The position numbers were made by a program, and so were the translations under genes. A stretch of 64,000 nucleotides of DNA. Origin: Marivibrio halodurans. GTDB lineage: Bacteria; Pseudomonadota; Alphaproteobacteria; UBA8366; Aestuariispiraceae. The DNA lies in NCBI RefSeq assembly GCF_017963645.1, contig NZ_JAGMWN010000004.1, positions 62,001 to 126,000 of the forward strand. Reading direction: 5' to 3'. Of the stretch, positions 1 to 64,000 are shown in pieces; the stretch's first letter is position 1, and each line of letters begins with the position of its first letter. The notes beneath the pieces are model-generated. The model saw only the letters and a program-made list of their open reading frames with translations. It searched no databases and was not told the origin of the DNA.

Positions 1-553
1 CCGCCGTCATGGCGCGGCCGGAGAAAAGCAACTCGCTCGCCCGGCCCTGGCCGATGACGCGCGGCAGCAGCGCGCACGCCCCCATGTCGCACCCGGCGAG
101 CCCGACCCGCGTGAACAGAAAGGCCGTGCGCGCGTCCGGCGTGCCGAGGCGCATGTCGCTGGCCAGCGCGATCATCGCGCCCGCGCCGGCGCAAATGCCG
201 TCGACGGCGGCGATCACCGGTTGGCGGCAATTGCGGATCGCCAGCACCAGATCGCCTGTCATGCGGGTGAAGGTCAGCAGTCCCTTCATATCGCGCTTGG
301 TCAGCGGCTCGATGATCTCGAACACATCGCCGCCGGAGCAGAAATTGCCACCCGCGCCCTGGATCACCACGCCCTCGACATCCTCCGCGTCGCGCAGCGC
401 GCGGAAATAATCGCGCAGTTCGGCATAGCTCTCGAAGGTCAGGGGGTTCTTCTTCTCCGGCCGGTTGAGCGTGACGAGCGCGATGCTCCCGCGCATCTCC
501 AACGCGAAATGCCGCGCCTCGTATCCGGCCATGCCGTCCGCAGTCTCAGCCAT
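1..553 (-). CDS. Enoyl-CoA hydratase/isomerase family protein (3' end outside window)
   Basis: The gene reads leftward and runs off the window; 184 residues are visible. It has the crotonase fold signature: a beta strand followed by NRPEKKNPL near residue 30, the oxyanion-hole segment [12 protein letters not shown] near residue 70, and the second glycine-rich segment [13 protein letters not shown] near residue 118. It should hydrate, isomerise or otherwise process an enoyl-CoA thioester. Its ATG overlaps the stop of the MarR gene by 8 bases, so the two are translationally coupled. As the last visible gene of the operon that starts with a salicylyl-CoA 5-hydroxylase-like enzyme, it probably acts on the ring-cleavage or side-chain CoA intermediates of that pathway. 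The exact substrate cannot be read from the sequence. Confidence 0.9.
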
Positions 554-1124
554 CGCGGCCTCCCTTCCTTCCGTCCTTCGCCCCGTCCTTCGGGGCCTCC
601 TCCGCCGCGCGCTCCGCGGCCGATCGGCGCGCCTTATCGAGCAGGCCGGTCAACGTCCCGACCTCCGACGGGCTCAAGCCCGCGAACAACCCGTCGATCC
701 AGCCCAGATGCGCCTCCGCCATGGCGAGGAACTGCCGGCGTCCCTCCTCCGTCAGCGCGATGAAATGGGTACGCCGATCCTCCGGCGGGGAACGGCGGGT
801 GACCGCGCCCTCCCGCTCCAGCCGGTCGACCACGGCCGTGACATTGCCACCGGAGACGCGGAGCCGCCGGGAAAGCTGCCCCATCGTCATCCCCTCCGGC
901 CCCGCGCGGTCGAGGGCCGCCATCAGGTCGAAACGCGGCAGGGTGACATTGAAGCCCGCGCGCAGATGCGCGCGGATATCCCGCTGGACCAGATTGGAGA
1001 TATCGAGGATGCGCAGCCACATCCGCAGCCGTTCCACATCGCGCCCGGCCATGGCGGCGGCCGCGCTCGCGGGCGGATAGTCGGCGCTGTCGTTTCCGGG
1101 GGGGGAAGATGCGCGCGCGCTCAT
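546..1124 (-). CDS. MarR family transcriptional regulator
   Basis: A 192-residue protein with a winged helix-turn-helix of MarR type: recognition region around [26 protein letters not shown], followed by the wing [19 protein letters not shown]. Helices on both sides would form the dimer interface. The ATG overlaps the stop of the upstream short-chain dehydrogenase (ATGA), and its own stop overlaps the start of the hydratase, so it lies inside the catabolic operon. MarR proteins of such operons usually repress their own promoter and release it on binding an aromatic or acyl-CoA ligand. The 28-bp palindrome upstream of the operon is the natural candidate operator; that link is inference. Confidence 0.92.
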
Positions 1125-1897
1125 CCCATCACCTCCCCACCGGCGACGGCGATCGCCTGGCCGGTGATCGACTCGCTGCCGGGCATGACCAGCCATTCGA
1201 CGGTATTCGCCACCTCCGCCGGGTCGATCAGGCGGCCCATCGGGTTGGTACGGGCCAGGACGGCGCGCGCCTCCGCCTCGGTCCTGTTGCCGCGCGCGGC
1301 GATCGCCGCCACCGCCTGGGCGGCCAAATCGGTTTCGGTATAGCCGGGACAGACGGCGTTGACGGTGACCCCGCGCCGGGCGGTCTCCAACGCCGCCGCG
1401 CGGACGAGGCCGACCGCCCCGTGCTTCGCCGCGACATAGGCCGCGACACCCGGATAGGCCTTGAGGCCCGCCGTGCTCGCCACCACCACGATGCGGCCCC
1501 AACCGGCATCGGTCATCGCGGGCAGGGCCGCCTTCATGCAGGTGAAGACGCCGACCAGATTGACCTCCAAGCCCTCGCGGAAGCCCTCGACGCTCTCCTC
1601 CGCCAGGGGCCGGGCCGTCGTGCCCCCGGCATTGGCCACCAGGATATCCACCGGCCCGAACGCCGCCGCCGCGTCCGCGAAAGCCTCCGCGACCCGCGCG
1701 GCATCCGTGATATCGCAGGCGGCCGCCCGGGCATGCGGCAATCCCTCGGCGAAGGTGGCGGCCGCCGCCCCGTCGCGCGCCAGGATCGTGACCTTCGCGC
1801 CGCGCGCCGCCAGGCGGCGGGAAATGGCCGCGCCGATCCCCTTATATCCGCCGGTGACCAGCGCGTGACGCCCGGTCAGGTCCTCCGCCTCCGTCAT
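1121..1897 (-). CDS. Short-chain dehydrogenase/reductase (SDR)
   Basis: A 258-residue classical SDR. The Rossmann motif VTGGYKGIG lies near residue 14, the NAG-type segment VANAGG in the middle, a catalytic serine in VVASTAG, and the YVAAK Tyr-x-x-x-Lys pair near residue 153. It should oxidise or reduce a hydroxyl/keto group using NAD(P). The start at 1897 was chosen because a strong GGAGGGG ribosome site lies just upstream; an in-frame extension to 1930 would run back into the preceding gene. It is second in the operon, 13 bases after the hydroxylase fusion, and probably handles a 3-hydroxyacyl-CoA or ring-reduced intermediate. Confidence 0.92.
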   Translation of the reverse strand: MTEAEDLTGRHALVTGGYKGIGAAISRRLAARGAKVTILARDGAAAATFAEGLPHARAAACDITDAARVAEAFADAAAAFGPVDILVANAGGTTARPLAEESVEGFREGLEVNLVGVFTCMKAALPAMTDAGWGRIVVVASTAGLKAYPGVAAYVAAKHGAVGLVRAAALETARRGVTVNAVCPGYTETDLAAQAVAAIAARGNRTEAEARAVLARTNPMGRLIDPAEVANTVEWLVMPGSESITGQAIAVAGGEVMG

Positions 1898-1910
1898 CGA
1901 CACCCCTCCC

Positions 1911-4220
1911 CTAGACCCGGAAGCCGCCATCGGCCTGCTGCTGCTTTTCCATCAGGCGTTCGATCTGCGCCTTGCCCGGCAGATAGGGCCTGGGCCATGC
2001 GATATCCTCGTACCCCTGGGCGGCGGCCGCCTTCAGCGTCCAGTACGGGTCCCACAGATGCGGCCGCGCGAGACAGCAGACATCCGCGCGACCCGCCATC
2101 AGGATGGAATTCACATGGTCGATTGCGTGAATATTGCCGACGGCCATGGTGGGAATCCCGACCTCGTTGCGGATGCGGTCGGAGAACGGCGTCTGGAACA
2201 TGCGACCATAGACCGGCTTCGCGTCCGGCGATGTCTGGCCGGCGGAGACATCGACGATATCCACGCCCGCCGCCTTGAGATGCCGCGCGATCGCGACCGA
2301 TTCCGCCGGCGTGATGCCGAAATCGCCGACCCAATCATTGGAGGAGATACGCACCGAAATCGGCTTCTCCGCCGGCCAGACGGCCCGGACGGCCCGGAAG
2401 ACCTCCAGCGGATAGCGCAGGCGGTTTTCGAGACATCCGCCATAATCGTCCGTGCGCTTGTTCATCAGCGGGGTGATGAAGGCGCTCATCAGATAGCCGT
2501 GGGCGTAGTGCAGTTCCAGCATGTCGAAGCCAGCGCGCGCCGCGCGTTCCGTCGCCGCGACGAAATCGGCCGTCACCCGGTCCATGTCGGCGCGCGTCAT
2601 GGCCCGCGGCACCTGATTTTCCGGCGACCAGGGAACGGCGGAGGGCGCGATGATCTCCCAATTCCCCTCCGGCAGGGGGGCGTCCATCCGCTCCCAACCG
2701 CGCTGGGTCGAGCCCTTGGGCCCGGCATGGCCGAGCTGCAGGCATATCCTGGCCTCGCCCTGGCGGTGGACGGCATCGACGACACGCGTCCAGGCGGCCT
2801 CGTGCGCGTCGGTATAGAGGCCGGCGCAGCCGGGGGTGATCCGCCCCTCGGCGCTGACGTCGGTCATTTCGGTGAAGATCAGGCCCGCCCCGCCCTGGGC
2901 CCGGGCGCCATAGTGGATCAGATGGAAATCGTCGATCAGCCCGTCCGTCGCCGAATACATCGACATCGGCGAGACCGCGACGCGATTGACCAATTCCATA
3001 TCCCGCAAACGGAAGGGCGCGAACATCGGCGGGACGCGGCGCTGCGTCTCGCGGCCCGTGGCCTTGCCGACGAACCAGCGCTCCGCCCCCTCCAGCCAGG
3101 CACGGTCGCGCAGGCGCAGATTCTCGTGGCTGACCCGTTGCGAGCGGGTCAGTAGCGAATAGGCGAACTGGATCGGGTCCTGGCCGAAATAGCGTTCGAT
3201 GTCCTCGAACCATTCGGTGGAATTGCGCGCGGCGGACTGGATACGCAGCACCTCCAGCCGACGCGCCTCCTGATATTCCTTCAGCACATCGTCCAGGGGG
3301 CGGCGCCCCTCGATCACCCCCGCCTTCAGCATGGCGGCGAGGTCGATCGCATCCTCCATCGCGAGCTTGGTGCCCGACCCGATGGAGAAATGCGCCGTAT
3401 GCGCCGCATCGCCCATCAGCACGATGTTGCCGTGGCGCCAGCGCTTACAGGAGACCCGCTGGAAATTCAGCCAGGCGGAGCCGCGCAGATGACGCGCATT
3501 GCTCATCAAACCGTGGCCGTCGAGATAGGGGCGGAAAATCTCCTCGCACCGGCGGATCGTCTCTTCCTGAACCGCCGTGTCGAGGCCGAGCCGCGCCCAT
3601 GTCTCAGGCGCGCATTCGACGATGAAGGTCGAGGTCTCGCCATCGAACTTATAGGCGTGCGCCCAGATCCAGCCGGCCTCCGTCTCCTCGAAGATGAAGG
3701 TGAAGGCATCGAAAACCTTATGCGTGCCGAGCCAGACGAACTTGTTCCGCCGCACGTCGATATCGGGCTCGAACACATCCGCGAACCGGTTGCGCACCTT
3801 GGAGTTGATACCGTCGGCGGCGATGATCAGATCGGAATCGGCATAGGCCTCGATATCCTCGACCTCCGTCTCGAACTGTAGGGCGATGCCCAGATCTTCC
3901 GCCCGGGCCTGCAGGATATTCAGCAGCCGCTTGCGCCCGATGCCGGAGAAGCCATGCCCGCCGGAGGTGACGCAGGCTCCCTTGTAATGCACGTCGATAT
4001 CGTCCCAATGCGCGAATTCGGACAGGATGGTCTCCGCGCTGACCGGGTCGTTGTCGCGCAAATTGTCCATCGTCTCGTCCGACAGCACGACGCCCCAGCC
4101 GAAGGTGTCGTAGGGCCGGTTACGCTCCACCACCGTGATGTCGTGGGCATCGTCCTGGAGCTTCATCAGGATCGCGAAGTAGAGGCCCGCGGGCCCGCCG
4201 CCGATGCAGGTGATCTTCAT
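1911..4220 (-). CDS. Bifunctional salicylyl-CoA 5-hydroxylase/oxidoreductase-like flavoprotein
   Basis: A 769-residue fusion of two flavoenzymes. Residues 1 to about 390 are an FAD monooxygenase: an N-terminal dinucleotide fold ([12 protein letters not shown]), WGVVLSD, and the second FAD motif [15 protein letters not shown] near residue 275. Residues about 395 to 760 are an old yellow enzyme (FMN oxidoreductase) barrel with [12 protein letters not shown], the active-site region [19 protein letters not shown] and DYGGCLENR. This architecture matches the 2-aminobenzoyl-CoA monooxygenase/reductase and salicylyl-CoA 5-hydroxylase group, which dearomatise CoA-activated aromatic acids. Both nucleotide sites look intact. 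It heads a leftward operon with an SDR, MarR and hydratase. No CoA ligase is visible, so the true substrate is uncertain. Confidence 0.88.
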
Positions 4221-4251
4221 GGGAGGCTTCCCTTCACGTAACGCGATCGAT

Positions 4252-4279
4252 GAAAATATTTTAAGCTTAAAATATTTTC
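4252..4279. promoter_or_regulatory. Perfect 28-bp AT-rich palindrome between divergent transcripts
   Basis: Every base of this 28-bp stretch is matched by its reverse complement, centred on AAGCTT, with arms GAAAATATTTT. It is strikingly AT-rich in a GC-rich genome and sits 31 bp upstream of the hydroxylase fusion and about 125 bp upstream of the alcohol dehydrogenase. Size and symmetry suit a dimeric MarR-type operator, and a MarR gene lies in the operon. The assignment to that MarR is inference. Confidence 0.7.
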
Positions 4280-4403
4280 GGCGTCAAGCCGCGGCGGAGT
4301 GCTCAAACCCGCATTGCCCCGGCGCGCGGCGCATGGAATCCTGTTGGTGGACGATGACGGTCCGACAAACGGACCGCGCGATGATCACGGGAGCGAAAAC
4401 GCC

Positions 4404-5708
4404 ATGGCCCTGAACCCCTATTTCATGCCGACCGACGGCGGCGACACGGCCTTCACCGTCGAGGCGCCGAAGATCAAGTTCGGCTATGGCGCGCTGGAGG
4501 AGGTCGGCGGCGACGCCAAGGCACTGGGCATGACGCGGGTCGCGCTGTTCGCCGACCCGAAGACGGCCGACCTGCCGGGGATGGAGACGCTGACGGCGTC
4601 GCTGGAAGCCGCCGGCATGCACGTCACCGTCTATCAGGATCTGGAGGTCGAGCCGACCGACCGCTCCTTCAAGGCGGCCGCCGATTTCGCGGCGGCGGGG
4701 AACTTCGACGGCTATGTCTCCTTTGGCGGCGGGTCCACCATGGATACCGCCAAGGCGGCCAATCTCTATGCCAGCTATCCGGATGACTTTCTGGCCTATG
4801 TGAACGCGCCGATCGGGGCGGCCAAGCCGGTGCCGGGGCCCTTGGCACCGCATATCGCCTGCCCCACCACCTTCGGCACCGCCAGCGAATGCACCGGCAT
4901 CGCGATCTTCGACCTGCTGGAGATGGAGGCGAAGACCGGCATCGCCAATGCACGGCTGCGTCCGGCGCTCGGCGTGCTCGACCCGTCGGTGCTGGAAAGC
5001 CTGCCGCCGCCGGTGATCGCGGCCAACGGTTTCGACGTCTTCAGCCACGCCTTCGAAAGCCTGACGGCCCGCCCCTATACCCAACGCCCGAAAGCCGACG
5101 ATCCGCAGAAACGCCCCTTGAGCCAAGGGGCCAACCCCTATTCCGACCTGGCCTGCCAGGAGGCGATCCGTCTCGTCGGCGACCATCTCGTGCGCGCGGT
5201 CAACGACCCGCGCAAGGAGGATTACGAGGCCCTGATGTTCGCCGGCATGCTGGCGGGCATCGGATTCGGCAATGCCGGCTGTCATGTACCGCACGCGATG
5301 AGCTATGCCGTCGCCGGGCTGGTGGAGGATTACGTGCCGGAAGGCTGGGCCACCAACGAGCCGATGGTGCCCCACGGCATCTCCGTCATCGTCAATTCCC
5401 CGGCGGTCTTCCGCTATACCGGCAAGGCCTGCCCGGAGCGCCACCTGATGGGCGCCAAGGCGATGGGCGCCGATGTCAAGGGCCTCGACCCCCGCAAGGC
5501 GGGCGACGCGCTGGCCGACCGCATCATCGAGATGATGAAGGCCACCGGCATGCCGAACGGCCTGTCCGGCGTCGGCTATGGCGAAGCGGACGTGCCGCGC
5601 CTCGTCTCCAAGGCGGCGCCGCAACGCCGGCTGCTCGACAACGCACCCCGGCCGGTGCACGAAGCCGAGTTGACCGACCTCTTCACGGGCGCGCTGCGCT
5701 ATTGGTGA
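4404..5708 (+). CDS. Iron-containing alcohol dehydrogenase, hydroxyacid-oxoacid transhydrogenase-like
   Basis: A 434-residue group III (iron) alcohol dehydrogenase. The nucleotide-binding GGGSTMDTAKAAN lies near residue 110, the PTTFGTASECT segment near 155, and the metal-binding region contains NGFDVFSHAFE (near 211) and VPHGISV and related histidines further on. The length and the extended N-terminal FTVEAPKIKFGYGAL resemble hydroxyacid-oxoacid transhydrogenase (ADHFE1 type), which moves hydride between 4-hydroxybutyrate and 2-oxoglutarate; a plain alcohol dehydrogenase is the alternative. The ATG at 4404 follows a GGGAGC ribosome site. It is transcribed divergently from the aromatic operon and shares its upstream palindrome. 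Confidence 0.87.
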   Translation: MALNPYFMPTDGGDTAFTVEAPKIKFGYGALEEVGGDAKALGMTRVALFADPKTADLPGMETLTASLEAAGMHVTVYQDLEVEPTDRSFKAAADFAAAGNFDGYVSFGGGSTMDTAKAANLYASYPDDFLAYVNAPIGAAKPVPGPLAPHIACPTTFGTASECTGIAIFDLLEMEAKTGIANARLRPALGVLDPSVLESLPPPVIAANGFDVFSHAFESLTARPYTQRPKADDPQKRPLSQGANPYSDLACQEAIRLVGDHLVRAVNDPRKEDYEALMFAGMLAGIGFGNAGCHVPHAMSYAVAGLVEDYVPEGWATNEPMVPHGISVIVNSPAVFRYTGKACPERHLMGAKAMGADVKGLDPRKAGDALADRIIEMMKATGMPNGLSGVGYGEADVPRLVSKAAPQRRLLDNAPRPVHEAELTDLFTGALRYW

Positions 5709-6123
5709 AAACCGGAACCTGCCGTCGGGCCATATGAAAGCTCCCGCCCGCCCGATTACCAAATTGTCCGGTTTCGTTCGAGAGACCCCGCCTCCGAACG
5801 TTAGGATAACAGACGGAATGATTCCTGCCCCTAACCCCTAGTCAAGGGCCGGACAAAGCCCTATATTCCGCCTCCCAGCCTCCGGCCGCCATTTCAATGA
5901 GCATAACGAGGCTCTGGACGGGCGCTGGGTCGGCAGAACAGATATGCAAACGACGCGGGGTTTGGAGCGTTTGCCATGCGTTTTCTGCAAGGTCGATGTG
6001 CGGAAAGCGAAGTGGTGAGGCAAATCTGTTTCAGATAAGTGTCCTAGCAGTTTCGATCGTGGAGAGTTGCCCACGGTGCAGGCTTTCTCGATCGCACCAA
6101 AAGCAATGGAGACGGATCCGAAG
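5709..6123. other. Intergenic stretch with no recognisable gene
   Basis: About 415 bp between the alcohol dehydrogenase and the small zinc-finger gene. Open frames across it show no recognisable domain and poor ribosome sites. Arms AAACCGGA (5709-5716) and TCCGGTTT (5767-5774) are inverted repeats but lie about 50 bp apart, so a terminator here is only a weak possibility. The promoter of the next gene should lie near its right end; I cannot place it. Confidence 0.5.
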
Positions 6124-6294
6124 ATGAGCGATTCAAGCAAAAACAAGAAGCCCGAGTCGGACCGCCAGTACGAGGCGAAGACGCGCAAATGCCTTATGTG
6201 CCAGAGCGAATTCAAGAGCGCTTGGCCGGGTGAGCGGGTTTGCTCGAATTGTAAGCAGACCAGCGCCTGGAACGATTCCTCGTTGGCGGCCTGA
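6124..6294 (+). CDS. Small four-cysteine zinc-finger protein, related to a prophage gene in this window
   Basis: A 56-residue protein with a CLMC ... CSNC pair of CxxC knuckles that should bind one zinc ion. Between the knuckles is EFKSAWPGER. The prophage gene at 26777-26962 carries the same pattern (CLDC, EFLSSWSGER, CRRC) and a similar KPxSDR lead-in; about 13 of the 22 residues from first to last knuckle are identical. It lies alone between the alcohol dehydrogenase and the glutathione transferase and is followed by a strong hairpin. Function unknown; it may be a host regulator or adaptor, or a relic of an earlier phage. Confidence 0.65.
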   Translation: MSDSSKNKKPESDRQYEAKTRKCLMCQSEFKSAWPGERVCSNCKQTSAWNDSSLAA

Positions 6295-6350
6295 CGGCTG
6301 ACCGATCCCCGCCGTCGGGAGAACAAGACGGCACCGATCATGAGATCACG

Positions 6351-6402
6351 AAACCCGGGCTCGGTTTCCCGCGAGAGCGACAGGAACCCGTCCCGGGTTT
6401 TT
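6351..6402 (+). terminator. Probable rho-independent terminator
   Basis: Inverted arms AAACCCGGG (6351-6359) and CCCGGGTTT (6392-6400) are followed by T residues to 6402. The loop region is itself partly self-complementary. It lies just downstream of the small zinc-finger gene and upstream of the glutathione transferase gene. Confidence 0.6.
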
Positions 6403-6485
6403 CGTGTGCGTGGAGGGCGCCCCTCGACAACGCCGAACACCGCGCCTAGTGTCGGAAAATCGTCAAGAACCCATCGGTCCGCCGC

Positions 6486-7238
6486 ATGCCTGACCCCGCC
6501 TCCAAGACCGACCACGCCCTGACGCTCCATATCGGCAATCGCACCTATTCCTCCTGGTCGATGCGGGCTTGGCTTGTCCTCGCCGCGTCCGGCCTCGACT
6601 TCCGGGAGGAGATGATTCGCCTGCGCGAACCGGGCTTCCGCGAGAAACTCGCGAACGCTTCGCCCGGGGCCACCGTCCCGGCCCTGCATGACGGCCGTCT
6701 TGTTTTGTCGGAAACCTTGGCGATCGCCGAATATGTGGCTGAATGCGCGCCGGACGCCGGTCTCTGGCCGGAGGACCGGCAGGACCGCGCGCTCGCCCGC
6801 ATGATGGCGGTGCGCATGGCGGTCGGGTTCAAGGCCCTGCGCGATGCCTGCCCAATGAATGTCAGTCAACGATTCGAGACACGGAAAACCCCCGGCGCCG
6901 TGTTGGAGGACGTGGCGCAGTTGGAGGCCCTCTGGCGACCGCGCTTCATGGTTCCCCGCGATGCGCGGGACGGTCCCTTCCTGTTCGGCCGGTTCGGTAT
7001 CGTCGATGCCTTCTTCGCGCCGATCGCGATGCGCTTCTATACCTACCGAATCCCGGTATCGCTCGACGTCTCGGCCTATGTCGACGCCCTGATCGCGGCC
7101 CCGCTGGTGCGGCGGTGGTTGGAGGATGCGCGCGCCGAGCCGCCGCGCGATCCCGAGGTTGTCGGCGACTTCGCCCGTAATGACCACACGCCCGGCGATT
7201 TCCCGATACTCACCCACCCGGCCCTGAGGACGACTTGA
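6486..7238 (+). CDS. Glutathione S-transferase family protein
   Basis: A 250-residue cytosolic GST. The N-terminal thioredoxin-like domain begins at about residue 12 with the YSSWSMRAW segment, in which a serine replaces the classic tyrosine as activator of glutathione. PGATVPAL holds the cis-proline that contacts glutathione, followed by LSETLAIAEYVAE, the usual glutathione gamma-glutamyl contact. The rest is the all-helical C-terminal domain with an FGIVDAFFAP motif. It should conjugate glutathione to an electrophile or perform an isomerase or reductase variant of that chemistry. It stands alone between the preceding terminator and the transpeptidase gene. Substrate unknown. Confidence 0.9.
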   Translation: MPDPASKTDHALTLHIGNRTYSSWSMRAWLVLAASGLDFREEMIRLREPGFREKLANASPGATVPALHDGRLVLSETLAIAEYVAECAPDAGLWPEDRQDRALARMMAVRMAVGFKALRDACPMNVSQRFETRKTPGAVLEDVAQLEALWRPRFMVPRDARDGPFLFGRFGIVDAFFAPIAMRFYTYRIPVSLDVSAYVDALIAAPLVRRWLEDARAEPPRDPEVVGDFARNDHTPGDFPILTHPALRTT

Positions 7239-7295
7239 TCGGGGACGCGGTGTAAAGCGCGCCGCCCCGAAAAAGCCCGAATATCATCCCGCATC

Positions 7296-8219
7296 ATGCC
7301 ATGCTTCGCGGGCAGCATGGCGCCCATGACAATGCTTCGTGGAACCGCCATCGCCTCGCTTCTCGCGCTCGCCGTCGCCGGGCCCGTGATGCTCGTCGAC
7401 GCGATGCGCACGCCGATCGAACCGCGCGAGTTGGAAACCGTCACCAGCCGGCTGGCCGATGTCGGCGCCGGCGCGCGCGCCCGCCTGGCGGAGGGCTTCG
7501 CCCGGGCCGACATCGCCTATCCGCCGGCACGCATCCGCCTCGCGGCCTTCAAGGAGGAGGGTCGGCTCGACCTCTTCGCTTCGAACAACCCGGACGGCGA
7601 GGATCTGCGCTTCATCAAGAGCTACGACATGGTCGCCGGGCCCCGTCCGATGCGCGCCGCCTATGAGGGGCCGAAGCGCGCCGCGGGCGATCGGCGGGTT
7701 CCCGAAGGGCTCTATGCCCTCGACTATCTCAACCCCAACTCGATCGAATATCTCTCGATCCGGATCGCCTACCCCAATCGTTTCGATCGCGAGCGCGCCA
7801 CCGTCATGGGGCGCGGCACCGACGATCTCGGCGGCGCGATCATGATCCACGGCGGCGGCCCGGCGGGCACGGAGGGCTGTATCGGGGTGGAGAATGTCGA
7901 CATCGAGGAACTTTTCACCCTCGTCGCCGACGGCCGCGCGGCCGCGCAACGCCGAGGCGGCGAGATGCAAGCCGACATCCTGATCGCACCGCGTGATTTT
8001 CGCATGAACCCGCTCGACCATGCGAGCCTGGAGGCCGCCGGGGACGGATCGCTCGATCAACTCGCCCGGAACGAGGAAGCGGGCGCGCCCGTCTGGACCG
8101 CCCGCCTGCATCGCGATATCGACCGATCGCTTTCGGCCCTGCCGGGGGCGGAGAGCATGGGGGCATCAGGTACCCGTGCCTTCGCGGAGAATTTCCGCGC
8201 GGTTCTCGCGGTCGATTGA
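7296..8219 (+). CDS. L,D-transpeptidase (YkuD fold) family protein
   Basis: A 307-residue protein with a hydrophobic N-terminal segment (about residues 13-35), either a signal peptide or membrane anchor, so it acts in the periplasm. The catalytic signature is present: His185 in MIHGGG and Cys195 in GTEGCIGV. It resembles the YafK-type murein L,D-transpeptidases, which cross-link peptidoglycan, tether lipoproteins or remove them. The conserved VPEGLYALDYLNPNS block near residue 133 is also typical. ATGs at 7296, 7317 and 7326 are all in frame; 7326 would put the hydrophobic segment at the very N-terminus and may be the real start. Confidence 0.85.
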   Translation: MPCFAGSMAPMTMLRGTAIASLLALAVAGPVMLVDAMRTPIEPRELETVTSRLADVGAGARARLAEGFARADIAYPPARIRLAAFKEEGRLDLFASNNPDGEDLRFIKSYDMVAGPRPMRAAYEGPKRAAGDRRVPEGLYALDYLNPNSIEYLSIRIAYPNRFDRERATVMGRGTDDLGGAIMIHGGGPAGTEGCIGVENVDIEELFTLVADGRAAAQRRGGEMQADILIAPRDFRMNPLDHASLEAAGDGSLDQLARNEEAGAPVWTARLHRDIDRSLSALPGAESMGASGTRAFAENFRAVLAVD

Positions 8220-8286
8220 CCGGCCGGGACAACCGCGCCGCGCGCCGTCTCTTCCCCGGCCCTCTCTTCCCCGAGCGCCCCTGCCC

Positions 8287-8586
8287 CTATTGCATGCCCA
8301 GGGCCGACATATAGGTGTCGAGAAGCGCGTCCTCTTCCGCCCGGTCGTCCGGATCCTTTTTGCGAAGGCTGACGATCTTGCGCATGGTCTTCACGTCGAA
8401 GCCCTGCGACTTGGCCTCGGCATAAACTTCCTTGATATCCTCCGCGATCGCCTTCTTATCCTCCTCCAGCCGTTCCACGCGCTCGATGAAGCTGCGCAGG
8501 CGCTGGCCGGTCGGGGTCTCGGAGACGGGCGTATCGCCGTCCTGTTCCTTGGGGTCGGCATTGGGCAATCCGGCGGTCTCGGACAT
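8287..8586 (-). CDS. gapR: GapR family DNA-binding protein (DUF2312)
   Basis: A 99-residue protein with the DUF2312 signature: [21 protein letters not shown], then [17 protein letters not shown] and the acidic C-terminus ending DTYMSALG. GapR proteins of alphaproteobacteria form tetrameric clamps around overtwisted DNA ahead of polymerases and assist type II topoisomerases. The first 25 residues are acidic and low in complexity. It is a single gene facing the transpeptidase gene, with only 67 bp between the two stops. The family assignment is firm; a role identical to the Caulobacter protein is inferred. Confidence 0.92.
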
Positions 8587-8726
8587 CGCTTCTCGGGCCT
8601 CTTTCCTGGGGCGGATGAAAATGTGGCGCGACGACCGTGGAAGGGTGTTCGCGCGCGAAGCCGAAGACTATCGATCCGCATCCCCGGCATCAAGCGGCCG
8701 ACGCGCCCTCGCTTCCACCGGCGTGC

Positions 8727-8740
8727 TTGATCTCGATCAA
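8727..8740 (+). promoter_or_regulatory. FNR/FnrL/Anr box upstream of hemN
   Basis: TTGATCTCGATCAA is a perfect match to the FNR half-site pair TTGAT-N4-ATCAA. Its centre lies 41.5 bp before the ATG at 8775, the class II activator position if transcription starts there. A CATTAT element at 8762-8767 would fit the -10. Oxygen-controlled hemN expression through FNR proteins is well established in proteobacteria. Confidence 0.85.
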
Positions 8741-8765
8741 GGCGGCGGGCCGCCGTGACGGCATT

Positions 8766-10184
8766 ATGCGCGTCATGACCATAGCAACATGCCTGCCCCC
8801 GAAATCGCCCGACCTGCTGCTCTCCAAATATGGCGGGCCGGTGCCACGCTATACGAGCTACCCCACCGCGCCGCATTTCGACGGGGCGGTCGATGCGGCG
8901 CTCTATCGCGAATGGCTCGGGCAATTGCCGGCGGACCGGACGGTCTCGCTCTATTTCCACATCCCGTTCTGCGACACCCTGTGCTGGTTCTGCGGGTGTC
9001 AGACCAAGATCACCAAGCGGTACGAGCCGGTCGCCGCCTATCTGGACCGGCTCGACCGGGAAATCGCGATGGTGCGCGAGGCCGCGGGCGGCGCGCGCCT
9101 GCCGGTCGCGCATATCCATTGGGGCGGCGGCTCCCCGACACTGCTGGTTCCCGACGACATCGGGCGTCTGGCACGGATGATCGACCGCGACTTCGCCCGG
9201 ACGGAGGACTGCGAGTTCGCGGTCGAGATCGACCCCCGGGACATCGGGCCGGCCACCGTCGACGCCCTGGCAGACGCCGGCGTGACACGGGCCAGCCTCG
9301 GCCTGCAGGACGCCGACCCGGCGATTCAGCACGCCATCAACCGCGTCCAACCGCTGGCGGAGACCGCCGCCCTCGTCGAGGAACTGCGGATCGCGGGGGT
9401 CCGTTCGCTCAATCTCGACCTGATGTACGGGCTGCCGCATCAAACAACCGCGCACGTCCTGGCGACGATCGACCAGGCCCTGCGTATGGAGCCGGATCGG
9501 ATCGCTCTTTTCGGCTATGCCCATGTTCCGTGGATGCGCCCCCATCAGCGCATGATCCCCGAAGCCGCCCTTCCCGGTCCGAGCGAACGCTTGGCGCAAG
9601 CCCAGGCGGCGGCCGCGGCGCTCATGGATGCGGGCTTCGTGCCGATCGGGTTCGACCATTTCGCGCGTCCCGATGACCCGATGGCCCGCGCGCTGGCGCG
9701 GGGGGCATTACGGCGCAACTTTCAGGGATACACCACGGACGGGGCCGAAACCTTGATCGGCATCGGCGCCTCGGCCATCGGGCGCTTGCCGCAAGGTTAC
9801 GTCCAGAACGACGCGGCGACCGGACGCTATCTCGCCGCGATCGACGACGGCGCCTTCGCGACCGCGCGCGGTCACGCCCTATCCGGGGACGACCGTCTGA
9901 TGGGCGCGGCGATCGAACGGCTGCTTTGCGATTTCGAGGTGGACCTTCCGGCCCTCGCCCACGCGCACGGCAAGCCCGCGGACGCCTTCACGGACGCATG
10001 CGCGCGCCTTGCCCCCATGATCATGGACGGTCTCGTCCTGGTTCAAGCCGGCCGCCTGATCGTCAGCGACAGCGGCCGCCCGTTCGTCCGGCGCATCGCG
10101 GCATGCTTCGACGCCTATCTGGGCACCCCTGCCCCGGCGGCGGCCGCGACCGACCGGGCGCCCCGCCATTCGGTCGCGGTGTGA
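8766..10184 (+). CDS. hemN: Oxygen-independent coproporphyrinogen III oxidase
   Basis: A 472-residue radical SAM enzyme for anaerobic haem synthesis: it decarboxylates two propionates of coproporphyrinogen III to give protoporphyrinogen IX in the cytoplasm. Cys69, Cys73 and Cys76 form the CxxxCxxC cluster motif, followed by the HemN-specific Cys78. PRYTSYPTAPHF near the N-terminus, HWGGGSPT (SAM-binding GGG) and LNLDLMYGLP are all present, and the length matches HemN rather than the shorter HemW. In-frame ATGs lie at 8766 and 8775. A perfect FNR box upstream predicts induction under low oxygen. The C-terminus ends in an Ala/Pro-rich tail. Confidence 0.95.
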   Translation: MRVMTIATCLPPKSPDLLLSKYGGPVPRYTSYPTAPHFDGAVDAALYREWLGQLPADRTVSLYFHIPFCDTLCWFCGCQTKITKRYEPVAAYLDRLDREIAMVREAAGGARLPVAHIHWGGGSPTLLVPDDIGRLARMIDRDFARTEDCEFAVEIDPRDIGPATVDALADAGVTRASLGLQDADPAIQHAINRVQPLAETAALVEELRIAGVRSLNLDLMYGLPHQTTAHVLATIDQALRMEPDRIALFGYAHVPWMRPHQRMIPEAALPGPSERLAQAQAAAAALMDAGFVPIGFDHFARPDDPMARALARGALRRNFQGYTTDGAETLIGIGASAIGRLPQGYVQNDAATGRYLAAIDDGAFATARGHALSGDDRLMGAAIERLLCDFEVDLPALAHAHGKPADAFTDACARLAPMIMDGLVLVQAGRLIVSDSGRPFVRRIAACFDAYLGTPAPAAAATDRAPRHSVAV

Positions 10185-10209
10185 TGCCGACGCCCCATTG
10201 CCCGAATTG

Positions 10210-10234
10210 AAGCGGGATAGGCTTGTTCCCGCTT
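10210..10234. terminator. Inverted repeat between convergent genes, likely bidirectional terminator
   Basis: AAGCGGGA (10210-10217) and TCCCGCTT (10227-10234) form a perfect 8-bp stem with a 9-nt loop. It lies between the hemN stop and the stop of the convergent DUF1244 gene. The T-tract is poor, so it may act with Rho. Confidence 0.5.
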
Positions 10235-10541
10235 AGGGATTATCCTTGAACGACGCCGCGAACTGCGCTTCCTGATCCGGCGTCGCCTGAAGCTGGTGTT
10301 TCACCTTCCATTCCTCGTAGGGCATGCCGTAGACGATCTCGCGCGCCTCGTCCTTCGAGAGTTCCAGGCCGCGCTCAGCCGCCGCCTCGCCGTACCAGCG
10401 GCTCAGGCAATTGCGGCAGAAGCCCGAGAGATTCATCAGGTCGATATTCTGAACATCCGTGCGCTCCCGCAAATGGTCGCGCAAGCGGCGGAAGGCGGCG
10501 GCCTCCAGTTCCACACGGGTCCGATCGTCGATCTCGCTCAT
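10233..10541 (-). CDS. DUF1244 family protein
   Basis: A 102-residue protein matching the conserved small family DUF1244: FRRLRDHLRERTDVQNIDLMN, then LSGFCRNCLSRWY with a CxxC pair, and a C-terminal YGMPYEEWKVKHQ. The two cysteines may bind metal. The family is common in alpha- and gammaproteobacteria and has a solved helical structure but no established function. The start at 10541 (MSEID) gives the length usual for the family; an in-frame extension to 10583 adds low-quality sequence. It is convergent with hemN. Confidence 0.85.
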   Translation of the reverse strand: MSEIDDRTRVELEAAAFRRLRDHLRERTDVQNIDLMNLSGFCRNCLSRWYGEAAAERGLELSKDEAREIVYGMPYEEWKVKHQLQATPDQEAQFAASFKDNP

Positions 10542-10753
10542 CGCGCCGTCACTCCCTTGATCACGTGCTTTATCCGTCCTCATTCCCTAGACATAGGCGC
10601 CACCCGCCACATCGCCAAGCCCGCCCGCCCTTGCCGACGATAGGCGGGTGGGTGACGCATGGACTGGCACCGAGCCCCGATTCGGGTACTCTGCGCGGCG
10701 TCATGCGAGGTCATTCGACATGCATGACCCTTGGTATCACGACGGCGGGCATC

Positions 10754-11986
10754 ATGGACAAGGACGATCTGGAAACCCTGCTTTCCTCCGGCAAGTTCCT
10801 GTGCTTCAAGCCGGCGATTCTGGCGCCGCCCCCGCCGGAGATCGTGGCGCTTCCGGCAGCGGCGCGCAGAAGGAAGCCCGCCCGCCATGACGAAGCGGAG
10901 GACGAGGGAGAGAGCGAACCGGGGCCCGCGCTGTTCGACATCGCGTTGCTGCAGAATTCGATCTTCTTTAAGGAATCCACCGATGACGGCGGCGACGGAG
11001 AGTTCGAGACGCAAACCCGCGTCATGCTCGCCTTCGACGCGCGCGACCCGCTCCAGGGCGGCGTATCCAGCACGGCCCAGCCCGACAAGCTGCTGGCCGC
11101 GCTGGCCAAATGGTATGGCGGCATCGGCCGGATCGACCTTACGGATCACGACCGCGCCGTGCTCGACGTGCTCTGCCGCGTTCCTACATTCGATCCCTTC
11201 ATCCTGCTCGCCTTCCGGCCAGAGCTGGAACGGTACCGCAAGATCCACACGGCCTATTTCGAGGTGGACGAACTCACCTCCCTCGGCGTGCGGAAGGTGA
11301 TCGAGCGACGCGCGAGCCGTCTCGTCACCCTGGCCCTGCGGATGGAGGAGCCGGTCGATACCCGAGAGGCTAACAAGGGCCGGCATCCGCGACGCGATGA
11401 AACATTTCAATCGCGTCAACGCTCCATCACCGCCTCGATGACGGAAGCCATCTGGACCACCAGGCTCGACAAGCAGTCGCGGTCACTGCTGGAGAGTTTC
11501 AAGATCGACGAAGTGGAGATGGAGCGTGTGCTGTTCGCCTGGAAGGGGATCAGCTACTATGAGTTCCTATTCAATGGCCTGCTGAAGGAACATCATGACT
11601 TCTTCCGGTGGCTGGGCAGCATCGATTCCCTGCCCCGGGACGCCCACCAGATCGATCCGGAAACCCTGGCCGGCATGAAGCAGCGGCGGGAGCAGTCGAT
11701 AAAGCTGATCCGACGGAGCTATCTGCGGTGCGCCACTCTATTGAAGCGTTACGAGGATGCCTATGAGGCGCTGACCAGCCGGAACGATCCGACCCCTTTT
11801 CAACGCTTCCTGGTGGCCGCGCCGATGCTGTTCGAAGGGCTGGGAACCAATATCGGCCGCTTCGGCCACGCCGGCAATGCGTGGGGCGCGCTCACTAATG
11901 GCGGCCGGCGCATGCGCATCGCTTATGACCGGCTGGACCCTTTCTACGATTTCGTGGTGAGCCTGCACCATCCCCCGACCAGTTGA
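10754..11986 (+). CDS. Hypothetical protein, no recognised domain
   Basis: About 410 residues from the ATG at 10754, which begins DKDDLETLLSSGKFLC; in-frame starts lie further upstream to 10565. A proline- and charge-rich linker (about residues 25-65, PPPPEIVALP then an RRRKPARHDEAEDEGE stretch) precedes a globular, charged helical region with no membrane segment or signal peptide. YYEFLFNGLLKEHHDFFRWL near residue 265 and a C-terminal LDPFYDFVVSLHH stand out. Base composition and codon use match the host. It stands alone. I do not recognise it and offer no function. Confidence 0.6.
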   Translation: MDKDDLETLLSSGKFLCFKPAILAPPPPEIVALPAAARRRKPARHDEAEDEGESEPGPALFDIALLQNSIFFKESTDDGGDGEFETQTRVMLAFDARDPLQGGVSSTAQPDKLLAALAKWYGGIGRIDLTDHDRAVLDVLCRVPTFDPFILLAFRPELERYRKIHTAYFEVDELTSLGVRKVIERRASRLVTLALRMEEPVDTREANKGRHPRRDETFQSRQRSITASMTEAIWTTRLDKQSRSLLESFKIDEVEMERVLFAWKGISYYEFLFNGLLKEHHDFFRWLGSIDSLPRDAHQIDPETLAGMKQRREQSIKLIRRSYLRCATLLKRYEDAYEALTSRNDPTPFQRFLVAAPMLFEGLGTNIGRFGHAGNAWGALTNGGRRMRIAYDRLDPFYDFVVSLHHPPTS

Positions 11987-12061
11987 CGGCGCACCGATGG
12001 AGGATCGATCGTTCGCGGGTCGGCCAAGCCGACAGAGCCGACGGCGACGCGGAGGTTTTCC

Positions 12062-12469
12062 TTAACCGGGAACCAGTTCTTCCTGGTCCAACCGCCCGGA
12101 TTCGATCAGCGCCTGGCTGTCCCACAGCGCCTCCCGCAGCTTCTCCCAAAGCGGTTCCGATTCCGGCGGGGACGCCCCCTCTCGCGGGAAGTTGGCGGTC
12201 GCGCGCATGATAGCTTGTGCCCGACGATTGACGGCCATCAGACCGAACCGATCCGAGATCACGAGAATCTGCTTCACCCGGCGCCGCGCGGCACCGAGTT
12301 CCTCCGCCTCGTCCATTCCCCGCGCGAGCTTCCAGAGCTGGCGAACGACCTCGCGCAGGGCGGGGGCGAACACACCCCGCCCCATGCGCTCGCGCACGGT
12401 CTCGAAATGCGGTCGATCAATCAGCTTATCCACGGACAGGCCGATTATCTGAGTGGATGCCCGCGTCAC
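12062..12469 (-). CDS. Hypothetical protein
   Basis: About 135 residues from a GTG at 12469 that is preceded by a GGAGG ribosome site 5 bases upstream; the same frame is open to a TTG at 12544 without a ribosome site. The protein is helical and charged, with RERMGRGVFAPALREVVRQLWKLARGMDE and RRVKQILVISDRFGLMAVNRRAQ. No domain recognised. It is convergent with the 410-residue unknown gene, 75 bp apart, and lies downstream of the carboxylate-amine ligase on the same strand. Confidence 0.55.
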   Translation of the reverse strand: MTRASTQIIGLSVDKLIDRPHFETVRERMGRGVFAPALREVVRQLWKLARGMDEAEELGAARRRVKQILVISDRFGLMAVNRRAQAIMRATANFPREGASPPESEPLWEKLREALWDSQALIESGRLDQEELVPG

Positions 12470-12599
12470 CGCAGCCTCCGATCCAAAGCCCCCAATCCAA
12501 GGAAATTTCCCTCGTAAGGCAAGATGGGCGTCAATGGTTAACAAAAAGTAACCAAGAGACCACCGGGGCGCGGCGGAAGGCGCCCACAGGTCGCCCCCC

Positions 12600-13766
12600 T
12601 CACAAATCCGCCACCGTCTCCAAGATCAACCAATCGACGACCGCCTTGAGGGCCGCCTGCTTGTCCGCGCCGGCGGCGAGCGCTTCATTGAAGACGCGCA
12701 ACTGGTTATGGGCCGAGGTGCCGCGCGCCAGGATGGTGCGCGCATGCTCGCACTCCCGCACGCAGCCGAGCCGTTCCTGATCCGGCCGGGTCAGTTCCAG
12801 GATCTCCTCGATCAATCCGTCGAAGGCGCCGATGCGCCCCACGCCGAAATCGACCAACCCCTCGTCGAAGCCATAACGCTGCGCGCGCCAGCGGTTCTCC
12901 TGGATCAACATGTTCGAATAGATGCGCCAGCGCTGGTTGGAGCGCCTGAGGCGCTGCAACATCGACAGCAGACAGGCATAGAGGGCGGCGATGGCGATGC
13001 CGTCCTCCATTCGCGTGCAGATGTCGGGAATCCGCATCTCGATCGTCGGGAAGCGCCAATGGGCGCGGACATCCCACCAGATCTTCGAAGCATCCTCCAT
13101 CAAGCCGGCATCGACCAGAATCTGGACGTGGCGGGCATATTCGCTCCAACTCTCGAAACGTTCCGGCAGACCGGTGCGGGGCAGTTCGTCGAAGACCGCC
13201 AGGCGATAGCATTTGAGCCCGGTGTCGGAGCCCTGCCAGAACGGGCTGGAGGTGGAGAGCGCCAGCAGGTGTGGCAGGAAATAGGCGATCTGGCCCAGCA
13301 GATCCATTCGATGCTCGTCATCGTCGAAGCCGACATGGACATGCATGCCGGAGATGACGAGCCGCCGGGCAACCCCCTGCAGGTCGTTCGCCAGCATGTT
13401 GTAGCGTTCCTTGTCGGTATGCTGGACGGAGGCCCATTGCGCCGTCGGGTGGGTCGAGGCCGCGACCGCCGCCAACCCCTGATTGCGCGCCGCCGTGGCG
13501 ACCGCGCCGCGCAGCCGGGCGAGCTTCTCCCGCACCTCCCCGATCGACCGGCAGACGGCGGTGCCGACCTCGACCTGCGCCTTCAGGAATTCCGGCGTGA
13601 CGGCGCCGATGCTCTCATCGATCTCGCGGCCGACTTCCTCGATCACCGCTTCCTGCACTTCCGCCCGGCCGGCGAGGTCGCCCGTCGCCGGATCTACGAG
13701 GAGATATTCCTCCTCGATGCCGATGGTGAAGTCCTCGCCGTCGCCCGAGGTCCTACTCGCCGCCAT
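12600..13766 (-). CDS. GCS2-type carboxylate-amine ligase (YbdK family)
   Basis: A 388-residue member of the glutamate-cysteine ligase family 2. FTIGIEEEYLLVD near residue 15 is the family's metal/nucleotide-binding start, followed by ISGMHVHVGFDD near 130 (metal-binding histidines) and the conserved FPTIEMRIPDICTR near 245. These enzymes join glutamate or another carboxylate to an amine using ATP; YbdK has weak glutamate-cysteine ligase activity and the true substrate here is unknown. The start at 13766 has a GAGGG ribosome site. It lies 105 bp downstream of the N-formylglutamate amidohydrolase gene on the same strand, a pairing that suggests work on an N-acyl or gamma-glutamyl compound. Confidence 0.88.
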   Translation of the reverse strand: MAASRTSGDGEDFTIGIEEEYLLVDPATGDLAGRAEVQEAVIEEVGREIDESIGAVTPEFLKAQVEVGTAVCRSIGEVREKLARLRGAVATAARNQGLAAVAASTHPTAQWASVQHTDKERYNMLANDLQGVARRLVISGMHVHVGFDDDEHRMDLLGQIAYFLPHLLALSTSSPFWQGSDTGLKCYRLAVFDELPRTGLPERFESWSEYARHVQILVDAGLMEDASKIWWDVRAHWRFPTIEMRIPDICTRMEDGIAIAALYACLLSMLQRLRRSNQRWRIYSNMLIQENRWRAQRYGFDEGLVDFGVGRIGAFDGLIEEILELTRPDQERLGCVRECEHARTILARGTSAHNQLRVFNEALAAGADKQAALKAVVDWLILETVADL

Positions 13767-13871
13767 ATCCGCCCTCACCGAATAGGGCCCATCCGAAATC
13801 GGATGCAGCCGCCGCCGATGGCTCACTCTAAGGCGACTCGCGCCGGTGCGTCAGCCCCGGCCGTTCACACC

Positions 13872-14723
13872 TTACGCGAAGGGGGTGAGAAGATCGCGCC
13901 GCGCCAGAAGTGGACGCAACGCATCCGCCAGGATACCGGCGTAGCGTGCCTGCCCTTCTTCCGTGCGAATCCGGTCCTGGCGAATCTCGAACAGAATATT
14001 CGGCCGCCCCTGAGGCAGGGCGTGGGTCTCAACCGTATAGCCGAAGGCCAGCAGCCCGGAATAGGGCTTGTTATCGCCGATGGTAAGATCGGGGTTCGCC
14101 GTGGCGAGTGCTTCGATCACCGGATCGGCCATGCGCCGGTCACGGTTCGACAGGACCCCGATATGCCAGGGGCGGGCCTCCCCCTGGAAGATGTCCGTGC
14201 AGCTATGAACGGAAATCAGGGCTGGATGCCCATGTGCCGCCGCCTTCCGCGCCATGCATTCGGACAGTGCATCGTGATAGGGGTGGAACAGCAGATCGGC
14301 GCGCTGTTGCCGCTCGGCCTCGCTCAGACGCCGGTTCCCGGCGATGACCGTGCCGTCATAGATTTCCCGGATCGCGGTGAAATCCTCCGGATCGCGATTG
14401 CAATCGATGACCAGCCGCGAATACCCGGAAAGCACCGCCGGCGTATCCAGCAACGCCGCCAGCCGTCGAGCCACCCCGGCCGCGCCTATATCATAGGCGA
14501 TATGACGGCTCATCGCGGCCGCGACCGCCCCCAGATCGCCCAAGGATGCCGGCACCCGGTTCGACGCATGGTCGCAACATATCACGGCGGGCGCGCCGCC
14601 CTCCCGATTCACCGTCTCGAAAGGCGGTGGGTCGTCCGGCCCCAGAAGCAGAGGCGGATGTTGACCGGCACCGCCGGGGGACGTGCTGTCGTGGGCTGAA
14701 TGGCTCATGGCGCGGGCGATCAT
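13872..14723 (-). CDS. N-formylglutamate amidohydrolase family protein
   Basis: A 283-residue zinc hydrolase of the N-formylglutamate amidohydrolase fold. PAVICCDHASNRVP near residue 45 carries the first metal ligands, followed by YDIGAAGVARRLA, SRLVIDCNRDP and ISVHSCTD, all family hallmarks. In histidine degradation the family splits N-formylglutamate to formate and glutamate, but no hut genes are visible, and proteins of this branch next to a GCS2 ligase may act on other N-acyl amino acids. ATGs at 14723 and 14708 are both possible starts. Confidence 0.87.
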   Translation of the reverse strand: MIARAMSHSAHDSTSPGGAGQHPPLLLGPDDPPPFETVNREGGAPAVICCDHASNRVPASLGDLGAVAAAMSRHIAYDIGAAGVARRLAALLDTPAVLSGYSRLVIDCNRDPEDFTAIREIYDGTVIAGNRRLSEAERQQRADLLFHPYHDALSECMARKAAAHGHPALISVHSCTDIFQGEARPWHIGVLSNRDRRMADPVIEALATANPDLTIGDNKPYSGLLAFGYTVETHALPQGRPNILFEIRQDRIRTEEGQARYAGILADALRPLLARRDLLTPFA

Positions 14724-14846
14724 AGCGGACGCGCCGCCCCATGAAAGCCCTTCTCCAACCGATTCATGCATCCCATGTCCCTGGCGAAGCGTCGAATCGG
14801 ACGCTACCTTAGGCGCATCCCTTTCAGGAGAGTGAACGGTCCGTCG

Positions 14847-15374
14847 ATGCAACGCTTCGAGCCCAGGGAAAGCGAGCGATTCCGCAAGATCGTCGGTGTG
14901 ATGGAACGCGCGACGATCGAGGGCGAGCGCGCGGCCGCCCGCGAGGCGGCGGAACGCATGGCCGCCCTGCACGGCATGTCGCTCGACGAAGCGATCCTGG
15001 AAACCCATCCGGAACGGGACGACGGCCGCATCGATGCCGAGGAGCGCGCCGCCCGGCAACGCGATTTCGAGGCCTGGGCCGCCCGCCAGACCCGAATGAA
15101 CGCGGCCTATGAGCGTGCGGAGAAGGAACGCTTCGAACAGGCCAAGCGCGATGCAAGGCGACGCGGTTATAAGCCTGAACCGGAGGGGGGCGCCCGCCCT
15201 GGCCGGTACAACATGACGCCCCGCTACCGGCCCAGCAATTATCGCCCCTCGTCGGAAGATCGCTTCCGCTTGATCGCCGGCCTGCTGCGCGATGGGGTCA
15301 GTTTCCGGCGTATCGCCGACCTGGCCGATGCGAGCACGAACGAGGTCGCGCGCATCTGGCTCCTGATCCGCTAA
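14847..15374 (+). CDS. DUF2786-like N-terminal domain protein
   Basis: A 175-residue charged protein. The first 45 residues (RFRKIVGVMERATIEGE, then AAREAAERMAALHGMS) resemble the DUF2786 helical domain found in many phage and bacterial proteins. The middle is a basic coiled-coil-like stretch, then a Pro/Arg-rich linker, and the C-terminal 40 residues (FRLIAGLLRDGVSFRRIADLADAST) look like a helix-turn-helix. A DNA-binding role is therefore plausible but unproven. It is divergent from the amidohydrolase gene and 92 bp upstream of the FadR-type regulator. Confidence 0.6.
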   Translation: MQRFEPRESERFRKIVGVMERATIEGERAAAREAAERMAALHGMSLDEAILETHPERDDGRIDAEERAARQRDFEAWAARQTRMNAAYERAEKERFEQAKRDARRRGYKPEPEGGARPGRYNMTPRYRPSNYRPSSEDRFRLIAGLLRDGVSFRRIADLADASTNEVARIWLLIR

Positions 15375-15466
15375 AGGTTTCGTTCCCTGTCAAGGACGAT
15401 TTACGGGTGCGCTTGGCTTGGCGACGGCACGGGCGTATCCTGCCCGAAAAATAGGCGGGAGTCGGT

Positions 15467-16234
15467 ATGGAGGATGCAACTCTGAAAAGCGCGGCCACGG
15501 GCGAGCTATGTGTGGCGGCCGGCCGGGAAAGCGTCGCCGACCGGGTGGCCGCCGACATTCTGGAGATGATGGCATCCGGCGATATCAGCGCTGGTGACCG
15601 CCTTCCCTCGGAACGCCGCTTGGCCGAGGAGTTGAGCGTCAGTCGGGTTTCCGTGCGCGCGGCCCTGCAGCGGTTGAAGGCGCAAGGCTTCCTGATCGCC
15701 GTTCAAGGGGGCGGAACACGGGTCGTCAAGACCGCCGGGGACGCCGACCCGGCGCTTGCGGAACTGGTGCGGATCGACAGGACGAACCTGCTCGACCTCA
15801 TGGATTTGCGCGCGGAAATGGAGGTTTGGGCCGCAGGCAAGGCCGCAGCCGCCGCGACCAAGAGCGACCTCGCGCTGCTCAACCGCGCGCTCGCCGAGAT
15901 GCGCACCGACAACGCGCCACGCCCGCAAGACAAGGCCCGCGCCGACGTGGCCTTCCATATGGCGGTGGCGCGGGCAAGTCACAGCATCGTCTATCGCCAT
16001 GTGCTCTCGGTCGTGCGGGAGACCTTGAGCGAAATGCTGCACTATCATCGCACCGAACTCTTCGGCACGCCGGCCGACGATCGCATGATCATGCATCAGC
16101 ACGGGGTGATCGTCGATGCCATCTCCAGCGGTGATTCGGAGCGCGCGAAAGCCGCCATGCGGGCCCACATGAATTGGACGCGCGATCACTACGACAAGAA
16201 ACGCCAACAGACCGACGCTCCCTCCCCGAAATAG
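15467..16234 (+). CDS. FadR-type (GntR family, FCD domain) transcriptional regulator
   Basis: A 255-residue regulator. Residues about 20-90 are a GntR winged helix with the hallmark GDRLPSERRLAEELSVSRVSVRAALQRLKAQG. The C-terminal all-helical FCD domain carries the metal/ligand histidines in ADVAFHMAVARASHS, and later MHQHGVI. Such proteins bind small acids, often sugar acids, lactate or fatty acyl compounds, and repress adjacent operons. Its target cannot be told: the prophage has inserted about 80 bp downstream, and any original neighbour is now nearly 40 kb away. Confidence 0.9.
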   Translation: MEDATLKSAATGELCVAAGRESVADRVAADILEMMASGDISAGDRLPSERRLAEELSVSRVSVRAALQRLKAQGFLIAVQGGGTRVVKTAGDADPALAELVRIDRTNLLDLMDLRAEMEVWAAGKAAAAATKSDLALLNRALAEMRTDNAPRPQDKARADVAFHMAVARASHSIVYRHVLSVVRETLSEMLHYHRTELFGTPADDRMIMHQHGVIVDAISSGDSERAKAAMRAHMNWTRDHYDKKRQQTDAPSPK

Positions 16235-16308
16235 CCTCCCCCGAAATCGCCTTTTCGGAATCGCGGACATCGGCCCGTGACCGGAAGGCGGCCCCCGCAA
16301 GAACGACC

Positions 16309-16316
16309 CCAAGAAC
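16309..16316. repeat. Left copy of 8-bp target-site duplication
   Basis: CCAAGAAC immediately precedes the TG that begins the prophage. The identical 8 bases follow the CA at its right end (55743-55750). No repeat length other than 8 gives matching flanks at these termini. Confidence 0.8.
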
Positions 16317-16469
16317 TGTTAGGGGACACATGATCTTGCAGTGAGGCGGGATATGGCGGGATCGGGCGGGAAATACCGGGATGGCTGGGGTTCCGGGCGA
16401 TCGGCGCGGTCGGGCGTTGGTTTTGCAGTCACGGCGACATTGCCTCGATCGGACAGTAGGATTTGCAGT
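16317..16469. promoter_or_regulatory. Prophage left end with three transposase-site-like repeats (attL side)
   Basis: TGCAGT occurs at 16337-16342, 16424-16429 and 16464-16469, each in the same orientation and within a longer similar context (TCTTGCAGTGA, TTTTGCAGTCA, ATTTGCAGTGA). Spacing is 87 then 40 bp, reminiscent of the L1 versus L2/L3 layout in Mu. The site nearest the end is matched by one at the same offset at the right end. Confidence 0.75.
16345..16390. repeat. 10-bp helically phased GGCGGG repeat in the left end
   Basis: GGCGGG occurs at 16345, 16355 and 16365, with degenerate copies at 16375 (ACCGGG) and 16385 (CTGGGG). The period is exactly 10 bp, close to one DNA turn, and the array lies between the first and second transposase-site repeats. 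Confidence 0.6.
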
Positions 16470-16504
16470 GACCGTCCGGCGCCGAGCGGTCTCTGAGACA
16501 CCTC

Positions 16505-17206
16505 TCAGATCACCTTTCCGATCCACCGGACGCGACCTACAATATGAAGCCTGTCCATCTGCTTTTGGTCGATGGTTTGGTCACTGTAGGCCGAGTTGTC
16601 CGATATAATCACCAGCCCGTCCATTAGTCTTTGAAGCCGCTTCACCACGAGCGCATCATCCCAGCGCATCGCATATATGGCATTGTCCAGCAAAGACGTG
16701 ACGGAAATGTCGATCATTAAATCGTCGCCTTGGTGGATCGTTGGTTCCATGGAATCGCCCACGACACCGACTATGCAAAGATTTCTGACGTCGACGGACC
16801 CCAGCCTCTCCGCCAACCATTTCTTCGAGAAGCCAATCTGATCAACGATATTGCTTCCGTCGAGGAACGACCCTGGGCCGCCAGAGAGCTCGGTTGCGAC
16901 GCGTGGCAGGATAACGGATTCCACGTCGTGCGCAGAGACTAATGGCGTCTGCGATATCCCGCTAGCGAGCCAATCGAGGCTTGTATCCGTAGCCTTCGCT
17001 AAACGAGCGAGTGAGGCAAAAGACGGATCGGCTAGGCCGGCAATCCAATTGGCGAGCGTAGATTTCGCAACGCCTGCCACACGAGCGGCCTCTTCTCTAT
17101 TTTTGAACTTCTGCTCTACGAGCCGGATCCGCTTTCCAAGATCCTCACGAAAACCTGGAACGTCCTTTCCATCTTTTGATCCAGATTCCAAGTTATCTCT
17201 AACCAT
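16505..17206 (-). CDS. Prophage repressor, HTH plus S24/LexA-like peptidase
   Basis: A 233-residue repressor read leftward at the left end, the position of Mu c. Residues about 20-80 form an XRE-type helix-turn-helix (REEAARVAGVAKSTLANWIAG). The C-terminal half is an S24 domain with Ser152 in VGDSMEPT and Lys189 in ALVVKRLQ, the serine-lysine dyad of LexA/CI proteins. I see no clear Ala-Gly cleavage site in the linker. It should hold the early rightward promoter off by binding the operators in the AT-rich gap to its right. The S24 domain suggests SOS-linked induction, unlike the ClpX-controlled repressor of Mu itself. The gene is less GC-rich than its neighbours. Confidence 0.9.
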   Translation of the reverse strand: MVRDNLESGSKDGKDVPGFREDLGKRIRLVEQKFKNREEAARVAGVAKSTLANWIAGLADPSFASLARLAKATDTSLDWLASGISQTPLVSAHDVESVILPRVATELSGGPGSFLDGSNIVDQIGFSKKWLAERLGSVDVRNLCIVGVVGDSMEPTIHQGDDLMIDISVTSLLDNAIYAMRWDDALVVKRLQRLMDGLVIISDNSAYSDQTIDQKQMDRLHIVGRVRWIGKVI

Positions 17207-17221
17207 TTGATATGGCGATAT

Positions 17222-17302
17222 AATCCATTTTCTGTGATTAATGATCTATAAAATCGAACATAGATCAGTTTTTGCTATTGTTTTGATCCAGAAAAATGGA
17301 TT
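17222..17302. promoter_or_regulatory. Early operator/promoter region with two nested inverted repeats
   Basis: This AT-rich gap separates the repressor from the rightward early genes. TGATCTAT (17242-17249) and ATAGATCA (17260-17267) form a perfect 8-bp dyad with a 10-bp spacer. Outside them, AATCCATTTTCTG (17222-17234) and CAGAAAAATGGATT (17289-17302) form a second, near-perfect inverted pair. Two dyads fit separate repressor and Ner sites over divergent promoters. I cannot place the -10 and -35 boxes with confidence. Confidence 0.65.
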
Positions 17303-17379
17303 ACCCTTTCTCCGTTCGTAGACACGACACCCCAAACAAATCCGGCCTGGCGGGGCCGGAACGATCGAGGGAGAGACGG

Positions 17380-17682
17380 ATGGCGCGCGTCCGCGCGGAC
17401 AAGAGCCCGGAAGAGGTCCGGTACTTGCTGAATCGCAAGGGCCTGACCTTCGCCGACGTGGACAGGCTGCACGGCCTTAAGTCTGGGATCGCGCGCCAGA
17501 CGGCGCGGCATCCCCATGTCCACGGCGAGCAGGCGCTCGCCGAAGCCGTTGGCCTGACGCCACAGCAGCTATGGCCCAGCCGTTACGATGCGCGTACGGG
17601 CGAGCGCCTGAAGCCTCAACCCTCGGAAAACTATAAGGACCGTCCCCGCCTGCGTCACTGTCAAAAGCGGAGGGCGGCATGA
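17380..17682 (+). CDS. Ner-like early regulator (helix-turn-helix)
   Basis: A 100-residue protein at the head of the early operon, matching the Ner/Nlp group: LLNRKGLTFADVDRLHGLKSG, then HPHVHGEQALAEAVGLTPQQLWPSRY, ending in a basic tail. In Mu, Ner shuts down the repressor promoter and tempers early transcription during lytic growth. The start at 17380 is chosen for the GGGAGAG ribosome site; the same frame is open to 17296, but that extension lies within the operator region. Its 3' end overlaps the next gene by 4 bases. Confidence 0.82.
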   Translation: MARVRADKSPEEVRYLLNRKGLTFADVDRLHGLKSGIARQTARHPHVHGEQALAEAVGLTPQQLWPSRYDARTGERLKPQPSENYKDRPRLRHCQKRRAA

Positions 17683-18101
17683 ACAACGACGATGAATACG
17701 CGGCGAACTGGGCGTATCGCGCCCTCGCCCAACTTCAGGATGCGCAGCGCGAGTTGGCGGATGTCTGGATTCGCGGTCGAGACCACACCACCGGAAACAT
17801 CGGCGACGAAGTGGTCAAGGCGATCAAGCATACCCAGGGCGCGCTCTCGGAATTGCAGAAGATCTACGCCATCACGGGACGCCCCGCGTCTGAGATAGCG
17901 GGCGACGACACCGACGATGCCAAGGCCTTCGATCCCGACGAGCCGACCTCACCCGTTAGTGCCTTACGGTGCGATTGCGGTTGGCTCGGTGCTCGCCACG
18001 AGCTGATTGATGGATGGGCCTGCCCACAATGCGGCTGCCACGGTGAAGATATGGCCGAATCCCTAACTCCCTGTGCCGTTGAAATCGGCGGCGCGGCATG
18101 A
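17679..18101 (+). CDS. Prophage early protein with C-terminal zinc ribbon
   Basis: A 140-residue protein, helical in its first 70 residues (RALAQLQDAQRELADVWIRG and later IKHTQGALSELQKIYAI). The C-terminus has a C-x-C ... CPQCGC arrangement (RCDCGWLG, then ACPQCGCHGED) that should hold a zinc ion. It overlaps both neighbours by 4 bases, so translation is coupled through the early operon. Family and function not recognised. Confidence 0.75.
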   Translation: MNNDDEYAANWAYRALAQLQDAQRELADVWIRGRDHTTGNIGDEVVKAIKHTQGALSELQKIYAITGRPASEIAGDDTDDAKAFDPDEPTSPVSALRCDCGWLGARHELIDGWACPQCGCHGEDMAESLTPCAVEIGGAA

Positions 18102-18913
18102 ACACGAAGCCCGTCGTCCATATGATCGCGCTCGCCGACATCGATGTGCGCGACCGCCTGCGGCCCGCCGACCAGGCGTCGGTCGAGGCGCTTGCCCGGG
18201 ACATCGACCGGCGCGGCCTGCGCGTGCCGATCGAGGTCGCCGGTCAGTTACGCGGAGACAAGAAGTACCGGCTCGTCTCCGGCCTGCACCGGATAACCGC
18301 GTTCCAGTCGCTCGGCCGCGAAGATATCCCGGCGTTTATCGTCAGCGGGAACCTGCTCGAGCTGCGCCGCGACGAGTTGCTGGAGAACCTGACGCGCAAC
18401 GAACTGTCGAAGCTGGAGCGCGCGCAGTTCGTTGCCGACTTGAAGCGGGTATATCTCGAATTGCACCCGGAAGCGGCTCACGGCGGGGACCGTCGCAGCG
18501 ACGATTTTCAAGATGCCAACGATGGCGACTTGAAGCCCTGGTACGACGTGATCGCCGAGCGGTCGCAGCGCGCCGCCCGCACGATCCAGCGCGAGGCCGC
18601 GATCGGTGAGCGGCTCGACCGCGATGTTGCGGACACGCTTCGCGCATCGCCGATCGCCGACAATCAGAAGGAACTGGAATCCCTCGCGCGCTTCAGCCCT
18701 GAGATACAGCGGCAGCTGGCCGGCGTGATCGCGTCGGGTGGCGCGCGAAGCGTCACTGCGGCGCACCGCGCGCTCAGCGGCGCCCCCGCGACCGGCGAAG
18801 GCGAAGAGCGTGATCCCGTCGCGCGGTTGGTGGATGGATTCATGCGTCTGGGCAAGCGCGACCAGGACCGCTTCCTGAACAATATCGGGGCGCGCCGGGA
18901 GGTCGATGAGTGA
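18098..18913 (+). CDS. ParB/Srx N-terminal domain protein
   Basis: A 271-residue protein. Residues about 8-110 match the ParB N-terminal nuclease/CTPase-like fold: IALADIDVRDRLRPAD, VEALARDIDRRGLRVPIEV, YRLVSGLHRITAFQSLG (the GxHR box) and LLENLTRNELSKLERAQF. After that come helices of a KorB/HTH type (ERSQRAARTIQREAAIG). Such proteins are frequent in the early region of alphaproteobacterial transposable phages; a role in modulating transposition, replication or host partition is guessed from position. No ParA partner is present, so plasmid-like partition is unlikely. Confidence 0.85.
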   Translation: MNTKPVVHMIALADIDVRDRLRPADQASVEALARDIDRRGLRVPIEVAGQLRGDKKYRLVSGLHRITAFQSLGREDIPAFIVSGNLLELRRDELLENLTRNELSKLERAQFVADLKRVYLELHPEAAHGGDRRSDDFQDANDGDLKPWYDVIAERSQRAARTIQREAAIGERLDRDVADTLRASPIADNQKELESLARFSPEIQRQLAGVIASGGARSVTAAHRALSGAPATGEGEERDPVARLVDGFMRLGKRDQDRFLNNIGARREVDE

Positions 18914-19395
18914 TGGCGCGGCGCGGCGGCGATGACAGGACGCTCGACCTTTTGGCGTGGCAACCGCCGGAGCCGCAGCGCTACGCGGAGGAGCGCGTTC
19001 GCACCGCCACGCTCCGCGACCGGATTTCGCGCGCCGTCTCCGAGACATTGAAGGACTGCGAGCAAACACGCGCAGATGTCGCCAGGGCGATGGGCGAGTG
19101 GCTGGGTGAGGACGTCAGCGAGAACATGCTGAACGCCTATGCGAGCCAAGGCCGCGAGGAGCACACGATTCCCTACCTGCGCCTGCTGGCTCTGGTGCAG
19201 GTGACCGGCGACACGAGACTGCTGCAACTCGGTGCCGAGCTATTCGATACGACGGTGATCGAGAACCGGCTGAAGCCGTTCATTGAAATCGGCATGCGCT
19301 TCGACCGCCGCAATCGCGCGGTCGCGATCGCGCAGGAAGAGGACCGCGAGATCGACGTGGCCATCCGAACCATTCGGAAGGGGGCGCGCCAATGA
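18913..19395 (+). CDS. Prophage early hypothetical protein upstream of transposase
   Basis: A 160-residue protein from the ATG at 18913, which overlaps the ParB-like stop. The central part (LRDRISRAVSETLKDCEQTRADVARAMGEWLGEDVSENMLNAYAS) looks like a helix-turn-helix of the XRE kind, then RLLALVQVTGDTRLLQLGAELF. It directly precedes and overlaps the transposase gene. A DNA-binding accessory or regulatory role is plausible; the family is not recognised with certainty. Confidence 0.75.
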   Translation: MARRGGDDRTLDLLAWQPPEPQRYAEERVRTATLRDRISRAVSETLKDCEQTRADVARAMGEWLGEDVSENMLNAYASQGREEHTIPYLRLLALVQVTGDTRLLQLGAELFDTTVIENRLKPFIEIGMRFDRRNRAVAIAQEEDREIDVAIRTIRKGARQ

Positions 19396-21428
19396 CTGTC
19401 GGGCGCGAGGTGAACGGGGCGTATGAACTGATCGAGTGGTGGACGACCGCCGACCTCGCGAGCTTGTCGCTTGAGGGATTACCACAATCTCAGCGCGGCG
19501 TCCTGGCTCTTGCCAAGAAGCACTGCTGGCAGGGACGCCGTACCCACTCGGGCAACTCGCTCGCGCGCAGGCGCGCCGGCCGAGGCGGCGGCTGGGAGTA
19601 CCACTACAGCCTACTCCCGTTGGAAGCGCAGCAGGACCTGCTCCACCGCTACTCCCATGAACGACTGGCGGCCGAGGCACGACTCCGGCCCGCGCCGGCC
19701 GATACGCCGCGCCGGAATCCCTTGTGGGAGATTTTCGAGCGGTTGGGTGGCAACGCCCAAGACACCGCCAAATGGCGGCTCGCCGTCCTGAACGAGGTCG
19801 AGGACCTCACGCGTGGCGGTATGAACAAGAACGGCGCGGTCCATATGGTCTCCCGCCATTGGAAGCAGCAAGGCAAGAGGATCAGCGCCCGAACCCTTTG
19901 GAACTGGTTCGATCTGGTCGCGGGGCTCGAACGCTCCGATTGGTTGCCGGCGCTGGCGCCTCGTCATGTCGGTCGAACGAAGACCGCGCAATGCTCTCAG
20001 GAGGCCTGGGATTGGTATAAAGGACACTACCTGACGCGCAAGAAACCGACCCACGCGGACACATACAATCGGCTGAAGAAGATCGCGGACGCGAAAGGGT
20101 GGACGATCCCGACCGCGCGAACATTGGTCCGGCGGATGGATTCCGAGGTCGAGGAGATCACTCAGATCTATTGCCGCAAGGGTGCCGAGGCAGCGGCCAG
20201 GCGGATGCCGACACAGCGGCGCGACGCCACGGTGTTCGGCGCGGGCGAGGCGGTCAATGGCGACGGCCTCAAATTCGACCGGCTATGGGTGCGCTTCACC
20301 GACGGCGAGATCATCAATACGGCGACCGCTTGGTTCTATCAGGACGTCCGTACCCGCCGCATCCTGGCGTGGCGGCTGGATAAGACCGAGAACACGGATC
20401 TCTTTCGGCTGGCCACATACGACCTGACCGGCGTTTGCGCGCCGGCCCATGTCTATATCGACAACACGACCGTCGCCGCCAACAAGCTGATGACCGCCGG
20501 GGCGAAGGGCCGGAAACGGTTCAAGGACGGCCCGGAGGATGGGCTCGGCCTGCTGTTGATGCTCGGCATGGACCCGCACTTCACCAATCCGGACGAGGAG
20601 ACCGGCAACCCCGGCGCCAAGCCGATCGAGCGTGCGTTCGGCATTGGCGGTCTGCACGAGATGGTCGCGACAAACCCGGCACTGACGGACCGGGGGTATA
20701 GCAAGGCAACCGCGATCTCGTCAGACGAGCTGCGCGCGGTGATCGCCCATGAGGTCGAGCGGCATAACGCGAAGACGGGGCGGCGGACGCAAGCGTGCGG
20801 CGGTGTTCTTAGCTTCGACCAAGCATGGGAAGCCGCGATCGGGGATGAGCCCGTCCGCGTCCTGTCCGATCGCCAGCGTCGCCTGCTGCTGCTGTCGCGC
20901 GAGGTCGCGCGCGCCGACGGCCGAGACGGGGCGATCACCCTCGAGGCGGGCCAGGGTCCTCATGGCCGCAATCGATATTGGTGCGAGCATCTGACGCAAT
21001 GGGCGGGTCGCAAGGTCGCGGTCCATTACGACCCCGAGGATTTGCGCTCGGACGTCCATATCTACTCGCTGGATGGCCGCTATCTCTTCGCGGCGGAGTC
21101 GCTTCCCACCGCCGGCTTCAACGACACGAAGTCCGGTCGCGAGTGGCGCAAATTCAAGAGCCGCATGATGAAGGCCGAGAAGGCCAAGGCCGACGCCGAG
21201 CAGCGCATGGACGCCTTGGTGCGGGCATCGATTTACGCGGACGCCACGAACCAACCGATCGCCGAAGCCCCCAAGAAAAAGCGGCAGACCCGTCCGGTCG
21301 TCGTCGCCGGACATTTTCAGCACGTGCCGGATCCGGCGAGCGACGCCGGGTCCCGTGACGACGAGGACGACGATGCGCGGGTGCTCAATTTCGTGAAGGG
21401 CGTCGCGAAGATCGCGGTGGGCGACTAG
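19392..21428 (+). CDS. Mu-type DDE transposase (MuA homologue)
   Basis: A 678-residue transposase. The N-terminus (YELIEWWTTADLASLSLEG, then ARRRAGRGGGWEYHYSLLP) is the winged-helix end-binding domain seen in MuA. The RNase H-like core has Asp291 in NGDGLK, Asp357 in YIDNTT and Glu413 in PIERAFG; spacings of 66 and 56 residues are essentially those of MuA. A C-terminal beta-barrel region (DVHIYSLDGRYLFAAE) follows. It should cut the TG/CA ends and join them to target DNA during lytic replication and lysogenic insertion. Its sites are presumably the TGCAGT repeats at both ends. It overlaps the gene before it and is followed by two hairpins before the MuB homologue. Confidence 0.95.
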   Translation: MTVGREVNGAYELIEWWTTADLASLSLEGLPQSQRGVLALAKKHCWQGRRTHSGNSLARRRAGRGGGWEYHYSLLPLEAQQDLLHRYSHERLAAEARLRPAPADTPRRNPLWEIFERLGGNAQDTAKWRLAVLNEVEDLTRGGMNKNGAVHMVSRHWKQQGKRISARTLWNWFDLVAGLERSDWLPALAPRHVGRTKTAQCSQEAWDWYKGHYLTRKKPTHADTYNRLKKIADAKGWTIPTARTLVRRMDSEVEEITQIYCRKGAEAAARRMPTQRRDATVFGAGEAVNGDGLKFDRLWVRFTDGEIINTATAWFYQDVRTRRILAWRLDKTENTDLFRLATYDLTGVCAPAHVYIDNTTVAANKLMTAGAKGRKRFKDGPEDGLGLLLMLGMDPHFTNPDEETGNPGAKPIERAFGIGGLHEMVATNPALTDRGYSKATAISSDELRAVIAHEVERHNAKTGRRTQACGGVLSFDQAWEAAIGDEPVRVLSDRQRRLLLLSREVARADGRDGAITLEAGQGPHGRNRYWCEHLTQWAGRKVAVHYDPEDLRSDVHIYSLDGRYLFAAESLPTAGFNDTKSGREWRKFKSRMMKAEKAKADAEQRMDALVRASIYADATNQPIAEAPKKKRQTRPVVVAGHFQHVPDPASDAGSRDDEDDDARVLNFVKGVAKIAVGD

Positions 21429-21441
21429 CCCGCCAAGGATC

Positions 21442-21494
21442 GAGGGCGCGGCGACCGGCATCGCGCGCGCCCTCTTTAACCGGGCCGAAGGCCC
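21442..21494 (+). terminator. Two hairpins between transposase and MuB genes (terminator or attenuator)
   Basis: GAGGGCGCG (21442-21450) pairs with CGCGCCCTC (21466-21474) and is followed by TTT. GGGCC-GAA-GGCCC (21482-21494) forms a second tight hairpin just before the MuB ribosome site GGAGG. They may reduce read-through from A to B or protect mRNA ends. Confidence 0.5.
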
Positions 21495-21515
21495 TCTCAA
21501 CGGAGGTAGGGATAC

Positions 21516-22475
21516 ATGAACGAGCAGGTTAAGGAAACCGGCGAGGTCGATGTTGGTTCGATCCGCCGGCAGCTGAACGAGATCAAGGCGGCCGAGGGGC
21601 TGTCCTGGCCCGACATCGAGCGCACGAGCGGCGTCAAGCGCGGCACGCTCTCGACCTTCGCGACCGACAAGTACGCCGGTGACAACGAGCGGGTGGCTCG
21701 CGAGGTCGGTCGCTGGATCAACTCGCGCAGGGCGTCGGCCACGGTGACGGCGACGCTGCCGGACGTGCCGTCCTTCCGCCCGACGCCGAGCGCCAACGAA
21801 GTCCTGGCCCTTTTGCGCTACGCGCATGTTGCGCAGGACCTCTGCATTGCGGTCGGCGTTCCGGGCGTCGGCAAAACAAGCGCCATCGACCAGTATGTCG
21901 CGACGACGCCGAACGTCTGGAAGCTGACGGTCTCGCCCAGCGTGAAGTCGGTTTACGGCTTGCTGGTCAAGATGTGCGAGGTGATGCGTGTCAGCGAGAA
22001 GAACGCGGCCCTGCTGAGCCAGCGTTTGGAATCCTACCTGCAGGACAAGGAAGGTCTCCTGGTCGTCGATGAGGCGCAGCACGCGACGATGGAGATCCTG
22101 GAAGAACTGCGATCCTTTAGCGATTCCGCCGGTGTTGGGCTCGTGCTCAGCGGCAATCACGAAATCCTCAGGAAGCTCTCGGGCAGCTCGGGCCGTGGGC
22201 GGTACGCCCAGCTGGTCAGTCGAATCGGCGGGCGTGTTGTCATCAACAAGCTGCGTAAGGCCGACATCGAGGCAATCGCGGACGCGTGGAATGTGACCGA
22301 TCCCCAGGAGCGCGGTTTCCTGCACCGTATCGGCGGCCGGCCGGGCGCTCTGCGGAACATTACCAAGACGATGCGTCTCGCCGGCTTGCTGGCGCAGGGC
22401 GCGGAAGAGCCCCGGGCTATCGGTCACATACAGCAAGCCTGGCGCCAGCTGGCCGGCCTCGACGAGACATCGTGA
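21516..22475 (+). CDS. MuB-like AAA+ ATPase, target-DNA binding
   Basis: A 319-residue ATPase. The first 70 residues are a helix-turn-helix (GLSWPDIERTSGVKRGTLSTF) as in MuB. Walker A is GVPGVGKT at residues 114-121 and Walker B is LLVVDEAQ with Asp185. SGNHE is a likely sensor I. The C-terminus includes RIGGRPGALRNITKTM. MuB forms ATP-dependent filaments on target DNA, stimulates the transposase and gives target immunity. A GGAGG ribosome site precedes the ATG. It works with the transposase gene just upstream. Confidence 0.93.
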   Translation: MNEQVKETGEVDVGSIRRQLNEIKAAEGLSWPDIERTSGVKRGTLSTFATDKYAGDNERVAREVGRWINSRRASATVTATLPDVPSFRPTPSANEVLALLRYAHVAQDLCIAVGVPGVGKTSAIDQYVATTPNVWKLTVSPSVKSVYGLLVKMCEVMRVSEKNAALLSQRLESYLQDKEGLLVVDEAQHATMEILEELRSFSDSAGVGLVLSGNHEILRKLSGSSGRGRYAQLVSRIGGRVVINKLRKADIEAIADAWNVTDPQERGFLHRIGGRPGALRNITKTMRLAGLLAQGAEEPRAIGHIQQAWRQLAGLDETS

Positions 22476-22486
22476 GGGAGGCGATC

Positions 22487-22864
22487 ATGACGAATCCCGA
22501 AGATGATCGTCGTCTCGCCAAGCGGCTGCGCGCGGTCTGCCGGTCGGTCGGCGAGCAGGTGCGCGCGGGCGAGCTTACCGAGGACCGTCTGGCCTACGCG
22601 CTGCGCTCGGTCGTCGGTGTCGCGGATACGCTCGATCTGCGCGCGCGCCACGGCGAGGCGAGCCCGCCGGCCGGCACGGACGAACCTGCCGACAACCCCG
22701 GCAATGTCGTCGATCTCGCGGAGCGGCGGGCGTTGGAGACGGCGGTGCCGGGTCGCGACCCGGCCGGCCTGCACTTCAGCGGCCTGCGCGCGCCGCGCGA
22801 TCCGCGCACGCTGACCCGGCCGCCGGGCTATCACGACCCCGACGGGTCGGGCGGTGCGGCATGA
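22487..22864 (+). CDS. Prophage early hypothetical protein
   Basis: A 125-residue protein from an ATG preceded by GAGGGAGG. The N-terminal half is helical (RRLAKRLRAVCRSVGEQVRAG, then LRSVVGVADTLDLRAR); the C-terminal half is Pro/Gly/Asp-rich and probably disordered. No cysteine pairs or membrane segment. It overlaps the DnaA-like gene by 4 bases. Not recognised. Confidence 0.7.
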   Translation: MTNPEDDRRLAKRLRAVCRSVGEQVRAGELTEDRLAYALRSVVGVADTLDLRARHGEASPPAGTDEPADNPGNVVDLAERRALETAVPGRDPAGLHFSGLRAPRDPRTLTRPPGYHDPDGSGGAA

Positions 22865-23361
22865 GCACGGCCGACACACAAGCCCCGACGCTGCCGATCC
22901 ATGAGATCCAGAGCCTCGTCGCTAAGCGTTTCGGGGTGACGGTCGACAAGCTCCTCATCGATAGCCGCTCGCCGGTCTATGTGCTGCCGCGTCAGGTCGC
23001 GATGTACCTCGCGGCGGAGCTTACCGGCTATAGCGAGGCGCGGATCGGCAATGCGTTTCGGCGTGATCGCACGACGGTGCGTTTCGCGCGCGATTCCGTG
23101 GCGGCCAAGTGTCGAGGCGATCGCGACCTCGCGATGACGGTCACCGCGCTGCGCGCCGAGCTTAGCGAGCGCATGCCGGTCGATCGGATATCAAACGAGG
23201 TTGCCGCCCGGAACCTCGTCGCCGCCGCCTCTGTGGCTGTCGAGGGGGGCAACCAAGCGATCTTCGAACGGTTGGCCGCCGTCGCGGCCATCGACCCGGG
23301 CCGCGTCGTCCAGGAGCTCGACCACATGGCGCGGCGGCTTGAACGGGAGATCGGCCGATGA
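22861..23361 (+). CDS. Stand-alone DnaA domain IV-like DNA-binding protein
   Basis: A 166-residue protein. Residues about 12-85 match the C-terminal DNA-binding domain of DnaA: IHEIQSLVAKRFGVTVDKLL, then LPRQVAMYLAAELTGYSEARIG and the recognition helix region RRDRTTVRFA. The AAA+ part of DnaA is absent. Domain IV reads DnaA boxes, so this protein could compete with or recruit host DnaA, or bind phage sites. The rest is helical. It lies in the early replication/transposition operon, directly downstream of the MuB homologue block. Confidence 0.82.
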   Translation: MSTADTQAPTLPIHEIQSLVAKRFGVTVDKLLIDSRSPVYVLPRQVAMYLAAELTGYSEARIGNAFRRDRTTVRFARDSVAAKCRGDRDLAMTVTALRAELSERMPVDRISNEVAARNLVAAASVAVEGGNQAIFERLAAVAAIDPGRVVQELDHMARRLEREIGR

Positions 23362-23468
23362 GCCGCCGCAATCCCGCCCTCCGCGCGATCCGCCAGCAGC
23401 TGCGCTGGCTGCGCACGCTGTTCTTTCCCAACCGTTCAACCGTGAAAGGAGGGCATCGCCATGGCTAA
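23358..23468 (+). CDS. Possible 36-residue basic peptide overlapping gam ribosome site
   Basis: An ATG overlapping the previous stop (ATGA) opens a 36-codon frame rich in Arg and aromatic residues (RRNPALRAIRQQLRWLRTLFF). It ends 8 bases inside the gam gene, whose AAAGGAGG ribosome site it spans. It may be a real microprotein or simply a translational-coupling leader for gam. No homologue is recognised. Confidence 0.35.
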   Translation: MSRRNPALRAIRQQLRWLRTLFFPNRSTVKGGHRHG

Positions 23469-24030
23469 GGCGAAAGCGAAGACCCCGGCAAAAGACGGCG
23501 GCGCGGCGAAGAGCGCCGCGCTGGAGGAGATCGAGACGCGCGCGCAAGCGTTCGCGTCCGCGCACGACGTCCTGGAGGCATGCGTGATCCAGGTCGAGGC
23601 CGAGGTCCGCGAGATCCACGCGCGCCACGCGGCCGTCATCCGCGAGGCGGCCGAGCAGGAGGCGGCGGCCAAGAAGGCCCTTACCGACGAGATCGACCGC
23701 AATCGGTCGCTCTTCGCGCGGCCGAAAAGCCGCACGATCTACGGCGTGAAGCTCGGCCTGCGGAAGGGGCAGGACACGCTGGAGCTCGGCGACGAGAGCG
23801 CGCTCGTCGCGCGCATCGACAATCAGCTCCCGGATCGCGTCGATCAGCTCGTCGATACCAAGCGCACGATCGTCAGGAGCGCGGTCAAGAAGCTGGAGAA
23901 AGCGGTCCTGCAGCGGCTCGGCGTCAAGTACGTCCAGGGCGCAGACGAACCCTTCGTGGCGATCGAGGAATCCGACGCGGAGAAGATGGCCCAGGCGATC
24001 CTCGACAGCGCGGCGGGAGGTGGGCGATGA
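23461..24030 (+). CDS. gam: Mu Gam-like host-nuclease inhibitor
   Basis: A 189-residue protein of the Mu Gam family: a long helical N-terminus (EIETRAQAFASAHDVLEACVIQVEAEVREIHA) followed by the signature SRTIYGVKLGLRKG and a C-terminal helix. Mu Gam is a Ku-like protein that coats DNA ends and blocks RecBCD-type exonucleases. An Ala/Lys-rich leader of about 20 residues precedes it. It lies in the usual place, downstream of the A and B genes, with a strong AAAGGAGG ribosome site. The next gene starts within its stop codon. Confidence 0.9.
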   Translation: MAKAKAKTPAKDGGAAKSAALEEIETRAQAFASAHDVLEACVIQVEAEVREIHARHAAVIREAAEQEAAAKKALTDEIDRNRSLFARPKSRTIYGVKLGLRKGQDTLELGDESALVARIDNQLPDRVDQLVDTKRTIVRSAVKKLEKAVLQRLGVKYVQGADEPFVAIEESDAEKMAQAILDSAAGGGR

Positions 24031-24617
24031 AAATCGACCGCGAGTGCCGCATGTGCGGCTGCACGGACATCACCGCCTGCATCGAGCCGGATGGATCCCC
24101 CTGCTGTTGGGCCGACGAGGATCTTTGCAGCGGCTGCATGGCGCGTTTTTACGATGGCGCCGCCGTTGGTCTGTCCGTCGAGAGATGGGCCGCGATGGTC
24201 GCGGATAGCGACCCAATGCCGCCGGACGATTGGCATCTCATCCCGGACTACGTGATCCAGCCTTTCCACGACGGCCCCGACGTCGGCGCCGTCCGCACGG
24301 ACTTTGACCTTGCCGAAGTCCTCGAACGCGTTGCGGCTAGGGCCTTCTGGGCTATCGAGGAAATCCACCGGCGGAGTGACGTGCACTTGGACAACGCCGC
24401 GCTGCCGGGAGATGAGCGAGCCTCCGTCCGGCTCAGCGATCCTCAGAAGAGGATGCTGAAGAACATTGCGGCTGGTCGTGGCTCTCATTGGGGCTTGGCG
24501 ACTCAGTCCGAATGGGGCGGGGCGGTTGCCACTCTCGCCTCGCTTAAACGCCTTGATCTCGTCGATGACAACGACAACGCGACACCGGCCGGCCAAGCCG
24601 AGGCGGCGAAGGACTGA
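24027..24617 (+). CDS. Prophage protein with N-terminal cysteine-rich zinc domain
   Basis: A 196-residue protein. The first 38 residues hold eight cysteines (CRMCGCTDITAC, then CCWADEDLCSGC), a zinc-binding module common in small phage proteins. The rest is acidic, with a C-terminal segment (LSDPQKRMLKNIAAGRG, then ATLASLKRLDLVDD) resembling a winged helix. Function unknown; a role in nucleic-acid binding is plausible. The start overlaps the gam stop (ATGA). Confidence 0.75.
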   Translation: MKIDRECRMCGCTDITACIEPDGSPCCWADEDLCSGCMARFYDGAAVGLSVERWAAMVADSDPMPPDDWHLIPDYVIQPFHDGPDVGAVRTDFDLAEVLERVAARAFWAIEEIHRRSDVHLDNAALPGDERASVRLSDPQKRMLKNIAAGRGSHWGLATQSEWGGAVATLASLKRLDLVDDNDNATPAGQAEAAKD

Positions 24618-24620
24618 GCC

Positions 24621-25049
24621 ATGCCCCATCAGGAAACATACAAGGCGCCAGATGGTGGTTGGGTGTGCTTTCACTGTGGTGAACGGTTCATGTCGCCGGG
24701 TGCGGCGGCCGATCATTTCGGCGAGACGCAGGACTATCAGCCAGCCTGCGTCATGATGGTCGAGCTCGGTCGCGAGCGCGGTCTCATCATGGAATTGCGC
24801 AAGGCCCAGAGAGAGGTCCGGTGGCAAGAGGAGAGGATCGAACAGCTTGAGTATCAGGCGGCGGTCGACGCGGACAACTGGACGCGCATCGTCGGATTGA
24901 AGCGCGCGCACAACGTGGCGTTCGAGTTGGACTGCATGGAAGGTCGCGCTCTGGCGGCCGAGGCGGTCCTAGCCGAGATTGAGAGCCGTTGGCCGGCCCT
25001 GGTTCAGGCGTCTCGTCGTCGCGTTGAGTTCCAGGCGCGGAAGGCCTGA
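24621..25049 (+). CDS. Prophage protein with C2H2-like zinc finger and coiled coil
   Basis: A 142-residue protein. WVCFHCGERFMSPGAAADHFGE near residue 12 looks like a zinc finger with CxxC and a downstream histidine and cysteine. The rest is a long charged helix (LRKAQREVRWQEERIEQLEYQ) likely to form a coiled coil. Three bases separate it from the genes on either side. Not assigned to a known phage function. Confidence 0.72.
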   Translation: MPHQETYKAPDGGWVCFHCGERFMSPGAAADHFGETQDYQPACVMMVELGRERGLIMELRKAQREVRWQEERIEQLEYQAAVDADNWTRIVGLKRAHNVAFELDCMEGRALAAEAVLAEIESRWPALVQASRRRVEFQARKA

Positions 25050-25052
25050 GCG

Positions 25053-25301
25053 ATGCCCGCCGCCCTCGCCCATACGCCGGATACCTCCGAAGAGCTACTC
25101 GACGAGTTGCTCTTTTGGAGCGCCACGTTGGCCGCGCACCCGATGAATCGGGCGGCGCGGCGGCGTGTGCGCGCGTTGTGCGAGGAGGCGCGGGGAATCC
25201 TGAAAGACAAACGCGGGCGCGAGCGCCTGATCGCCGCGATCGACGCCGCCGAGGCGGCCGCGCGCGAGGCACACGGCTATCGCGCGGATCTGGAGGGCTG
25301 A
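25053..25301 (+). CDS. Prophage small hypothetical protein
   Basis: An 82-residue basic helical protein (MNRAARRRVRALCEEARGIL, then RGRERLIAAIDAAEAAAREA). No domain recognised. It lies in the tightly packed early block with 3-base gaps on both sides. Confidence 0.65.
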   Translation: MPAALAHTPDTSEELLDELLFWSATLAAHPMNRAARRRVRALCEEARGILKDKRGRERLIAAIDAAEAAAREAHGYRADLEG

Positions 25302-25304
25302 TCG

Positions 25305-25823
25305 ATGGATGAGGCGCACGCGATCAGGACATTGCATGACGGCGGATTCGACCCGGCCGAGATCTGCTGCCTGCTGATCTGTGAGTGGCAAACGGTCGAG
25401 CGCGCGCTGTTTGTATCGCTCGAAACAAACAGCGTCGCATCTCCGGATCCCGATCCCGTTGGCCAGGAAGCGCTGTCGCCTCCCACGCCGCCGCAGCCGG
25501 AGATCAAGCATCGCGCGCCCGCCGACGCTGGGCCAACCCCCGCAGCCGAGCGCACGGCCGAGGTCGAGGCGATCGAGCGGCATATCCGCGATAAAGGCGC
25601 GAGCCGATCCGTGAATTTCGGCGCCGACGCGCCGGCCGTCGAGTATTTGCGCGCCTGCGGCATCGAGGTCTACGGCGCGCCGCCGGCCCTGCGGCAACGC
25701 GGCCGCTGGATGGTCAACGGCATCGTCGCCAGCACGGCGGCGCTCTGGGAGCGCGCGCGCAAGGAGGCCGATCGCCGTGGCGATCAGGCGCCGCGCAAGG
25801 GCCGGACGGGTGCGCGATCATGA
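25305..25823 (+). CDS. Prophage hypothetical protein
   Basis: A 172-residue protein. The N-terminus (IRTLHDGGFDPAEICCLLICEWQTVERAL) looks like a small helical DNA-binding unit. A Pro-rich linker follows, then a compact C-terminal part (VEYLRACGIEVYGAP, RGRWMVNGIVAST). Function unknown. It overlaps the MT-A70 methylase gene by 4 bases, so the two may act together. Confidence 0.65.
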   Translation: MDEAHAIRTLHDGGFDPAEICCLLICEWQTVERALFVSLETNSVASPDPDPVGQEALSPPTPPQPEIKHRAPADAGPTPAAERTAEVEAIERHIRDKGASRSVNFGADAPAVEYLRACGIEVYGAPPALRQRGRWMVNGIVASTAALWERARKEADRRGDQAPRKGRTGARS

Positions 25824-26488
25824 GCATCGCCACCCCCAAGAACTGGCCCTGGGGCGGCCTCAAGCCGCTGCACTACCGGCTTTTGTCGATAGACCCGCCT
25901 TGGGCTTTCGAGACCTGGTCGGAGCAGGGGCGCAATCGTTCGGCCTCCTACGACACGATGACGCTGCCTCAGTTGGCGCAGATGCCGGTAATGGATTTAG
26001 CCCGCCCGGACGCGCTGGTCGCCCTGTGGGTGATCGACTCGATGTTGCCTGAAGGACTGGCGCTGCTCGACGCGTGGGGTTTCCGTTTCGTCACGGTTTG
26101 CTTCACCTGGGTGAAGACCTTCGACCTGTTCGGCCGGCAGTCCGCACGCATAGCGTTGCTCCACCGTGCGATCGAGGATCGTGACTGGAACCAGATCGGC
26201 GAGGCGCTGGCCCCCATGGGCCTTGGGTACTGGACACGCGCTAACCCGGAGATGTGTTTGCTGGCATCAATCGGCGCACCGCGTCGGGAGGAAAAGAACG
26301 TCCGACAGCCCCTCTTCGCGCCGCTACGTGAACATTCACGCAAGCCCGACGAAGCCTATCGCCGGTTGGAGCGCCTGACGCCTGGCCCGCGCGCCGAGCT
26401 ATTTGCACGTGAGCGCCGGCCCGGCTGGGACGCGTGGGGCAACGAGGTCGATAAGTTCACCATCGAGGAGAGTGGATATGGCGCATGA
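25820..26488 (+). CDS. MT-A70 family adenine-N6 DNA methyltransferase
   Basis: A 222-residue methyltransferase. The catalytic motif DPPW is at residues 25-28 (LLSIDPPWAFETW), followed by YDTMTLPQLAQMP and LWVIDSMLPEGLALLDAWGFRFVT, all typical of MT-A70/IME4-like enzymes; a conserved REEKNVRQPLF block and WDAWGNEVDKF close it. A SAM-dependent adenine methylation of phage or host DNA is expected, perhaps protecting against restriction. There is no partner endonuclease, so it is an orphan. A second, unrelated adenine methylase (Dam type) lies at the other end of the prophage. Confidence 0.88.
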   Translation: MSIATPKNWPWGGLKPLHYRLLSIDPPWAFETWSEQGRNRSASYDTMTLPQLAQMPVMDLARPDALVALWVIDSMLPEGLALLDAWGFRFVTVCFTWVKTFDLFGRQSARIALLHRAIEDRDWNQIGEALAPMGLGYWTRANPEMCLLASIGAPRREEKNVRQPLFAPLREHSRKPDEAYRRLERLTPGPRAELFARERRPGWDAWGNEVDKFTIEESGYGA

Positions 26489-26765
26489 CCCAAATTGTCC
26501 GGAATGCGCGGTGCTGCGCGCTTGGGGGCGGTTGGTTTCGAGGAACGATCTCGAGAAGGGCGATCCGGCCCACGTTACCGCGAGCTTCGAGCGCTTCTTC
26601 GACCTGACGCTCTCCGGGCTTGCTCGAATTGTCGCGCGGATACCGGATCCGGCCGCGCGCGAGATGTGGGCACAACGCGCCGACGCATGCTTCCGGTCGC
26701 ATGTCGCGACGCACGCCAGCGATAGGCCGTGGCGAACCGATCAAGACACGACCACGCGGCACTGA
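26478..26765 (+). CDS. Prophage small hypothetical protein
   Basis: A 95-residue protein from the ATG at 26478, overlapping the methylase 3' end by 11 bases. NCPECAVLRAWGRLVS at the N-terminus has a CxxC pair. The body (FERFFDLTLSGLARIVARIPD) is helical. Unrecognised. Confidence 0.6.
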   Translation: MAHDPNCPECAVLRAWGRLVSRNDLEKGDPAHVTASFERFFDLTLSGLARIVARIPDPAAREMWAQRADACFRSHVATHASDRPWRTDQDTTTRH

Positions 26766-26776
26766 GGAGGACAGGA

Positions 26777-26962
26777 ATGCCGACCTACAACATCAGCAAG
26801 CCCAAGAGCGATCGCGCCGATAAGCCGGCGTTCCGCCGCTGCCTCGATTGCCGCGAGGAGTTCCTGTCGAGCTGGTCGGGCGAGCGGATCTGCCGCCGGT
26901 GCAAGTCGGATGACGAGAGCGTTCGCGCCGCGCGTCATTTCGACGGGGTGGCGTTCCAGTGA
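26777..26962 (+). CDS. Prophage four-cysteine zinc-finger microprotein
   Basis: A 61-residue protein with CLDC ... CRRC knuckles framing EEFLSSWSGERI, preceded by a KPKSDRADKP lead-in. It is clearly related to the host-arm gene at 6124-6294. One structural zinc ion is expected. The ribosome site is GGAGGACAGGA. It overlaps gemA by 4 bases. Such small fingers in transposable phages may act as transcription or anti-host adaptors; no specific function can be read here. Confidence 0.75.
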   Translation: MPTYNISKPKSDRADKPAFRRCLDCREEFLSSWSGERICRRCKSDDESVRAARHFDGVAFQ

Positions 26963-27711
26963 CCGCCGCTGCGACGAAGGAAACGAAGGCCGACGCCCAG
27001 CGTCGTGGCCTATACGCGACGATCTCGATCGGCTGCAAGGATCTCTCGATCGACGACGACGCGCGGCGCGACATGATCGCCGCGCGGTATGGTGGCCGGC
27101 GCTCGATGAGCGAGCTGTCCATCGTGCAGTTGGAGGATCTGCGCGACCACCTGATCGCCCAGGGATTCGAGCCGAAACGTAAGGCCGGCGCCCGCAGCCG
27201 TGGCCCGGCCCGCGCAGGAGCCCGCGCGCTGGCGGACGCGCCGGAGGCGCGCAAGGCGCGCGCGCTGTGGATCTCGCTCTACCATCTCGGCGTCGTGCGC
27301 AACCCGGCGGAGGATGCGCTGGCCGCCTTCGGCAAGCGGCAGACGGGCACGGATGCCCTGCAGTGGATCAAGCAGGATTGGCACCTCATCATAGAAGCGC
27401 TGAAAAAGATGGCGGAGCGCGATGCCGGCGTCTCGTGGGAGCCGCTGCACTATTATGTGCGCGATCCGGAGACGGGCGTCGTCTTCCGCGCGCGCGGGCC
27501 GCACGCAAGGCTCAGCGTCCTGCATGCCCAATGGCGGATCGCCAAGAGCCTTGGCGCGGTGCAGGACCATCCGCATGTCACGCTCGAGGGCTTCGGCCGG
27601 AGCGTCACGGGCAAGAGCGCCTTCCAGTTCTACGAGGATGCAGACCTCGACAAGCTGATCGAGGCGCTCGGCCGCGTTATCCGCAAGGCCAAGGCGGAGG
27701 GCGCGTCATGA
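26959..27711 (+). CDS. gemA: GemA/Mu gp16-like regulatory protein (DUF1018)
   Basis: A 250-residue member of the Mu gp16/GemA family. Typical segments are LYATISIGCKDLSIDDDARR, MSELSIVQLEDLRDHLIAQGF, then LWISLYHLGVVRNPAEDALAAFGKRQTG and LIIEALKKMAER. Mu GemA modulates host gene expression and DNA supercoiling early in infection. The C-terminal half is longer than in Mu gp16 and probably binds DNA. It overlaps the genes on both sides by 4 bases. The assignment rests on sequence pattern and position between gam and the mor-like gene. Confidence 0.85.
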   Translation: MTAAATKETKADAQRRGLYATISIGCKDLSIDDDARRDMIAARYGGRRSMSELSIVQLEDLRDHLIAQGFEPKRKAGARSRGPARAGARALADAPEARKARALWISLYHLGVVRNPAEDALAAFGKRQTGTDALQWIKQDWHLIIEALKKMAERDAGVSWEPLHYYVRDPETGVVFRARGPHARLSVLHAQWRIAKSLGAVQDHPHVTLEGFGRSVTGKSAFQFYEDADLDKLIEALGRVIRKAKAEGAS

Positions 27712-27986
27712 TCGCCGACGACGGCCGCCGCCGTGCGCGCAACCTGATGCACCTCCATCTGATGCGCCGTCTCGTGGAGCGCGGCGTGCCGCTCGACTAC
27801 GCGGATATCGTCGCGCTCGAGCAGCGCATCGAGCGCATGCGCGCGAGCTTCGAGCGGCCCGGCGCCACGCGCTACCGCCTCCGCCTCAAATATGGCCGAA
27901 GCCGCCGCATCCGCGTCGTCTACGACATCGAGTATCGCTGTCTGCTGACGGCCTGGCTGCGGCCGCCGGAACAGAGGAGCGTGTGA
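27708..27986 (+). CDS. Prophage small basic protein
   Basis: A 92-residue arginine-rich protein (RRRARNLMHLHLMRRLVERG, then RYRLRLKYGRSRRIRVVYD). The beta-rich C-terminus with VVYDIEYRCLLTAWL faintly recalls RelE-like toxin folds, but catalytic residues cannot be assigned. It overlaps gemA by 4 bases and shares one base with the next ATG. Not recognised. Confidence 0.65.
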   Translation: MIADDGRRRARNLMHLHLMRRLVERGVPLDYADIVALEQRIERMRASFERPGATRYRLRLKYGRSRRIRVVYDIEYRCLLTAWLRPPEQRSV

Positions 27987-28426
27987 TGGTCGCATATAAC
28001 TTCAAGAGTGGTTTCGTGCGCGATATCCGCGCCGGCATCAAGGATCACACGGTGCGGGGCAATCGTGCGCGGCGTCACGCGCGTCCTGGCGAGTTGGTGC
28101 AGCTATATACCGGCATGCGCACTAAGCAGTGCACGAAGATCCTCGATCCCGATCCACCCTGCACACGGCTCGATGAGGTCGCGCTGGAGGTCGGTCCGAT
28201 GGCCGGCCGCTTCGCGCTCTTCGAGATCAACGGCATCCCTCTGGACGATGAGGCGATCGAGGCATTCGCTGCGGCGGACGGATTCAGCGTGGCGCGGCGC
28301 CTCGATGTTAGCGCAACCGAATGCATGGTGCGTTTCTGGGCGATGACCTATGGCCGCCAACCCTTCGAAGGCGTGGTCATTCACTGGGATCCGAGCGAAG
28401 CGCTTCGGCAATTTGGCATATCGTAA
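27986..28426 (+). CDS. ASCH/PUA-like phage protein (tentative)
   Basis: A 146-residue protein. The N-terminus (YNFKSGFVRDIRAGIKDHTVRG, then ARPGELVQLYTGMRTKQCTKI) has the look of ASCH/PUA-like folds found in many phages, which bind RNA or modified nucleotides. The middle (RFALFEINGIPLDDEAIEAFAAADGF) and C-terminal FEGVVIHWDP fit a small beta-barrel. The family call is tentative. It is the last rightward gene before the leftward moron. Confidence 0.55.
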   Translation: MVAYNFKSGFVRDIRAGIKDHTVRGNRARRHARPGELVQLYTGMRTKQCTKILDPDPPCTRLDEVALEVGPMAGRFALFEINGIPLDDEAIEAFAAADGFSVARRLDVSATECMVRFWAMTYGRQPFEGVVIHWDPSEALRQFGIS

Positions 28427-28453
28427 GCGGGATCTCCGATGACATCCGCAATT

Positions 28454-29113
28454 CTAGAAAATCAAGCCATAGCTCGAGGCTACCTCGCGGTGATGGACGG
28501 CCATCTTTTGAAGATGGCTGATGAGAGTCCGATGTTGACAGCACAGTCCATTGACGATCCCGAATGCAGCGGCATACCGGGTTTCGATATCTCCACGCTG
28601 AACGCGTGTCGCATAGTCGGATGCCGCGAGGTTTTTGACACCCTCGATCGTAAACCTGAGCTCATCGAGCTTTTCGGCGATTTCCGTATAGGTTGGGGGA
28701 GACGTGAGCAGGGATTTCTCGATAGCTTCAAGGTGTTCCGCGTAACGCGCCGATTCCTGCAAAAACTCATCAATATCTTCGTCGCTAGGGGACGGCCCAC
28801 GCGTATTGTAGATTTTACGAATTTCGTGGGCTTTAGGATCGAGTGCCTCCAGGCGGATTCGCAGATAGTTAGCCTCATCGACGATTGTGCGATGGTACTC
28901 ACCGTGTCGGAGGTTTTGATCCGCCACGATCTGTCGAGAGGCAGCGATATAGGCGCCGCCACCGGCGACGACAGCGCCAAGCATAGTGAAAACCCCGGTA
29001 ATCACGGCGCTACTCTCCCCATCGAAGATGTGGGAATCGATGGACGTGATCAGTCCAATGGCCACCGCTCCGAACAGTACGCCGCCACCGAACAAGGCCC
29101 AGCTATCGCGCAA
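28454..29113 (-). CDS. Leftward membrane moron protein
   Basis: A 219-residue protein read against all neighbouring phage genes. It starts at TTG (29113), chosen because a GGAGGG ribosome site lies just upstream and no in-frame ATG is near. Two membrane helices (about residues 4-25 and 35-58, the latter MLGAVVAGGGAYIAAS) precede a soluble, charged helical tail (VDEANYLRIRLEALDPK, then FLQESARYAEHLEAIEKSLL). Base composition is clearly less GC-rich than flanking genes. It lies between the early block and the mor-like gene, a usual site for lysogeny-expressed cargo. A superinfection-exclusion or membrane-sensing role is possible; nothing proves it. Confidence 0.65.
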   Translation of the reverse strand: MRDSWALFGGGVLFGAVAIGLITSIDSHIFDGESSAVITGVFTMLGAVVAGGGAYIAASRQIVADQNLRHGEYHRTIVDEANYLRIRLEALDPKAHEIRKIYNTRGPSPSDEDIDEFLQESARYAEHLEAIEKSLLTSPPTYTEIAEKLDELRFTIEGVKNLAASDYATRVQRGDIETRYAAAFGIVNGLCCQHRTLISHLQKMAVHHREVASSYGLIF

Positions 29114-29181
29114 ATCACCCTCCTCATTTTCGTGTGCTCGCTGGGAAAGACTATCATGTGCCTTGGCGGAGGGACCAACAG

Positions 29182-29547
29182 GTGACCGCTCTCCGCCCGC
29201 CCCACGGCGTCAACCAGCTGATCGAGATCGTTGGCGATGATGCCGCGATCGCGCTGGTGCGCGCGCATGGCGGCGGTCGGCTATACGTCCCGGCATCACC
29301 CCGCCCCAAGCTCGTCGATCTGATCGGCGCGGCGGCGGCCGAGCGGCTGTGCCGCGCGCGCGGTGGCGAGGATATCGAGATTCCCTTGTGGCGTCGTGGT
29401 GTCTACGGATATCTTCGGGACCGCCTCGGGCTATCCCAGGCGGCCGCCGCGCGCACGGCTGGCGTGACCGCGCGCACGGCCCGTAACTGGGATCACGGCG
29501 ATACCGCGCGGCTCGCCGACAAGCTCCAGCCCAGCCTTTTCGATTGA
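29182..29547 (+). CDS. Mor/C-like transcriptional activator
   Basis: A 121-residue protein from a GTG preceded by GGAGGG. Two repeated units (LIEIVGDDAAIALVRAHGGGRLYVP and LVDLIGAAAAERLCRARGG) resemble the dimerisation part of Mor family activators, followed by a helix-turn-helix (RLGLSQAAAARTAGVTARTARNWDHG). In Mu, Mor turns on middle and then late transcription. Its position, between the early block and the lysis genes, suits that role. The HTH is closer to XRE type than to Mu Mor, so the assignment is moderate. Confidence 0.65.
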   Translation: MTALRPPHGVNQLIEIVGDDAAIALVRAHGGGRLYVPASPRPKLVDLIGAAAAERLCRARGGEDIEIPLWRRGVYGYLRDRLGLSQAAAARTAGVTARTARNWDHGDTARLADKLQPSLFD

Positions 29548-29667
29548 TCCGCCCGCCGTATCCGGCGGAAGCGATTCCCCCTAAAGATCAGCCTGCGCGA
29601 CCGGCACACTTGGCCTCGGATATCGCGGAGCCGTCGGCTCCGCGCAATGCGTCGGAGGCCGCCCGTC

Positions 29668-30072
29668 ATGTATCGATACTCGCCCACGTCCGAGGCGCGC
29701 CTGGCCAGTTGCGACGAGCGGCTGCAGGCGATCTTCCGCGAGGCGATCGAGTCCTGCGATATCACCATCATCTGCGGCCATCGCGGCCGGGCCGAGCAGG
29801 ACGAGCTGCACCGCACCGGCAAGAGCCAGTTGCGCTGGCCCGATAGCAAGCACAACACCAGCCCCAGCCGCGCGGTCGACGCGGCGCCCTATCCGATCGA
29901 CTGGCAAGACCGCGAGCGCGCGACGCTGTTCGCGGGGTTCATTCTCGGCCTGGCTCGTGCGCGCGGCATCACGCTGCGTTGGGGCGGCGATTGGGATCGC
30001 GACTGGCAGGTCAAGGACAACAATTTCGACGATCTCTGGCACTTCGAGCTCGTCGAGGACGAGGAGGGTTGA
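29668..30072 (+). CDS. M15-type endolysin (L-alanyl-D-glutamate peptidase-like)
   Basis: A 134-residue peptidase of the T5-endolysin type. Zinc ligands are recognisable in SKHNTSPSRAVDAAPYP (His and Asp) and DDLWHFEL (His near the C-terminus); GHRGRAEQDELHRTG is also typical, and RWGGDWDRDW near the end precedes the last ligand. It should cut the peptide stem of peptidoglycan to release phage. No signal peptide, so it depends on a holin, and two candidate membrane proteins follow. GGAGG lies upstream of the ATG. Confidence 0.88.
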   Translation: MYRYSPTSEARLASCDERLQAIFREAIESCDITIICGHRGRAEQDELHRTGKSQLRWPDSKHNTSPSRAVDAAPYPIDWQDRERATLFAGFILGLARARGITLRWGGDWDRDWQVKDNNFDDLWHFELVEDEEG

Positions 30073-30077
30073 TCACC

Positions 30078-30509
30078 ATGGAAATCGCGATTCATTGGGC
30101 CTTCGCCGGCGCGCTCGCCTACGCGGCGGCGGTCCTGATTCTGCTGCCGTTCGGCGTTACGGCGGTGCTGTGCCGGCTGTGCCGGCTGCGGCGGTGGGTC
30201 GATTATTGGACGGGGGGCTGGCTCCAGGCCGCCGCCGGCTGGTTGATCCTACCGGCCTTCGCGGTCATCGCGATCGCGCCCGCCTTGCTCCCGATCCTCA
30301 CGACGGCGGCGGAATGGTGGGGCTACGCGATCTCCGGCGCAGTCATCGCGGCGGGATTCGGCATCGCCGCCTGGGCAAATTGGGCGCTCCATGACGGACC
30401 CTACGACGAGGACGCGGCCTTTTGGACGGGATGCGTCTACATCGCCGTGGGCGTCGTCTCGGCCTTGCTGGTCTGGTTGGCCGGCGCGTTGGTCGGGTGG
30501 GGCGGCTGA
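30078..30509 (+). CDS. Membrane protein in lysis cassette (holin candidate)
   Basis: A 143-residue protein with about four hydrophobic helices: AFAGALAYAAAVLILLPFGV, AAAGWLILPAFAVIAIAP, a third around AISGAVIAAGFGIAAW, and IAVGVVSALLVWLAGALVGW at the C-terminus. It starts 6 bases after the endolysin stop and abuts the next gene. Position and topology suggest a holin or antiholin; the family is not recognised. Confidence 0.65.
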   Translation: MEIAIHWAFAGALAYAAAVLILLPFGVTAVLCRLCRLRRWVDYWTGGWLQAAAGWLILPAFAVIAIAPALLPILTTAAEWWGYAISGAVIAAGFGIAAWANWALHDGPYDEDAAFWTGCVYIAVGVVSALLVWLAGALVGWGG

Positions 30510-30510
30510 G

Positions 30511-31167
30511 ATGGCGTTGATCACCGGCCTGCTCGCCGCCCTTAAATTCGCGCCCTCCGTCTTCGCGGCCGGGCAGTCGATCTACAACGCGGTAACCGGC
30601 GAGGACCCGCCGCCGGAGGCGGTCGAGAGCGAGGAGGCCTTCGCCCGGCACGTCGAAGGTCTGCCGCCCGAGCAGCGCGACCGGATCGTCGAGCAGACGA
30701 TCGCCGCCAAGGTCGCGATCCAGCGCGCCGACACCGAGCGTTTCGTGGCGATGACCGACGGCACCGCCGAGAAGATCCGCGCCACCGCCCGGCCGGAGAT
30801 CGCGCGGCGCGCCATGGGCGTGATCGAGCGATTCTCGCGGATCCTGGTTTGGCTCGGCGCGCTTACCGTCCTGCAATGGGCCGTCGGCTGGCTCGGGCCG
30901 CTTGTCTCCAACGACTTCCGGGCGCCGGCCTCGATCTGGGACGAGATCGCGAAGATGGCGCCGGTTGCCGAGATGATCTGGGCGCCGACGCTGGCCGCGC
31001 TCTATGCCTGCCTGGAGGTGATCAAGAAATACATGGGCTGCCGCGAGCGCGACAAGGCGATGGAGGCTGAGATTCGCGCGGGCCGGCCGCTCAAGTCCAC
31101 CCAGGCGACCATCGAGGCCGCCGGCGGCGCGATCGGTGGGATCGTCCGGGCGATCAAGGGCAAGTGA
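30511..31167 (+). CDS. 3TM-type phage holin family protein
   Basis: A 218-residue protein resembling the 3TM holin family also found in gene transfer agents. An amphipathic N-terminus (LLAALKFAPSVFAAGQSIYNAVTG), a charged helical middle, then hydrophobic segments (FSRILVWLGALTVLQWAVGWL and MIWAPTLAALYACLEVIKKY) and a basic C-terminus. It would form the membrane lesion that lets the endolysin reach the wall. Directly downstream of another membrane protein and the endolysin. Confidence 0.72.
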   Translation: MALITGLLAALKFAPSVFAAGQSIYNAVTGEDPPPEAVESEEAFARHVEGLPPEQRDRIVEQTIAAKVAIQRADTERFVAMTDGTAEKIRATARPEIARRAMGVIERFSRILVWLGALTVLQWAVGWLGPLVSNDFRAPASIWDEIAKMAPVAEMIWAPTLAALYACLEVIKKYMGCRERDKAMEAEIRAGRPLKSTQATIEAAGGAIGGIVRAIKGK

Positions 31168-31169
31168 CG

Positions 31170-31352
31170 ATGGCCGATTTCGCGGACGACGCCCGCCGCC
31201 TCGCCGACCAGGATCTCGCCCGCGCGCTGCGCCGGCGCCAGCAGCGCGCGCGAACACGGCTGTGCACGATCTGCGGCGAGCCGCTGCCGGCCGATCAGCT
31301 TGAGCGCGATCCCGACATCATCGCGTGCGGCGAGCATAGCTGGAGCAGGTAG
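31170..31352 (+). CDS. Small DksA/TraR-like zinc-finger protein
   Basis: A 60-residue protein from the ATG at 31170. The N-terminal helix (ADDARRLADQDLARALRRRQQRA) is followed by RLCTICGEPLPADQLERDPDIIACGEH, close to the C4 finger of TraR/DksA-type phage proteins but with a C-x-x-C and a C-x-x-H pair. TraR binds RNA polymerase; such small versions are common in Mu-like phages between lysis and terminase genes. Confidence 0.7.
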   Translation: MADFADDARRLADQDLARALRRRQQRARTRLCTICGEPLPADQLERDPDIIACGEHSWSR

Positions 31353-31362
31353 GAGCAAGAGG

Positions 31363-31767
31363 ATGGGGGCTGAGTTTTTCGTTTGGGCGAAGATCGTCCT
31401 GGAGATGGCGGCGATCTGCATCGCCGTATGGGCGTTCGTGGATAGCCGCCGGGCGGTCCGTTACGCCCGCCAACGCGACCTGACGAACGACCTCGACGAA
31501 ATCAAGGCGATGATCGCCGATGGTGACCAGCAGAGCGCCATTGCCCTCCAGCAACACGGAGATCGGATCGCGAGGCTGGAGCGCGATGTCGAGAATGGCC
31601 CGTCGCGCCGTGAAATAGCGAAGCTCCAGGCCGAGATCCATGCCTTCTCCAATCAGCTCGCCGAGATGAAGGGCGAGTTTTCTGGCGTGAAGGAGTTGAT
31701 CCGCGTGGCACGGAATCAGACCGACCTGATGCAGCAATGGCTGCGAGACTACGGACAGGGCCGATGA
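31363..31767 (+). CDS. DUF2730 family phage protein
   Basis: A 134-residue protein with one N-terminal membrane helix (FVWAKIVLEMAAICIAVWAFVDS) and a long coiled coil with regular heptads (HGDRIARLERDVENGPSRREIAKLQAEI). It fits the DUF2730 family, found just upstream of the small terminase in Mu-like phages. The function may be lysis-linked (spanin- or Rz-like) but is not established. The ribosome site is AGGAGCAAGAGG, and the next gene overlaps by 4 bases. Confidence 0.75.
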   Translation: MGAEFFVWAKIVLEMAAICIAVWAFVDSRRAVRYARQRDLTNDLDEIKAMIADGDQQSAIALQQHGDRIARLERDVENGPSRREIAKLQAEIHAFSNQLAEMKGEFSGVKELIRVARNQTDLMQQWLRDYGQGR

Positions 31768-32069
31768 CGAAAAACTTCAAGGACTTCGCGACCGAGGACC
31801 GACGCCTGGTGATCCTGCGAGTGCTGAAGGATCAGGAGAGCTACAGCCTAAACTGTTCGGTCATGCAGATGGTCCTGCAGCAGTTCGGCCATGGGGTTAG
31901 CCGCGACCAGGTGCGCACGGACTACGCCTGGCTCGCCGAGCAGGATCTGCTAACGGTCGAGCGTCTGTCGGACACCGTCCACGTCGCCAAGATCACCGCC
32001 CGTGGCGTCGATGTGGCGAAGGGCTTGGCGACGACGCCCGGCGTGAAGCGGCCCGGCCCGGAGGGCTGA
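31764..32069 (+). CDS. Mu gp26-like winged-helix protein (VpaChn25_0724 family)
   Basis: A 101-residue winged-helix protein (RRLVILRVLKDQESYSLNCSVMQMVLQQFG, then VRTDYAWLAEQDLLTVERL) of the ArsR-like phage family that precedes the small terminase in Mu-like phages. Probably part of the packaging-module regulation; its exact role is unknown. Two bases separate it from the next gene. Confidence 0.78.
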   Translation: MTKNFKDFATEDRRLVILRVLKDQESYSLNCSVMQMVLQQFGHGVSRDQVRTDYAWLAEQDLLTVERLSDTVHVAKITARGVDVAKGLATTPGVKRPGPEG

Positions 32070-32071
32070 GC

Positions 32072-32632
32072 ATGGCGCGCAAGTCGTCGATCGACAAGCT
32101 CGAGCCCCAGGTTCGCGACCTGATAAAGAAGCTTCGGGTCAAGGATGGCCGTACGATCGACGAGATCCTGGCCAAGCTCCAAGAACTTGAAGTCGATGTC
32201 TCGCGGACCGCGCTCGGCCGGCACACCAAGGATCTCGACCAGTTGGTCGAGTTCACCAAGTACAGCCGTGAAGCCGCGAACGTGCTCGTCGATCGCCTCG
32301 GCTACAACACCGACAATCGCGTGGCCCGCGCGAACATCGAGATCCTGCATGCCGCGATCATGCGGCTGATGATGGCAGGCACGGAGGAAGGCGGGAAAAT
32401 CTCCTTCGACAGTGAGGAGGTCATGTTCCTGGCCCGGGCACTGAAGGATTTGGCATCCGCTCAGAAGGCCGACCAGGACCGCGAACTGAAGCTGCGAGAG
32501 CAGATCCGCAAGGAGGAGCGTGAGAAGGCTATCGCAGAAGCCGCAGAGACCGTCGATAAAGCGCTGGCCGATGCGAAGGGCGTTACCACGGAAACTCGCG
32601 ACAAGATCCGCCGAGAACTCGGCGTCGGCTAG
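32072..32632 (+). CDS. Small terminase subunit-like protein (DUF3486, Mu gp27)
   Basis: A 186-residue DUF3486 protein: IDKLEPQVRDLIKKLRVKDGRTIDEILAKLQE, VSRTALGRHTKDLD, then a long helix and a charged C-terminal coiled coil (KLREQIRKEEREKAIAEAAE). In Mu this family is the small terminase that picks the packaging site near the left end. It lies directly before the large terminase. Confidence 0.87.
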   Translation: MARKSSIDKLEPQVRDLIKKLRVKDGRTIDEILAKLQELEVDVSRTALGRHTKDLDQLVEFTKYSREAANVLVDRLGYNTDNRVARANIEILHAAIMRLMMAGTEEGGKISFDSEEVMFLARALKDLASAQKADQDRELKLREQIRKEEREKAIAEAAETVDKALADAKGVTTETRDKIRRELGVG

Positions 32633-32646
32633 GAGGGCTCGCGACG

Positions 32647-34125
32647 ATGGGCAATGCGAAGATAATCCCCGCCGATCCCGGCGGGATTTTCCTTCCCTAC
32701 CAGGGGCGGTGGATCAAGGACGACAGCCGTCTGAAGCTGATGGAAAAGGGCCGCCAGATCGGCCTCTCCTGGTCGACGGCCTATGCCGCCGTCGAGCGCA
32801 CGGCCGCCCAGGGGCAACGGCACGATCAGTGGGTCAGCAGCCGCGACGACGTGCAGGCGCGGCTTTTCGTCGAGGACTGCAAGATGTGGGGTGGCGTCAT
32901 GGATCGCGCCGCCCGGGACCTGGGAGAGGTCGCGATCGACGAGGGCAGCAAGGCAACCGCCTACGCCCTGCAGTTCGCCAACGGTAAGCGGATCCACAGC
33001 ATGTCGTCGAACGCGGACGCCCAGGCCGGCAAGCGCGGCGGCCGCATCCTGGACGAGTTCGCGCTTCACCCGGACCCCAGGAAGCTCTGGGCGATCGCCT
33101 ATCCCGGCATCACCTGGGGCGGCAACATGGAGCTGATCTCGACCCATCGCGGTAGCCAGAACTTCTTCAATACGTTGGTGCGCGAAATAAAGGAGAAGGG
33201 CAATCCGAAGGGCATCAGCCTGCACACGGTGACGCTCGAGGACGCGCTCGACGACGGCTTCCTATACAAGCTCCAGCAATCGCTGTCGGCGGACGACGAA
33301 CGCCAAGCCATGGACGAAGCAGAATACTTCGAATTCGTCCGCGCCGGTTGCGCCGACGAGGAGAGCTTCCTACAGGAATATATGTGCAAGCCGGCCGACG
33401 ACGAGACGGCCTTCCTCGAGTATGACCTGATCGCCTCGGCCGAGTATTCCGCGACCGCCGACTGGCAGACGATCGAAGGCGGGCGCCTCTTCTGCGGCGT
33501 CGACATCGGCCGCAAGAAGGATCTGACCGTGCTCTGGGTCCTCGAGCTGCTCGGCGACGTTCTCTATACGCGCCACATCGAGCGGATGCAGAATATGCGG
33601 AAGTCGGACCAGGAGGCCGTTCTTTGGCCATGGTTCAAGAAGGCCGAGCGAGTGTGCATCGACTCCACTGGGCTCGGTATCGGGTGGTCGGACGACGCAC
33701 AGGACGCGTTCGGCGCGCACCGGGTCGAGGCGGTCACCTTCACGCCCGCCGTCAAGGAGCAGCTGGCCTATCCGATCCGATCCGCGATGGAGGATCGGCG
33801 CCTGCGTATGCCCTACGACCCCGTCGTGCGGGCGGATCTGCGCCAGGTTACCAAGCAGGTGACGGCCGCCGGCAACATCCGCTTCACGGCCGAACGCACG
33901 CCGGATGGTCATGCGGACCATTTTTGGGGCCTTGGCCTTGCCATTCACGCTGCTGGCGGAAAAGCGATGGAGTACGGCTATCATCCGGCTTCTGCGGCGG
34001 ATCGGCCTGATCGATGGGGCGAGCGGAGGGGCGTGGACTACTGGGCCGGAGGCGGCGGCCGCATGGCCGATACGCCCGACAACGCGTTCGAGGATATCGA
34101 ACACTTCGGGAAAGGAGCCTACTGA
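32647..34125 (+). CDS. Terminase large subunit (Mu gp28 type)
   Basis: A 492-residue packaging motor. The ATPase half has MEKGRQIGLSWSTAY (deviant Walker A) near residue 35 and RILDEFAL (Walker B-like) near 137. The nuclease half has FCGVDIGRKKDLTVLW, VCIDSTGLGIG and DGHADHFWGL, giving the acidic triad of the RNase H fold. It pumps DNA into the prohead and cuts by the headful mechanism, taking host DNA beyond the right end as in Mu. Its stop shares one base with the portal ATG. Confidence 0.93.
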   Translation: MGNAKIIPADPGGIFLPYQGRWIKDDSRLKLMEKGRQIGLSWSTAYAAVERTAAQGQRHDQWVSSRDDVQARLFVEDCKMWGGVMDRAARDLGEVAIDEGSKATAYALQFANGKRIHSMSSNADAQAGKRGGRILDEFALHPDPRKLWAIAYPGITWGGNMELISTHRGSQNFFNTLVREIKEKGNPKGISLHTVTLEDALDDGFLYKLQQSLSADDERQAMDEAEYFEFVRAGCADEESFLQEYMCKPADDETAFLEYDLIASAEYSATADWQTIEGGRLFCGVDIGRKKDLTVLWVLELLGDVLYTRHIERMQNMRKSDQEAVLWPWFKKAERVCIDSTGLGIGWSDDAQDAFGAHRVEAVTFTPAVKEQLAYPIRSAMEDRRLRMPYDPVVRADLRQVTKQVTAAGNIRFTAERTPDGHADHFWGLGLAIHAAGGKAMEYGYHPASAADRPDRWGERRGVDYWAGGGGRMADTPDNAFEDIEHFGKGAY

Positions 34126-35750
34126 TGGCGGATCGTGACACCGGCTTGGTCGATCAGTGGGGGCGGCCGATCCGGCGCGCCGACCTGACCCAGCAAATCG
34201 TCACCGCGACGGTGGGCGGCGTCCGGCAGACGATCTCGGAGCATCCGAGCGTCGGTCTGACGCCGGGCCGCCTAGCGAGGCTGTTGCGCGACGCGGAGGA
34301 GGATAATCCTTCCGGCTATCTGGCGCTTGCAGAGGAGATGGAGGAGAAGGATCTGCACTATCTCTCCGTCCTCGGCACACGCAAGCGCCAGGTGAGTCAG
34401 CTGCCCATCCGGATCGAGGCAGCGAGCGACGAGAAGGAGGACGTGATCAACGCCGAGATGGCGCAGGAGTTCGTCGGTCGCGACGTGCTGCAGGGCGAAA
34501 TCAAGGACATCCTGGATGCTGTTGGCAAGGGCTTCTCCGTCAACGAGCTGATCTGGGATATGTCCGAGCGCGATTGGCGACCGGTCGCGATGGAGTGGGT
34601 CGATCCGCGCTGGATTGTATTCGACACGCCCGACCGTCGGACGCCGCGCCTGCTGGGGGAGCATGGCCAGGGTGAGGATCTGCAGCCCTTCAAGTTTGTC
34701 TATCATATGTCGAAGTGCAAATCCGGCTTGCCGATACGCGGCGGCCTCGCGCGGGCGGCGGCTTGGACCTATCTGTTCAAGAACTTCGACATGAAGGGCT
34801 GGGTCGAGTTCGCGGAAATCTATGGGCAGCCGCTGCGCGTTGGCAAGTTCGGGTCGAATGCCTCGGAGGAGGATAAGCGCACGCTGCTTCGTGCGGTGGC
34901 GAACATCGGCCGCGACGCCGCCGCGATCATTCCCGATTCCATGCTGCTGGAATTTATCGAGGCTAAGGGGGGAACCAAGGGCGCGGAAGTATACGAGCGT
35001 CTGGCCGCCTTCCTGGATCAGCAAGTATCCAAGGCGGTTCTGGGGCAGACCGCGACGACGGATGCCATCGCCGGCGGGCACGCGGTCGGCAAGGAACACA
35101 ATGACGTTCGCGGTGATATCGAGCGTGCCGACGCCAACGAGCTTGAGGCCACGATCGGTCGCCAAATCATCCGGCCGTTGATCGATCTCAACCGGGGACC
35201 GCAGAAGCGCTATCCGTCGATCAAGATCGGCAATGACGAGGATGTCGATGTCGATGTCCTGTCCAAGGCGCTGCAGCGCTTGGTGCCGATGGGGCTGAAG
35301 GTCGGTCAAAACCAGGTGCGGGGGATGATGGGATTTAAAGAGCCAACGGCTGGCGATGATTTGTTGACTGCGCCGGCGTCCGCGACCGGCTATCCGGGGG
35401 CGACCGCGGGCGACGATCCGGATGACGAGGTTGCCCCACCGCGCGGTCGACCCGCCCGCAATGTCATCGCGCGCAACGCGGTCGAGGCGACGGCCGCCGA
35501 CCTGGCAGAGCGCCTGACAGGACTGGTCGATCAGGCGGCCGGCGAGCCCATGGACCGGATGATCGAGCAACTGCGCCGGGAGGTCGAGGAGGCCGACAGC
35601 CTGGACAGCTTGGCCGTCTCGCTGCTGGCTCTCTATCCGGAGATGGATCCGTCTGGCGTTGGGGCGGCACTGGAACGCGGGCTGACAGCAGCCTATCTCG
35701 CCGGTGCCGCCGAGGTGCCGAGCGAGGCCGGCGCCGGTGGGGAGGCGTGA
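34125..35750 (+). CDS. Portal protein (DUF935, Mu gp29)
   Basis: A 541-residue DUF935 portal protein. Recognisable blocks include LTPGRLARLLRDAEEDNPSGY, YLSVLGTRKRQVSQLPIRIE, MEWVDPRWIVFD, GWVEFAEIYGQPLRVGKF and QTATTDAIAGGHAVGKEH. It forms the dodecameric ring for DNA entry and exit. The C-terminal about 110 residues are acidic and helical, longer than the core family. The start at 34125 overlaps the terminase stop. Confidence 0.93.
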   Translation: MADRDTGLVDQWGRPIRRADLTQQIVTATVGGVRQTISEHPSVGLTPGRLARLLRDAEEDNPSGYLALAEEMEEKDLHYLSVLGTRKRQVSQLPIRIEAASDEKEDVINAEMAQEFVGRDVLQGEIKDILDAVGKGFSVNELIWDMSERDWRPVAMEWVDPRWIVFDTPDRRTPRLLGEHGQGEDLQPFKFVYHMSKCKSGLPIRGGLARAAAWTYLFKNFDMKGWVEFAEIYGQPLRVGKFGSNASEEDKRTLLRAVANIGRDAAAIIPDSMLLEFIEAKGGTKGAEVYERLAAFLDQQVSKAVLGQTATTDAIAGGHAVGKEHNDVRGDIERADANELEATIGRQIIRPLIDLNRGPQKRYPSIKIGNDEDVDVDVLSKALQRLVPMGLKVGQNQVRGMMGFKEPTAGDDLLTAPASATGYPGATAGDDPDDEVAPPRGRPARNVIARNAVEATAADLAERLTGLVDQAAGEPMDRMIEQLRREVEEADSLDSLAVSLLALYPEMDPSGVGAALERGLTAAYLAGAAEVPSEAGAGGEA

Positions 35751-35757
35751 AAATTCC

Positions 35758-37035
35758 ATGGCCGATGACGGCATAAGCCTGGACATCCTGCCGCGCGCCG
35801 TCCCGTTCAGCGAGGCGATCGACTATCTGCGCGGCAAGGTGGATGTCCCCAGCCGTGCCTGGACGGACCTGAAGGAGAAGGCCCACGCGCGCGCCTTCAC
35901 CGTCGCCGGCGCGACGACGATGGATCTGGTCTCTGACTTCCACGCGGCCGTGACGCGCGCGATCGAGGATGGCACCACACGGGAAGAGTTCCGCAAGGAC
36001 TTCGACCGGATCGTCGCGGCGCATGGCTGGAGCTACAACGGCGGTCGTGGTTGGCGCTCTGCGGTCATTTACAACACCAATTTGCGCATGGCGCAGTCGG
36101 CCGGACGTTGGGCTCAGGCGCGGCGGCTGGCGGATGCCGAGAACGCGCGCGGTCGTACGGTCTATATCCGATACTCGGCAGTGCTCGATTCCCGGACCCG
36201 GCCGCAGCATCGGGCCTGGCACGACATCATACTTCCGATAGACCATCCGTTCTGGCGAAGCCATACGCCGCCCAATGGCTGGAACTGCCGTTGCACGATT
36301 CAGATTTTGACGGAACGTGGATTGCGCCGGCGTGGACTGGTGCCGACGGCCGACGCGGACATTCCCTCGACGACGCCCGAACCGCGCCAGGTCAACACAC
36401 CTTACGGAACGGAGAACTGGCCGACGCCGACCGGCATCGACACCGGCTTCGGCTACAATCCAGGCGATGCTTGGCTGCGCGGTGGCACGCCCATGCCGTT
36501 GGACGAGCCGCTACCGCGCTTCGGTCCAGCGATTGTCGGCGATGCTCCGCCGCCGCCGGCCCCCCGACCGTTCCCGGAGAGCCGCATGTTGCCGGCGGAT
36601 TTAGACGAGGCCGAGTATGTCGATCGTTTCCTGAATGAGTTCGGCGGCGCACGCGACCACGCCGTCGGCTTTCGCGACGCCGGCGGGCATCTCATAGGGA
36701 TCAGCGACGATCTCTTCATCGATCGACGACAATCGTTACCGGGCGCGCCTGTTTATAAGGCGACCAAGTTCGGCCGGGCGCGCTATCTTCTGGCCTTGGC
36801 CGATGCGCTCAAGGCTCCTGACGAGATATGGCTTGATTGGGCCGAGGTGAACGGCGCGCCGTCATTACGACGGCGCTATATCCGACATCTTGAATTGCCG
36901 GGCCGGGCCGGTCTGGTCGCCGCGTTTGAATGGACCACGCAAGGCTGGGCTGGGCGGACGATCTTTGCCGCAGATACGACCAGCTACATTGAGGGCCAGC
37001 GGCAGGGCCAGCTTCTTTACCGACGCGAAGAGTGA
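35758..37035 (+). CDS. Minor head protein (Mu gpF) fused to a C-terminal nuclease-like domain
   Basis: A 425-residue fusion. Residues about 15-210 are the Mu F/SPP1 gp7-like head morphogenesis domain (FSEAIDYLRGKVDVPSRAWTDL, YNTNLRMAQSAGRWAQARRL, RPQHRAWHDIILPIDHPFW, NGWNCRCTIQ). A Pro-rich linker around residues 215-280 leads to a C-terminal domain (about 285-425: RDHAVGFRDAGGHLIGISDD, KFGRARYLLALADALKAPDEIWLDW, RRRYIRHLEL, YIEGQRQGQLLYRRE) resembling the phage-encoded Barnase/EndoU/ColicinE5/RelE-like (PBECR) nucleases seen at the ends of gpF proteins. The head part helps initiate capsid assembly; the nuclease-like part may enter the host with DNA. Catalytic residues are not assigned with certainty. 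Confidence 0.85.
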   Translation: MADDGISLDILPRAVPFSEAIDYLRGKVDVPSRAWTDLKEKAHARAFTVAGATTMDLVSDFHAAVTRAIEDGTTREEFRKDFDRIVAAHGWSYNGGRGWRSAVIYNTNLRMAQSAGRWAQARRLADAENARGRTVYIRYSAVLDSRTRPQHRAWHDIILPIDHPFWRSHTPPNGWNCRCTIQILTERGLRRRGLVPTADADIPSTTPEPRQVNTPYGTENWPTPTGIDTGFGYNPGDAWLRGGTPMPLDEPLPRFGPAIVGDAPPPPAPRPFPESRMLPADLDEAEYVDRFLNEFGGARDHAVGFRDAGGHLIGISDDLFIDRRQSLPGAPVYKATKFGRARYLLALADALKAPDEIWLDWAEVNGAPSLRRRYIRHLELPGRAGLVAAFEWTTQGWAGRTIFAADTTSYIEGQRQGQLLYRREE

Positions 37036-37538
37036 CGCCCAAAAGAAAACGGCGCCGGGGTGTCCCGCCGCCGTCAGGAAGCCGCCTACGATGCCGACAC
37101 CAGCTCGAACTGCACTTCCACTCGTAATATAGGCTCGATTCTGCCGGATCGCAACGTGCGACGGAGGGGCCTCTCAGAGCGCCGTCAGCCTGCGCTGGTA
37201 TCCCACAACCCGTCCACCCGGCCACAAACGGTCCGACAAGGCCTCTCACGGCCTCTTATCGGCTCTCACCGGGCGCTCAGGCGTCGGGACATCGATCGCC
37301 CCAGCGCGCCTGACTGGTTGGGCTCATCCCAAATGGGAATCCTCCTTTATGGACTCCAACGCGTCATCGGGATAGCGTCTGGCCTTCCAAGGCTCGGGCA
37401 TTCCAACGCCCTCACTTCGCCCCCCGGAATCGTTTCCCCCTAAAAGACAGTAGCCGCTGTCCATAGTCTGACCTTGCAATCGCCGCCGATGGCATAGCCG
37501 GAGGCGGCAGTCCGTCTAACGGTCGAGGTCAGATACCC
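37036..37538. other. 503-bp non-coding gap inside the late region
   Basis: The only long gap in the structural block. It begins with a hairpin just after the gpF stop and ends at the protease GTG. Open frames within it have atypical composition and no recognisable domain. The last 100 bases should hold the ribosome site (GAGGTCAGATACCC) and possibly a second late promoter, by analogy with the promoter upstream of gene I in Mu. I see no clear activator dyad. Confidence 0.6.
37049..37074. terminator. Hairpin downstream of gpF gene
   Basis: ACGGCGCCGGG (37049-37059) pairs with CCCGCCGCCGT (37064-37074) with one mismatch and a GTGT loop. An A-rich tract precedes it, so on the minus strand it has a T-rich tail; on the plus strand it lacks one. 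It may stop antisense transcription or mark an mRNA end. Confidence 0.5.
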
Positions 37539-38624
37539 GTGGACACCGAAGTCGCCCTTCTTTCCCTGCAACTGCCCGCCGACGCGAACACCGCGCCGGA
37601 GTGGATACAGCTGCTGCCGGCCGGCCGGATTGTCGGTGCGGATGGGCGCGGTTGGACGGTCGACGATATGGACGCGCTCATCGCGCAATCCATGAAGGCC
37701 GGCCGCGATCTGCCGATCGACTATGACCATCAAATCGACCTCGCGGCCGTCGAAGGCGTAGGCGGGCGCGCGCCGGCGGCGGGCTGGATCTCCGAGCTGC
37801 ATAACCGCGACGGCGCACTGTGGGGACGTGTCAACTGGACCGATCGTGGCGGCCAGGCAATCGCGTCTCGCGAATATCGATACATCTCGCCCGCCTTCCT
37901 TTTCCGCGAGAAGGATGGCCGCGTGAGCCAGGTGCTGCGCGCCTCGCTCACCAACAATCCGAATTTGGACATGAAAGCGCTCAATGCGCGGCGCGACGAC
38001 AAGGGGAACAAGACGATGGATATCCTCGCTCAGCTGATCGCCGCCCTCGGTCTCGACGAGAATACCGACGAGGCCAAGGCACTTCAGCACGTCAGGGGTT
38101 TGGCCGCGAAGGCGGAGGAGGCGGCCGCGCTGGCCACCGTGCTGACCAAGCTCAACGGCGCTGCGGTCGATACCAAGGCGCTGATGGCGGCTGAGTCCGA
38201 GGCCAAGCGTGACGCTGCCGCAGACACGGTCGTCACCGCGCTGCAGGCGAAGCTGGCGCGCGGCAAGGATGGTGGCGATGGAAGCGACACAGTCACGGCG
38301 CTCAACAAGACTGTCATGGCGCTGCAGAGCGAGGTGAACGCCCTGCGCTCGCAGCAGGCCCGAGGCGTGGCCGAGGGTGCGGTCGACCATGCGATCAAGG
38401 CCGGGAAGTTGACGCCGGCCACGCGCGATTGGGCGCTCAACTACGCAGCCCAGGATCCGGCCGGCTTCGCGGCATTCGTGAAGGCGCAGCCGACGATCCT
38501 CAACGCCAGCAAGACCACCCAGACGATCGAACCGCCGAAGGGCGAGAGCGGCCTGACCGAGGATGAAATGGCCGTTTGCGCGGCCCTCGGGGTCACGCCG
38601 GAGGAGTTCAAGAAGCAGGCCTAA
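37539..38624 (+). CDS. Phage capsid protease with C-terminal scaffold (Mu gpI/Z type)
   Basis: A 361-residue protein from a GTG start. The N-terminal 150 residues are the Mu I-like prohead protease (IQLLPAGRIVGADGRGW, DLPIDYDHQID with the catalytic histidine, REYRYISPAFLF, then ASLTNNPNLDMKALNAR). The C-terminal part is Ala/Lys-rich and helical, a scaffold. An in-frame ATG at 38016 with AAGGGGAAC upstream would make the scaffold alone, as gene Z does within gene I in Mu. The protease clears scaffold during capsid maturation. Confidence 0.88.
   Translation: MDTEVALLSLQLPADANTAPEWIQLLPAGRIVGADGRGWTVDDMDALIAQSMKAGRDLPIDYDHQIDLAAVEGVGGRAPAAGWISELHNRDGALWGRVNWTDRGGQAIASREYRYISPAFLFREKDGRVSQVLRASLTNNPNLDMKALNARRDDKGNKTMDILAQLIAALGLDENTDEAKALQHVRGLAAKAEEAAALATVLTKLNGAAVDTKALMAAESEAKRDAAADTVVTALQAKLARGKDGGDGSDTVTALNKTVMALQSEVNALRSQQARGVAEGAVDHAIKAGKLTPATRDWALNYAAQDPAGFAAFVKAQPTILNASKTTQTIEPPKGESGLTEDEMAVCAALGVTPEEFKKQA
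38016..38624 (+). CDS. Possible nested scaffold product (Mu gpZ-like)
   Basis: An internal in-frame ATG at 38016, preceded by AAGGGGAAC, would give a 202-residue scaffold beginning MDILAQLIAALGLDENTDEA. The sequence is helical and Ala-rich with a C-terminal LTEDEMAVCAALGVTPEEFKKQ, typical of scaffold core-binding ends. Nested protease/scaffold genes are known in Mu and lambda; use of this start is inferred. Confidence 0.45.
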   Translation: MDILAQLIAALGLDENTDEAKALQHVRGLAAKAEEAAALATVLTKLNGAAVDTKALMAAESEAKRDAAADTVVTALQAKLARGKDGGDGSDTVTALNKTVMALQSEVNALRSQQARGVAEGAVDHAIKAGKLTPATRDWALNYAAQDPAGFAAFVKAQPTILNASKTTQTIEPPKGESGLTEDEMAVCAALGVTPEEFKKQA

Positions 38625-38696
38625 TACTCCGTCGCCGGGCGCCCACGCCACCGTGGGCAAGCCGACAGCGCGATCGATGATCAGGAGACTTGAGAG

Positions 38697-39119
38697 ATGA
38701 CCGCCCTTTCGAACGACCGCAACACGCCCATGCTCGCTGACGGCATTAAGGAGTACCCGGTCGCCGCCTCGACGATCTGCTACGCGGGCGGTCTCGCCGT
38801 CCTCAACGCCGGCGTCATCGAACCCGCCACCACCGACACCGGCCTTGTCGCGGTCGGCCGGTTCGAGGGGCGTTACGACAATTCGAACGGCAGCGCCGGC
38901 GATATCAAGGCGAAGGTTCGCCAGGGCGTCTTCCGTTGGGCTAACAGCGCGGGTGGGGACGAGATCACGGCCGCCGATATCGGCGCGCTCGCCTACATCG
39001 TCGATGATCAGACCGTCGCCAAGACCGACGATACCGGCAGCCGTTCCGCCGCCGGCCGGATCGAGGATATCGACGCGAACGGCGTCTGGGTCCGAACCGA
39101 CTTCACCGCGATCAGCTAA
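38697..39119 (+). CDS. Capsid decoration/cement protein (DUF2190-like)
   Basis: A 140-residue beta-rich protein between protease and major head genes, where decoration proteins lie. VAASTICYAGGLAVLNAGVIEP, GLVAVGRFEGRYDN, VRQGVFRWANSAGGDEITAADIGALAYIVDDQTV and AGRIEDIDANGVWVRTDF match the small head-stabilising folds. It would sit on the outside of the mature capsid. Confidence 0.78.
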   Translation: MTALSNDRNTPMLADGIKEYPVAASTICYAGGLAVLNAGVIEPATTDTGLVAVGRFEGRYDNSNGSAGDIKAKVRQGVFRWANSAGGDEITAADIGALAYIVDDQTVAKTDDTGSRSAAGRIEDIDANGVWVRTDFTAIS

Positions 39120-39177
39120 ACCGCCCCGACAAGGGCGCCCGAGGGTGTGGACGCCCTTCTAACCTGGAGATCGATCG

Positions 39178-40071
39178 ATGCGGATCACCGCCCAAAATCT
39201 CGAAAGCCTGCGACGCGGGTTTAACGCGGCCTTCCAGCGTGGCCTCGGCCAAGCGGCGCCGCAGTCCGATATGGTGGCCACGACCGTGACATCCACCACG
39301 AGCGAGAATGTCTACGGCTGGCTCGGCAAGGTGCCGAGCGTGCGGGAGTGGATCGGCCCGCGCGTCGTTCAGAACATCGCCGAGCACGACTACGCGATCA
39401 AAAACAAGCCCTGGGAACTGACGATCGGCGTCGACAAGGATGACATCGAGGACGACAACCTCGGCATCTACCCGCCGCTGTTCGAAGAAATGGGTCGCTC
39501 CACTCAGGCGCACAAGGAGACGCTCGTCTTCGATCTTCTGAAAGCCGGCTTCACGACGCCGTGCTATGACGGACAGAACTACTTCGACACGGACCATCCG
39601 GTTCTCGATGCCGACGGCAACGAGATTTCGGTGGCCAATACCGACGGCGGATCCGGCTCGCCCTGGTTCCTGATCGACGACAGCCGCTCGCTGAAGCCGA
39701 TCATCTTTCAGAGCCGCCGAGCCTTCGAGTTCGTCGCCAAGGACCGTCCGACCGATGACAACGTCTTCGATCTGAAGGAATTCCGCTACGGCGTCGACGG
39801 GCGCAACAATGTCGGCTTCGGCTTCTGGCAGTTCGCCTGGGGCTCCAAGCAGGATCTGACAGCATCGACCTACGCGACCGGTCGTGCCGCCTTGTTGGGC
39901 ATGAAGGGCGATTACGGTCGCCCGCTCGGCATCATGCCGAAGGCGCTGGTCGTGGGGCCGTCGCTGGAAGGCAAGGCGAACGAGATCCTCAACGCCGAGC
40001 GTGACACCAGCGGCGCCACCAACGTCTGGAAGGGCACGGCCAAGGTCGTTGTCGTTCCCTGGCTGGCCTGA
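39178..40071 (+). CDS. Major head subunit (Mu gpT type)
   Basis: A 297-residue capsid protein of the Mu gpT family: MRITAQNLESLRRGFNAAFQ, ENVYGWLGKVPSVREWIGPR, DYAIKNKPWELTIGVDKDDIEDD, YDGQNYFDTDHP and GRPLGIMPKALVVGPSLEG. It builds the icosahedral shell with an HK97-like fold. Length and motifs are complete. It follows the decoration gene by 58 bp. Confidence 0.94.
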   Translation: MRITAQNLESLRRGFNAAFQRGLGQAAPQSDMVATTVTSTTSENVYGWLGKVPSVREWIGPRVVQNIAEHDYAIKNKPWELTIGVDKDDIEDDNLGIYPPLFEEMGRSTQAHKETLVFDLLKAGFTTPCYDGQNYFDTDHPVLDADGNEISVANTDGGSGSPWFLIDDSRSLKPIIFQSRRAFEFVAKDRPTDDNVFDLKEFRYGVDGRNNVGFGFWQFAWGSKQDLTASTYATGRAALLGMKGDYGRPLGIMPKALVVGPSLEGKANEILNAERDTSGATNVWKGTAKVVVVPWLA

Positions 40072-40141
40072 CCGGCCACCTAATCAGCCGGTAGTGCCCG
40101 CTAGCTGAAGCCCCCTTTAGATGAAGAACGAGGAAACCGAC

Positions 40142-40438
40142 ATGAGCCAGAAGTCCCGCCCGGCGATCGAGGTGCGCGCGTTCGGCGAAGCCGGTCGCCG
40201 CCGCGCCGGTCGACGTTTCACCGCCAATTGGAGCGATCCGATCCCTCTCGACGAGCTTTCCGAGGCCGATCGCGAAGCGATCGAGGGTGACCCGAACCTC
40301 GCCGTCCGCGAGGTGACCCTCAAGAGCGCCAAGGAAGAAAAGCTCGAGGGCGACAATACCGGCGAGCCCCAGAGCGGGGGCGGCAAGAACCCGGCCGGCA
40401 AGCAGCCCGGCGGCAAGGCGCCGCCCGCCAAGGAATAA
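40142..40438 (+). CDS. HI1506-like phage head-region protein
   Basis: A 98-residue protein from the ATG at 40142, which has GAGGAAA upstream; an ATG at 40121 is an alternative. The N-terminal part (VRAFGEAGRRRAGRRFT, then DPIPLDELSEADREAIEGDPNLAVREV) matches the small HI1506-related family found after the major head gene in Mu-like phages. The C-terminus is a Gly/Pro/Lys-rich tail. Function unknown. Confidence 0.7.
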   Translation: MSQKSRPAIEVRAFGEAGRRRAGRRFTANWSDPIPLDELSEADREAIEGDPNLAVREVTLKSAKEEKLEGDNTGEPQSGGGKNPAGKQPGGKAPPAKE

Positions 40439-40585
40439 CCCGAGAGCCGGCGCTGGAGGGGCCGTGGCCGCGCGGAGCCGCGAGAACACCCGAGCCATCG
40501 CACGACCCGAAGTCCCGCCGGGGCGCGCCGCGCAGCCCCCGGTGGGCATGTGGTTCAGGATCAGGACAAGGATCGGATAGACGTC

Positions 40586-40798
40586 ATGTGTATCGAGGAG
40601 ACGATCGACCGTCTGTCGCTGCCGCCGGCGCTGCGTGATCTGCAGCGCGCGGCCGTGGCGCTGGCGCGCGAGATCGACCGGCTTCCGGCCGGGTCCGACC
40701 GCGCGGTCGCGCAGACGCTGCTGCTCGATATCCTCTCGCGCCTCGGCTACCGGCCCGATGCCTGCGCCGCGCTCACGCTCGAGGAACTGGTCGGATGA
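40586..40798 (+). CDS. Small hypothetical protein upstream of gp36 gene
   Basis: A 70-residue helical protein (IDRLSLPPALRDLQRAAVALAREIDRLPAG, then RAVAQTLLLDILSRLG). The same frame is open to a GTG at 40550. It overlaps the next gene by 4 bases. Not recognised; likely a minor head or connector accessory by position. Confidence 0.55.
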   Translation: MCIEETIDRLSLPPALRDLQRAAVALAREIDRLPAGSDRAVAQTLLLDILSRLGYRPDACAALTLEELVG

Positions 40799-41214
40799 GC
40801 TACGCGACCCAGCAGGATATGATCGACCGCTTCGGCGAGGGTGAGTTGCTGGCGCTGGCCGACCGGGATGGCGACGGCACGATCGACGCGGCCATGGTCG
40901 AGCGCGCGCTCGCCGACGCTGCCGGTCTGATCGACAGCTATATCGGCGCGCGCTACGCGCTGCCGCTTGTCGCCGTGCCCTCGCAGCTCACCTCGGCCGC
41001 CTGCGACGTCGCGCGGTGGCGGCTCTATACCGACGCGCCGCATGAGCGGGTCGAGAGCGCCTACAAGGCTGCCGTCGCCTGGCTTAAGGATATCCAGGCC
41101 GGCCGCGCGGATCTCGACGCCGACGGTATCGAGCCGGCGGCCGACAGCGCCGGCGCGCCGGTCCACCAGGCCGCGCCGCGTGTGTTCTGCGCCCAGACCT
41201 TGAAGGACTACTAG
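40795..41214 (+). CDS. DUF1320 family head-tail connector (Mu gp36)
   Basis: A 139-residue DUF1320 protein: YATQQDMIDRFGEGELLALADRDGDGTID, ALADAAGLIDSYIGARYALPL, ACDVARWRLY and VESAYKAAVAWLKDIQAG. It is expected to form the adaptor ring between portal and tail. Two bases separate it from the gpG gene. Confidence 0.88.
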   Translation: MSYATQQDMIDRFGEGELLALADRDGDGTIDAAMVERALADAAGLIDSYIGARYALPLVAVPSQLTSAACDVARWRLYTDAPHERVESAYKAAVAWLKDIQAGRADLDADGIEPAADSAGAPVHQAAPRVFCAQTLKDY

Positions 41215-41216
41215 GG

Positions 41217-41726
41217 ATGGCCGGCGTATCCGCGCGCATCGACGTGACGACCGACGAGCTCCGGCCCGTGCTCGCCGGGCTGATCGCCGCCGGCGAGGAT
41301 CTGTCCCCTGCCATGGACGCGATCGGCGTCGAGATGGTGGCCAGCACGCTGGACCGCTTCGAGCGGGAGGCCGGACCGGACGGCACGCCTTGGCAAAAAT
41401 CCGCGCGCGCCGAGGCCGACGGCGGCAAGACGCTGACCCACTATGGACACCTGCGCGGATCGCTCACGCATCTGTTCGGTCCGGACTCGACCGAGTGGGG
41501 GTCCAATCTGATTTACGCGGCCATCCATCAGGAAGGTGGGACGATCACGGCATCGAGTGCCGACGCGCTGCGCTTTCAACTGCCGGACGGCGGCTTCGCG
41601 ACAGTGCAGTCGGTCACCATGCCGGCCCGCCCCTATCTCGGCCTCGACGACGGCGACGAGGCGGACATCCTCGATATCCTCGCCGATCACTTCGGCGACG
41701 CGGCCGTCGGCGGGAGGATGCACTGA
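41217..41726 (+). CDS. Phage virion morphogenesis protein (Mu gpG type)
   Basis: A 169-residue gpG-like protein: DELRPVLAGLIAAGEDLSPAMDAIG, FEREAGPDGTPWQKSARAEADGGKTLTHYGHLRGSLTH, then YAAIHQEGGTI and PARPYLGLDD, the standard family blocks. It takes part in tail completion or head-tail joining. In Mu itself the gene follows F directly; here it is placed after gp36. Its stop shares a base with the next ATG. Confidence 0.88.
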   Translation: MAGVSARIDVTTDELRPVLAGLIAAGEDLSPAMDAIGVEMVASTLDRFEREAGPDGTPWQKSARAEADGGKTLTHYGHLRGSLTHLFGPDSTEWGSNLIYAAIHQEGGTITASSADALRFQLPDGGFATVQSVTMPARPYLGLDDGDEADILDILADHFGDAAVGGRMH

Positions 41727-42163
41727 TGTTGGCAGACGCGGAAGCCCATCTCGAATCCGGCCTGGGGCCGAGCGGGAACGGCGCGCTCAAGAGCGTCGAC
41801 GGCGCGGTGAGTTTCCAGGCGCTGGCGGCCAAGCCGCCGCAGGGGCACCAGTTGCCGGCGGCTTTCGTGATCCCGGTGAGCGAGCGCGGCCAGGAGATGC
41901 GGGCGATCGGCGCCGTCCGGCAGCGGGTCGCGACGCGCTTCGGCGTGGTGCTGGCGCTCGGCGGGCGGAACAACCCGCGCGGCGACGGCCTGTCGGCCGA
42001 GCTCGACGATCTCACGGCGGCGATCAAGGACCGGTTTCGAGGCTGGCAGGCGACCGCGCATCACGAGGAGACCGAGTTCCGGCAAGGGCGCGCGACGGCC
42101 TTCCAGCGGGGCGTCGTCTATTACCTCCTCGAATTCGAGACGGCGGTGCAGGAGGGCGAGTGA
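41726..42163 (+). CDS. Mu gp37-like tail terminator protein
   Basis: A 145-residue protein matching phage gp37/tail terminator proteins: LADAEAHLESGL, LPAAFVIPVSERGQEMRAIGAVRQRVATRFGVVLALGG, then DDLTAAIKDRFRGWQ and FQRGVVYYLLEFETAV. It would cap the tail tube at the head side and set the joining surface. Two bases separate it from the next small gene. Confidence 0.8.
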   Translation: MLADAEAHLESGLGPSGNGALKSVDGAVSFQALAAKPPQGHQLPAAFVIPVSERGQEMRAIGAVRQRVATRFGVVLALGGRNNPRGDGLSAELDDLTAAIKDRFRGWQATAHHEETEFRQGRATAFQRGVVYYLLEFETAVQEGE

Positions 42164-42165
42164 CG

Positions 42166-42372
42166 ATGGCGCGCAAGACCGACGACAAGGCCGCCGGGCG
42201 CGGCGGCCGGTACGAGATCCGCGACGGCGCGCGGGTGCGTGTCGCGCGGACGCGGGCGCCGGGCGCGCCGGCCGCAGATCCGTTCGGACCGCCGACGCGC
42301 CCGACCAAGCCGCGCGGCAATGCCGCCGGCATGCCACGCGGCGGTGACGCCGACAGCAACAAGGAGGGCTGA
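42166..42372 (+). CDS. Small basic Pro/Gly-rich phage protein
   Basis: A 68-residue, largely disordered protein (GGRYEIRDGARVRVARTRAPG, then FGPPTRPTKPRG). The position equals Mu gp38 (DUF2635), but the sequence does not show that family clearly. It lies between the tail terminator and the tail tube genes. Confidence 0.55.
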   Translation: MARKTDDKAAGRGGRYEIRDGARVRVARTRAPGAPAADPFGPPTRPTKPRGNAAGMPRGGDADSNKEG

Positions 42373-42377
42373 CAGCC

Positions 42378-43304
42378 ATGGCGCTCAAGTTCCGCCGGCG
42401 GGCCGTGCTCGCCAAGATCGAGGACACCTACGGCACCGATGCCGAGCCGACCGGCGCGGCGAATGCGATCCAGCTCTCCGACGTGACGCTCAACCCGATG
42501 GAGGGCGAGGAGGTCGAGCGTAACCTGGTCGGTCGCTCGATCGGCGAGCAAGGCAAGCTGCTGGTGGGCCTGCACACGGTGCTCGAGGCCAGCGTCGAAC
42601 TGGCCGGCTCCGGTACCGCCGGCGACGCGCCGGCCTACGGCCCGTTGCTCCGGGCCTGCGGCTTCTCGGAGACGATCGACGCCGGCGTCGAGGTCGTCTA
42701 CGCGCCGGTGTCGGCCGACGAGGAGGCGGCGTCGATCTACTTCAACCTGGACGGCCAGCGGTTCGTCATGCTGGGGGCACGCGGCACGACCAGCTTCAGC
42801 GTCTCCGCGCGCGGCCTGCCGAGGATCAGCGTCCGCATGACCGGCCTTTGGTCCGAGCCGTCGGCCGGCGCCTATCCGACCGGCGACTTCTCCGCCTTCG
42901 TCAAGCCGTTGCCGGTCAGCAAGGCGAACACGACCTTCGCGCTGCACGGCTTCGCGGCCGTGATGCACAGCCTGGAGGTCGCGCAGAACAACGAGATCGC
43001 CCATCGCGACCTGGTCAACGAGGAGTCGGTGATCATCACCGATCGCGGCTTCGCCGGCACGGCCGTCATCGACATGCCGCCGTTGGCCACGAAGAACTTC
43101 TTCGCCATCGCGAAGTCCGAGGCGCTGGCCGCGCTGCAGCTGGTGCATGGCACGACCGGCGGCAATATCGCGCAGATCGACGCGGCGAAGGTGCAGATCG
43201 GCCGGCCGACCGTCGGCGAGGCCCAGGGCGTCGCCACCTTGAGCCTGCCGATTTGGCTCACGCCCGATGCCGGCGACGACGATTTCACGCTCACGGTCAA
43301 GTAA
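42378..43304 (+). CDS. Phage tail tube protein (siphovirus type)
   Basis: A 308-residue tail tube protein: FRRRAVLAKIEDTYGTDAEPTG, LVGRSIGEQGKLLVG, PAYGPLLRACGFSETID, TTFALHGFAAVMHSLEVAQNN and GVATLSLPIWLTPDAGDDD. It polymerises into the long non-contractile tail. There is no sheath gene, so the tail differs from that of Mu and matches B3/D3112-like phages. Confidence 0.87.
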   Translation: MALKFRRRAVLAKIEDTYGTDAEPTGAANAIQLSDVTLNPMEGEEVERNLVGRSIGEQGKLLVGLHTVLEASVELAGSGTAGDAPAYGPLLRACGFSETIDAGVEVVYAPVSADEEAASIYFNLDGQRFVMLGARGTTSFSVSARGLPRISVRMTGLWSEPSAGAYPTGDFSAFVKPLPVSKANTTFALHGFAAVMHSLEVAQNNEIAHRDLVNEESVIITDRGFAGTAVIDMPPLATKNFFAIAKSEALAALQLVHGTTGGNIAQIDAAKVQIGRPTVGEAQGVATLSLPIWLTPDAGDDDFTLTVK

Positions 43305-43315
43305 GGAGCCGATCC

Positions 43316-43678
43316 ATGGCCAAATTCATCCTCGCCGACGAGCCGACCTTCAAATGGCCCGTGGACATTCGGGTGCCGGGCACCAACGGCGCCTTCCAGA
43401 CCCTGCGCATCACCTGCCGCTTCAAGGTGTTGCCGCTCGATCATTTCGAGCGGAAGGCCGACCAGGAAGCCAGCGTCGACGACACCAACAAGGATTTCCT
43501 GCGCGACGCCTTGATCGGCTGGGACGAGGGGGACGTGTCCAACGAGGATGGCCAGCCGGTCCCCTTCAACGCGGACACCCGCGATCAGCTTCTGAATATC
43601 CCCTACGCGCTCCGCGACATCTTCGCGGCCTATCGCGAGGCGGTCTTTCGGGGCGAAAAGGCCAAGCGGGGAAACTGA
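43316..43678 (+). CDS. Tail assembly chaperone (gpG-like, upstream frame)
   Basis: A 120-residue protein between tube and tape-measure genes, the position of lambda gpG. FILADEPTFKWPVDIRVPG, ITCRFKVLPLDHFERKADQEA and LLNIPYALRDIFAAYREAVFRG are the main blocks. It should coat the tape measure protein during tail assembly. Its last two codons, GGA AAC, are part of a perfect slippery heptamer directly before the TGA stop, so a fraction of ribosomes should shift into the -1 frame and add the 127-residue extension that follows. Confidence 0.88.
   Translation: MAKFILADEPTFKWPVDIRVPGTNGAFQTLRITCRFKVLPLDHFERKADQEASVDDTNKDFLRDALIGWDEGDVSNEDGQPVPFNADTRDQLLNIPYALRDIFAAYREAVFRGEKAKRGN
43669..43675 (+). 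promoter_or_regulatory. Programmed -1 ribosomal frameshift site (G GGA AAC)
   Basis: The heptamer GGGAAAC fits X-XXY-YYZ in the chaperone frame and is followed at once by TGA. Three bases later a large GC-rich hairpin can form: GGCCGCCGCC from 43679 with GGCGGCGGGCC ending at 43730, with an inner CTTGG/CCAAG pair. This is the architecture of the lambda G-T frameshift. Confidence 0.82.
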
Positions 43679-44058
43679 GGGCCGCCGCCGGCGCTTGGGC
43701 GGGCGCGCGCCAAGGCGGTGGCGGCGGGCCGGACCTGGCGGTCGAGGATCTGATCGCGTTCGGCCTGGATCCGGTCGATGCCGAGCGGATCGGCCGGATC
43801 GAGGATGTCGACGACGACGCGGTCGAGATCTGGCCGGAACACGAGGCGGTGGTGCGGCTGTTCCTCGCGCTCTCGACGCAATGGCGCGTCGGCGGCATGG
43901 CGGGCGCGCCGCTCGGCATCGACTACGCGTCGATCGAGACGACCGGCCGGTTGCTCGGTATCGAGGTGACGCCGGCGGTGTTCGAGGATCTCCGGGTCAT
44001 GGAAGCGGAGGCACGTGACGTGCTGCTACGTCGCATCGAGGAGGCCGCGAACCGATGA
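43675..44058 (+). CDS. -1 frame extension of tail assembly chaperone (gpGT-like, DUF1799)
   Basis: A 127-residue segment read only after a -1 shift at 43669-43675; the joined product is about 247 residues from 43316. It has no plausible start of its own: the first in-frame ATG lies far inside the conserved region. After a Gly/Ala linker it matches DUF1799: PDLAVEDLIAFGLDPVDAERIG, VEIWPEHEAVVRLFLALSTQWRVGG, then GIDYASIETTGRLLGIE. In lambda the equivalent gpGT recruits the tail tube protein to the tape measure. It overlaps the tape-measure ATG by 4 bases. Confidence 0.82.
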   Translation: MRAAAGAWAGARQGGGGGPDLAVEDLIAFGLDPVDAERIGRIEDVDDDAVEIWPEHEAVVRLFLALSTQWRVGGMAGAPLGIDYASIETTGRLLGIEVTPAVFEDLRVMEAEARDVLLRRIEEAANR

Positions 44059-46889
44059 GCGATATCACCTTCGGCGTCACACTGCGCGCCGATGGCTCCG
44101 GCCTGGTCGGCGAGTTCCGGGCGACGGAAAAGGCCACGCGCGATCTGCGCGAGGCGATCGATACCGCCGGCGCCAGCGCCGAGCGGTCCGGCCGCGCGCT
44201 GGGCGAGCACGGCGCGCGCGCCAAACGCGCGGCGAAATCGCAGCGCCTGATGGCGTTCGAGAACCGTCGTGCCTCCTCGGCCGCGCGCGCCTTGACGAGT
44301 TCGCTGGCCGCGACCGACCAACGCCTCAACGAGATCAATGCCGCCGCCGAGCGCGCGGCCCGAGGCCTCGACCGCTTCGCCGACCGGAGCGCGCGCGCGG
44401 ACCGGAGCGCGCGGGCCGCAGCCGGCGGAATGATCGGTCTGCGCGGTGCGATTGCCGGCGTCGGCCTCGGCTTCGCCGCGCTCGAGGCGCGCCGGTTGAC
44501 CGGCGAGTTCTTCGGTTTGTCGGACGCCGCGACGCGCACGGCGAGCCAGTTGCGCAACGTGACGGAAAGCGAGGATCAACTGGCCGCGACCGAGGCGCGG
44601 CTGTTCGACCTCGCGCAGGATACACGAAACCAGTACGAGGCGACCGTGCAGCTCTACGCGCGGGTCGCGCGCTCGAGCGATCGCCTCGGCGTCAGCCAGC
44701 GGGAACTGTTCGAGATCACGGAGGCCACGAACAAGGCGATCCAGATCTCCGGCGCCAGCGCGACGGAGGCGCAGGCCGGTGTGATCCAGTTCGCCCAGGG
44801 GCTCGCGTCGGGCGAGCTACGCGGCGAGGAGCTGCGCAGCGTGATGGAGCAGCTTCCCCGCCTCGCCGAGGCGCTGGTCGACGGGATCGACGGCGTGGAC
44901 GATGTCGGCGGGCTGCGCGATCTGGCGGAGGCCGGGCAGCTCACCACGGACAAGGTGCTGCCGGCCTTGCTCGGCCAACTGCCGAAACTCCGCGAGGAGT
45001 TCGAGAACATCGAACGCACGAGCGAGCAGGCGGCGACGCAGCTGAACAACGAGTTCCTGCGCGCCGCCGGCATCATCGACGATGCAGAGGGGGCGACATC
45101 CAGCCTCGGCGACGCGCTGGACGAGATCCGCGAGACGGTCGCGCAGCCCGAATTCCGCGCGGGAATCGGAGAGCTGGTCGGTCTGATCACCGCCCTCGTC
45201 GAGGGCGGGGCGACGGCGGTCTCATGGCTGGGCGCGATCAACAAGGAGATCAGCGACCTGACGGACGGCGATCTTTCGCTGACCTCGTCCAGCCTTGATC
45301 TCTTCCGCATGGTTTTCGGCGAGACCGAGGGCGACGTCATTCGCGCGGTCGAGCGGATCCGCGCGCAGAAGGACATCTTGGCCGGGCTTGTCGAGAGCCG
45401 GGAGATGCTGGCGGCGCAAGGCGTCGAGCAGATGGTCATCGACGATCTGGACCGGCAGATCGCCGACAAGCGCGCGCAGGTGCGCGGCCTGATCGGCGAC
45501 CTGAAGGATATGGGTGGCACGCTGCCGAGCCAGGACTACTCGTTCGAGGATGATCGCGCCGCCCGCCGCCCGCCGTCGACGACGACCGTGCCGGCGCGTG
45601 CCGGCCGGTCGGCGATCAGTGACGATGTCCGCGAGGAGATCGACGCCATTCAGGACGACACGGCGGCGCTTCGCGCATTGACGCAGGCTTATGGCGAGGG
45701 CGAGGAGGCCGTGCGCCAGGCCGAGATCGCGCACGAGGCGATGAACATAATCCGCAAGGCAGGCACCGACCTCACGCGCGAGGAGGGTGAGGCGGTCGCG
45801 CGCGCGGCCTTCGCCTACGCGGAGGCGAAGGCCGCGCTCGACGATGCGAAGACATCCCATCGCGACCAGCAGCGCGCGGCGGAAGATGCAGCCGAAGCGC
45901 ACGAGGCCGCAATCGAGGAAATCCGCCGCGCGGGCTTGGCCCTCGCCGATCCCTACCGCCGCGCCGTGGCCGAGGCCGACGCCTGGCGAACGGAAGCGCT
46001 GGCCGGCCTCAATGAGGCGGAGAAGGGCTACAAGGCATTCGCCGACGAGGTCGAGCGAATCCACACGATGCAATTGGTCGAGGCGCAGAAGGTACATCTC
46101 GAGCATAGCCGCGAGTGGAGCGACGGCGTCGAACGCAGCCTGCGCGACTATTCGGACGAGGCATCCAACGCCGCTCTCAACGCCGAGCGCGTAACGACGA
46201 ACGCGCTATCCGGCATGGAGGACGCACTTGTCTCGTGGTCCCGCACGGGCAAACTCTCCGCGCGCGATATGGTCAATTCCATGTTGGCCGACTTGGCACG
46301 GCTGCAGGTCCGTCAGAACATCACCTCACCGCTGGCCAATGAGCTTTCCGGTGGGCTTGCATCAGCGCTGGGCGACGAGATCGGTTCGTGGTTCTCCGCC
46401 ACGCCGGCGGCATCGCCGACGGCGGTCGCGGGCGCGCAGAACGTCACGTCCTACAATACTCCCGTCACCGCGCCCGCCTATCACACCGGCGGCGATATCG
46501 GCCGGCCCGGTCAATTGACGCGACGCGTCGCCGCCTCCGCCTTTGTCGGCGCGCCGCGCTATCATACCGGCGGCGATATCGGCCTGGCGCCGGACGAGCG
46601 GGCGGTGATCGCGCGGACGGGAGAGAAGATCTTCACGCCCGAGCAGTTGACGAACGGCGAGCGGCTTTTCCGGACCGCGATGGCGGAGCGCCGCGCGCCG
46701 TCGGCGGGCACGATCGCGATCACCAACAATTACGACTTCCGGGGCGCCGACGCCGATGCCGTCCCGCGCCTGCAGGCGCTGGCCGAGACGATCCGGCGCA
46801 AGTCCGTCGAGGACGCGACCGCCGCAGTCCGCGGGCTGGCCCGGCAGGGCGGCCGCTACGCGGACGATCTCTCGCGGGGGATGCGATGA
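44055..46889 (+). CDS. Tail tape measure protein
   Basis: A 944-residue protein that sets tail length. The N-terminus is helical and Arg/Ala-rich (FGVTLRADGSGLVGEFRATEKATRDL). The conserved tape-measure domain spans about residues 140-330 (RLTGEFFGLSDAATRTASQLRN, ELFEITEATNKAIQISGASATEAQAGVIQFAQGLASGELRGEELRSVMEQLPRLA). A long coiled-coil middle follows, then a lambda-like C-terminal block (RTGKLSARDMVNSMLADLARLQVRQNI) and two copies of YHTGGDIG near residues 811 and 838, ending with IARTGEKIFTPEQL. At roughly 1.5 angstrom per residue the predicted tail is about 140 nm. Confidence 0.92.
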   Translation: MSDITFGVTLRADGSGLVGEFRATEKATRDLREAIDTAGASAERSGRALGEHGARAKRAAKSQRLMAFENRRASSAARALTSSLAATDQRLNEINAAAERAARGLDRFADRSARADRSARAAAGGMIGLRGAIAGVGLGFAALEARRLTGEFFGLSDAATRTASQLRNVTESEDQLAATEARLFDLAQDTRNQYEATVQLYARVARSSDRLGVSQRELFEITEATNKAIQISGASATEAQAGVIQFAQGLASGELRGEELRSVMEQLPRLAEALVDGIDGVDDVGGLRDLAEAGQLTTDKVLPALLGQLPKLREEFENIERTSEQAATQLNNEFLRAAGIIDDAEGATSSLGDALDEIRETVAQPEFRAGIGELVGLITALVEGGATAVSWLGAINKEISDLTDGDLSLTSSSLDLFRMVFGETEGDVIRAVERIRAQKDILAGLVESREMLAAQGVEQMVIDDLDRQIADKRAQVRGLIGDLKDMGGTLPSQDYSFEDDRAARRPPSTTTVPARAGRSAISDDVREEIDAIQDDTAALRALTQAYGEGEEAVRQAEIAHEAMNIIRKAGTDLTREEGEAVARAAFAYAEAKAALDDAKTSHRDQQRAAEDAAEAHEAAIEEIRRAGLALADPYRRAVAEADAWRTEALAGLNEAEKGYKAFADEVERIHTMQLVEAQKVHLEHSREWSDGVERSLRDYSDEASNAALNAERVTTNALSGMEDALVSWSRTGKLSARDMVNSMLADLARLQVRQNITSPLANELSGGLASALGDEIGSWFSATPAASPTAVAGAQNVTSYNTPVTAPAYHTGGDIGRPGQLTRRVAASAFVGAPRYHTGGDIGLAPDERAVIARTGEKIFTPEQLTNGERLFRTAMAERRAPSAGTIAITNNYDFRGADADAVPRLQALAETIRRKSVEDATAAVRGLARQGGRYADDLSRGMR

Positions 46890-47536
46890 CGCTGCCGGTC
46901 TTTCCCGTAAATGTCGGCATCGAGGAGGTCGGCGACTTCGACCTCCTGCACCGCACCGAACATTTTCCGTCCAGCCTGACCTCGGCCGAGCGGATACGCG
47001 GCGATCTCACCCCGCGTTGGACCGTGGCGCTTCGCCTGGGCGCGATGACGGAATCCGAGTGGCGGCGGTGGTCCGCCTTCGTGGTCGGTCTCGCGGGCGC
47101 CAGCGGCCTGATGTACTACACCCCGACCCACGCCGCGCGGCCGCAGTTCGGCCTGCCCGGCGGCCTGCCCGGCGGCACGCCCGTCGTCGCCGGCGCCGGC
47201 CAGCTCGGCCGCAGCCTGATCACCACCGGCTGGCCTGCCGGCCAGACGGTGCTGCATGCCGGCGATTTCTTCTGCTTCGACAATCTGTCCGGTATCCGCG
47301 AATTGAAGCTCTTGACGGCCGACGCATCAAGCGATGGCGCGGGCGCCGCGACGCTCGCCTTCGCGCCGCCGATCCGCCGGGCGCCCGCCGACGGCGCGGC
47401 GATCGTGATCGACGGCCCGTCCTGCGCCATGCGCGCGATCGACGACAAGCAGGGCGCGCTGACGATCACGCGCAATCGCAAGATCGGCCGGGCGAGCTTT
47501 CACCTGATCGAGAGCTTCGTGGGAGCGGCCTCATGA
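46886..47536 (+). CDS. Distal tail protein
   Basis: A 216-residue protein directly after the tape measure, overlapping it by 4 bases. FPVNVGIEEVGDFDLLHRTEHFPSSLTSAERI, RWTVALRLGAMTESEWRRWSAFV and the glycine-rich LPGGLPGGTPVVAGAGQLG region recall the distal tail proteins of B3/D3112-like and other siphoviruses. It would form the ring at the tip of the tube that holds the hub. Confidence 0.7.
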   Translation: MTLPVFPVNVGIEEVGDFDLLHRTEHFPSSLTSAERIRGDLTPRWTVALRLGAMTESEWRRWSAFVVGLAGASGLMYYTPTHAARPQFGLPGGLPGGTPVVAGAGQLGRSLITTGWPAGQTVLHAGDFFCFDNLSGIRELKLLTADASSDGAGAATLAFAPPIRRAPADGAAIVIDGPSCAMRAIDDKQGALTITRNRKIGRASFHLIESFVGAAS

Positions 47537-48117
47537 GGACATTCACCCCAGCCCAGCAAGCCGCGATCGCGGGCGGCGTGGCGCGTTGGGCGCATCTGGC
47601 GCGGCTCACGTTCCGCAACGCCACGCTCTATCTCAACGACCAGGATCTCGGCTTCTCGATCTTCTGGGACGATACCGGCGGCGGCGAGGAGAACGAGTTT
47701 ATCGGCGTCGGCGGCCTGGCCGCCGCGTCCGGCGTCGAGGAATCGACGGAGCTCAAGGAGCATTCGATCGTCCTCGAGCTTTCCGGCATCCGCGACGAGG
47801 ATATCGCGCTCGTCCTGACCGAACAGGTGCAAGGCCAACGCGTCATGATCTGGCGCGCGCTCTTCGATGCCGATCATCGGGTGATCGGCCCGCCCTTCGT
47901 GCGCTTCGTCGGGCGGATGGATACGCTCTCCCTCGTCCGCGACGACAGCGGGCGTCAGATCGGCCAGTTGCGCGTCACCAACCGGCTTGCCGACTGGACG
48001 CGCGCTGCGCCGGTCCGGTTCAACGATCAGAATCACCAAAGCCGCCATCCGGGCGACCGCTTCTTCGAACTGGCCGAGGAAACGGCCGAGACCGAGGTGA
48101 TCTGGGGACGCGGATGA
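47533..48117 (+). CDS. Tail tip protein (DUF2163-like)
   Basis: A 194-residue beta-rich protein: VARWAHLARLTFRNATLYLND, FIGVGGLAAASGVEESTELKEHSIVLELSGI, RVMIWRALFDADHRVIGPPFVRFVGRMDTLSL and LRVTNRLADWTRAAPVRFND. It resembles the DUF2163-type tail tip proteins that sit between distal tail protein and hub in siphoviruses and gene transfer agents. It overlaps both neighbours by 4 bases. Confidence 0.72.
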   Translation: MRTFTPAQQAAIAGGVARWAHLARLTFRNATLYLNDQDLGFSIFWDDTGGGEENEFIGVGGLAAASGVEESTELKEHSIVLELSGIRDEDIALVLTEQVQGQRVMIWRALFDADHRVIGPPFVRFVGRMDTLSLVRDDSGRQIGQLRVTNRLADWTRAAPVRFNDQNHQSRHPGDRFFELAEETAETEVIWGRG

Positions 48118-48617
48118 CCGAAACCACCCTCCCGATCCCGAACGGCGCGCTGCCGGCACTTCGCCGCCTGGCGGACTGGGAGGTCCGCCTCGCCGCCTGC
48201 TTCCGTCGCTGCGCGCGCGAACGCTTCGGCTGGGGCTCTTTCGACTGCCTGATCCTGCCGGCGGATTGCATCCTGGCGATGACGGATATCGACCCGATGG
48301 CGCGCTGGCGCGGCCGCTATGCGTCGCGGCGGGAAGCCGACGCCCTGCTCGCCGATCTCGCGCCGGAGGTCGCGCCGGTGGCGCGTCTGGCGCATGTGGT
48401 CGGCGCGGTGTTGGCCGCGCATGGCGCGCACGCGATATCCCCGCGCCATGCCGGCCATGGCGACATCGCCCTCGTCGATTGGCCGGATGCGGAGCGCGAC
48501 GGCGCGATCGCCCCGCATTGCGGTGTTGTCGGGGGCGCGCACATCCTGCTGCCGGCGCGCGTCGGGCTGGCGGTCGTCCCGGCCGACCGCGCGCGCCATG
48601 CCTGGAGGATCGGCTGA
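48114..48617 (+). CDS. DUF6950 family tail-tip protein
   Basis: A 167-residue protein of the NlpC/P60-like phage group: FGWGSFDCLILPADCILAMTDIDPMARWRGRY near residue 43, with a cysteine where the peptidase nucleophile would be, then HGAHAISPRHAGHGDIALVDW and IAPHCGVVGGAHILLPA. Such proteins may open the wall during DNA entry. It overlaps the DUF2163-like gene and the hub gene. Confidence 0.75.
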   Translation: MTETTLPIPNGALPALRRLADWEVRLAACFRRCARERFGWGSFDCLILPADCILAMTDIDPMARWRGRYASRREADALLADLAPEVAPVARLAHVVGAVLAAHGAHAISPRHAGHGDIALVDWPDAERDGAIAPHCGVVGGAHILLPARVGLAVVPADRARHAWRIG

Positions 48618-51600
48618 TGCCCCAGGCCGCCCTCGCCGCCGTCGGCGCCGCCGCCGCCAGTGCCGCCGGCGCCGCGATCGCCGGATCGACGATCGTCTGG
48701 GGTGCCGTCCTGGCGCAGGCCGCGATCGCCGGCGTCCTGGCGCAGGCCTCGTCCATGTTGTTCAAGCCGGACACGCCGTCGTCCGCGACACCCTTCGCGG
48801 CCGAGACCCAGGATCGCAAATACGCCGTGCGCTCCCCCACCACGCCCGGCCGCCTGATCTATGGGCGCATGCGTCTGTCCGGCATGTTGCCGCTGCTCAA
48901 ATCGACCGGATCCAGCAACCGGCACCTGCACATGGTCGTGGCCTTGAGCCATCGCCCGGTCACCCGCATCGGCGAGGTCTTCTACAATCAGGAGGCCGCC
49001 TCCGCCGCCCGGTTCGTCGGCGTCGCGCGGCTCAAGACCTATGACGGCACGCAAGGGACCGCCGACCCGGATCTCGTCGCGGAAATCCCCGAATGGACAT
49101 CGGCCCATGTCGGCCGGGGCGTGCCGTACGTCTACACGCGCCTGACCTACGACCAATCGGTCTGGCTCTCTGGCATCCCCAATATCAGCGCGATCACGCA
49201 AGGCCACGCGCTCTACGATCCCCGCCATTCCGGCGTCGCCATCGTCGCGTCCTACGCGGGCACGCCGGGTCTGTTCGCGACGGCGAGCGCCCATGGCCTC
49301 GGCGTCGGCGCGCCGGTCTGGATCGGCGGCCACGCCGGATCGACGCCGATAATCAAGAAGGCCTATTGGATCGGGTCCGTGCCGTCGGCATCCAGTTTCA
49401 CGTTGGTCGACGACGACGACAAGCCGGTCGCGCTCGCCGCCGGCGGCGCCGGCGGCACGGTGACCGGGATGTACTGGAGCGATAACGCGGCGCTCTGCAC
49501 CCTCGACTACATGCTCTCGCTTGACGGCGTCGATTGCGATCCGGATTGGGAGATCGATTGGGCGAGCTGGATCGCGGCGGCGAACCGCGCGGACGAGTGG
49601 AAGCCGATCCCCGGCCCGCAGATCGCCGTCGCGCTGGAAAGCGGCACGCTGACCGCGCAGGCGATCATGGGCTGGACCAACCAGGAGACCCAGGTCTACT
49701 CGCAGAATTTGGGTGAATACGTGACGCGCACGGAGCCGATTTATTCCGTGACCGGCTATGATTGGCTGCTGCAGGCCGGAAGCGACATGATCCTGGAGAC
49801 CGGCGACGCCGTCTTCATCAGCAGCGGCTCCGCGCCGGCGCCCCTCGTGCCGCACGGCACCTATTACGTGCTGCGCCGGGGCGACCGGAAGTTCGGGCTG
49901 GCGAGCACCCGCAATAACGCGCTCGCCGCCCAGCCGATCACCATCACGGGCGGCGGCGGCTGCACGATCCTCGCGCTCGATAGGTTCCGGCCGTCCAAGC
50001 CGCTGGGCGGCGCGCACGGCCAATTCGTGACCGTCACATCGACCGGCGATTTGCCCTGGCCTCTCGTCGATGGTGGCGGGTTCCTGATCCCGTCGGACAT
50101 AACCGACGGTTTCCAGCTGGCCGTCGATACGGATCACGCGCATGCGGGCTATCCGATGATGCTGTCTGGGCCTGGTACCGGCCAGCTTTACGCCGCCCGC
50201 ACAGGTCAACGTCGCTACACATGCAACGGCGTCGTCGAGCTCGGCCCGAGCCGCGAGGACAATCTCGAGCGCCTACTCAGCAGTTGCAACGGAGAGATCA
50301 CCTGGTCCGAGCGCGGCTTCCGCGTCCACGTCGGCGGGCCGGACGCGCCGGTCATGACGATCGACGAGGACGCGCTGGCCGCCGGCGGCTTCAGCATCGA
50401 CACCGCGCCGACCGTCTCCGACCTCTATAATGTCGCGCGCGGCGTCTTCGCGGGTCCGGCCACGCGCTACGAGGGCACGGATTATCCGGAGGTCAGCGAC
50501 CCGGCCTGGATCGCCCAGGACGGCGAGCCGCTGGTCGTCAGCAAGGATCTGCCCTTCACCAACGACGACATGATGGCGCAACGCGTCCTGCGCGTGATGA
50601 TGGCCGTCATGCACCAAGGGCTCTCCGTGCAGATGCCCTTCGACCAATCGGTCATGGCGCTCGAGGTCAATGATGTCGTCGCGCTCGACATGCCGCGTTT
50701 CGGCTGGGATGCGAAACCCTTCCGCGTTCGCCGCGTGGAGGACGGCGCGTCCGGCAATTCCGCGATCCGTATCTCCTTCCGCGAGGAAGCGGCCGAGGCC
50801 TGGGAGGTCGGGCCGGAGCAGATGGTCGCCCGCGACTATGCCCCCAACACGCGCCTGCCGCCGCCCATGGCCGCCGTCGCGCCGCCCACGATCGGCACGA
50901 TCGACAGCGGCGACGACCACCTGCTGGTCATGGCGGACGGCACGATGACGACGCGCATCCACGTGCCGCTCACGCCGCCGGCCGACGGCTATGTCACGTC
51001 GGGCGGCACGATGACCGTGCGCTGGCGCAAGGCGACGGCGGCGGGCAGCGGCCCTTGGGCGTCGGTGCTGGTCGAGGGCTCGGCCGATCATGCCTATATC
51101 TCCGGCGTCGAGGATCTGGCGACCTACGAGATCCAGGCGCGGGCCGCCAATGGCTATGGCGTCAGGTCCGACTGGAGCCCGCATATCTTCCACGTCGCGG
51201 TCGGCAAGACCGCGCCGCCGCCGGACGTGCCGCGCCTGTTCCGCGAGGGCGACCGCGCTGTCTGGCCCTATCCGTCGCCGCCGAAGGACTTCGCGGGCTT
51301 CCGCGTCCGCACGCTGGCCGGCAAGACGCGCAACTGGGCGCAGGCCGTGGATTGGCCGAGCGACGGCGCCCTGCTGAGCGCGCGCGAGATCGACCTCGGC
51401 GGCGTCGGCACCGGCGTGCAGACAATCATGGTCAAGGCCGTGGATACGACCGGCAACCTCTCGCGCGGCGCGGCGGTGCTGACCATCGGCCTCGGCGATT
51501 ACGGCCCGGAAAACCTCCTCTTCACCCAGGACGAGGCCGCCGCCGGCTTTCCCGGCGCGATCGAGGGCGCCACGATCGACGACGGCGATCTCGTCGCCGA

Positions 51601-52231
51601 CGATACGGGCGATCTCTACCTTCCCGCCGACGACGCGCTCTATCTGCCGCAGATCGCCGAGGACTACCTGCCGCTCACCTACCGCGCGGCCAGCTATCGG
51701 TTCGGGTTCGTGCCGGAGCAGGCCGATGTCCCCGCCACGATCTTCATCCTGGCCGACATCGACGGCGAGGGCTGGCGCGTCGAATATCGCCGCGCGGGCG
51801 ACGGCGGCCTCTATCTCGGACCCGAGCGGGAGGCCTATCTCGGGGCGGACGACGCCCCCTATCTCGGCGGGCCGAGCGATTGGCGGCCGGTCGCCTCCAG
51901 CGTCTCGGCTGGCCGTGAACGCCTCGATTTCCGTGTCACGCTGGATGCCGGCGCGCGCCAGGGCAGGATATCCGCGCTCAGCGCCAATATAGACGTGCCC
52001 GACATCCTGGAGAGCTTCGAGGATCTGGTGATCGCGGCCGCCGGCACGCGCGTGCCGATCACCAAGAGCTACCGGGCCATCAAGGCGATCGGCGAGATCT
52101 CGCTGCAGGACGACGGCTACGACGCCACCAATGTCGTCGTGCTCGACCTCGACCCGGACCTCGGGCCGATGCTTAAGGCCGTCGGCGCCGCGCAGGCGAC
52201 GATCGATATCAACGACATGAAGGGATACTGA
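48617..52231 (+). CDS. Central tail hub / host-specificity protein (gpJ-like)
   Basis: A 1,204-residue protein. The hydrophobic, Ala-rich N-terminus (AAASAAGAAIAGSTIVWGAVL) is usual for gpJ-type hubs, followed by TPGRLIYGRMRLSGMLPLL and VTRIGEVFYN. Middle parts form the hub barrels (GEITWSERGFRVHVGG, LYNVARGVFAGPA, MPFDQSVMALEVNDVVALDM). Fibronectin type III-like domains follow around residues 760-950. Near 985-1090 a Tyr/Asp-rich stretch repeats LYLPADDALYLP, YLGPEREAYLG and APYLGG, likely a bead of short beta turns. It is the tail-tip baseplate hub that contacts the receptor. Confidence 0.9.
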   Translation: MPQAALAAVGAAAASAAGAAIAGSTIVWGAVLAQAAIAGVLAQASSMLFKPDTPSSATPFAAETQDRKYAVRSPTTPGRLIYGRMRLSGMLPLLKSTGSSNRHLHMVVALSHRPVTRIGEVFYNQEAASAARFVGVARLKTYDGTQGTADPDLVAEIPEWTSAHVGRGVPYVYTRLTYDQSVWLSGIPNISAITQGHALYDPRHSGVAIVASYAGTPGLFATASAHGLGVGAPVWIGGHAGSTPIIKKAYWIGSVPSASSFTLVDDDDKPVALAAGGAGGTVTGMYWSDNAALCTLDYMLSLDGVDCDPDWEIDWASWIAAANRADEWKPIPGPQIAVALESGTLTAQAIMGWTNQETQVYSQNLGEYVTRTEPIYSVTGYDWLLQAGSDMILETGDAVFISSGSAPAPLVPHGTYYVLRRGDRKFGLASTRNNALAAQPITITGGGGCTILALDRFRPSKPLGGAHGQFVTVTSTGDLPWPLVDGGGFLIPSDITDGFQLAVDTDHAHAGYPMMLSGPGTGQLYAARTGQRRYTCNGVVELGPSREDNLERLLSSCNGEITWSERGFRVHVGGPDAPVMTIDEDALAAGGFSIDTAPTVSDLYNVARGVFAGPATRYEGTDYPEVSDPAWIAQDGEPLVVSKDLPFTNDDMMAQRVLRVMMAVMHQGLSVQMPFDQSVMALEVNDVVALDMPRFGWDAKPFRVRRVEDGASGNSAIRISFREEAAEAWEVGPEQMVARDYAPNTRLPPPMAAVAPPTIGTIDSGDDHLLVMADGTMTTRIHVPLTPPADGYVTSGGTMTVRWRKATAAGSGPWASVLVEGSADHAYISGVEDLATYEIQARAANGYGVRSDWSPHIFHVAVGKTAPPPDVPRLFREGDRAVWPYPSPPKDFAGFRVRTLAGKTRNWAQAVDWPSDGALLSAREIDLGGVGTGVQTIMVKAVDTTGNLSRGAAVLTIGLGDYGPENLLFTQDEAAAGFPGAIEGATIDDGDLVADDTGDLYLPADDALYLPQIAEDYLPLTYRAASYRFGFVPEQADVPATIFILADIDGEGWRVEYRRAGDGGLYLGPEREAYLGADDAPYLGGPSDWRPVASSVSAGRERLDFRVTLDAGARQGRISALSANIDVPDILESFEDLVIAAAGTRVPITKSYRAIKAIGEISLQDDGYDATNVVVLDLDPDLGPMLKAVGAAQATIDINDMKGY

Positions 52232-52233
52232 CC

Positions 52234-52887
52234 ATGCCCGACACGCTTTTGCCCGCGGCCGCCTACTTCTCGGATCCGGCCCGCACGAACGGCCAGGCCA
52301 AGCAGGCCCAGGACGATATGCTCGCCTATCTGCGGGAGCGCTTCGGGAATACGGACGGGACCCTCATGGTCGCCCGGCCGGTCGATTTCGGCGGCCAGAA
52401 CTTGAGCAACAGTCCGGATCTCCTGCCGCGCGGTGCAATCGTGATGATGGCGACGAGCACGCTGCCGTCGGGTTTCCTTAAATGCAACGGCGCGGCGGTC
52501 GGCCGGGCCGCTTATGCCGCCCTGTTCGGGGTCATCAATACCTTCTGGGGCGCCGGCGACGGATCGACCACCTTCAACGTACCCGATCTGCGCGGGGAAT
52601 TTCTGCGGGCCTGGGACGACGGGCGAGGCGTGGATTCGGGCCGCACGTTCGGGTCCCACCAATTCGACGCCCTCCAGAACTTCTCGGGCTGGATACGCTC
52701 GGCCTGGACCGGCGGCGGCTCGATCGACGGCGCCTTCACCGGCTATGGCTCATCGACGAACAACAAGCCGGGAACCGGCGGAGGCCCAACCTTCGACATC
52801 GCCTTCTCGCCCGGCCCCGGCGGCGCGCGCGTCGCCACGGAAACCCGCCCGCGAAACTACTCGCTCTTGACCTGCATCAAGTACTGA
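52234..52887 (+). CDS. Phage tail collar domain protein (short tail fibre)
   Basis: A 217-residue fibre. The central part is a tail-collar domain: LPRGAIVMMATSTLPSGFLKCNGAAVGRAAYAALFGVI, then GDGSTTFNVPDLRGEFLRAWDDGRGVD, and the C-terminal RPRNYSLLTCIKY. The receptor-binding tip is probably the variable GGGSIDGAFTGYGSSTNNKPG segment. It follows the hub gene by 2 bases. The stop codon lies in a 13-bp tandem duplication. Confidence 0.9.
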   Translation: MPDTLLPAAAYFSDPARTNGQAKQAQDDMLAYLRERFGNTDGTLMVARPVDFGGQNLSNSPDLLPRGAIVMMATSTLPSGFLKCNGAAVGRAAYAALFGVINTFWGAGDGSTTFNVPDLRGEFLRAWDDGRGVDSGRTFGSHQFDALQNFSGWIRSAWTGGGSIDGAFTGYGSSTNNKPGTGGGPTFDIAFSPGPGGARVATETRPRNYSLLTCIKY

Positions 52888-52907
52888 GGAGAGCTACTGA
52901 GGAGAGC
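52882..52907. repeat. 13-bp perfect tandem duplication spanning a stop codon and ribosome site
   Basis: TACTGAGGAGAGC occurs twice back to back (52882-52894 and 52895-52907). Each copy contains TGA and GAGGAG, so both the collar-gene stop and the ribosome site of the following fibre-assembly gene are doubled. Confidence 0.85.
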
Positions 52908-52910
52908 ACC

Positions 52911-53588
52911 ATGACCACGAAAACCGTCTATCAGACCGACGCCGACGGCTACTTGCTCGCCCCGCTGGTCCTCGATGCCAGCGACCGCGACCCGATGGAG
53001 CCGGCGCGTTGGTTACTGCCCGCCGGCGCGGTCGAGGAGGCGCCGCCAGAGCCTCAATCCGGTGCCATCGCGCGCTGGACCGGCTCGGCCTGGGAGCAGA
53101 TCGAGGATCATCGCGGCGAGACCGTCTATGATCAGGAGACCGGCGCCGCGAGCACGATCCTCGCGCCCGGCCCCTTGCCGGCCGGGGTGGCGGCCACGCC
53201 GCCGGAACCGACGCTGCAAGAGCGCTGCGACGCCGTCGACGCGCTGCGCGACAGCAAGATCGCCGGTGGCTTCACCTTCGGCGGCACCGCGTTCCAGACC
53301 GACCCGAACAGCGTGAAGCGGATCGCCGGCACCGCCAGCGCCGCGCATATCGCGATCACCCTGGACGGAGCGGAGGCCGGTGACTTGCGCTGGGCCGATC
53401 CGGACAGCGATTTCGTCTGGATCGCGACGGACAACAGTCTTGTGGAGATGGACGCGCCGACCGCGATCGCCTTCGGGAAAGCCTATCTGGCGTTCGAGCG
53501 GCGCCTCGTCTTCGCCGCCAGCGCCATCAAGGCGCGCCTCCGCGACGGCGAGGATTTCGATATCGAGACGGCGGCGGAGTGGCCGTGA
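52911..53588 (+). CDS. Tail fibre assembly/DUF4376-containing protein
   Basis: A 225-residue protein. The N-terminus (VYQTDADGYLLAPLVLDASDRDP, then SGAIARWTGSAWEQIEDHRG) is like the beta-rich heads of tail fibre assembly proteins. The C-terminus (RCDAVDALRDSKIAGGFTFGGTAFQTDPNSVKRI and following) is a DUF4376-type domain. It is probably a chaperone or a fibre-attached structural protein for the collar fibre gene just upstream. Confidence 0.82.
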   Translation: MTTKTVYQTDADGYLLAPLVLDASDRDPMEPARWLLPAGAVEEAPPEPQSGAIARWTGSAWEQIEDHRGETVYDQETGAASTILAPGPLPAGVAATPPEPTLQERCDAVDALRDSKIAGGFTFGGTAFQTDPNSVKRIAGTASAAHIAITLDGAEAGDLRWADPDSDFVWIATDNSLVEMDAPTAIAFGKAYLAFERRLVFAASAIKARLRDGEDFDIETAAEWP

Positions 53589-53782
53589 TGGCACGATACC
53601 GCAGCAGATTCGATGTCCGCGACCGCGTGACGATCGACGGCGATGCATCGATCGCCGCCACGGTCGTGGCGGTCACTTTCTGCGCCGGCCGCGCCCCGAT
53701 CTATCGGGTCGAGTGGATGGTCAACGGATCGCTCGAGTCCGTCTCGCTCGATGAATTCCGGCTGGAAAAGGTGGGCGCATGA
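53588..53782 (+). CDS. Small beta-rich phage protein
   Basis: A 64-residue protein (RYRSRFDVRDRVTIDGDASIAATVVAVTF, then IYRVEWMVNGSLESVSLDEFRLE), likely a small SH3-like barrel. It shares a base with the preceding stop and overlaps the next microgene by 4 bases. Function unknown. Confidence 0.65.
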   Translation: MARYRSRFDVRDRVTIDGDASIAATVVAVTFCAGRAPIYRVEWMVNGSLESVSLDEFRLEKVGA

Positions 53783-53865
53783 ACGAGCATTCGCGCACGG
53801 TCGCCTGGTTGATCGCGCTGGCCGCGCTGGAGATCGTCCAGTGGTCGATTATCCTCGGGCAATAG
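53779..53865 (+). CDS. 28-residue predicted membrane microprotein
   Basis: An ATG overlapping the previous stop opens a 28-codon gene for a single hydrophobic helix (VAWLIALAALEIVQWSIILG). Overlap on the left and a 1-base gap to the next ATG suggest it is translated as part of the chain. It could be a small membrane effector; it is too short to assign. Confidence 0.5.
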   Translation: MNEHSRTVAWLIALAALEIVQWSIILGQ

Positions 53866-53866
53866 G

Positions 53867-54223
53867 ATGGATGGCATGACGGCGGCCGACCCCGGACCCT
53901 ACGGCCGAATAGGCTGTATCGTCCCCAACTGCCGCCGCACCTACAAGCGGCGGAATCCGATCGAGGGGCAGGTTATCTGCGGCCGGTGCTTCAAGAGCGT
54001 CGAGCCGCGCTACCGGGGCGCATTTCGCGAGGGCTGGAGGGGATATCGGCGCGCCAATACCAAGAAGCTCAAGGCCGCGCTGATGCGCGCGGCCGGGGGC
54101 GATCGCCGCCGTGTCGTCCTGGCCCGCCAGGTCATCGAGGCCGCCTATATCGCCCAGATCAACACCGCCTTCCGCCGCCTCGTCGCCGAGGCCACGATCC
54201 TGCGCGCGATGGGGGTGGGATGA
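53867..54223 (+). CDS. Prophage protein with N-terminal zinc ribbon
   Basis: A 118-residue basic protein. GCIVPNCRRTYKRRNPIEGQVICGRCFKSVE near residue 16 holds two cysteine pairs for one zinc ion. The rest is a helical, Arg-rich region (GWRGYRRANTKKLKAALMRAAGGDRRR). ATGs at 53867 and 53876 are both possible. Probably nucleic-acid binding; family not recognised. Confidence 0.65.
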   Translation: MDGMTAADPGPYGRIGCIVPNCRRTYKRRNPIEGQVICGRCFKSVEPRYRGAFREGWRGYRRANTKKLKAALMRAAGGDRRRVVLARQVIEAAYIAQINTAFRRLVAEATILRAMGVG

Positions 54224-54252
54224 ATTCTCTCCGCTTGAATAAGGCGGGGGCC

Positions 54253-54293
54253 GGGGCGTTGCACCGCCCCGAGCCGAGGGGCCGCAACCCCTC
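54253..54293 (+). terminator. Two tandem hairpins before the Dam gene
   Basis: GGGGCG (54253-54258) pairs with CGCCCC (54265-54270), and GAGGGG (54276-54281) pairs with CCCCTC (54288-54293). Both are perfect short stems with 6-nt loops in the 150-bp gap ahead of the methylase gene. They may end the late tail transcript. Confidence 0.5.
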
Positions 54294-54373
54294 ACTTAGG
54301 CCGGCCCAGCTAACGGCCGGCGGTCGCCCCGCACGCTGGCACCAGCGCGGGGGAAGTCTGAAAGTACACAATC

Positions 54374-55186
54374 ATGGAGTCGACCAATTTCGATGGTGCG
54401 GCCGTCGATCCCGTCCGTCCGCTGGCCGCGTGGGTCGGTGGTAAGCGTAATCTCGCCAAGCGTCTCACCGCCTTGATCGATGGGATGGAAGGCGTCGATA
54501 TCTACGCCGAACCGTTCGTGGGCATGGGAGGGATATTCCTGCGCCGCCGCCGCCGGCCGCGCGCGGAGGCGATCAACGACCTTAACCGCGACGTCGCCAC
54601 TCTCTTCAGGATCGTGCAGCGGCACTATCAGCCGTTCGTCGAGATGATCCGCTGGAAGCTCGCCACCCGATCCGACTTCGAGCGGCTGGTGCGGACGGAT
54701 CCGGAGACGCTGACCGACCTGGAGCGCGCCGCGCGCTTCCTCTATCTGGCGCGCACGAGCTTTGGCGGCCGTGTTGCCAGGCCCACCTTCGGCATATCGC
54801 CCTCGACGCCGTCGCGCTTCGACGTCACCAAGATCGTCCCCATGCTCGAGGACGTGCACGCACGGCTCGCCCCGGTGACGATCGAGTGCCTGCCCTATGC
54901 CGATTTCATTCGCCGCTACGACCGGCCGGGCACGCTCTTCTACCTCGACCCGCCCTATTGGGCGTGCGAGGGAGACTACGGCCCCGGCCTCTTCGAGCGC
55001 GCCGACTTCGAGCGCCTCGAGAGCCTTCTGAGAGGCCTCTCAGGGCGCTTTGTGATGTCGCTCAACGATGTGCCCGAGGTTCGCGAGATGTTCGGCGCGT
55101 ACCGGGTCGAGGCCGTGGAGACCACCTACTCGGCGCGGCACGGCGCGAGGAAGCCGGCGGGCGAGGTGATTATTCAAGGGCCTTGA
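54374..55186 (+). CDS. DNA adenine methylase (Dam / D12 class)
   Basis: A 270-residue SAM-dependent adenine-N6 methyltransferase. WVGGKRNLAKRL and EPFVGMGGIFLRR make the SAM site; LDPPYW at residues 191-196 is the catalytic motif IV; NDLNRDVATLFRIVQ and RTSFGGRVARPTF lie between. It should methylate adenine in a GATC-like site. Located at the right end among non-structural cargo, it may protect phage DNA from restriction or alter regulation, as Mu Mom does by other chemistry. It shows no restriction partner. Confidence 0.92.
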   Translation: MESTNFDGAAVDPVRPLAAWVGGKRNLAKRLTALIDGMEGVDIYAEPFVGMGGIFLRRRRRPRAEAINDLNRDVATLFRIVQRHYQPFVEMIRWKLATRSDFERLVRTDPETLTDLERAARFLYLARTSFGGRVARPTFGISPSTPSRFDVTKIVPMLEDVHARLAPVTIECLPYADFIRRYDRPGTLFYLDPPYWACEGDYGPGLFERADFERLESLLRGLSGRFVMSLNDVPEVREMFGAYRVEAVETTYSARHGARKPAGEVIIQGP

Positions 55187-55200
55187 TTACCGCTGTTCAT

Positions 55201-55242
55201 CCAGGCCGGCCGTTTTGACATTGCCGGTCGATGCCGGCCTGG
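55201..55242. terminator. Long inverted repeat after the Dam gene
   Basis: CCAGGCCGGC (55201-55210) is perfectly complementary to GCCGGCCTGG (55233-55242), with a 22-nt loop containing TTGACA (55215-55220). It may be a factor-dependent terminator or an operator over a promoter for the last gene; no good -10 follows at the right spacing. Confidence 0.45.
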
Positions 55243-55324
55243 TGCACGCTCAGAGATGGTCCTCGAAGGGTGCCCGAAGCGACCTCCGTCAGCATTCGGA
55301 GTCCGGTAACAAGGGGAGGTGACG

Positions 55325-55687
55325 ATGCAGGTGATGACCCGACAGAACGCCAAGGTGGCGCTCATTGTCGTGGTGTTGGTTGGCGGATACCTCTACATGA
55401 ACCGCGCGGATGATCGCGCGAAGGTCGCTGCGGCCAATCGAACGCATATCGACAAATCCTATGCGATGACGGTCTGCGAGGAAGAAGCGCGCCGGAAGGC
55501 GGCGTGGCCAGAAACCGTCGATTTTTCCCTTGTTCGCGATCTGCGGATCCGGACCCACGACAACGGCCGAACCACGATCACCTCGACCTTCACGGCCACG
55601 AACGCTTACGGCGTCCCGTCGCGGCACGGCATTCGGTGCCTCTTCGACCGCGACGCGCTCATCGAATCCACCCTCTTCCCCGCATGA
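55325..55687 (+). CDS. Membrane-anchored moron at the prophage right end
   Basis: A 120-residue protein from an ATG with GGGGAGG 5 bases upstream. The N-terminus (NAKVALIVVVLVGGYLYMN) is a membrane anchor or uncleaved signal; the rest (KSYAMTVCEEEARRKAAWPETVDFS, then TTITSTFTATNAYGVPSRHGIRCLFD) should lie in the periplasm and has two cysteines. It resembles small envelope proteins of unknown role. Being next to the right end, it is a typical place for lysogenic-conversion cargo. Confidence 0.65.
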   Translation: MQVMTRQNAKVALIVVVLVGGYLYMNRADDRAKVAAANRTHIDKSYAMTVCEEEARRKAAWPETVDFSLVRDLRIRTHDNGRTTITSTFTATNAYGVPSRHGIRCLFDRDALIESTLFPA

Positions 55688-55694
55688 CCATTCT

Positions 55695-55742
55695 GCTGCA
55701 ATTTCAAATGTCGGTGACTGCAGATTCAAATGGCGCGCTACA
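55695..55742. promoter_or_regulatory. Prophage right end with two transposase-site-like repeats
   Basis: ACTGCAGATTCAAATG at 55717 and GCTGCAATTTCAAATG at 55695 are similar 16-mers spaced 22 bp apart, facing inward. ACTGCA (55717-55722) lies 21-26 bp from the terminal CA, exactly mirroring TGCAGT at the left end. Confidence 0.75.
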
Positions 55743-55750
55743 CCAAGAAC
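55743..55750. repeat. Right copy of 8-bp target-site duplication
   Basis: CCAAGAAC follows the terminal CA of the prophage and matches the 8 bases before its left end. Confidence 0.8.
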
Positions 55751-55755
55751 GACAC

Positions 55756-55797
55756 CGGGGGGAGAGGGACGGGGGGGAGAGGGACGGGAGAGGGGGA
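55756..55797 (+). repeat. G-rich tandem repeat with G-quadruplex potential
   Basis: GGGGGAGAGGGAC occurs twice in tandem, then GGGAGAGGGGG. Six runs of three or more G separated by 2-3 bases satisfy a G-quadruplex pattern. It starts 6 bp outside the prophage right end and lies beyond the 3' end of the histidine kinase gene. Confidence 0.6.
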
Positions 55798-55898
55798 ATG
55801 CTGTCCGAACGCTATTCGACGGTCCCGTATCCGTCCCTATCGCGGCCTATCGGTGGGTGTCTTCTTCGGACCCTCCCGGTCCGGAGTCCGTTTCCGGC

Positions 55899-57134
55899 CT
55901 AACGCCCCTTCTGCTCCGCCGCGCGCATGCGATGCGGAGGAAAATCGACGGCGACGGCCAGCCCCCCCTCACGCGAGGGGGAAAGCGAGAATGTCGCATC
56001 ATGCAGTTCCGCCAGGGATTTCGCGATCGCGAGTCCGAGGCCGCTTCCCCCCCACGTGGTGGCCGGCCCCGTGCTCTCCACCGGCTCCGAGCGGAGCGAG
56101 GTGCCGCTACCCTGCTCGAACGGTTTCACGATCCGGTCCATATCCTCCGGCGCGACACCGATGCCATTGTCGCTGACGCACACCCTGCACCCGCCATCGG
56201 GCAGGCGGGACACCGAAAGCTCCACGACACCGTCGGGCGGCGTGAATTTCAATGCGTTCGAGATCAAATTGACGAAAATCTGGCGCAAGCGACGTGCGTC
56301 GCCGCGCACCACCGGCGCCACCTCCGCCACCAAACGGCAAACCGCCATGTCGCCCACCTCCGACGGTGAGCGCAAAAGGCGCATGCACCCCGCCAGTTCC
56401 GCCGCGAGATCGACCGGCTCCTCCTCCAGAACGAGCTTTCCAGCCTCGACCTTGGCAATATCGAGGATATCGTTGATCAACGCATGCAGGTGAGACCCCG
56501 CGAAATGCACCGCGTCCGCATAGGCGCGCATTCGCTCGTCCTCCGGTCCGAGGTCGGCGGCCCCCGCGAGCAGTTCCGAAAAACCGAGGATCGAATTCAG
56601 CGGCGTGCGCAGATCGTGGCTCATCCGCGCCAGGAAGTCGGATTTGGCGAGATTGGCGCGTTCCGCCAAGTCCTTGGCGTAGGCCATATCGACCTCGGCC
56701 TGCTTGAGATCGCTGACATCCGCCTGGACGCTGACGAAACCGCCCCCCGGAATGGCACGATCCGTGGTCTTCAACCAACGGCCGTCGCGCAAACGAACGG
56801 TGAAGGAGCCCTCCAATGTTCGGCGATATTCCGCCTTGCGGTCCAGATAGGCCTCATCGCTGCCATATTCATCGCCGACGACGACATTGCCCCGCGCGAC
56901 ATCGATCCGGCCAAGGTCGCGAAAATGCACGCCGGGGCGCGCTTCCTCGGCGCTATAGCCGTAAATCTCCCGAAATCGGCGGTTACAGTAGATCAGGAGG
57001 CCATCCTTGTCATAGATGACAAAGGCCTCACCCAGAACATCGAGCGCCGCCGCGATCTCCGGTGCCAACATGGCACCATCGCCATCCAAGGCGTCGCCGG
57101 ACGCCCCGGCACCATCCCCCGCGTCGGACTTCAT
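55899..57134 (-). CDS. PAS-domain sensor histidine kinase
   Basis: A 411-residue kinase without membrane helices. A PAS domain spans residues about 30-140 (ALDVLGEAFVIYDKDGLLIYCNRRFREIYGYSAEE). The HisKA dimerisation helix has His173 in ARMSHDLRTPLNSILGFSE. The HATPase domain shows the N box (FVNLISNALKFTPPDG), DNGIGVAPED and GGSGLGLAIAK. It should autophosphorylate in response to a cytoplasmic ligand sensed by PAS. No response regulator is visible next to it. The start at 57134 is preferred; the frame is open to 57206. Confidence 0.9.
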   Translation of the reverse strand: MKSDAGDGAGASGDALDGDGAMLAPEIAAALDVLGEAFVIYDKDGLLIYCNRRFREIYGYSAEEARPGVHFRDLGRIDVARGNVVVGDEYGSDEAYLDRKAEYRRTLEGSFTVRLRDGRWLKTTDRAIPGGGFVSVQADVSDLKQAEVDMAYAKDLAERANLAKSDFLARMSHDLRTPLNSILGFSELLAGAADLGPEDERMRAYADAVHFAGSHLHALINDILDIAKVEAGKLVLEEEPVDLAAELAGCMRLLRSPSEVGDMAVCRLVAEVAPVVRGDARRLRQIFVNLISNALKFTPPDGVVELSVSRLPDGGCRVCVSDNGIGVAPEDMDRIVKPFEQGSGTSLRSEPVESTGPATTWGGSGLGLAIAKSLAELHDATFSLSPSREGGLAVAVDFPPHRMRAAEQKGR

Positions 57135-57359
57135 GCCGGCCAAGGATCCCCGATATCCATTCGCGCGCACCGGTCGATCACATCGGCGAGGCGCGCACCA
57201 TCCCACCTCTTACCCCTATCTAGCCCCGGATCGCGACGGAGAACAAGGGTGGGGGGCGTGACGATTTTCGAACGATGAACTTATTCCCCGATCCTTCCGT
57301 CGGGCCTGACGCACTTCGCGCTGGCGCGGTGGCGCCGGCCGTGCTAGCGGCGAGCCACC

Positions 57360-58586
57360 ATGCATATGTCCCCGCCGCCTTTTCGCCCCCGCTACGAACT
57401 GCCCGCCGTGATCGCCACCGTCTGCGGCTTCGCCTTCTCGGCCGGGCTGCTCTATCCGACGGTGGCGCTGATGCTGGAGGCGCGCGGCGTGGCGGAGGAC
57501 ATGATCGGCCTGAATACCGCGATGGTCGGTTGCGGCGTCATGGTCAGTGCCGGGCTTCTGCCGCGTCTGACCGAACGCCATGGCGGTTGGCCGATGCTGT
57601 TCGTCGGCGCGGGCGGTGCGATCCTGGTTCTGGCGGCGATGAGCCTTGCCTACGAATACTGGGCCTGGCTGGCGCTGCGTTTCCTGCTCGGTATCTTCAT
57701 CAACGGCCTCTATGTGATCGGCGAGGCCTGGGTGAACGCCATCGCGGGCGAGGAGAAGCGCGGGCGCACGATCGCGATTTACACCACCGTCATGGGGGCC
57801 GCCTTCGCGGCCGGTCCGGCGCTGGTCCCCGTCGTCGGGATCGCGGATTCGACCCCCTTCTATCTGGTGATGGTGGTTATCGCCGCCTCGGTCGCGCCGG
57901 TGCTGGGCTTCCGGCGCATCGATCCCCTGCGGGGCGAGACCGCGCGGGGCGGCGCCAGCCAGGCGCGTTTCGGGCCGGTGCTGCGTGGGGCCGCCGTCAT
58001 GCTGGCGGCCGTGCTCGCCTTCGGGCTGATGGACGGCACGACGCTCGGCCTGATGCCGATCTACGCGCTCGCCCTCGGGCTGGAGGGGGAGGCCGCCTCC
58101 TGGCCCTTGACGGTGATGGTCGCCGGCTCGGTCGCGCTGCAATATCCGATGGGCTGGCTCGCCGATCGCTGGGGGCCGCGCCAGGTGCTGCCGGCCTGCG
58201 CGGCGGTCTGCGCGGCGGGCGGGTTCCTATTGCCCGCCCTGGAGCCGAACAGCCTGCCCTTCTTCGCGACGCTGGTGATCTGGGGCGGGGCCTGCTTCGC
58301 GATCTTCACCGTCAGCCTGATGCTGGTCGGTCGCCGCTTCCGCGGCCCCGCGCTGTCCACCGCGAGCGCGGCGCTGACCATGTTGTGGGGCTTGGGGGCG
58401 GTCGTCGGGCCCTGGGGTATCGGCGCCGCGATGAAGGCATCGGGGCCGCACGCCATGCCGATCCTGCTGGCCGTCGTCTTCGTGATCCTGACCGTGGGGG
58501 CGCTGCTCTTCCGCGCCCATCTGCCGACCAAGGCGGAGGCGCGCGCGACCCACCGGGCCGCGGGCCACGCCGACGCCGCTCAGTAA
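57360..58586 (+). CDS. MFS transporter
   Basis: A 408-residue transporter with about 12 membrane helices. GLLPRLTERHGGWPML and later GWLADRWGPRQVL are the MFS signature loops (GxLaDrxGrr type) of the two halves, and GEAWVNAIAGEEKRGRTIAIY follows helix 4. It resembles the YcaD/small-molecule exporter branch. The substrate is unknown. It is convergent with the dehydrogenase gene, overlapping its stop by 7 bases. Confidence 0.9.
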   Translation: MHMSPPPFRPRYELPAVIATVCGFAFSAGLLYPTVALMLEARGVAEDMIGLNTAMVGCGVMVSAGLLPRLTERHGGWPMLFVGAGGAILVLAAMSLAYEYWAWLALRFLLGIFINGLYVIGEAWVNAIAGEEKRGRTIAIYTTVMGAAFAAGPALVPVVGIADSTPFYLVMVVIAASVAPVLGFRRIDPLRGETARGGASQARFGPVLRGAAVMLAAVLAFGLMDGTTLGLMPIYALALGLEGEAASWPLTVMVAGSVALQYPMGWLADRWGPRQVLPACAAVCAAGGFLLPALEPNSLPFFATLVIWGGACFAIFTVSLMLVGRRFRGPALSTASAALTMLWGLGAVVGPWGIGAAMKASGPHAMPILLAVVFVILTVGALLFRAHLPTKAEARATHRAAGHADAAQ

Positions 58587-59548
58587 CCGCGCGCCGGATC
58601 GACCACGTTACGCGCCGCGCGACCGGCCAGCGCATCCGCCAGATTGTCGCGGAACGCGATCGCCATCCGCCGGTACCAGTCCGACACCAGATCGGCGATA
58701 TGCGGGGTGACGACGACAGTGTCGAACGACCAGAGCGGCGAGGATTCCGGCAGCGGCTCCTCCGCGAAGACGTCGAGGACGGCGCTACCGATCCGGCCGT
58801 CACGCAGTGCATCGATCAGCGCGCCCTCATCCACCACCGGCCCGCGCGCGGCGTTGAGAAAATGGACGCCCGGCTTCATCGCCGCGAAGACGGACGCATC
58901 GACCAGCCCCCGGCTTCCCGCCGTCAGCGCGGCATGGACGGCGACGAAATCGCACCCCGTCACCGCCTCCGCCACCCGGTCGGCGCCGAAGACCTGGGAG
59001 ACATGTTCCGTCGGCGCGGGATTGGCGCGCACGCCGACGACCTCCAGCCCGAGAGCCGAGGCGCGGCGCGCGACCTCCCGTCCGACATGGCCCAGACCGA
59101 CGACGCACAGCCGCTTGCCCGCGATGCCGGTCCAGGTGCGCTCCACCCAGCGCTTGGCCCGCGTATCGGCCATGAAACCGACGAAACCGACATTCATCAT
59201 CTGCAGGGCGGCGGCGACATATTCACCGAGGAAGGCCGCATTGACCCCGGCGGCGTTGGTGACCCGCTTCTCCGCCGGGTTCCAGGGCATGAGGTGATCG
59301 ATACCCGCGCCGCCGTTCGCGAACCAGCGCACGCTTTCGAAATCGAGCACATGCTTGAGCGACGCCTTGTCGATATCGCCGGAACAGATGCCAAGCGCCA
59401 CGGTCGGGCGGAATTCCGCCAGCGTGGGTGCGATATCCGCCCGCCGCTCCACGAAGCGCACGGGCAGATCGTCCGGCAGCCCTTCGGCGAAGATGTCGCG
59501 AAGCGCCGCCGCGTCCTCGTAGAGCACCAGGAGGCGTTCCGTCGTCAT
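58580..59548 (-). CDS. D-isomer-specific 2-hydroxyacid dehydrogenase family protein
   Basis: A 322-residue NAD-dependent dehydrogenase. VVGLGHVGREVARRASALGLEVVGV is the Rossmann motif; NAARGPVVDEGALIDALRDG contains the substrate-binding arginine; LDVFAEEPLPESSPLW holds the catalytic glutamate, and VVVTPHIAD the catalytic histidine. The N-terminal half (FANGGAGIDHLMPWNP) is the substrate domain. It reduces a 2-oxoacid or oxidises the D-hydroxyacid; the exact acid is not evident. It lies 29 bp downstream of ettA on the same strand. Confidence 0.9.
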   Translation of the reverse strand: MTTERLLVLYEDAAALRDIFAEGLPDDLPVRFVERRADIAPTLAEFRPTVALGICSGDIDKASLKHVLDFESVRWFANGGAGIDHLMPWNPAEKRVTNAAGVNAAFLGEYVAAALQMMNVGFVGFMADTRAKRWVERTWTGIAGKRLCVVGLGHVGREVARRASALGLEVVGVRANPAPTEHVSQVFGADRVAEAVTGCDFVAVHAALTAGSRGLVDASVFAAMKPGVHFLNAARGPVVDEGALIDALRDGRIGSAVLDVFAEEPLPESSPLWSFDTVVVTPHIADLVSDWYRRMAIAFRDNLADALAGRAARNVVDPARGY

Positions 59549-59577
59549 TCCCCTGCGCTCCGCCCTATCACGCGGCC

Positions 59578-61263
59578 CTAGCGCGTCATCCGGCGGTACT
59601 TGATCCGCGTCGGGGTCGACGCATCCTCGCCCAGGCGGCGCTTGCGGTCGGCTTCGTAATCCTCGTAATTGCCCTCGAACCAAGTGACCTGGCTGTCGCC
59701 CTCATAGGCCAGGATGTGGGTCGCGAGACGGTCGAGGAACCAGCGATCGTGGCTGATCACCACCGCGCAGCCGGGAAAGGTGGAGAGCGAATCCTCCAAC
59801 GCGCGCAGCGTATCGACGTCCAGGTCGTTGGTCGGTTCGTCGAGCAGCAGCACGTTCGCCCCGGATTTCAGCATCTTGGCGAGATGCACCCGGTTGCGCT
59901 CACCGCCGGAAAGTTGGCCGACCTTCTTCTGCTGGTCCGCGCCCTTGAAGTTGAAGGAGCCGACATAGGCGCGGCTCTGCACCTTGCGCTTGCCGAGTTC
60001 CAGGATATCGGCGCCGTCCGAGATTTCCTCCCAGACATTCTTGTTGGGATCGAGGGCGTCGCGCGACTGATCGACATAGCCGAGCTTCACCGTCTCGCCG
60101 ACGCGCATGGAGCCGCCGTCCGGCTCCTCCTGACCCGTGATCATGCGGAACAGCGTCGTCTTGCCCGCGCCGTTGGGGCCGACCACGCCGACGATGCCGC
60201 CGGGCGGCAGCTTGAAGCTCATATCCTCGAACAGCAGCTTGTCGCCATAGGCCTTGGAGATGCCCTCCGCCTCGATCACCAGATCGCCGAGCCGTGGGCC
60301 GGGCGGAATCACGATCTGGGCGGTCTGGTTCGCCTGCTCGGCGTCCTGCGCCTCCTGGACCAGCTTCTCGTAGGACTGGATACGGGCCTTGGACTTGGTC
60401 TGGCGCGCGCGGGCGGAGGCGCTGACCCACTCCCGCTCGGCGGCGATGTTGCGAAGGCGAGATTCCTGCTCCCGGCCTTCCTGGCGCAGGCGCTTTTCCT
60501 TCTGCTCCAGCCAACTGGAATAATTACCCTCGTAGGGAATGCCGCGCCCGCGGTCGAGTTCGAGAATCCAGCCCGTCACATTGTCGAGGAAGTAGCGATC
60601 GTGGGTGACCATCACGACCGTCCCGGCATAATCCGCCAGGAAGCGCTGCAGCCAGGCGACGCTTTCCGCGTCCAGGTGGTTGGTCGGCTCGTCCAGCAGC
60701 AGCATGTCGGGCTTCGACAACAGCAGGCGGCAGAGCGCGACGCGCCGCCGCTCCCCGCCGGAGAGCTTCTCCACCGACCAATCGCCGGGCGGACAGCGCA
60801 GCGCGTCCATCGCCACCTCGACCTGTCCTTCCAGGTCCCAGGCATCGGCGGCGTCAATCTTCTCCTGCATCTCCGACTGCTCGGCGATCAGGGCCATCAT
60901 CTCGTCGTCGTCGGTGACCTCGCCGAGCTTCATCGACACTTCGTTGAAGCGATCCACGAGGTCCTTCAGCTCCTGCATGCCCTCCATCGCGTTCTCCGCG
61001 ACGGTCTTACTCTCGTCGAGCTGGGGTTCCTGGCGCAGATAGCCGATCTTCACCCCGTCCGCAGCCCAGGCCTCGCCGGTATATTCGGTATCGATGCCGG
61101 CCATGATGCGCAGCAGCGTCGATTTACCCGCGCCGTTATAGCCGAGCACGCCGATCTTCGCGCCGGGCAGGAACTGAAGATTGATGTCCTTCAGCACCTC
61201 CTTGCCGCCCGGATAGGCCTTGCCCAGCTTATTCATGCCGAAGACGTACTGATAGGAGGCCAT
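59578..61263 (-). CDS. ettA: Energy-dependent translational throttle protein EttA (ABC-F)
   Basis: A 561-residue ABC-F protein with two ATPase domains and no membrane part. Domain 1 has [20 protein letters not shown] and [11 protein letters not shown]; domain 2 has [20 protein letters not shown] and [11 protein letters not shown]. Between them is the basic P-site tRNA interaction linker ([18 protein letters not shown]). EttA binds the ribosomal E site and gates the first peptide bond according to ATP/ADP ratio. The start [21 protein letters not shown] is typical for the family. Confidence 0.95.
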
Positions 61264-61419
61264 GGGCTCGCTTTCCGTTTGCTTGACCATTGAAATGGAA
61301 CGCGCGCGAAGTCCGCGCTGCGCGCGGGTTGTAGCCGATGACCGCCCCCCGCTCAAGCGCCGCCGCCGGAATGCGCGCTTGCCCTTGATTTTCCGGCCCG
61401 GACGTCCGATTTTCAGGGC

Positions 61420-61845
61420 ATGATGGATGATCGCAACGATACCCAGACCCGGCGCGCCGACGCGCAGCATCTCCCCCTCGTGACCGAGGCGGAGGAAACG
61501 CGCGAGGATGCCCCCCTGTTCGCGGAGGCGAAGTTCCCGATCGGCCTGCCCGTGCGGCATCGGAAGTTCGGCTTCCACGGCGTCATTTTCGACGTCGATC
61601 CGGAATTCGACAATACCGAGGAATGGTATCAGTCGATCCCGGAAGAGGTGCGTCCGCGCAAGGACCAGCCCTTCTATCATCTGTTCGCGGTCAATCCGCA
61701 GGACGAGAGCCCCTATATCGCCTACGTCTCCGAGCAGAATCTGGAGCCGAGCGCGGATGACGAGGGCCCCTTCCACCCCGCCGTCGCCGAATATTTCGAC
61801 GGCATGGAGGAAGGCCGCTTCGTCCTGAGGCTCGCGCTGAACTGA
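61420..61845 (+). CDS. hspQ: Heat shock protein HspQ
   Basis: A 141-residue protein with the HspQ/YccV domain from about residue 37: [28 protein letters not shown], then [24 protein letters not shown]. HspQ binds hemimethylated DNA and acts as a specificity factor and substrate of Lon. The first 35 residues are acidic and family-specific. ATGs at 61420 and 61423 are both usable. It is divergent from ettA. Confidence 0.92.
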
Positions 61846-61889
61846 GCGCGGGCCGAAGGCGCGCCACGCGACTCGCCGTTTCCCTCATT

Positions 61890-61936
61890 ATCGGTTGGAT
61901 GATTTGGTTCAGGCGAGTCTTGGTCCCGCCACCGGG
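61890..61936 (-). pseudogene. Fragment of a gene related to the partial gene at the right window edge
   Basis: Read leftward it encodes PGGGTKTRLNQIIQPIM, the same C-terminal motif as PGGETETRLNQIIQPMI in the gene at 63683-64000. The two 47-bp DNA stretches (this one and 63738-63784) match at 43 positions in the same orientation. Here the upstream part is lost about 45 bp further on, where an IS3-family orfA begins. Confidence 0.6.
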
Positions 61937-61981
61937 TCGGCTCGACCCCGGACTCTGGCCGGTGATCGTCAATGACGACGA

Positions 61982-62308
61982 TCATCGCTTGAGTGGGCAG
62001 GCGAGTTCCGCCTGAGCGAAATATGTCGATGCCTTACGCAGGATCTCGTTCGCCTGCCGCAGCTCACGGTTCTCCCGTTCCAGAGCCTTCATCTTCTCGG
62101 CAACGTCGCTCGGCACGCCCGCCACGACGCGGCTGCCGGTCTCGGCCTTCTTGACCCACTCCGACAGCGTCGAAGGCGCGCAGCCGATCTTGGCCGCAAT
62201 AGAGGTTATCGCCGACCACCGAGACGGATACTCGTCTCAATGCTCCCTCACCATCCGAACGGCTCGCTCGCGCACCTCAGGTGAAAACTTGTTCGTCGTC
62301 TTGCTCAT
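61982..62308 (-). pseudogene. IS3-family transposase orfA with in-frame stop, orfB missing
   Basis: Read leftward, 109 codons encode the usual orf[24 protein letters not shown], then a TGA, then [32 protein letters not shown], and a leucine-zipper-like end [19 protein letters not shown]. The frame is otherwise intact, so one nonsense change broke it. The catalytic orfB that should follow on the left is absent; an HspQ-side sequence is there instead. An IS end (TGAACCGCCCCGGG on the minus strand) lies at about 62361. Confidence 0.85.
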
Positions 62309-62361
62309 GATGGCCCCTTCGTCTCAGGAGTTGGGGCCTCCGGCAATCCCGGGGCGGTTCA
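61982..62361 (-). mobile_element. IS3-family element remnant
   Basis: It comprises the orfA pseudogene plus its upstream terminal region with TGAACCGCCCCGGG. The orfB half and the other terminal repeat are gone, so the element cannot move on its own. Confidence 0.75.
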
Positions 62362-62413
62362 TCCAGACAATCACAAATATCAATTATAGTAGAATACGAC
62401 AGAAACGATTAGA

Positions 62414-63076
62414 CTACGTACTCTCTACGCTGATGTTTCCTTGCAGTGCTCGAATTTCTGATTTGGAGTGTTGATCGATAGTTCTATTCGCTAATTTGTC
62501 CGCTTTCTCCTCAAAGTCTGATAGATTTATCTTGGATAGCTCCACAACATCTTTCCAACAATGAATGGCGTTACCAAAAGACAATACAACTGGTCGCAAA
62601 CGGTGTATTTCCTCCCGCTCTGGGTCTAGGTCTATTTCTTTACCTCTAAGTGATTTTGCTTGCCGATAGCAAAGATCTATTTCCTCATAAAACTGCATAA
62701 CTCTCGCAGTAATGTCGGGGAGCAAGACACCAAAGTGCTCCACCAAAGCTTCGTAGGCACTAATACTTGGTTTCGGAGAATTTTCGTTCAACTCCAACCA
62801 ATAGTCCTTGTTGTCGGTCTTGGATTGTTCAGAAAGGAAAAAGCCATGCTCGGCGCGGGCCACGTCGGGTCGAAGCTTTTTTATGTTGGCCGCCATTTCC
62901 ATTACGGTGGCACGCAGCATGCGTTCCGCCTTCTGCTGCTGACTCTCCACATAGAAGGTGCGAGCGTTTCTGAGCCCTCGCCATGTCGCGAAGTAGACGG
63001 CTAGAAACGGAACGACTACCGCAGCCCCGGTTCGAACCCACTCCAAGATGCTTATGTCTGAGCCAGCGTCTGCCAT
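62414..63076 (-). CDS. Hypothetical membrane-anchored protein in AT-rich island
   Basis: A 220-residue protein with one N-terminal membrane helix ([21 protein letters not shown]) followed by a cytoplasmic helical region ([43 protein letters not shown]). Base composition is far less GC-rich than the host genes around it. It lies between two different IS remnants, so it was probably acquired. In outline (N-terminal anchor plus long helical tail) it recalls the prophage moron at 28454-29113, but I see no clear sequence identity. Function unknown. Confidence 0.65.
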
Positions 63077-63590
63077 TGCCCTACTCCCAATTGCGTTCCG
63101 TGTCGGTTACCAGAGTCGTTGGGCAGCAGGAAGGTGTCCCTACAACAGTGTTTTTATGTAAATTTTGGCCATAGAAAAACGCCGCAAAAGCGACGTCCAT
63201 TTTTGCCGCTAGCAGGCGGCTCTATTCGGAGTCATAGAGCGTGCTCGTCTCGCGCCGCAGCTGGAACTTCCCGCAAGAGATCTCCGTCTTGGTGACACGG
63301 TGGAGCGGTCGGCCCCTCCCCTGCCCAAACAGAGACTTCAGGAACGTCCAGACAACGCGAAGAACGACCCAGCCCTTCTCAAGAAGGTCTGTCACGGTCC
63401 TTATCATTTTTTTGTGGAAGTGCTGCTATTTGCAGCTACTGGAACAGGCTCCGTACGGACGGGCAGCTACGAAAATCCGTATGCCCGTACCTTCTTCACC
63501 TTGCATTAAGCGTAGCAAGTAAGCGGCCACCTGTCCACAGGATTCTACGCACAGTACTAAAACGTGCATTGTTGACGTACAGGAGCCGAC
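63077..63590. other. AT-rich stretch without a convincing gene
   Basis: 514 bp of lower-GC sequence. The only frame worth noting is a leftward 61-codon ORF at 63222-63407 with an ATG but no ribosome site, encoding a hydrophobic segment (VVLRVVWTFLKSLFG); I do not call it a gene. I see no RNA gene here. Confidence 0.5.
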
Positions 63591-63699
63591 TGAAGTGGTC
63601 CCGGAAATCCGGACAGGTCGCTAAGGTGTATCCCGAAGCTATGAGAGGGATACGAGATGACGAAGCGCCGTTCATTTACGGATCAGTTTAAGGCGAAGG
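63591..63699 (+). mobile_element. Truncated end of a second IS3-family element
   Basis: From TGAAGTGGTCCCGGAAATCC (a terminal repeat-like start) to the first 14 codons of an orfA (ATG at 63657, TKRRSFTDQFKAKVA). Homology stops near 63699 and the sequence passes into the 3' end of the leftward gene at the window edge. Its terminal repeat and orfA differ from those of the remnant at 61982-62361. Confidence 0.7.
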
Positions 63700-64000
63700 T
63701 CGCTCTTATCGCTCCAAGTTGCGCCGCCGCCTGGATCATCGGTTGGATGATCTGGTTCAGGCGAGTCTCGGTCTCGCCGCCGGGAAGGGAATAGCCATCG
63801 TGGGCGAGGCCGAAGTCGCGTTGGAAACCGGAGAGGCCCCAGGTCAGGTCCTCGTCCACGCCCGGGTCGGCCGCGCGGGTCCTTTCGGGCGGATAATGCC
63901 CGGTCCAGGACAGCGCGTTCTTGAGCGCGATCACATCCCGCACCCGGTTCGGCTGATCCCGGCCCACGCCGGTCGCGAGCGCGAGGGGAGGGGATCGGGG
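63683..64000 (-). CDS. Partial gene, peptidoglycan-binding-like repeat protein (5' part outside window)
   Basis: The frame is open from the right edge to a stop at 63683. Visible residues include VIALKNALSWTGHYPPERTRAADPGVDEDLTWGLSGFQRDFGLAHDGYSLPGGETETRLNQIIQPMI. The pattern (ALxxTGxY, FQRDxGLxxDG, PGGxTxxxLN) is that of peptidoglycan-binding (PGB-1) repeats, which bind cell wall or act as adaptors. The last 15 or so residues derive from the IS junction, so the C-terminus is not native. Confidence 0.6.
   Translation of the reverse strand, partial: PRSPPLALATGVGRDQPNRVRDVIALKNALSWTGHYPPERTRAADPGVDEDLTWGLSGFQRDFGLAHDGYSLPGGETETRLNQIIQPMIQAAAQLGAIRATFALN

Follow-up and report, generated by a model that had tools for sequence, protein, structure and literature searches.

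A -1 programmed ribosomal frameshift very probably generates a tail chaperone pair of the gpG/gpGT type in a Mu-like siphophage prophage of Marivibrio halodurans, as judged from the sequence of a 64,000-nucleotide stretch of its genome (hereafter the window). In the proposed mechanism, most ribosomes would terminate at the TGA at 43676 to give a 120-residue TAC_4 chaperone, and a minority, held by a hairpin at 43679-43730, would slip one base back, with tRNA-Gly re-pairing from GGA to GGG and tRNA-Asn from AAC to AAA. CUG would then be read in place of UGA, leading to a predicted 247-residue fusion that carries DUF1799 and has the junction ...KRGN-LRAAAGAW.... Observed here are the anatomy of the locus, the conservation of heptamer, frame and (mostly) stop position, and an average excess of 3′ structure; that slippage occurs, and at what rate, we infer. 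The roles of the two proteins at this locus are assigned by analogy with lambda, using the functions of the lambda G and T parts as given in PMC5009743: binding of the tape measure protein would fall to the G part and binding of the tail tube subunits to the T part, which would make the ratio of the two products important. The features of the locus and of the surrounding element are as follows.

19392-21428, forward strand: Mu-type transposase A (Pfam DDE_2, E 1.7e-43)
21516-22475, forward strand: MuB-like transposition protein (Pfam Phage-MuB_C, E 4.8e-27)
34014-35750: Mu-like portal
37539-38624: protease
39178-40071: major head subunit gpT
42378-43304, forward strand: tail tube protein, upstream neighbour (Phage_tube_2, Pfam E 1.3e-11)
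43316-43678, forward strand: tail assembly chaperone ORF (gpG-like), 120 aa, Phage_TAC_4 (PF08748, Pfam E 1.6e-6)
43669-43675, forward strand: slippery heptamer G_GGA_AAC in the gpG reading frame, in phase X_XXY_YYZ
43675-44058, forward strand: -1 frame extension (T part), 127 aa, DUF1799 (PF08809, Pfam E 3e-20)
43676-43678, forward strand: gpG stop codon TGA, immediately 3′ of the heptamer (intercodon position)
43679-43730, forward strand: predicted GC-rich hairpin from the minimum-energy fold, separated from the heptamer by 3 nt, with 6 nt to its main stem
44055-46889, forward strand: tape measure protein, downstream neighbour (TMP_3, Pfam E 1.8e-52)

The chaperone ORF extends from the ATG at 43316-43318 to a 3′ end that reads CGG GGA AAC TGA (43667-43678), exactly as a preliminary description of this DNA had it, and passes the Pfam gathering cut-off for Phage_TAC_4 (28.8 bits against 21.1). 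That description placed the slippery heptamer on the stop codon; the heptamer and its phase are borne out, and it abuts the stop instead of lying on it. The -1 frame is open from the CTG at 43675-43677 to the TGA at 44056-44058, in agreement with the 127 residues and the DUF1799 match previously claimed for it, and scores 72.6 bits against a gathering score of 26. This frame is already open for 433 nt upstream of the G stop, and within those 433 nt no strict heptamer other than G_GGA_AAC occurs in the G phase. The gene order Phage_tube_2, TAC_4, DUF1799, TMP_3 thus holds the overlapping ORF pair of a gpG/gpGT locus, with a slippery sequence in the overlap and the downstream ORF in the -1 frame; the ATG of the tape measure gene at 44055 in turn overlaps the T stop codon (ATGA). 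The element around the locus is a Mu-like prophage, as shown by its Mu-type transposase A, and the assignment to a Mu-type element made earlier is upheld also by MuB, the Mu-like portal and gpT. Two further genes of the window attract attention: a Mu F-like head morphogenesis protein (35704-37035, forward strand) has a C-terminal PBECR2 domain of the barnase/EndoU/colicin/RelE-like nuclease group (E 2.8e-27), and a D12-class N6-adenine DNA methyltransferase (PF02086, E 4.3e-20) is encoded at 54374-55186 (forward strand), downstream of the tape measure gene.

To place the heptamer against chance expectation, strict in-phase heptamers were counted across the whole window, where 119 occur in 63,101 ORF codons (0.19%). 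Among the 374 start-to-stop ORFs of at least 60 aa on both strands, only one, the chaperone ORF, ends in a strict heptamer. Past the junction, the first ATG, GTG or TTG in the -1 frame is a GTG at the 59th codon, 10 codons upstream of the QW motif and within residues 41-115, which make up the DUF1799 match; upstream, the start codons listed for this frame are limited to ATGs at 322 and 409 nt ahead of the G stop. A search of the window for a usable internal start of the -1 frame thus found none, which accords with the earlier statement that the downstream frame lacks one of its own, and the frameshift reading, against which an efficient internal start would have counted, stands.

Relatives were gathered as TAC_4/DUF1799 loci by protein similarity or Pfam family, independently of the heptamer, from phage records, whole genomes and viral contigs. 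Whole-genome matches to the query P0001 were obtained in 2 of 14 in the family, 2 of 43 in the order and 12 of 385 in the class, and DUF1799 matches in 18 of 385 in the class and 30 of 398 in the phylum; the phylum-wide DUF1799 list comprises 39 places, of which 9 are outside the sample. From viral contigs the best 80 of at least 577 confirmed loci were taken, and from the 209 phage records with a DUF1799 match 11 were hand-picked for diversity, while one further phage-record search contributed two of its three records. P0001 had no relative in genome contigs and one weak relative in viral contigs (L011), which matched neither profile. The 158 loci gave 130 distinct junctions with both parts, grouped into 53 clusters at 70% T-protein identity, after exclusion of 19 duplicates, of seven loci without a DUF1799 match (L002, L003, L011, L023 and the lambda/HK97 controls L076-L078) and of L075 and L135, which have no TAC match. 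The HMM profiles were built from the same loci on which they were then run. Changes were counted on a protein tree made without the junction columns, and these counts are approximate, since few of its branches are well supported (16 of 50 inner branches, with 19 drawn open).

Relative to the chaperone, the DUF1799 frame is -1 in all 53 clusters, each of which has an in-phase strict XXXAAAZ heptamer in the overlap. Loss of the heptamer with retention of both frames, named in the preliminary description as an observation that would refute its reading, was therefore seen in none of them, and the congener G007 keeps G_GGA_AAC_TGA at 52% G and 55% T identity. The heptamer abuts the stop codon in 47 clusters (34 A_AAA_AAC, 12 G_GGA_AAC and one A_AAA_AAT), with TGA as the stop in 34, TAA in 10 and TAG in three; in the table of 130 junctions, 123 have this arrangement. 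In the remaining six clusters the stop is 9 (L074), 18 (L066), 21 (L038), 27 (L064), 54 (L048) or 96 nt (L032) away, and all six keep a strict heptamer. L154 likewise has an abutting heptamer, but its T frame starts no earlier than 119 nt past the stop, and the locus was therefore scored as none. Conservation of the T part starts at the junction, with Leu at position 1 in 28 of the 28 abutting sequences aligned (37 listed). The XXX triplet changed between AAA and GGG eight times on the tree, at least four of these changes being forced by well-supported branches; the type of abutting stop changed 11 times among abutting clusters and the abutting state five times. Through these changes both slipperiness and a stop were retained. 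Since three bases switch together while the site stays slippery, the pattern would be hard to explain unless slippage is under selection.

The same arrangement was found outside the clusters. In a later check, 11 of 11 viral loci fetched with the congener T protein after the rule had been seen were in the -1 relation with the heptamer at the stop, six of these (L321-L326) being near copies of one another, and six of six further named DUF1799 phages follow the same rule; the slippery site is hence conserved in relatives at a level of 53/53 clusters plus 11/11 later loci. Avoidance of a start codon was considered as a sufficient reason for C at the Z position and rejected, because the 13 abutting clusters with TAA or TAG could form no start and all are still AAC; the single AAT cluster abuts a TGA stop. 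The control sets are of limited value: the lambda set represents one lineage (80 of 80 with the stop at 15 nt), and among 80 near copies of the HK97-type control, 52 lack any strict heptamer in the 70 nt next to the stop, two have heptamers at 48 and 57 nt, and 26 were unscored as no start was found at the expected place. L066 has the rare A_AAA_AAG with a Lys slip codon and a lambda-like spacing to its stop.

A hairpin at 43679-43730, proposed in the preliminary description, is present in the minimum-energy fold of 43676-43745, at -49.8 kcal/mol and z -2.6, a stability matched by 3 of 200 shuffles; for the segment 43660-43735 the z is -1.9, matched by 9 of 200. Compared with synonymous recodings, the structure downstream of the heptamer in the window is only moderately more stable (z -1.5) because the region is very GC-rich. 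Across the 53 clusters, the 45 nt starting 5 nt past the heptamer have a mean z of -1.20 against synonymous shuffles, compared with -0.04 to -0.50 at ten other offsets, and 66-nt segments a mean z of -1.24 compared with -0.35 to -0.66 at control offsets. Only 21 of 53 clusters fall below -1.5 in the 45-nt segment. Negative values are found at several of the control offsets too, with p as low as 9e-6 for 66 nt, so that a general bias of real versus recoded genes accounts for part of the structure signal; at the heptamer offset the signal is about twice that of the strongest control. The 40-nt folding minimum is located at +3 to +6 nt from the heptamer, with a mean of -17.5 kcal/mol versus -7.6 to -11.3 kcal/mol elsewhere (offsets before the heptamer and from +40 onward), part of this depth being accounted for by a higher G+C content (72% versus 56-64%). 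A predicted hairpin of at least 8 bp with a spacer of 2-12 is found in 35 of 53 clusters, versus 14 to 28 of 53 at six control offsets. Taken with the hairpin of the window, the family signal points to a predicted 3′ stem-loop a few nucleotides after the heptamer. A dnaX-type Shine-Dalgarno-like stimulator was rejected (-4.1 versus -4.0 kcal/mol in synonymous shuffles, 47 clusters, p 0.71). These 47 clusters show an anti-SD peak 4-8 nt upstream of the heptamer, where RcapMu has AGGAGG, which we did not count as a stimulator since the peptide sequence explains its strength; in the window, anti-SD pairing is weaker than in its own shuffles (-3.2 versus -5.3).

Production of DUF1799 as a separate protein, either through termination-reinitiation at the CTG that overlaps the stop (AACTGA) or from an internal start, would also account for two adjacent frames, and the overlap of CTG with TGA does resemble ATGA couplings. 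RcapMu, RcWaterboi and VarioGold are annotated as two genes, and a TAC gene pair can in principle work unfused. Of the 45 clusters in which the QW motif was found, 28 carry an ATG, GTG or TTG in the T frame at a distance of over 30 codons upstream of the motif; an ATG occurs there in 19 clusters, and in seven such a start comes with an SD-like 4-mer. However, the overlapping triplet is CTA, which is no start, in the 13 of 47 abutting clusters that stop at TAA or TAG, and reinitiation has no need of the heptamer that all 53 clusters possess. The window offers no ATG, GTG or TTG between the junction and that 59th codon, which lies within the domain, and the T part is conserved from the invariant Leu at its first position in the aligned abutting sequences, although L066, where the stop is set apart, has GAA instead of a Leu codon after the slip. 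We consider separate synthesis very unlikely.

Stuttering of RNA polymerase on a run of identical bases could similarly yield mRNAs with a changed frame, and the A_AAA_AAC relatives do contain stretches of 6 to 8 A; transcriptional realignment has been linked to A runs of more than 7 (PMC3711429). Such transcriptional slippage is hardly credible at this site, where the longest run is 4 (CGGGGAAAC), given that 12 of 53 clusters use G_GGA_AAC and that the phase of the heptamer relative to the codons is fixed, as tandem tRNA slippage demands. A decayed or mis-sequenced single gene with a true indel would look like one gene split over two frames, yet the same frame relation and site recur in 53 of 53 clusters and in isolated phages, and the congener copy has both frames intact at 52-55% identity, which makes this explanation extremely improbable as well. 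Programmed -1 frameshifting is the reading that we retain.

Within the frameshift reading, we infer a braking role for the abutting stop: the release factor would compete with slippage and so contribute to a low share of gpGT. In line with such a role, 47 of 53 clusters retain the stop there even though its type varies. Common descent and compact coding, T starting with the codon that follows, are other reasons that could explain the abutting stop. More broadly, the TAC_4-DUF1799 family might use a stop-coupled -1 frameshift in which XXXAAAC lies against the stop and the product ratio reflects a race between release factor and re-pairing with the stop codon in the A site, a proposal that we advance tentatively and regard as somewhat doubtful. 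If it were true, the amount of -1 product would depend on release factor level, in a -1 parallel to the prfB switch. PMC5009743 describes A_AAA_AAG as far more shift-prone in E. coli than A_AAA_AAC, which most relatives use, and this counts against the frameshift reading itself. In favour of that reading, 6% and 7% frameshifting were obtained with two reporters in E. coli for a GeneTack cluster of HK97-protein-like tail chaperones, which may or may not include DUF1799 members (PMC3711429). The literature searched yielded no bacterial slippage figure for G_GGA_AAC.

The closest named relative is RcapMu (genes 49/50, JN190960), which like RcWaterboi (genes 47/48) is a Mu-like siphophage with the order tail tube, TAC, DUF1799 and tape measure seen in the window and an identical G_GGA_AAC_TGA. 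Their G and T proteins are only about 30-35% identical to those of the window and their DUF1799 is annotated as a separate ORF, although the RcapMu record already notes a 'potential -1 frameshift' at this site. In HK639 (L008, NC_016158) the DUF1799 frame at 1471-1776 has no annotated CDS, though A_AAA_AAC_TGA and the domain are present. The frameshift reading supplies a correct interpretation of a gene that annotation splits or, as in HK639, misses, and XXXAAAC usually directly before the stop, with T from the next codon, provides a precise signature for annotating tail chaperone fusions. Xu and colleagues (2004) reportedly surveyed tail-chaperone frameshifts. According to the account of a frameshift predictor (PMC10885494), heptamer and stop are on average 26 nt apart in its SEA-PHAGES training set and 36 nt apart in the Xu set, which makes a zero distance uncommon for tail chaperones overall. 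We found no paper stating a family-wide heptamer-stop rule in the literature searched, whose coverage excludes most subscription journals. Frameshifts with a stop right after the shift codons, allowing the release factor to compete with slippage, are described in PMC4373837; these systems are in genes other than those for tail chaperones, with the -1 cases in eukaryotic hosts, and a test of the role of the stop in a phage tail chaperone was not found in the literature searched. The rule also opens the role of a stop intercodon to direct testing in a naturally occurring bacterial -1 frameshift.

Published predictions place GGGAAAC-TGA directly before the stop in Burkholderia phage KL1 (gp18/gp19; PMC3483164) and AAAAAAC-TAA in Acinetobacter phage Loki (gp12/gp13; PMC5313236). 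Both chaperone pairs are annotated as joined CDS and, unlike the window, both phages have an extra gene before the tape measure gene. Their T parts (L330 and L331) gave no match, even at E 1, to the DUF1799 profile made here. KL1 and Loki share the heptamer-at-stop layout with Leu at the next codon. This layout may therefore be wider than DUF1799. The preliminary description saw the lambda G-T arrangement built on a different heptamer. The arrangement holds, lambda gpG/gpGT likewise depending on a -1 frameshift in a chaperone gene that immediately precedes the tape measure gene. The different heptamer is not novel: G_GGA_AAC is one base from the G_GGA_AAG of lambda, and earlier work has described it in phage tail chaperones and in those of a haloarchaeal virus (PMC3483164, PMC3556154, PMC5009743). 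The two heptamers of KL1 and Loki also occur in phiCbK-type phages and Colossus (PMC3556154). In lambda the stop is 15 nt downstream (80 of 80 near-identical lambda-type loci), and the lambda stretch (L077) does not match the T profile made here. The locus thus appears to be a well-supported ordinary case of a known mechanism, extending a well-known phage strategy, with lambda G/GT, KL1, Loki and the RcapMu note as precedents, to this Mu-like prophage; what is new, on a modest scale, is that heptamer and stop codon are coupled across the family, a pattern suggestive of competition between release factors and slippage.
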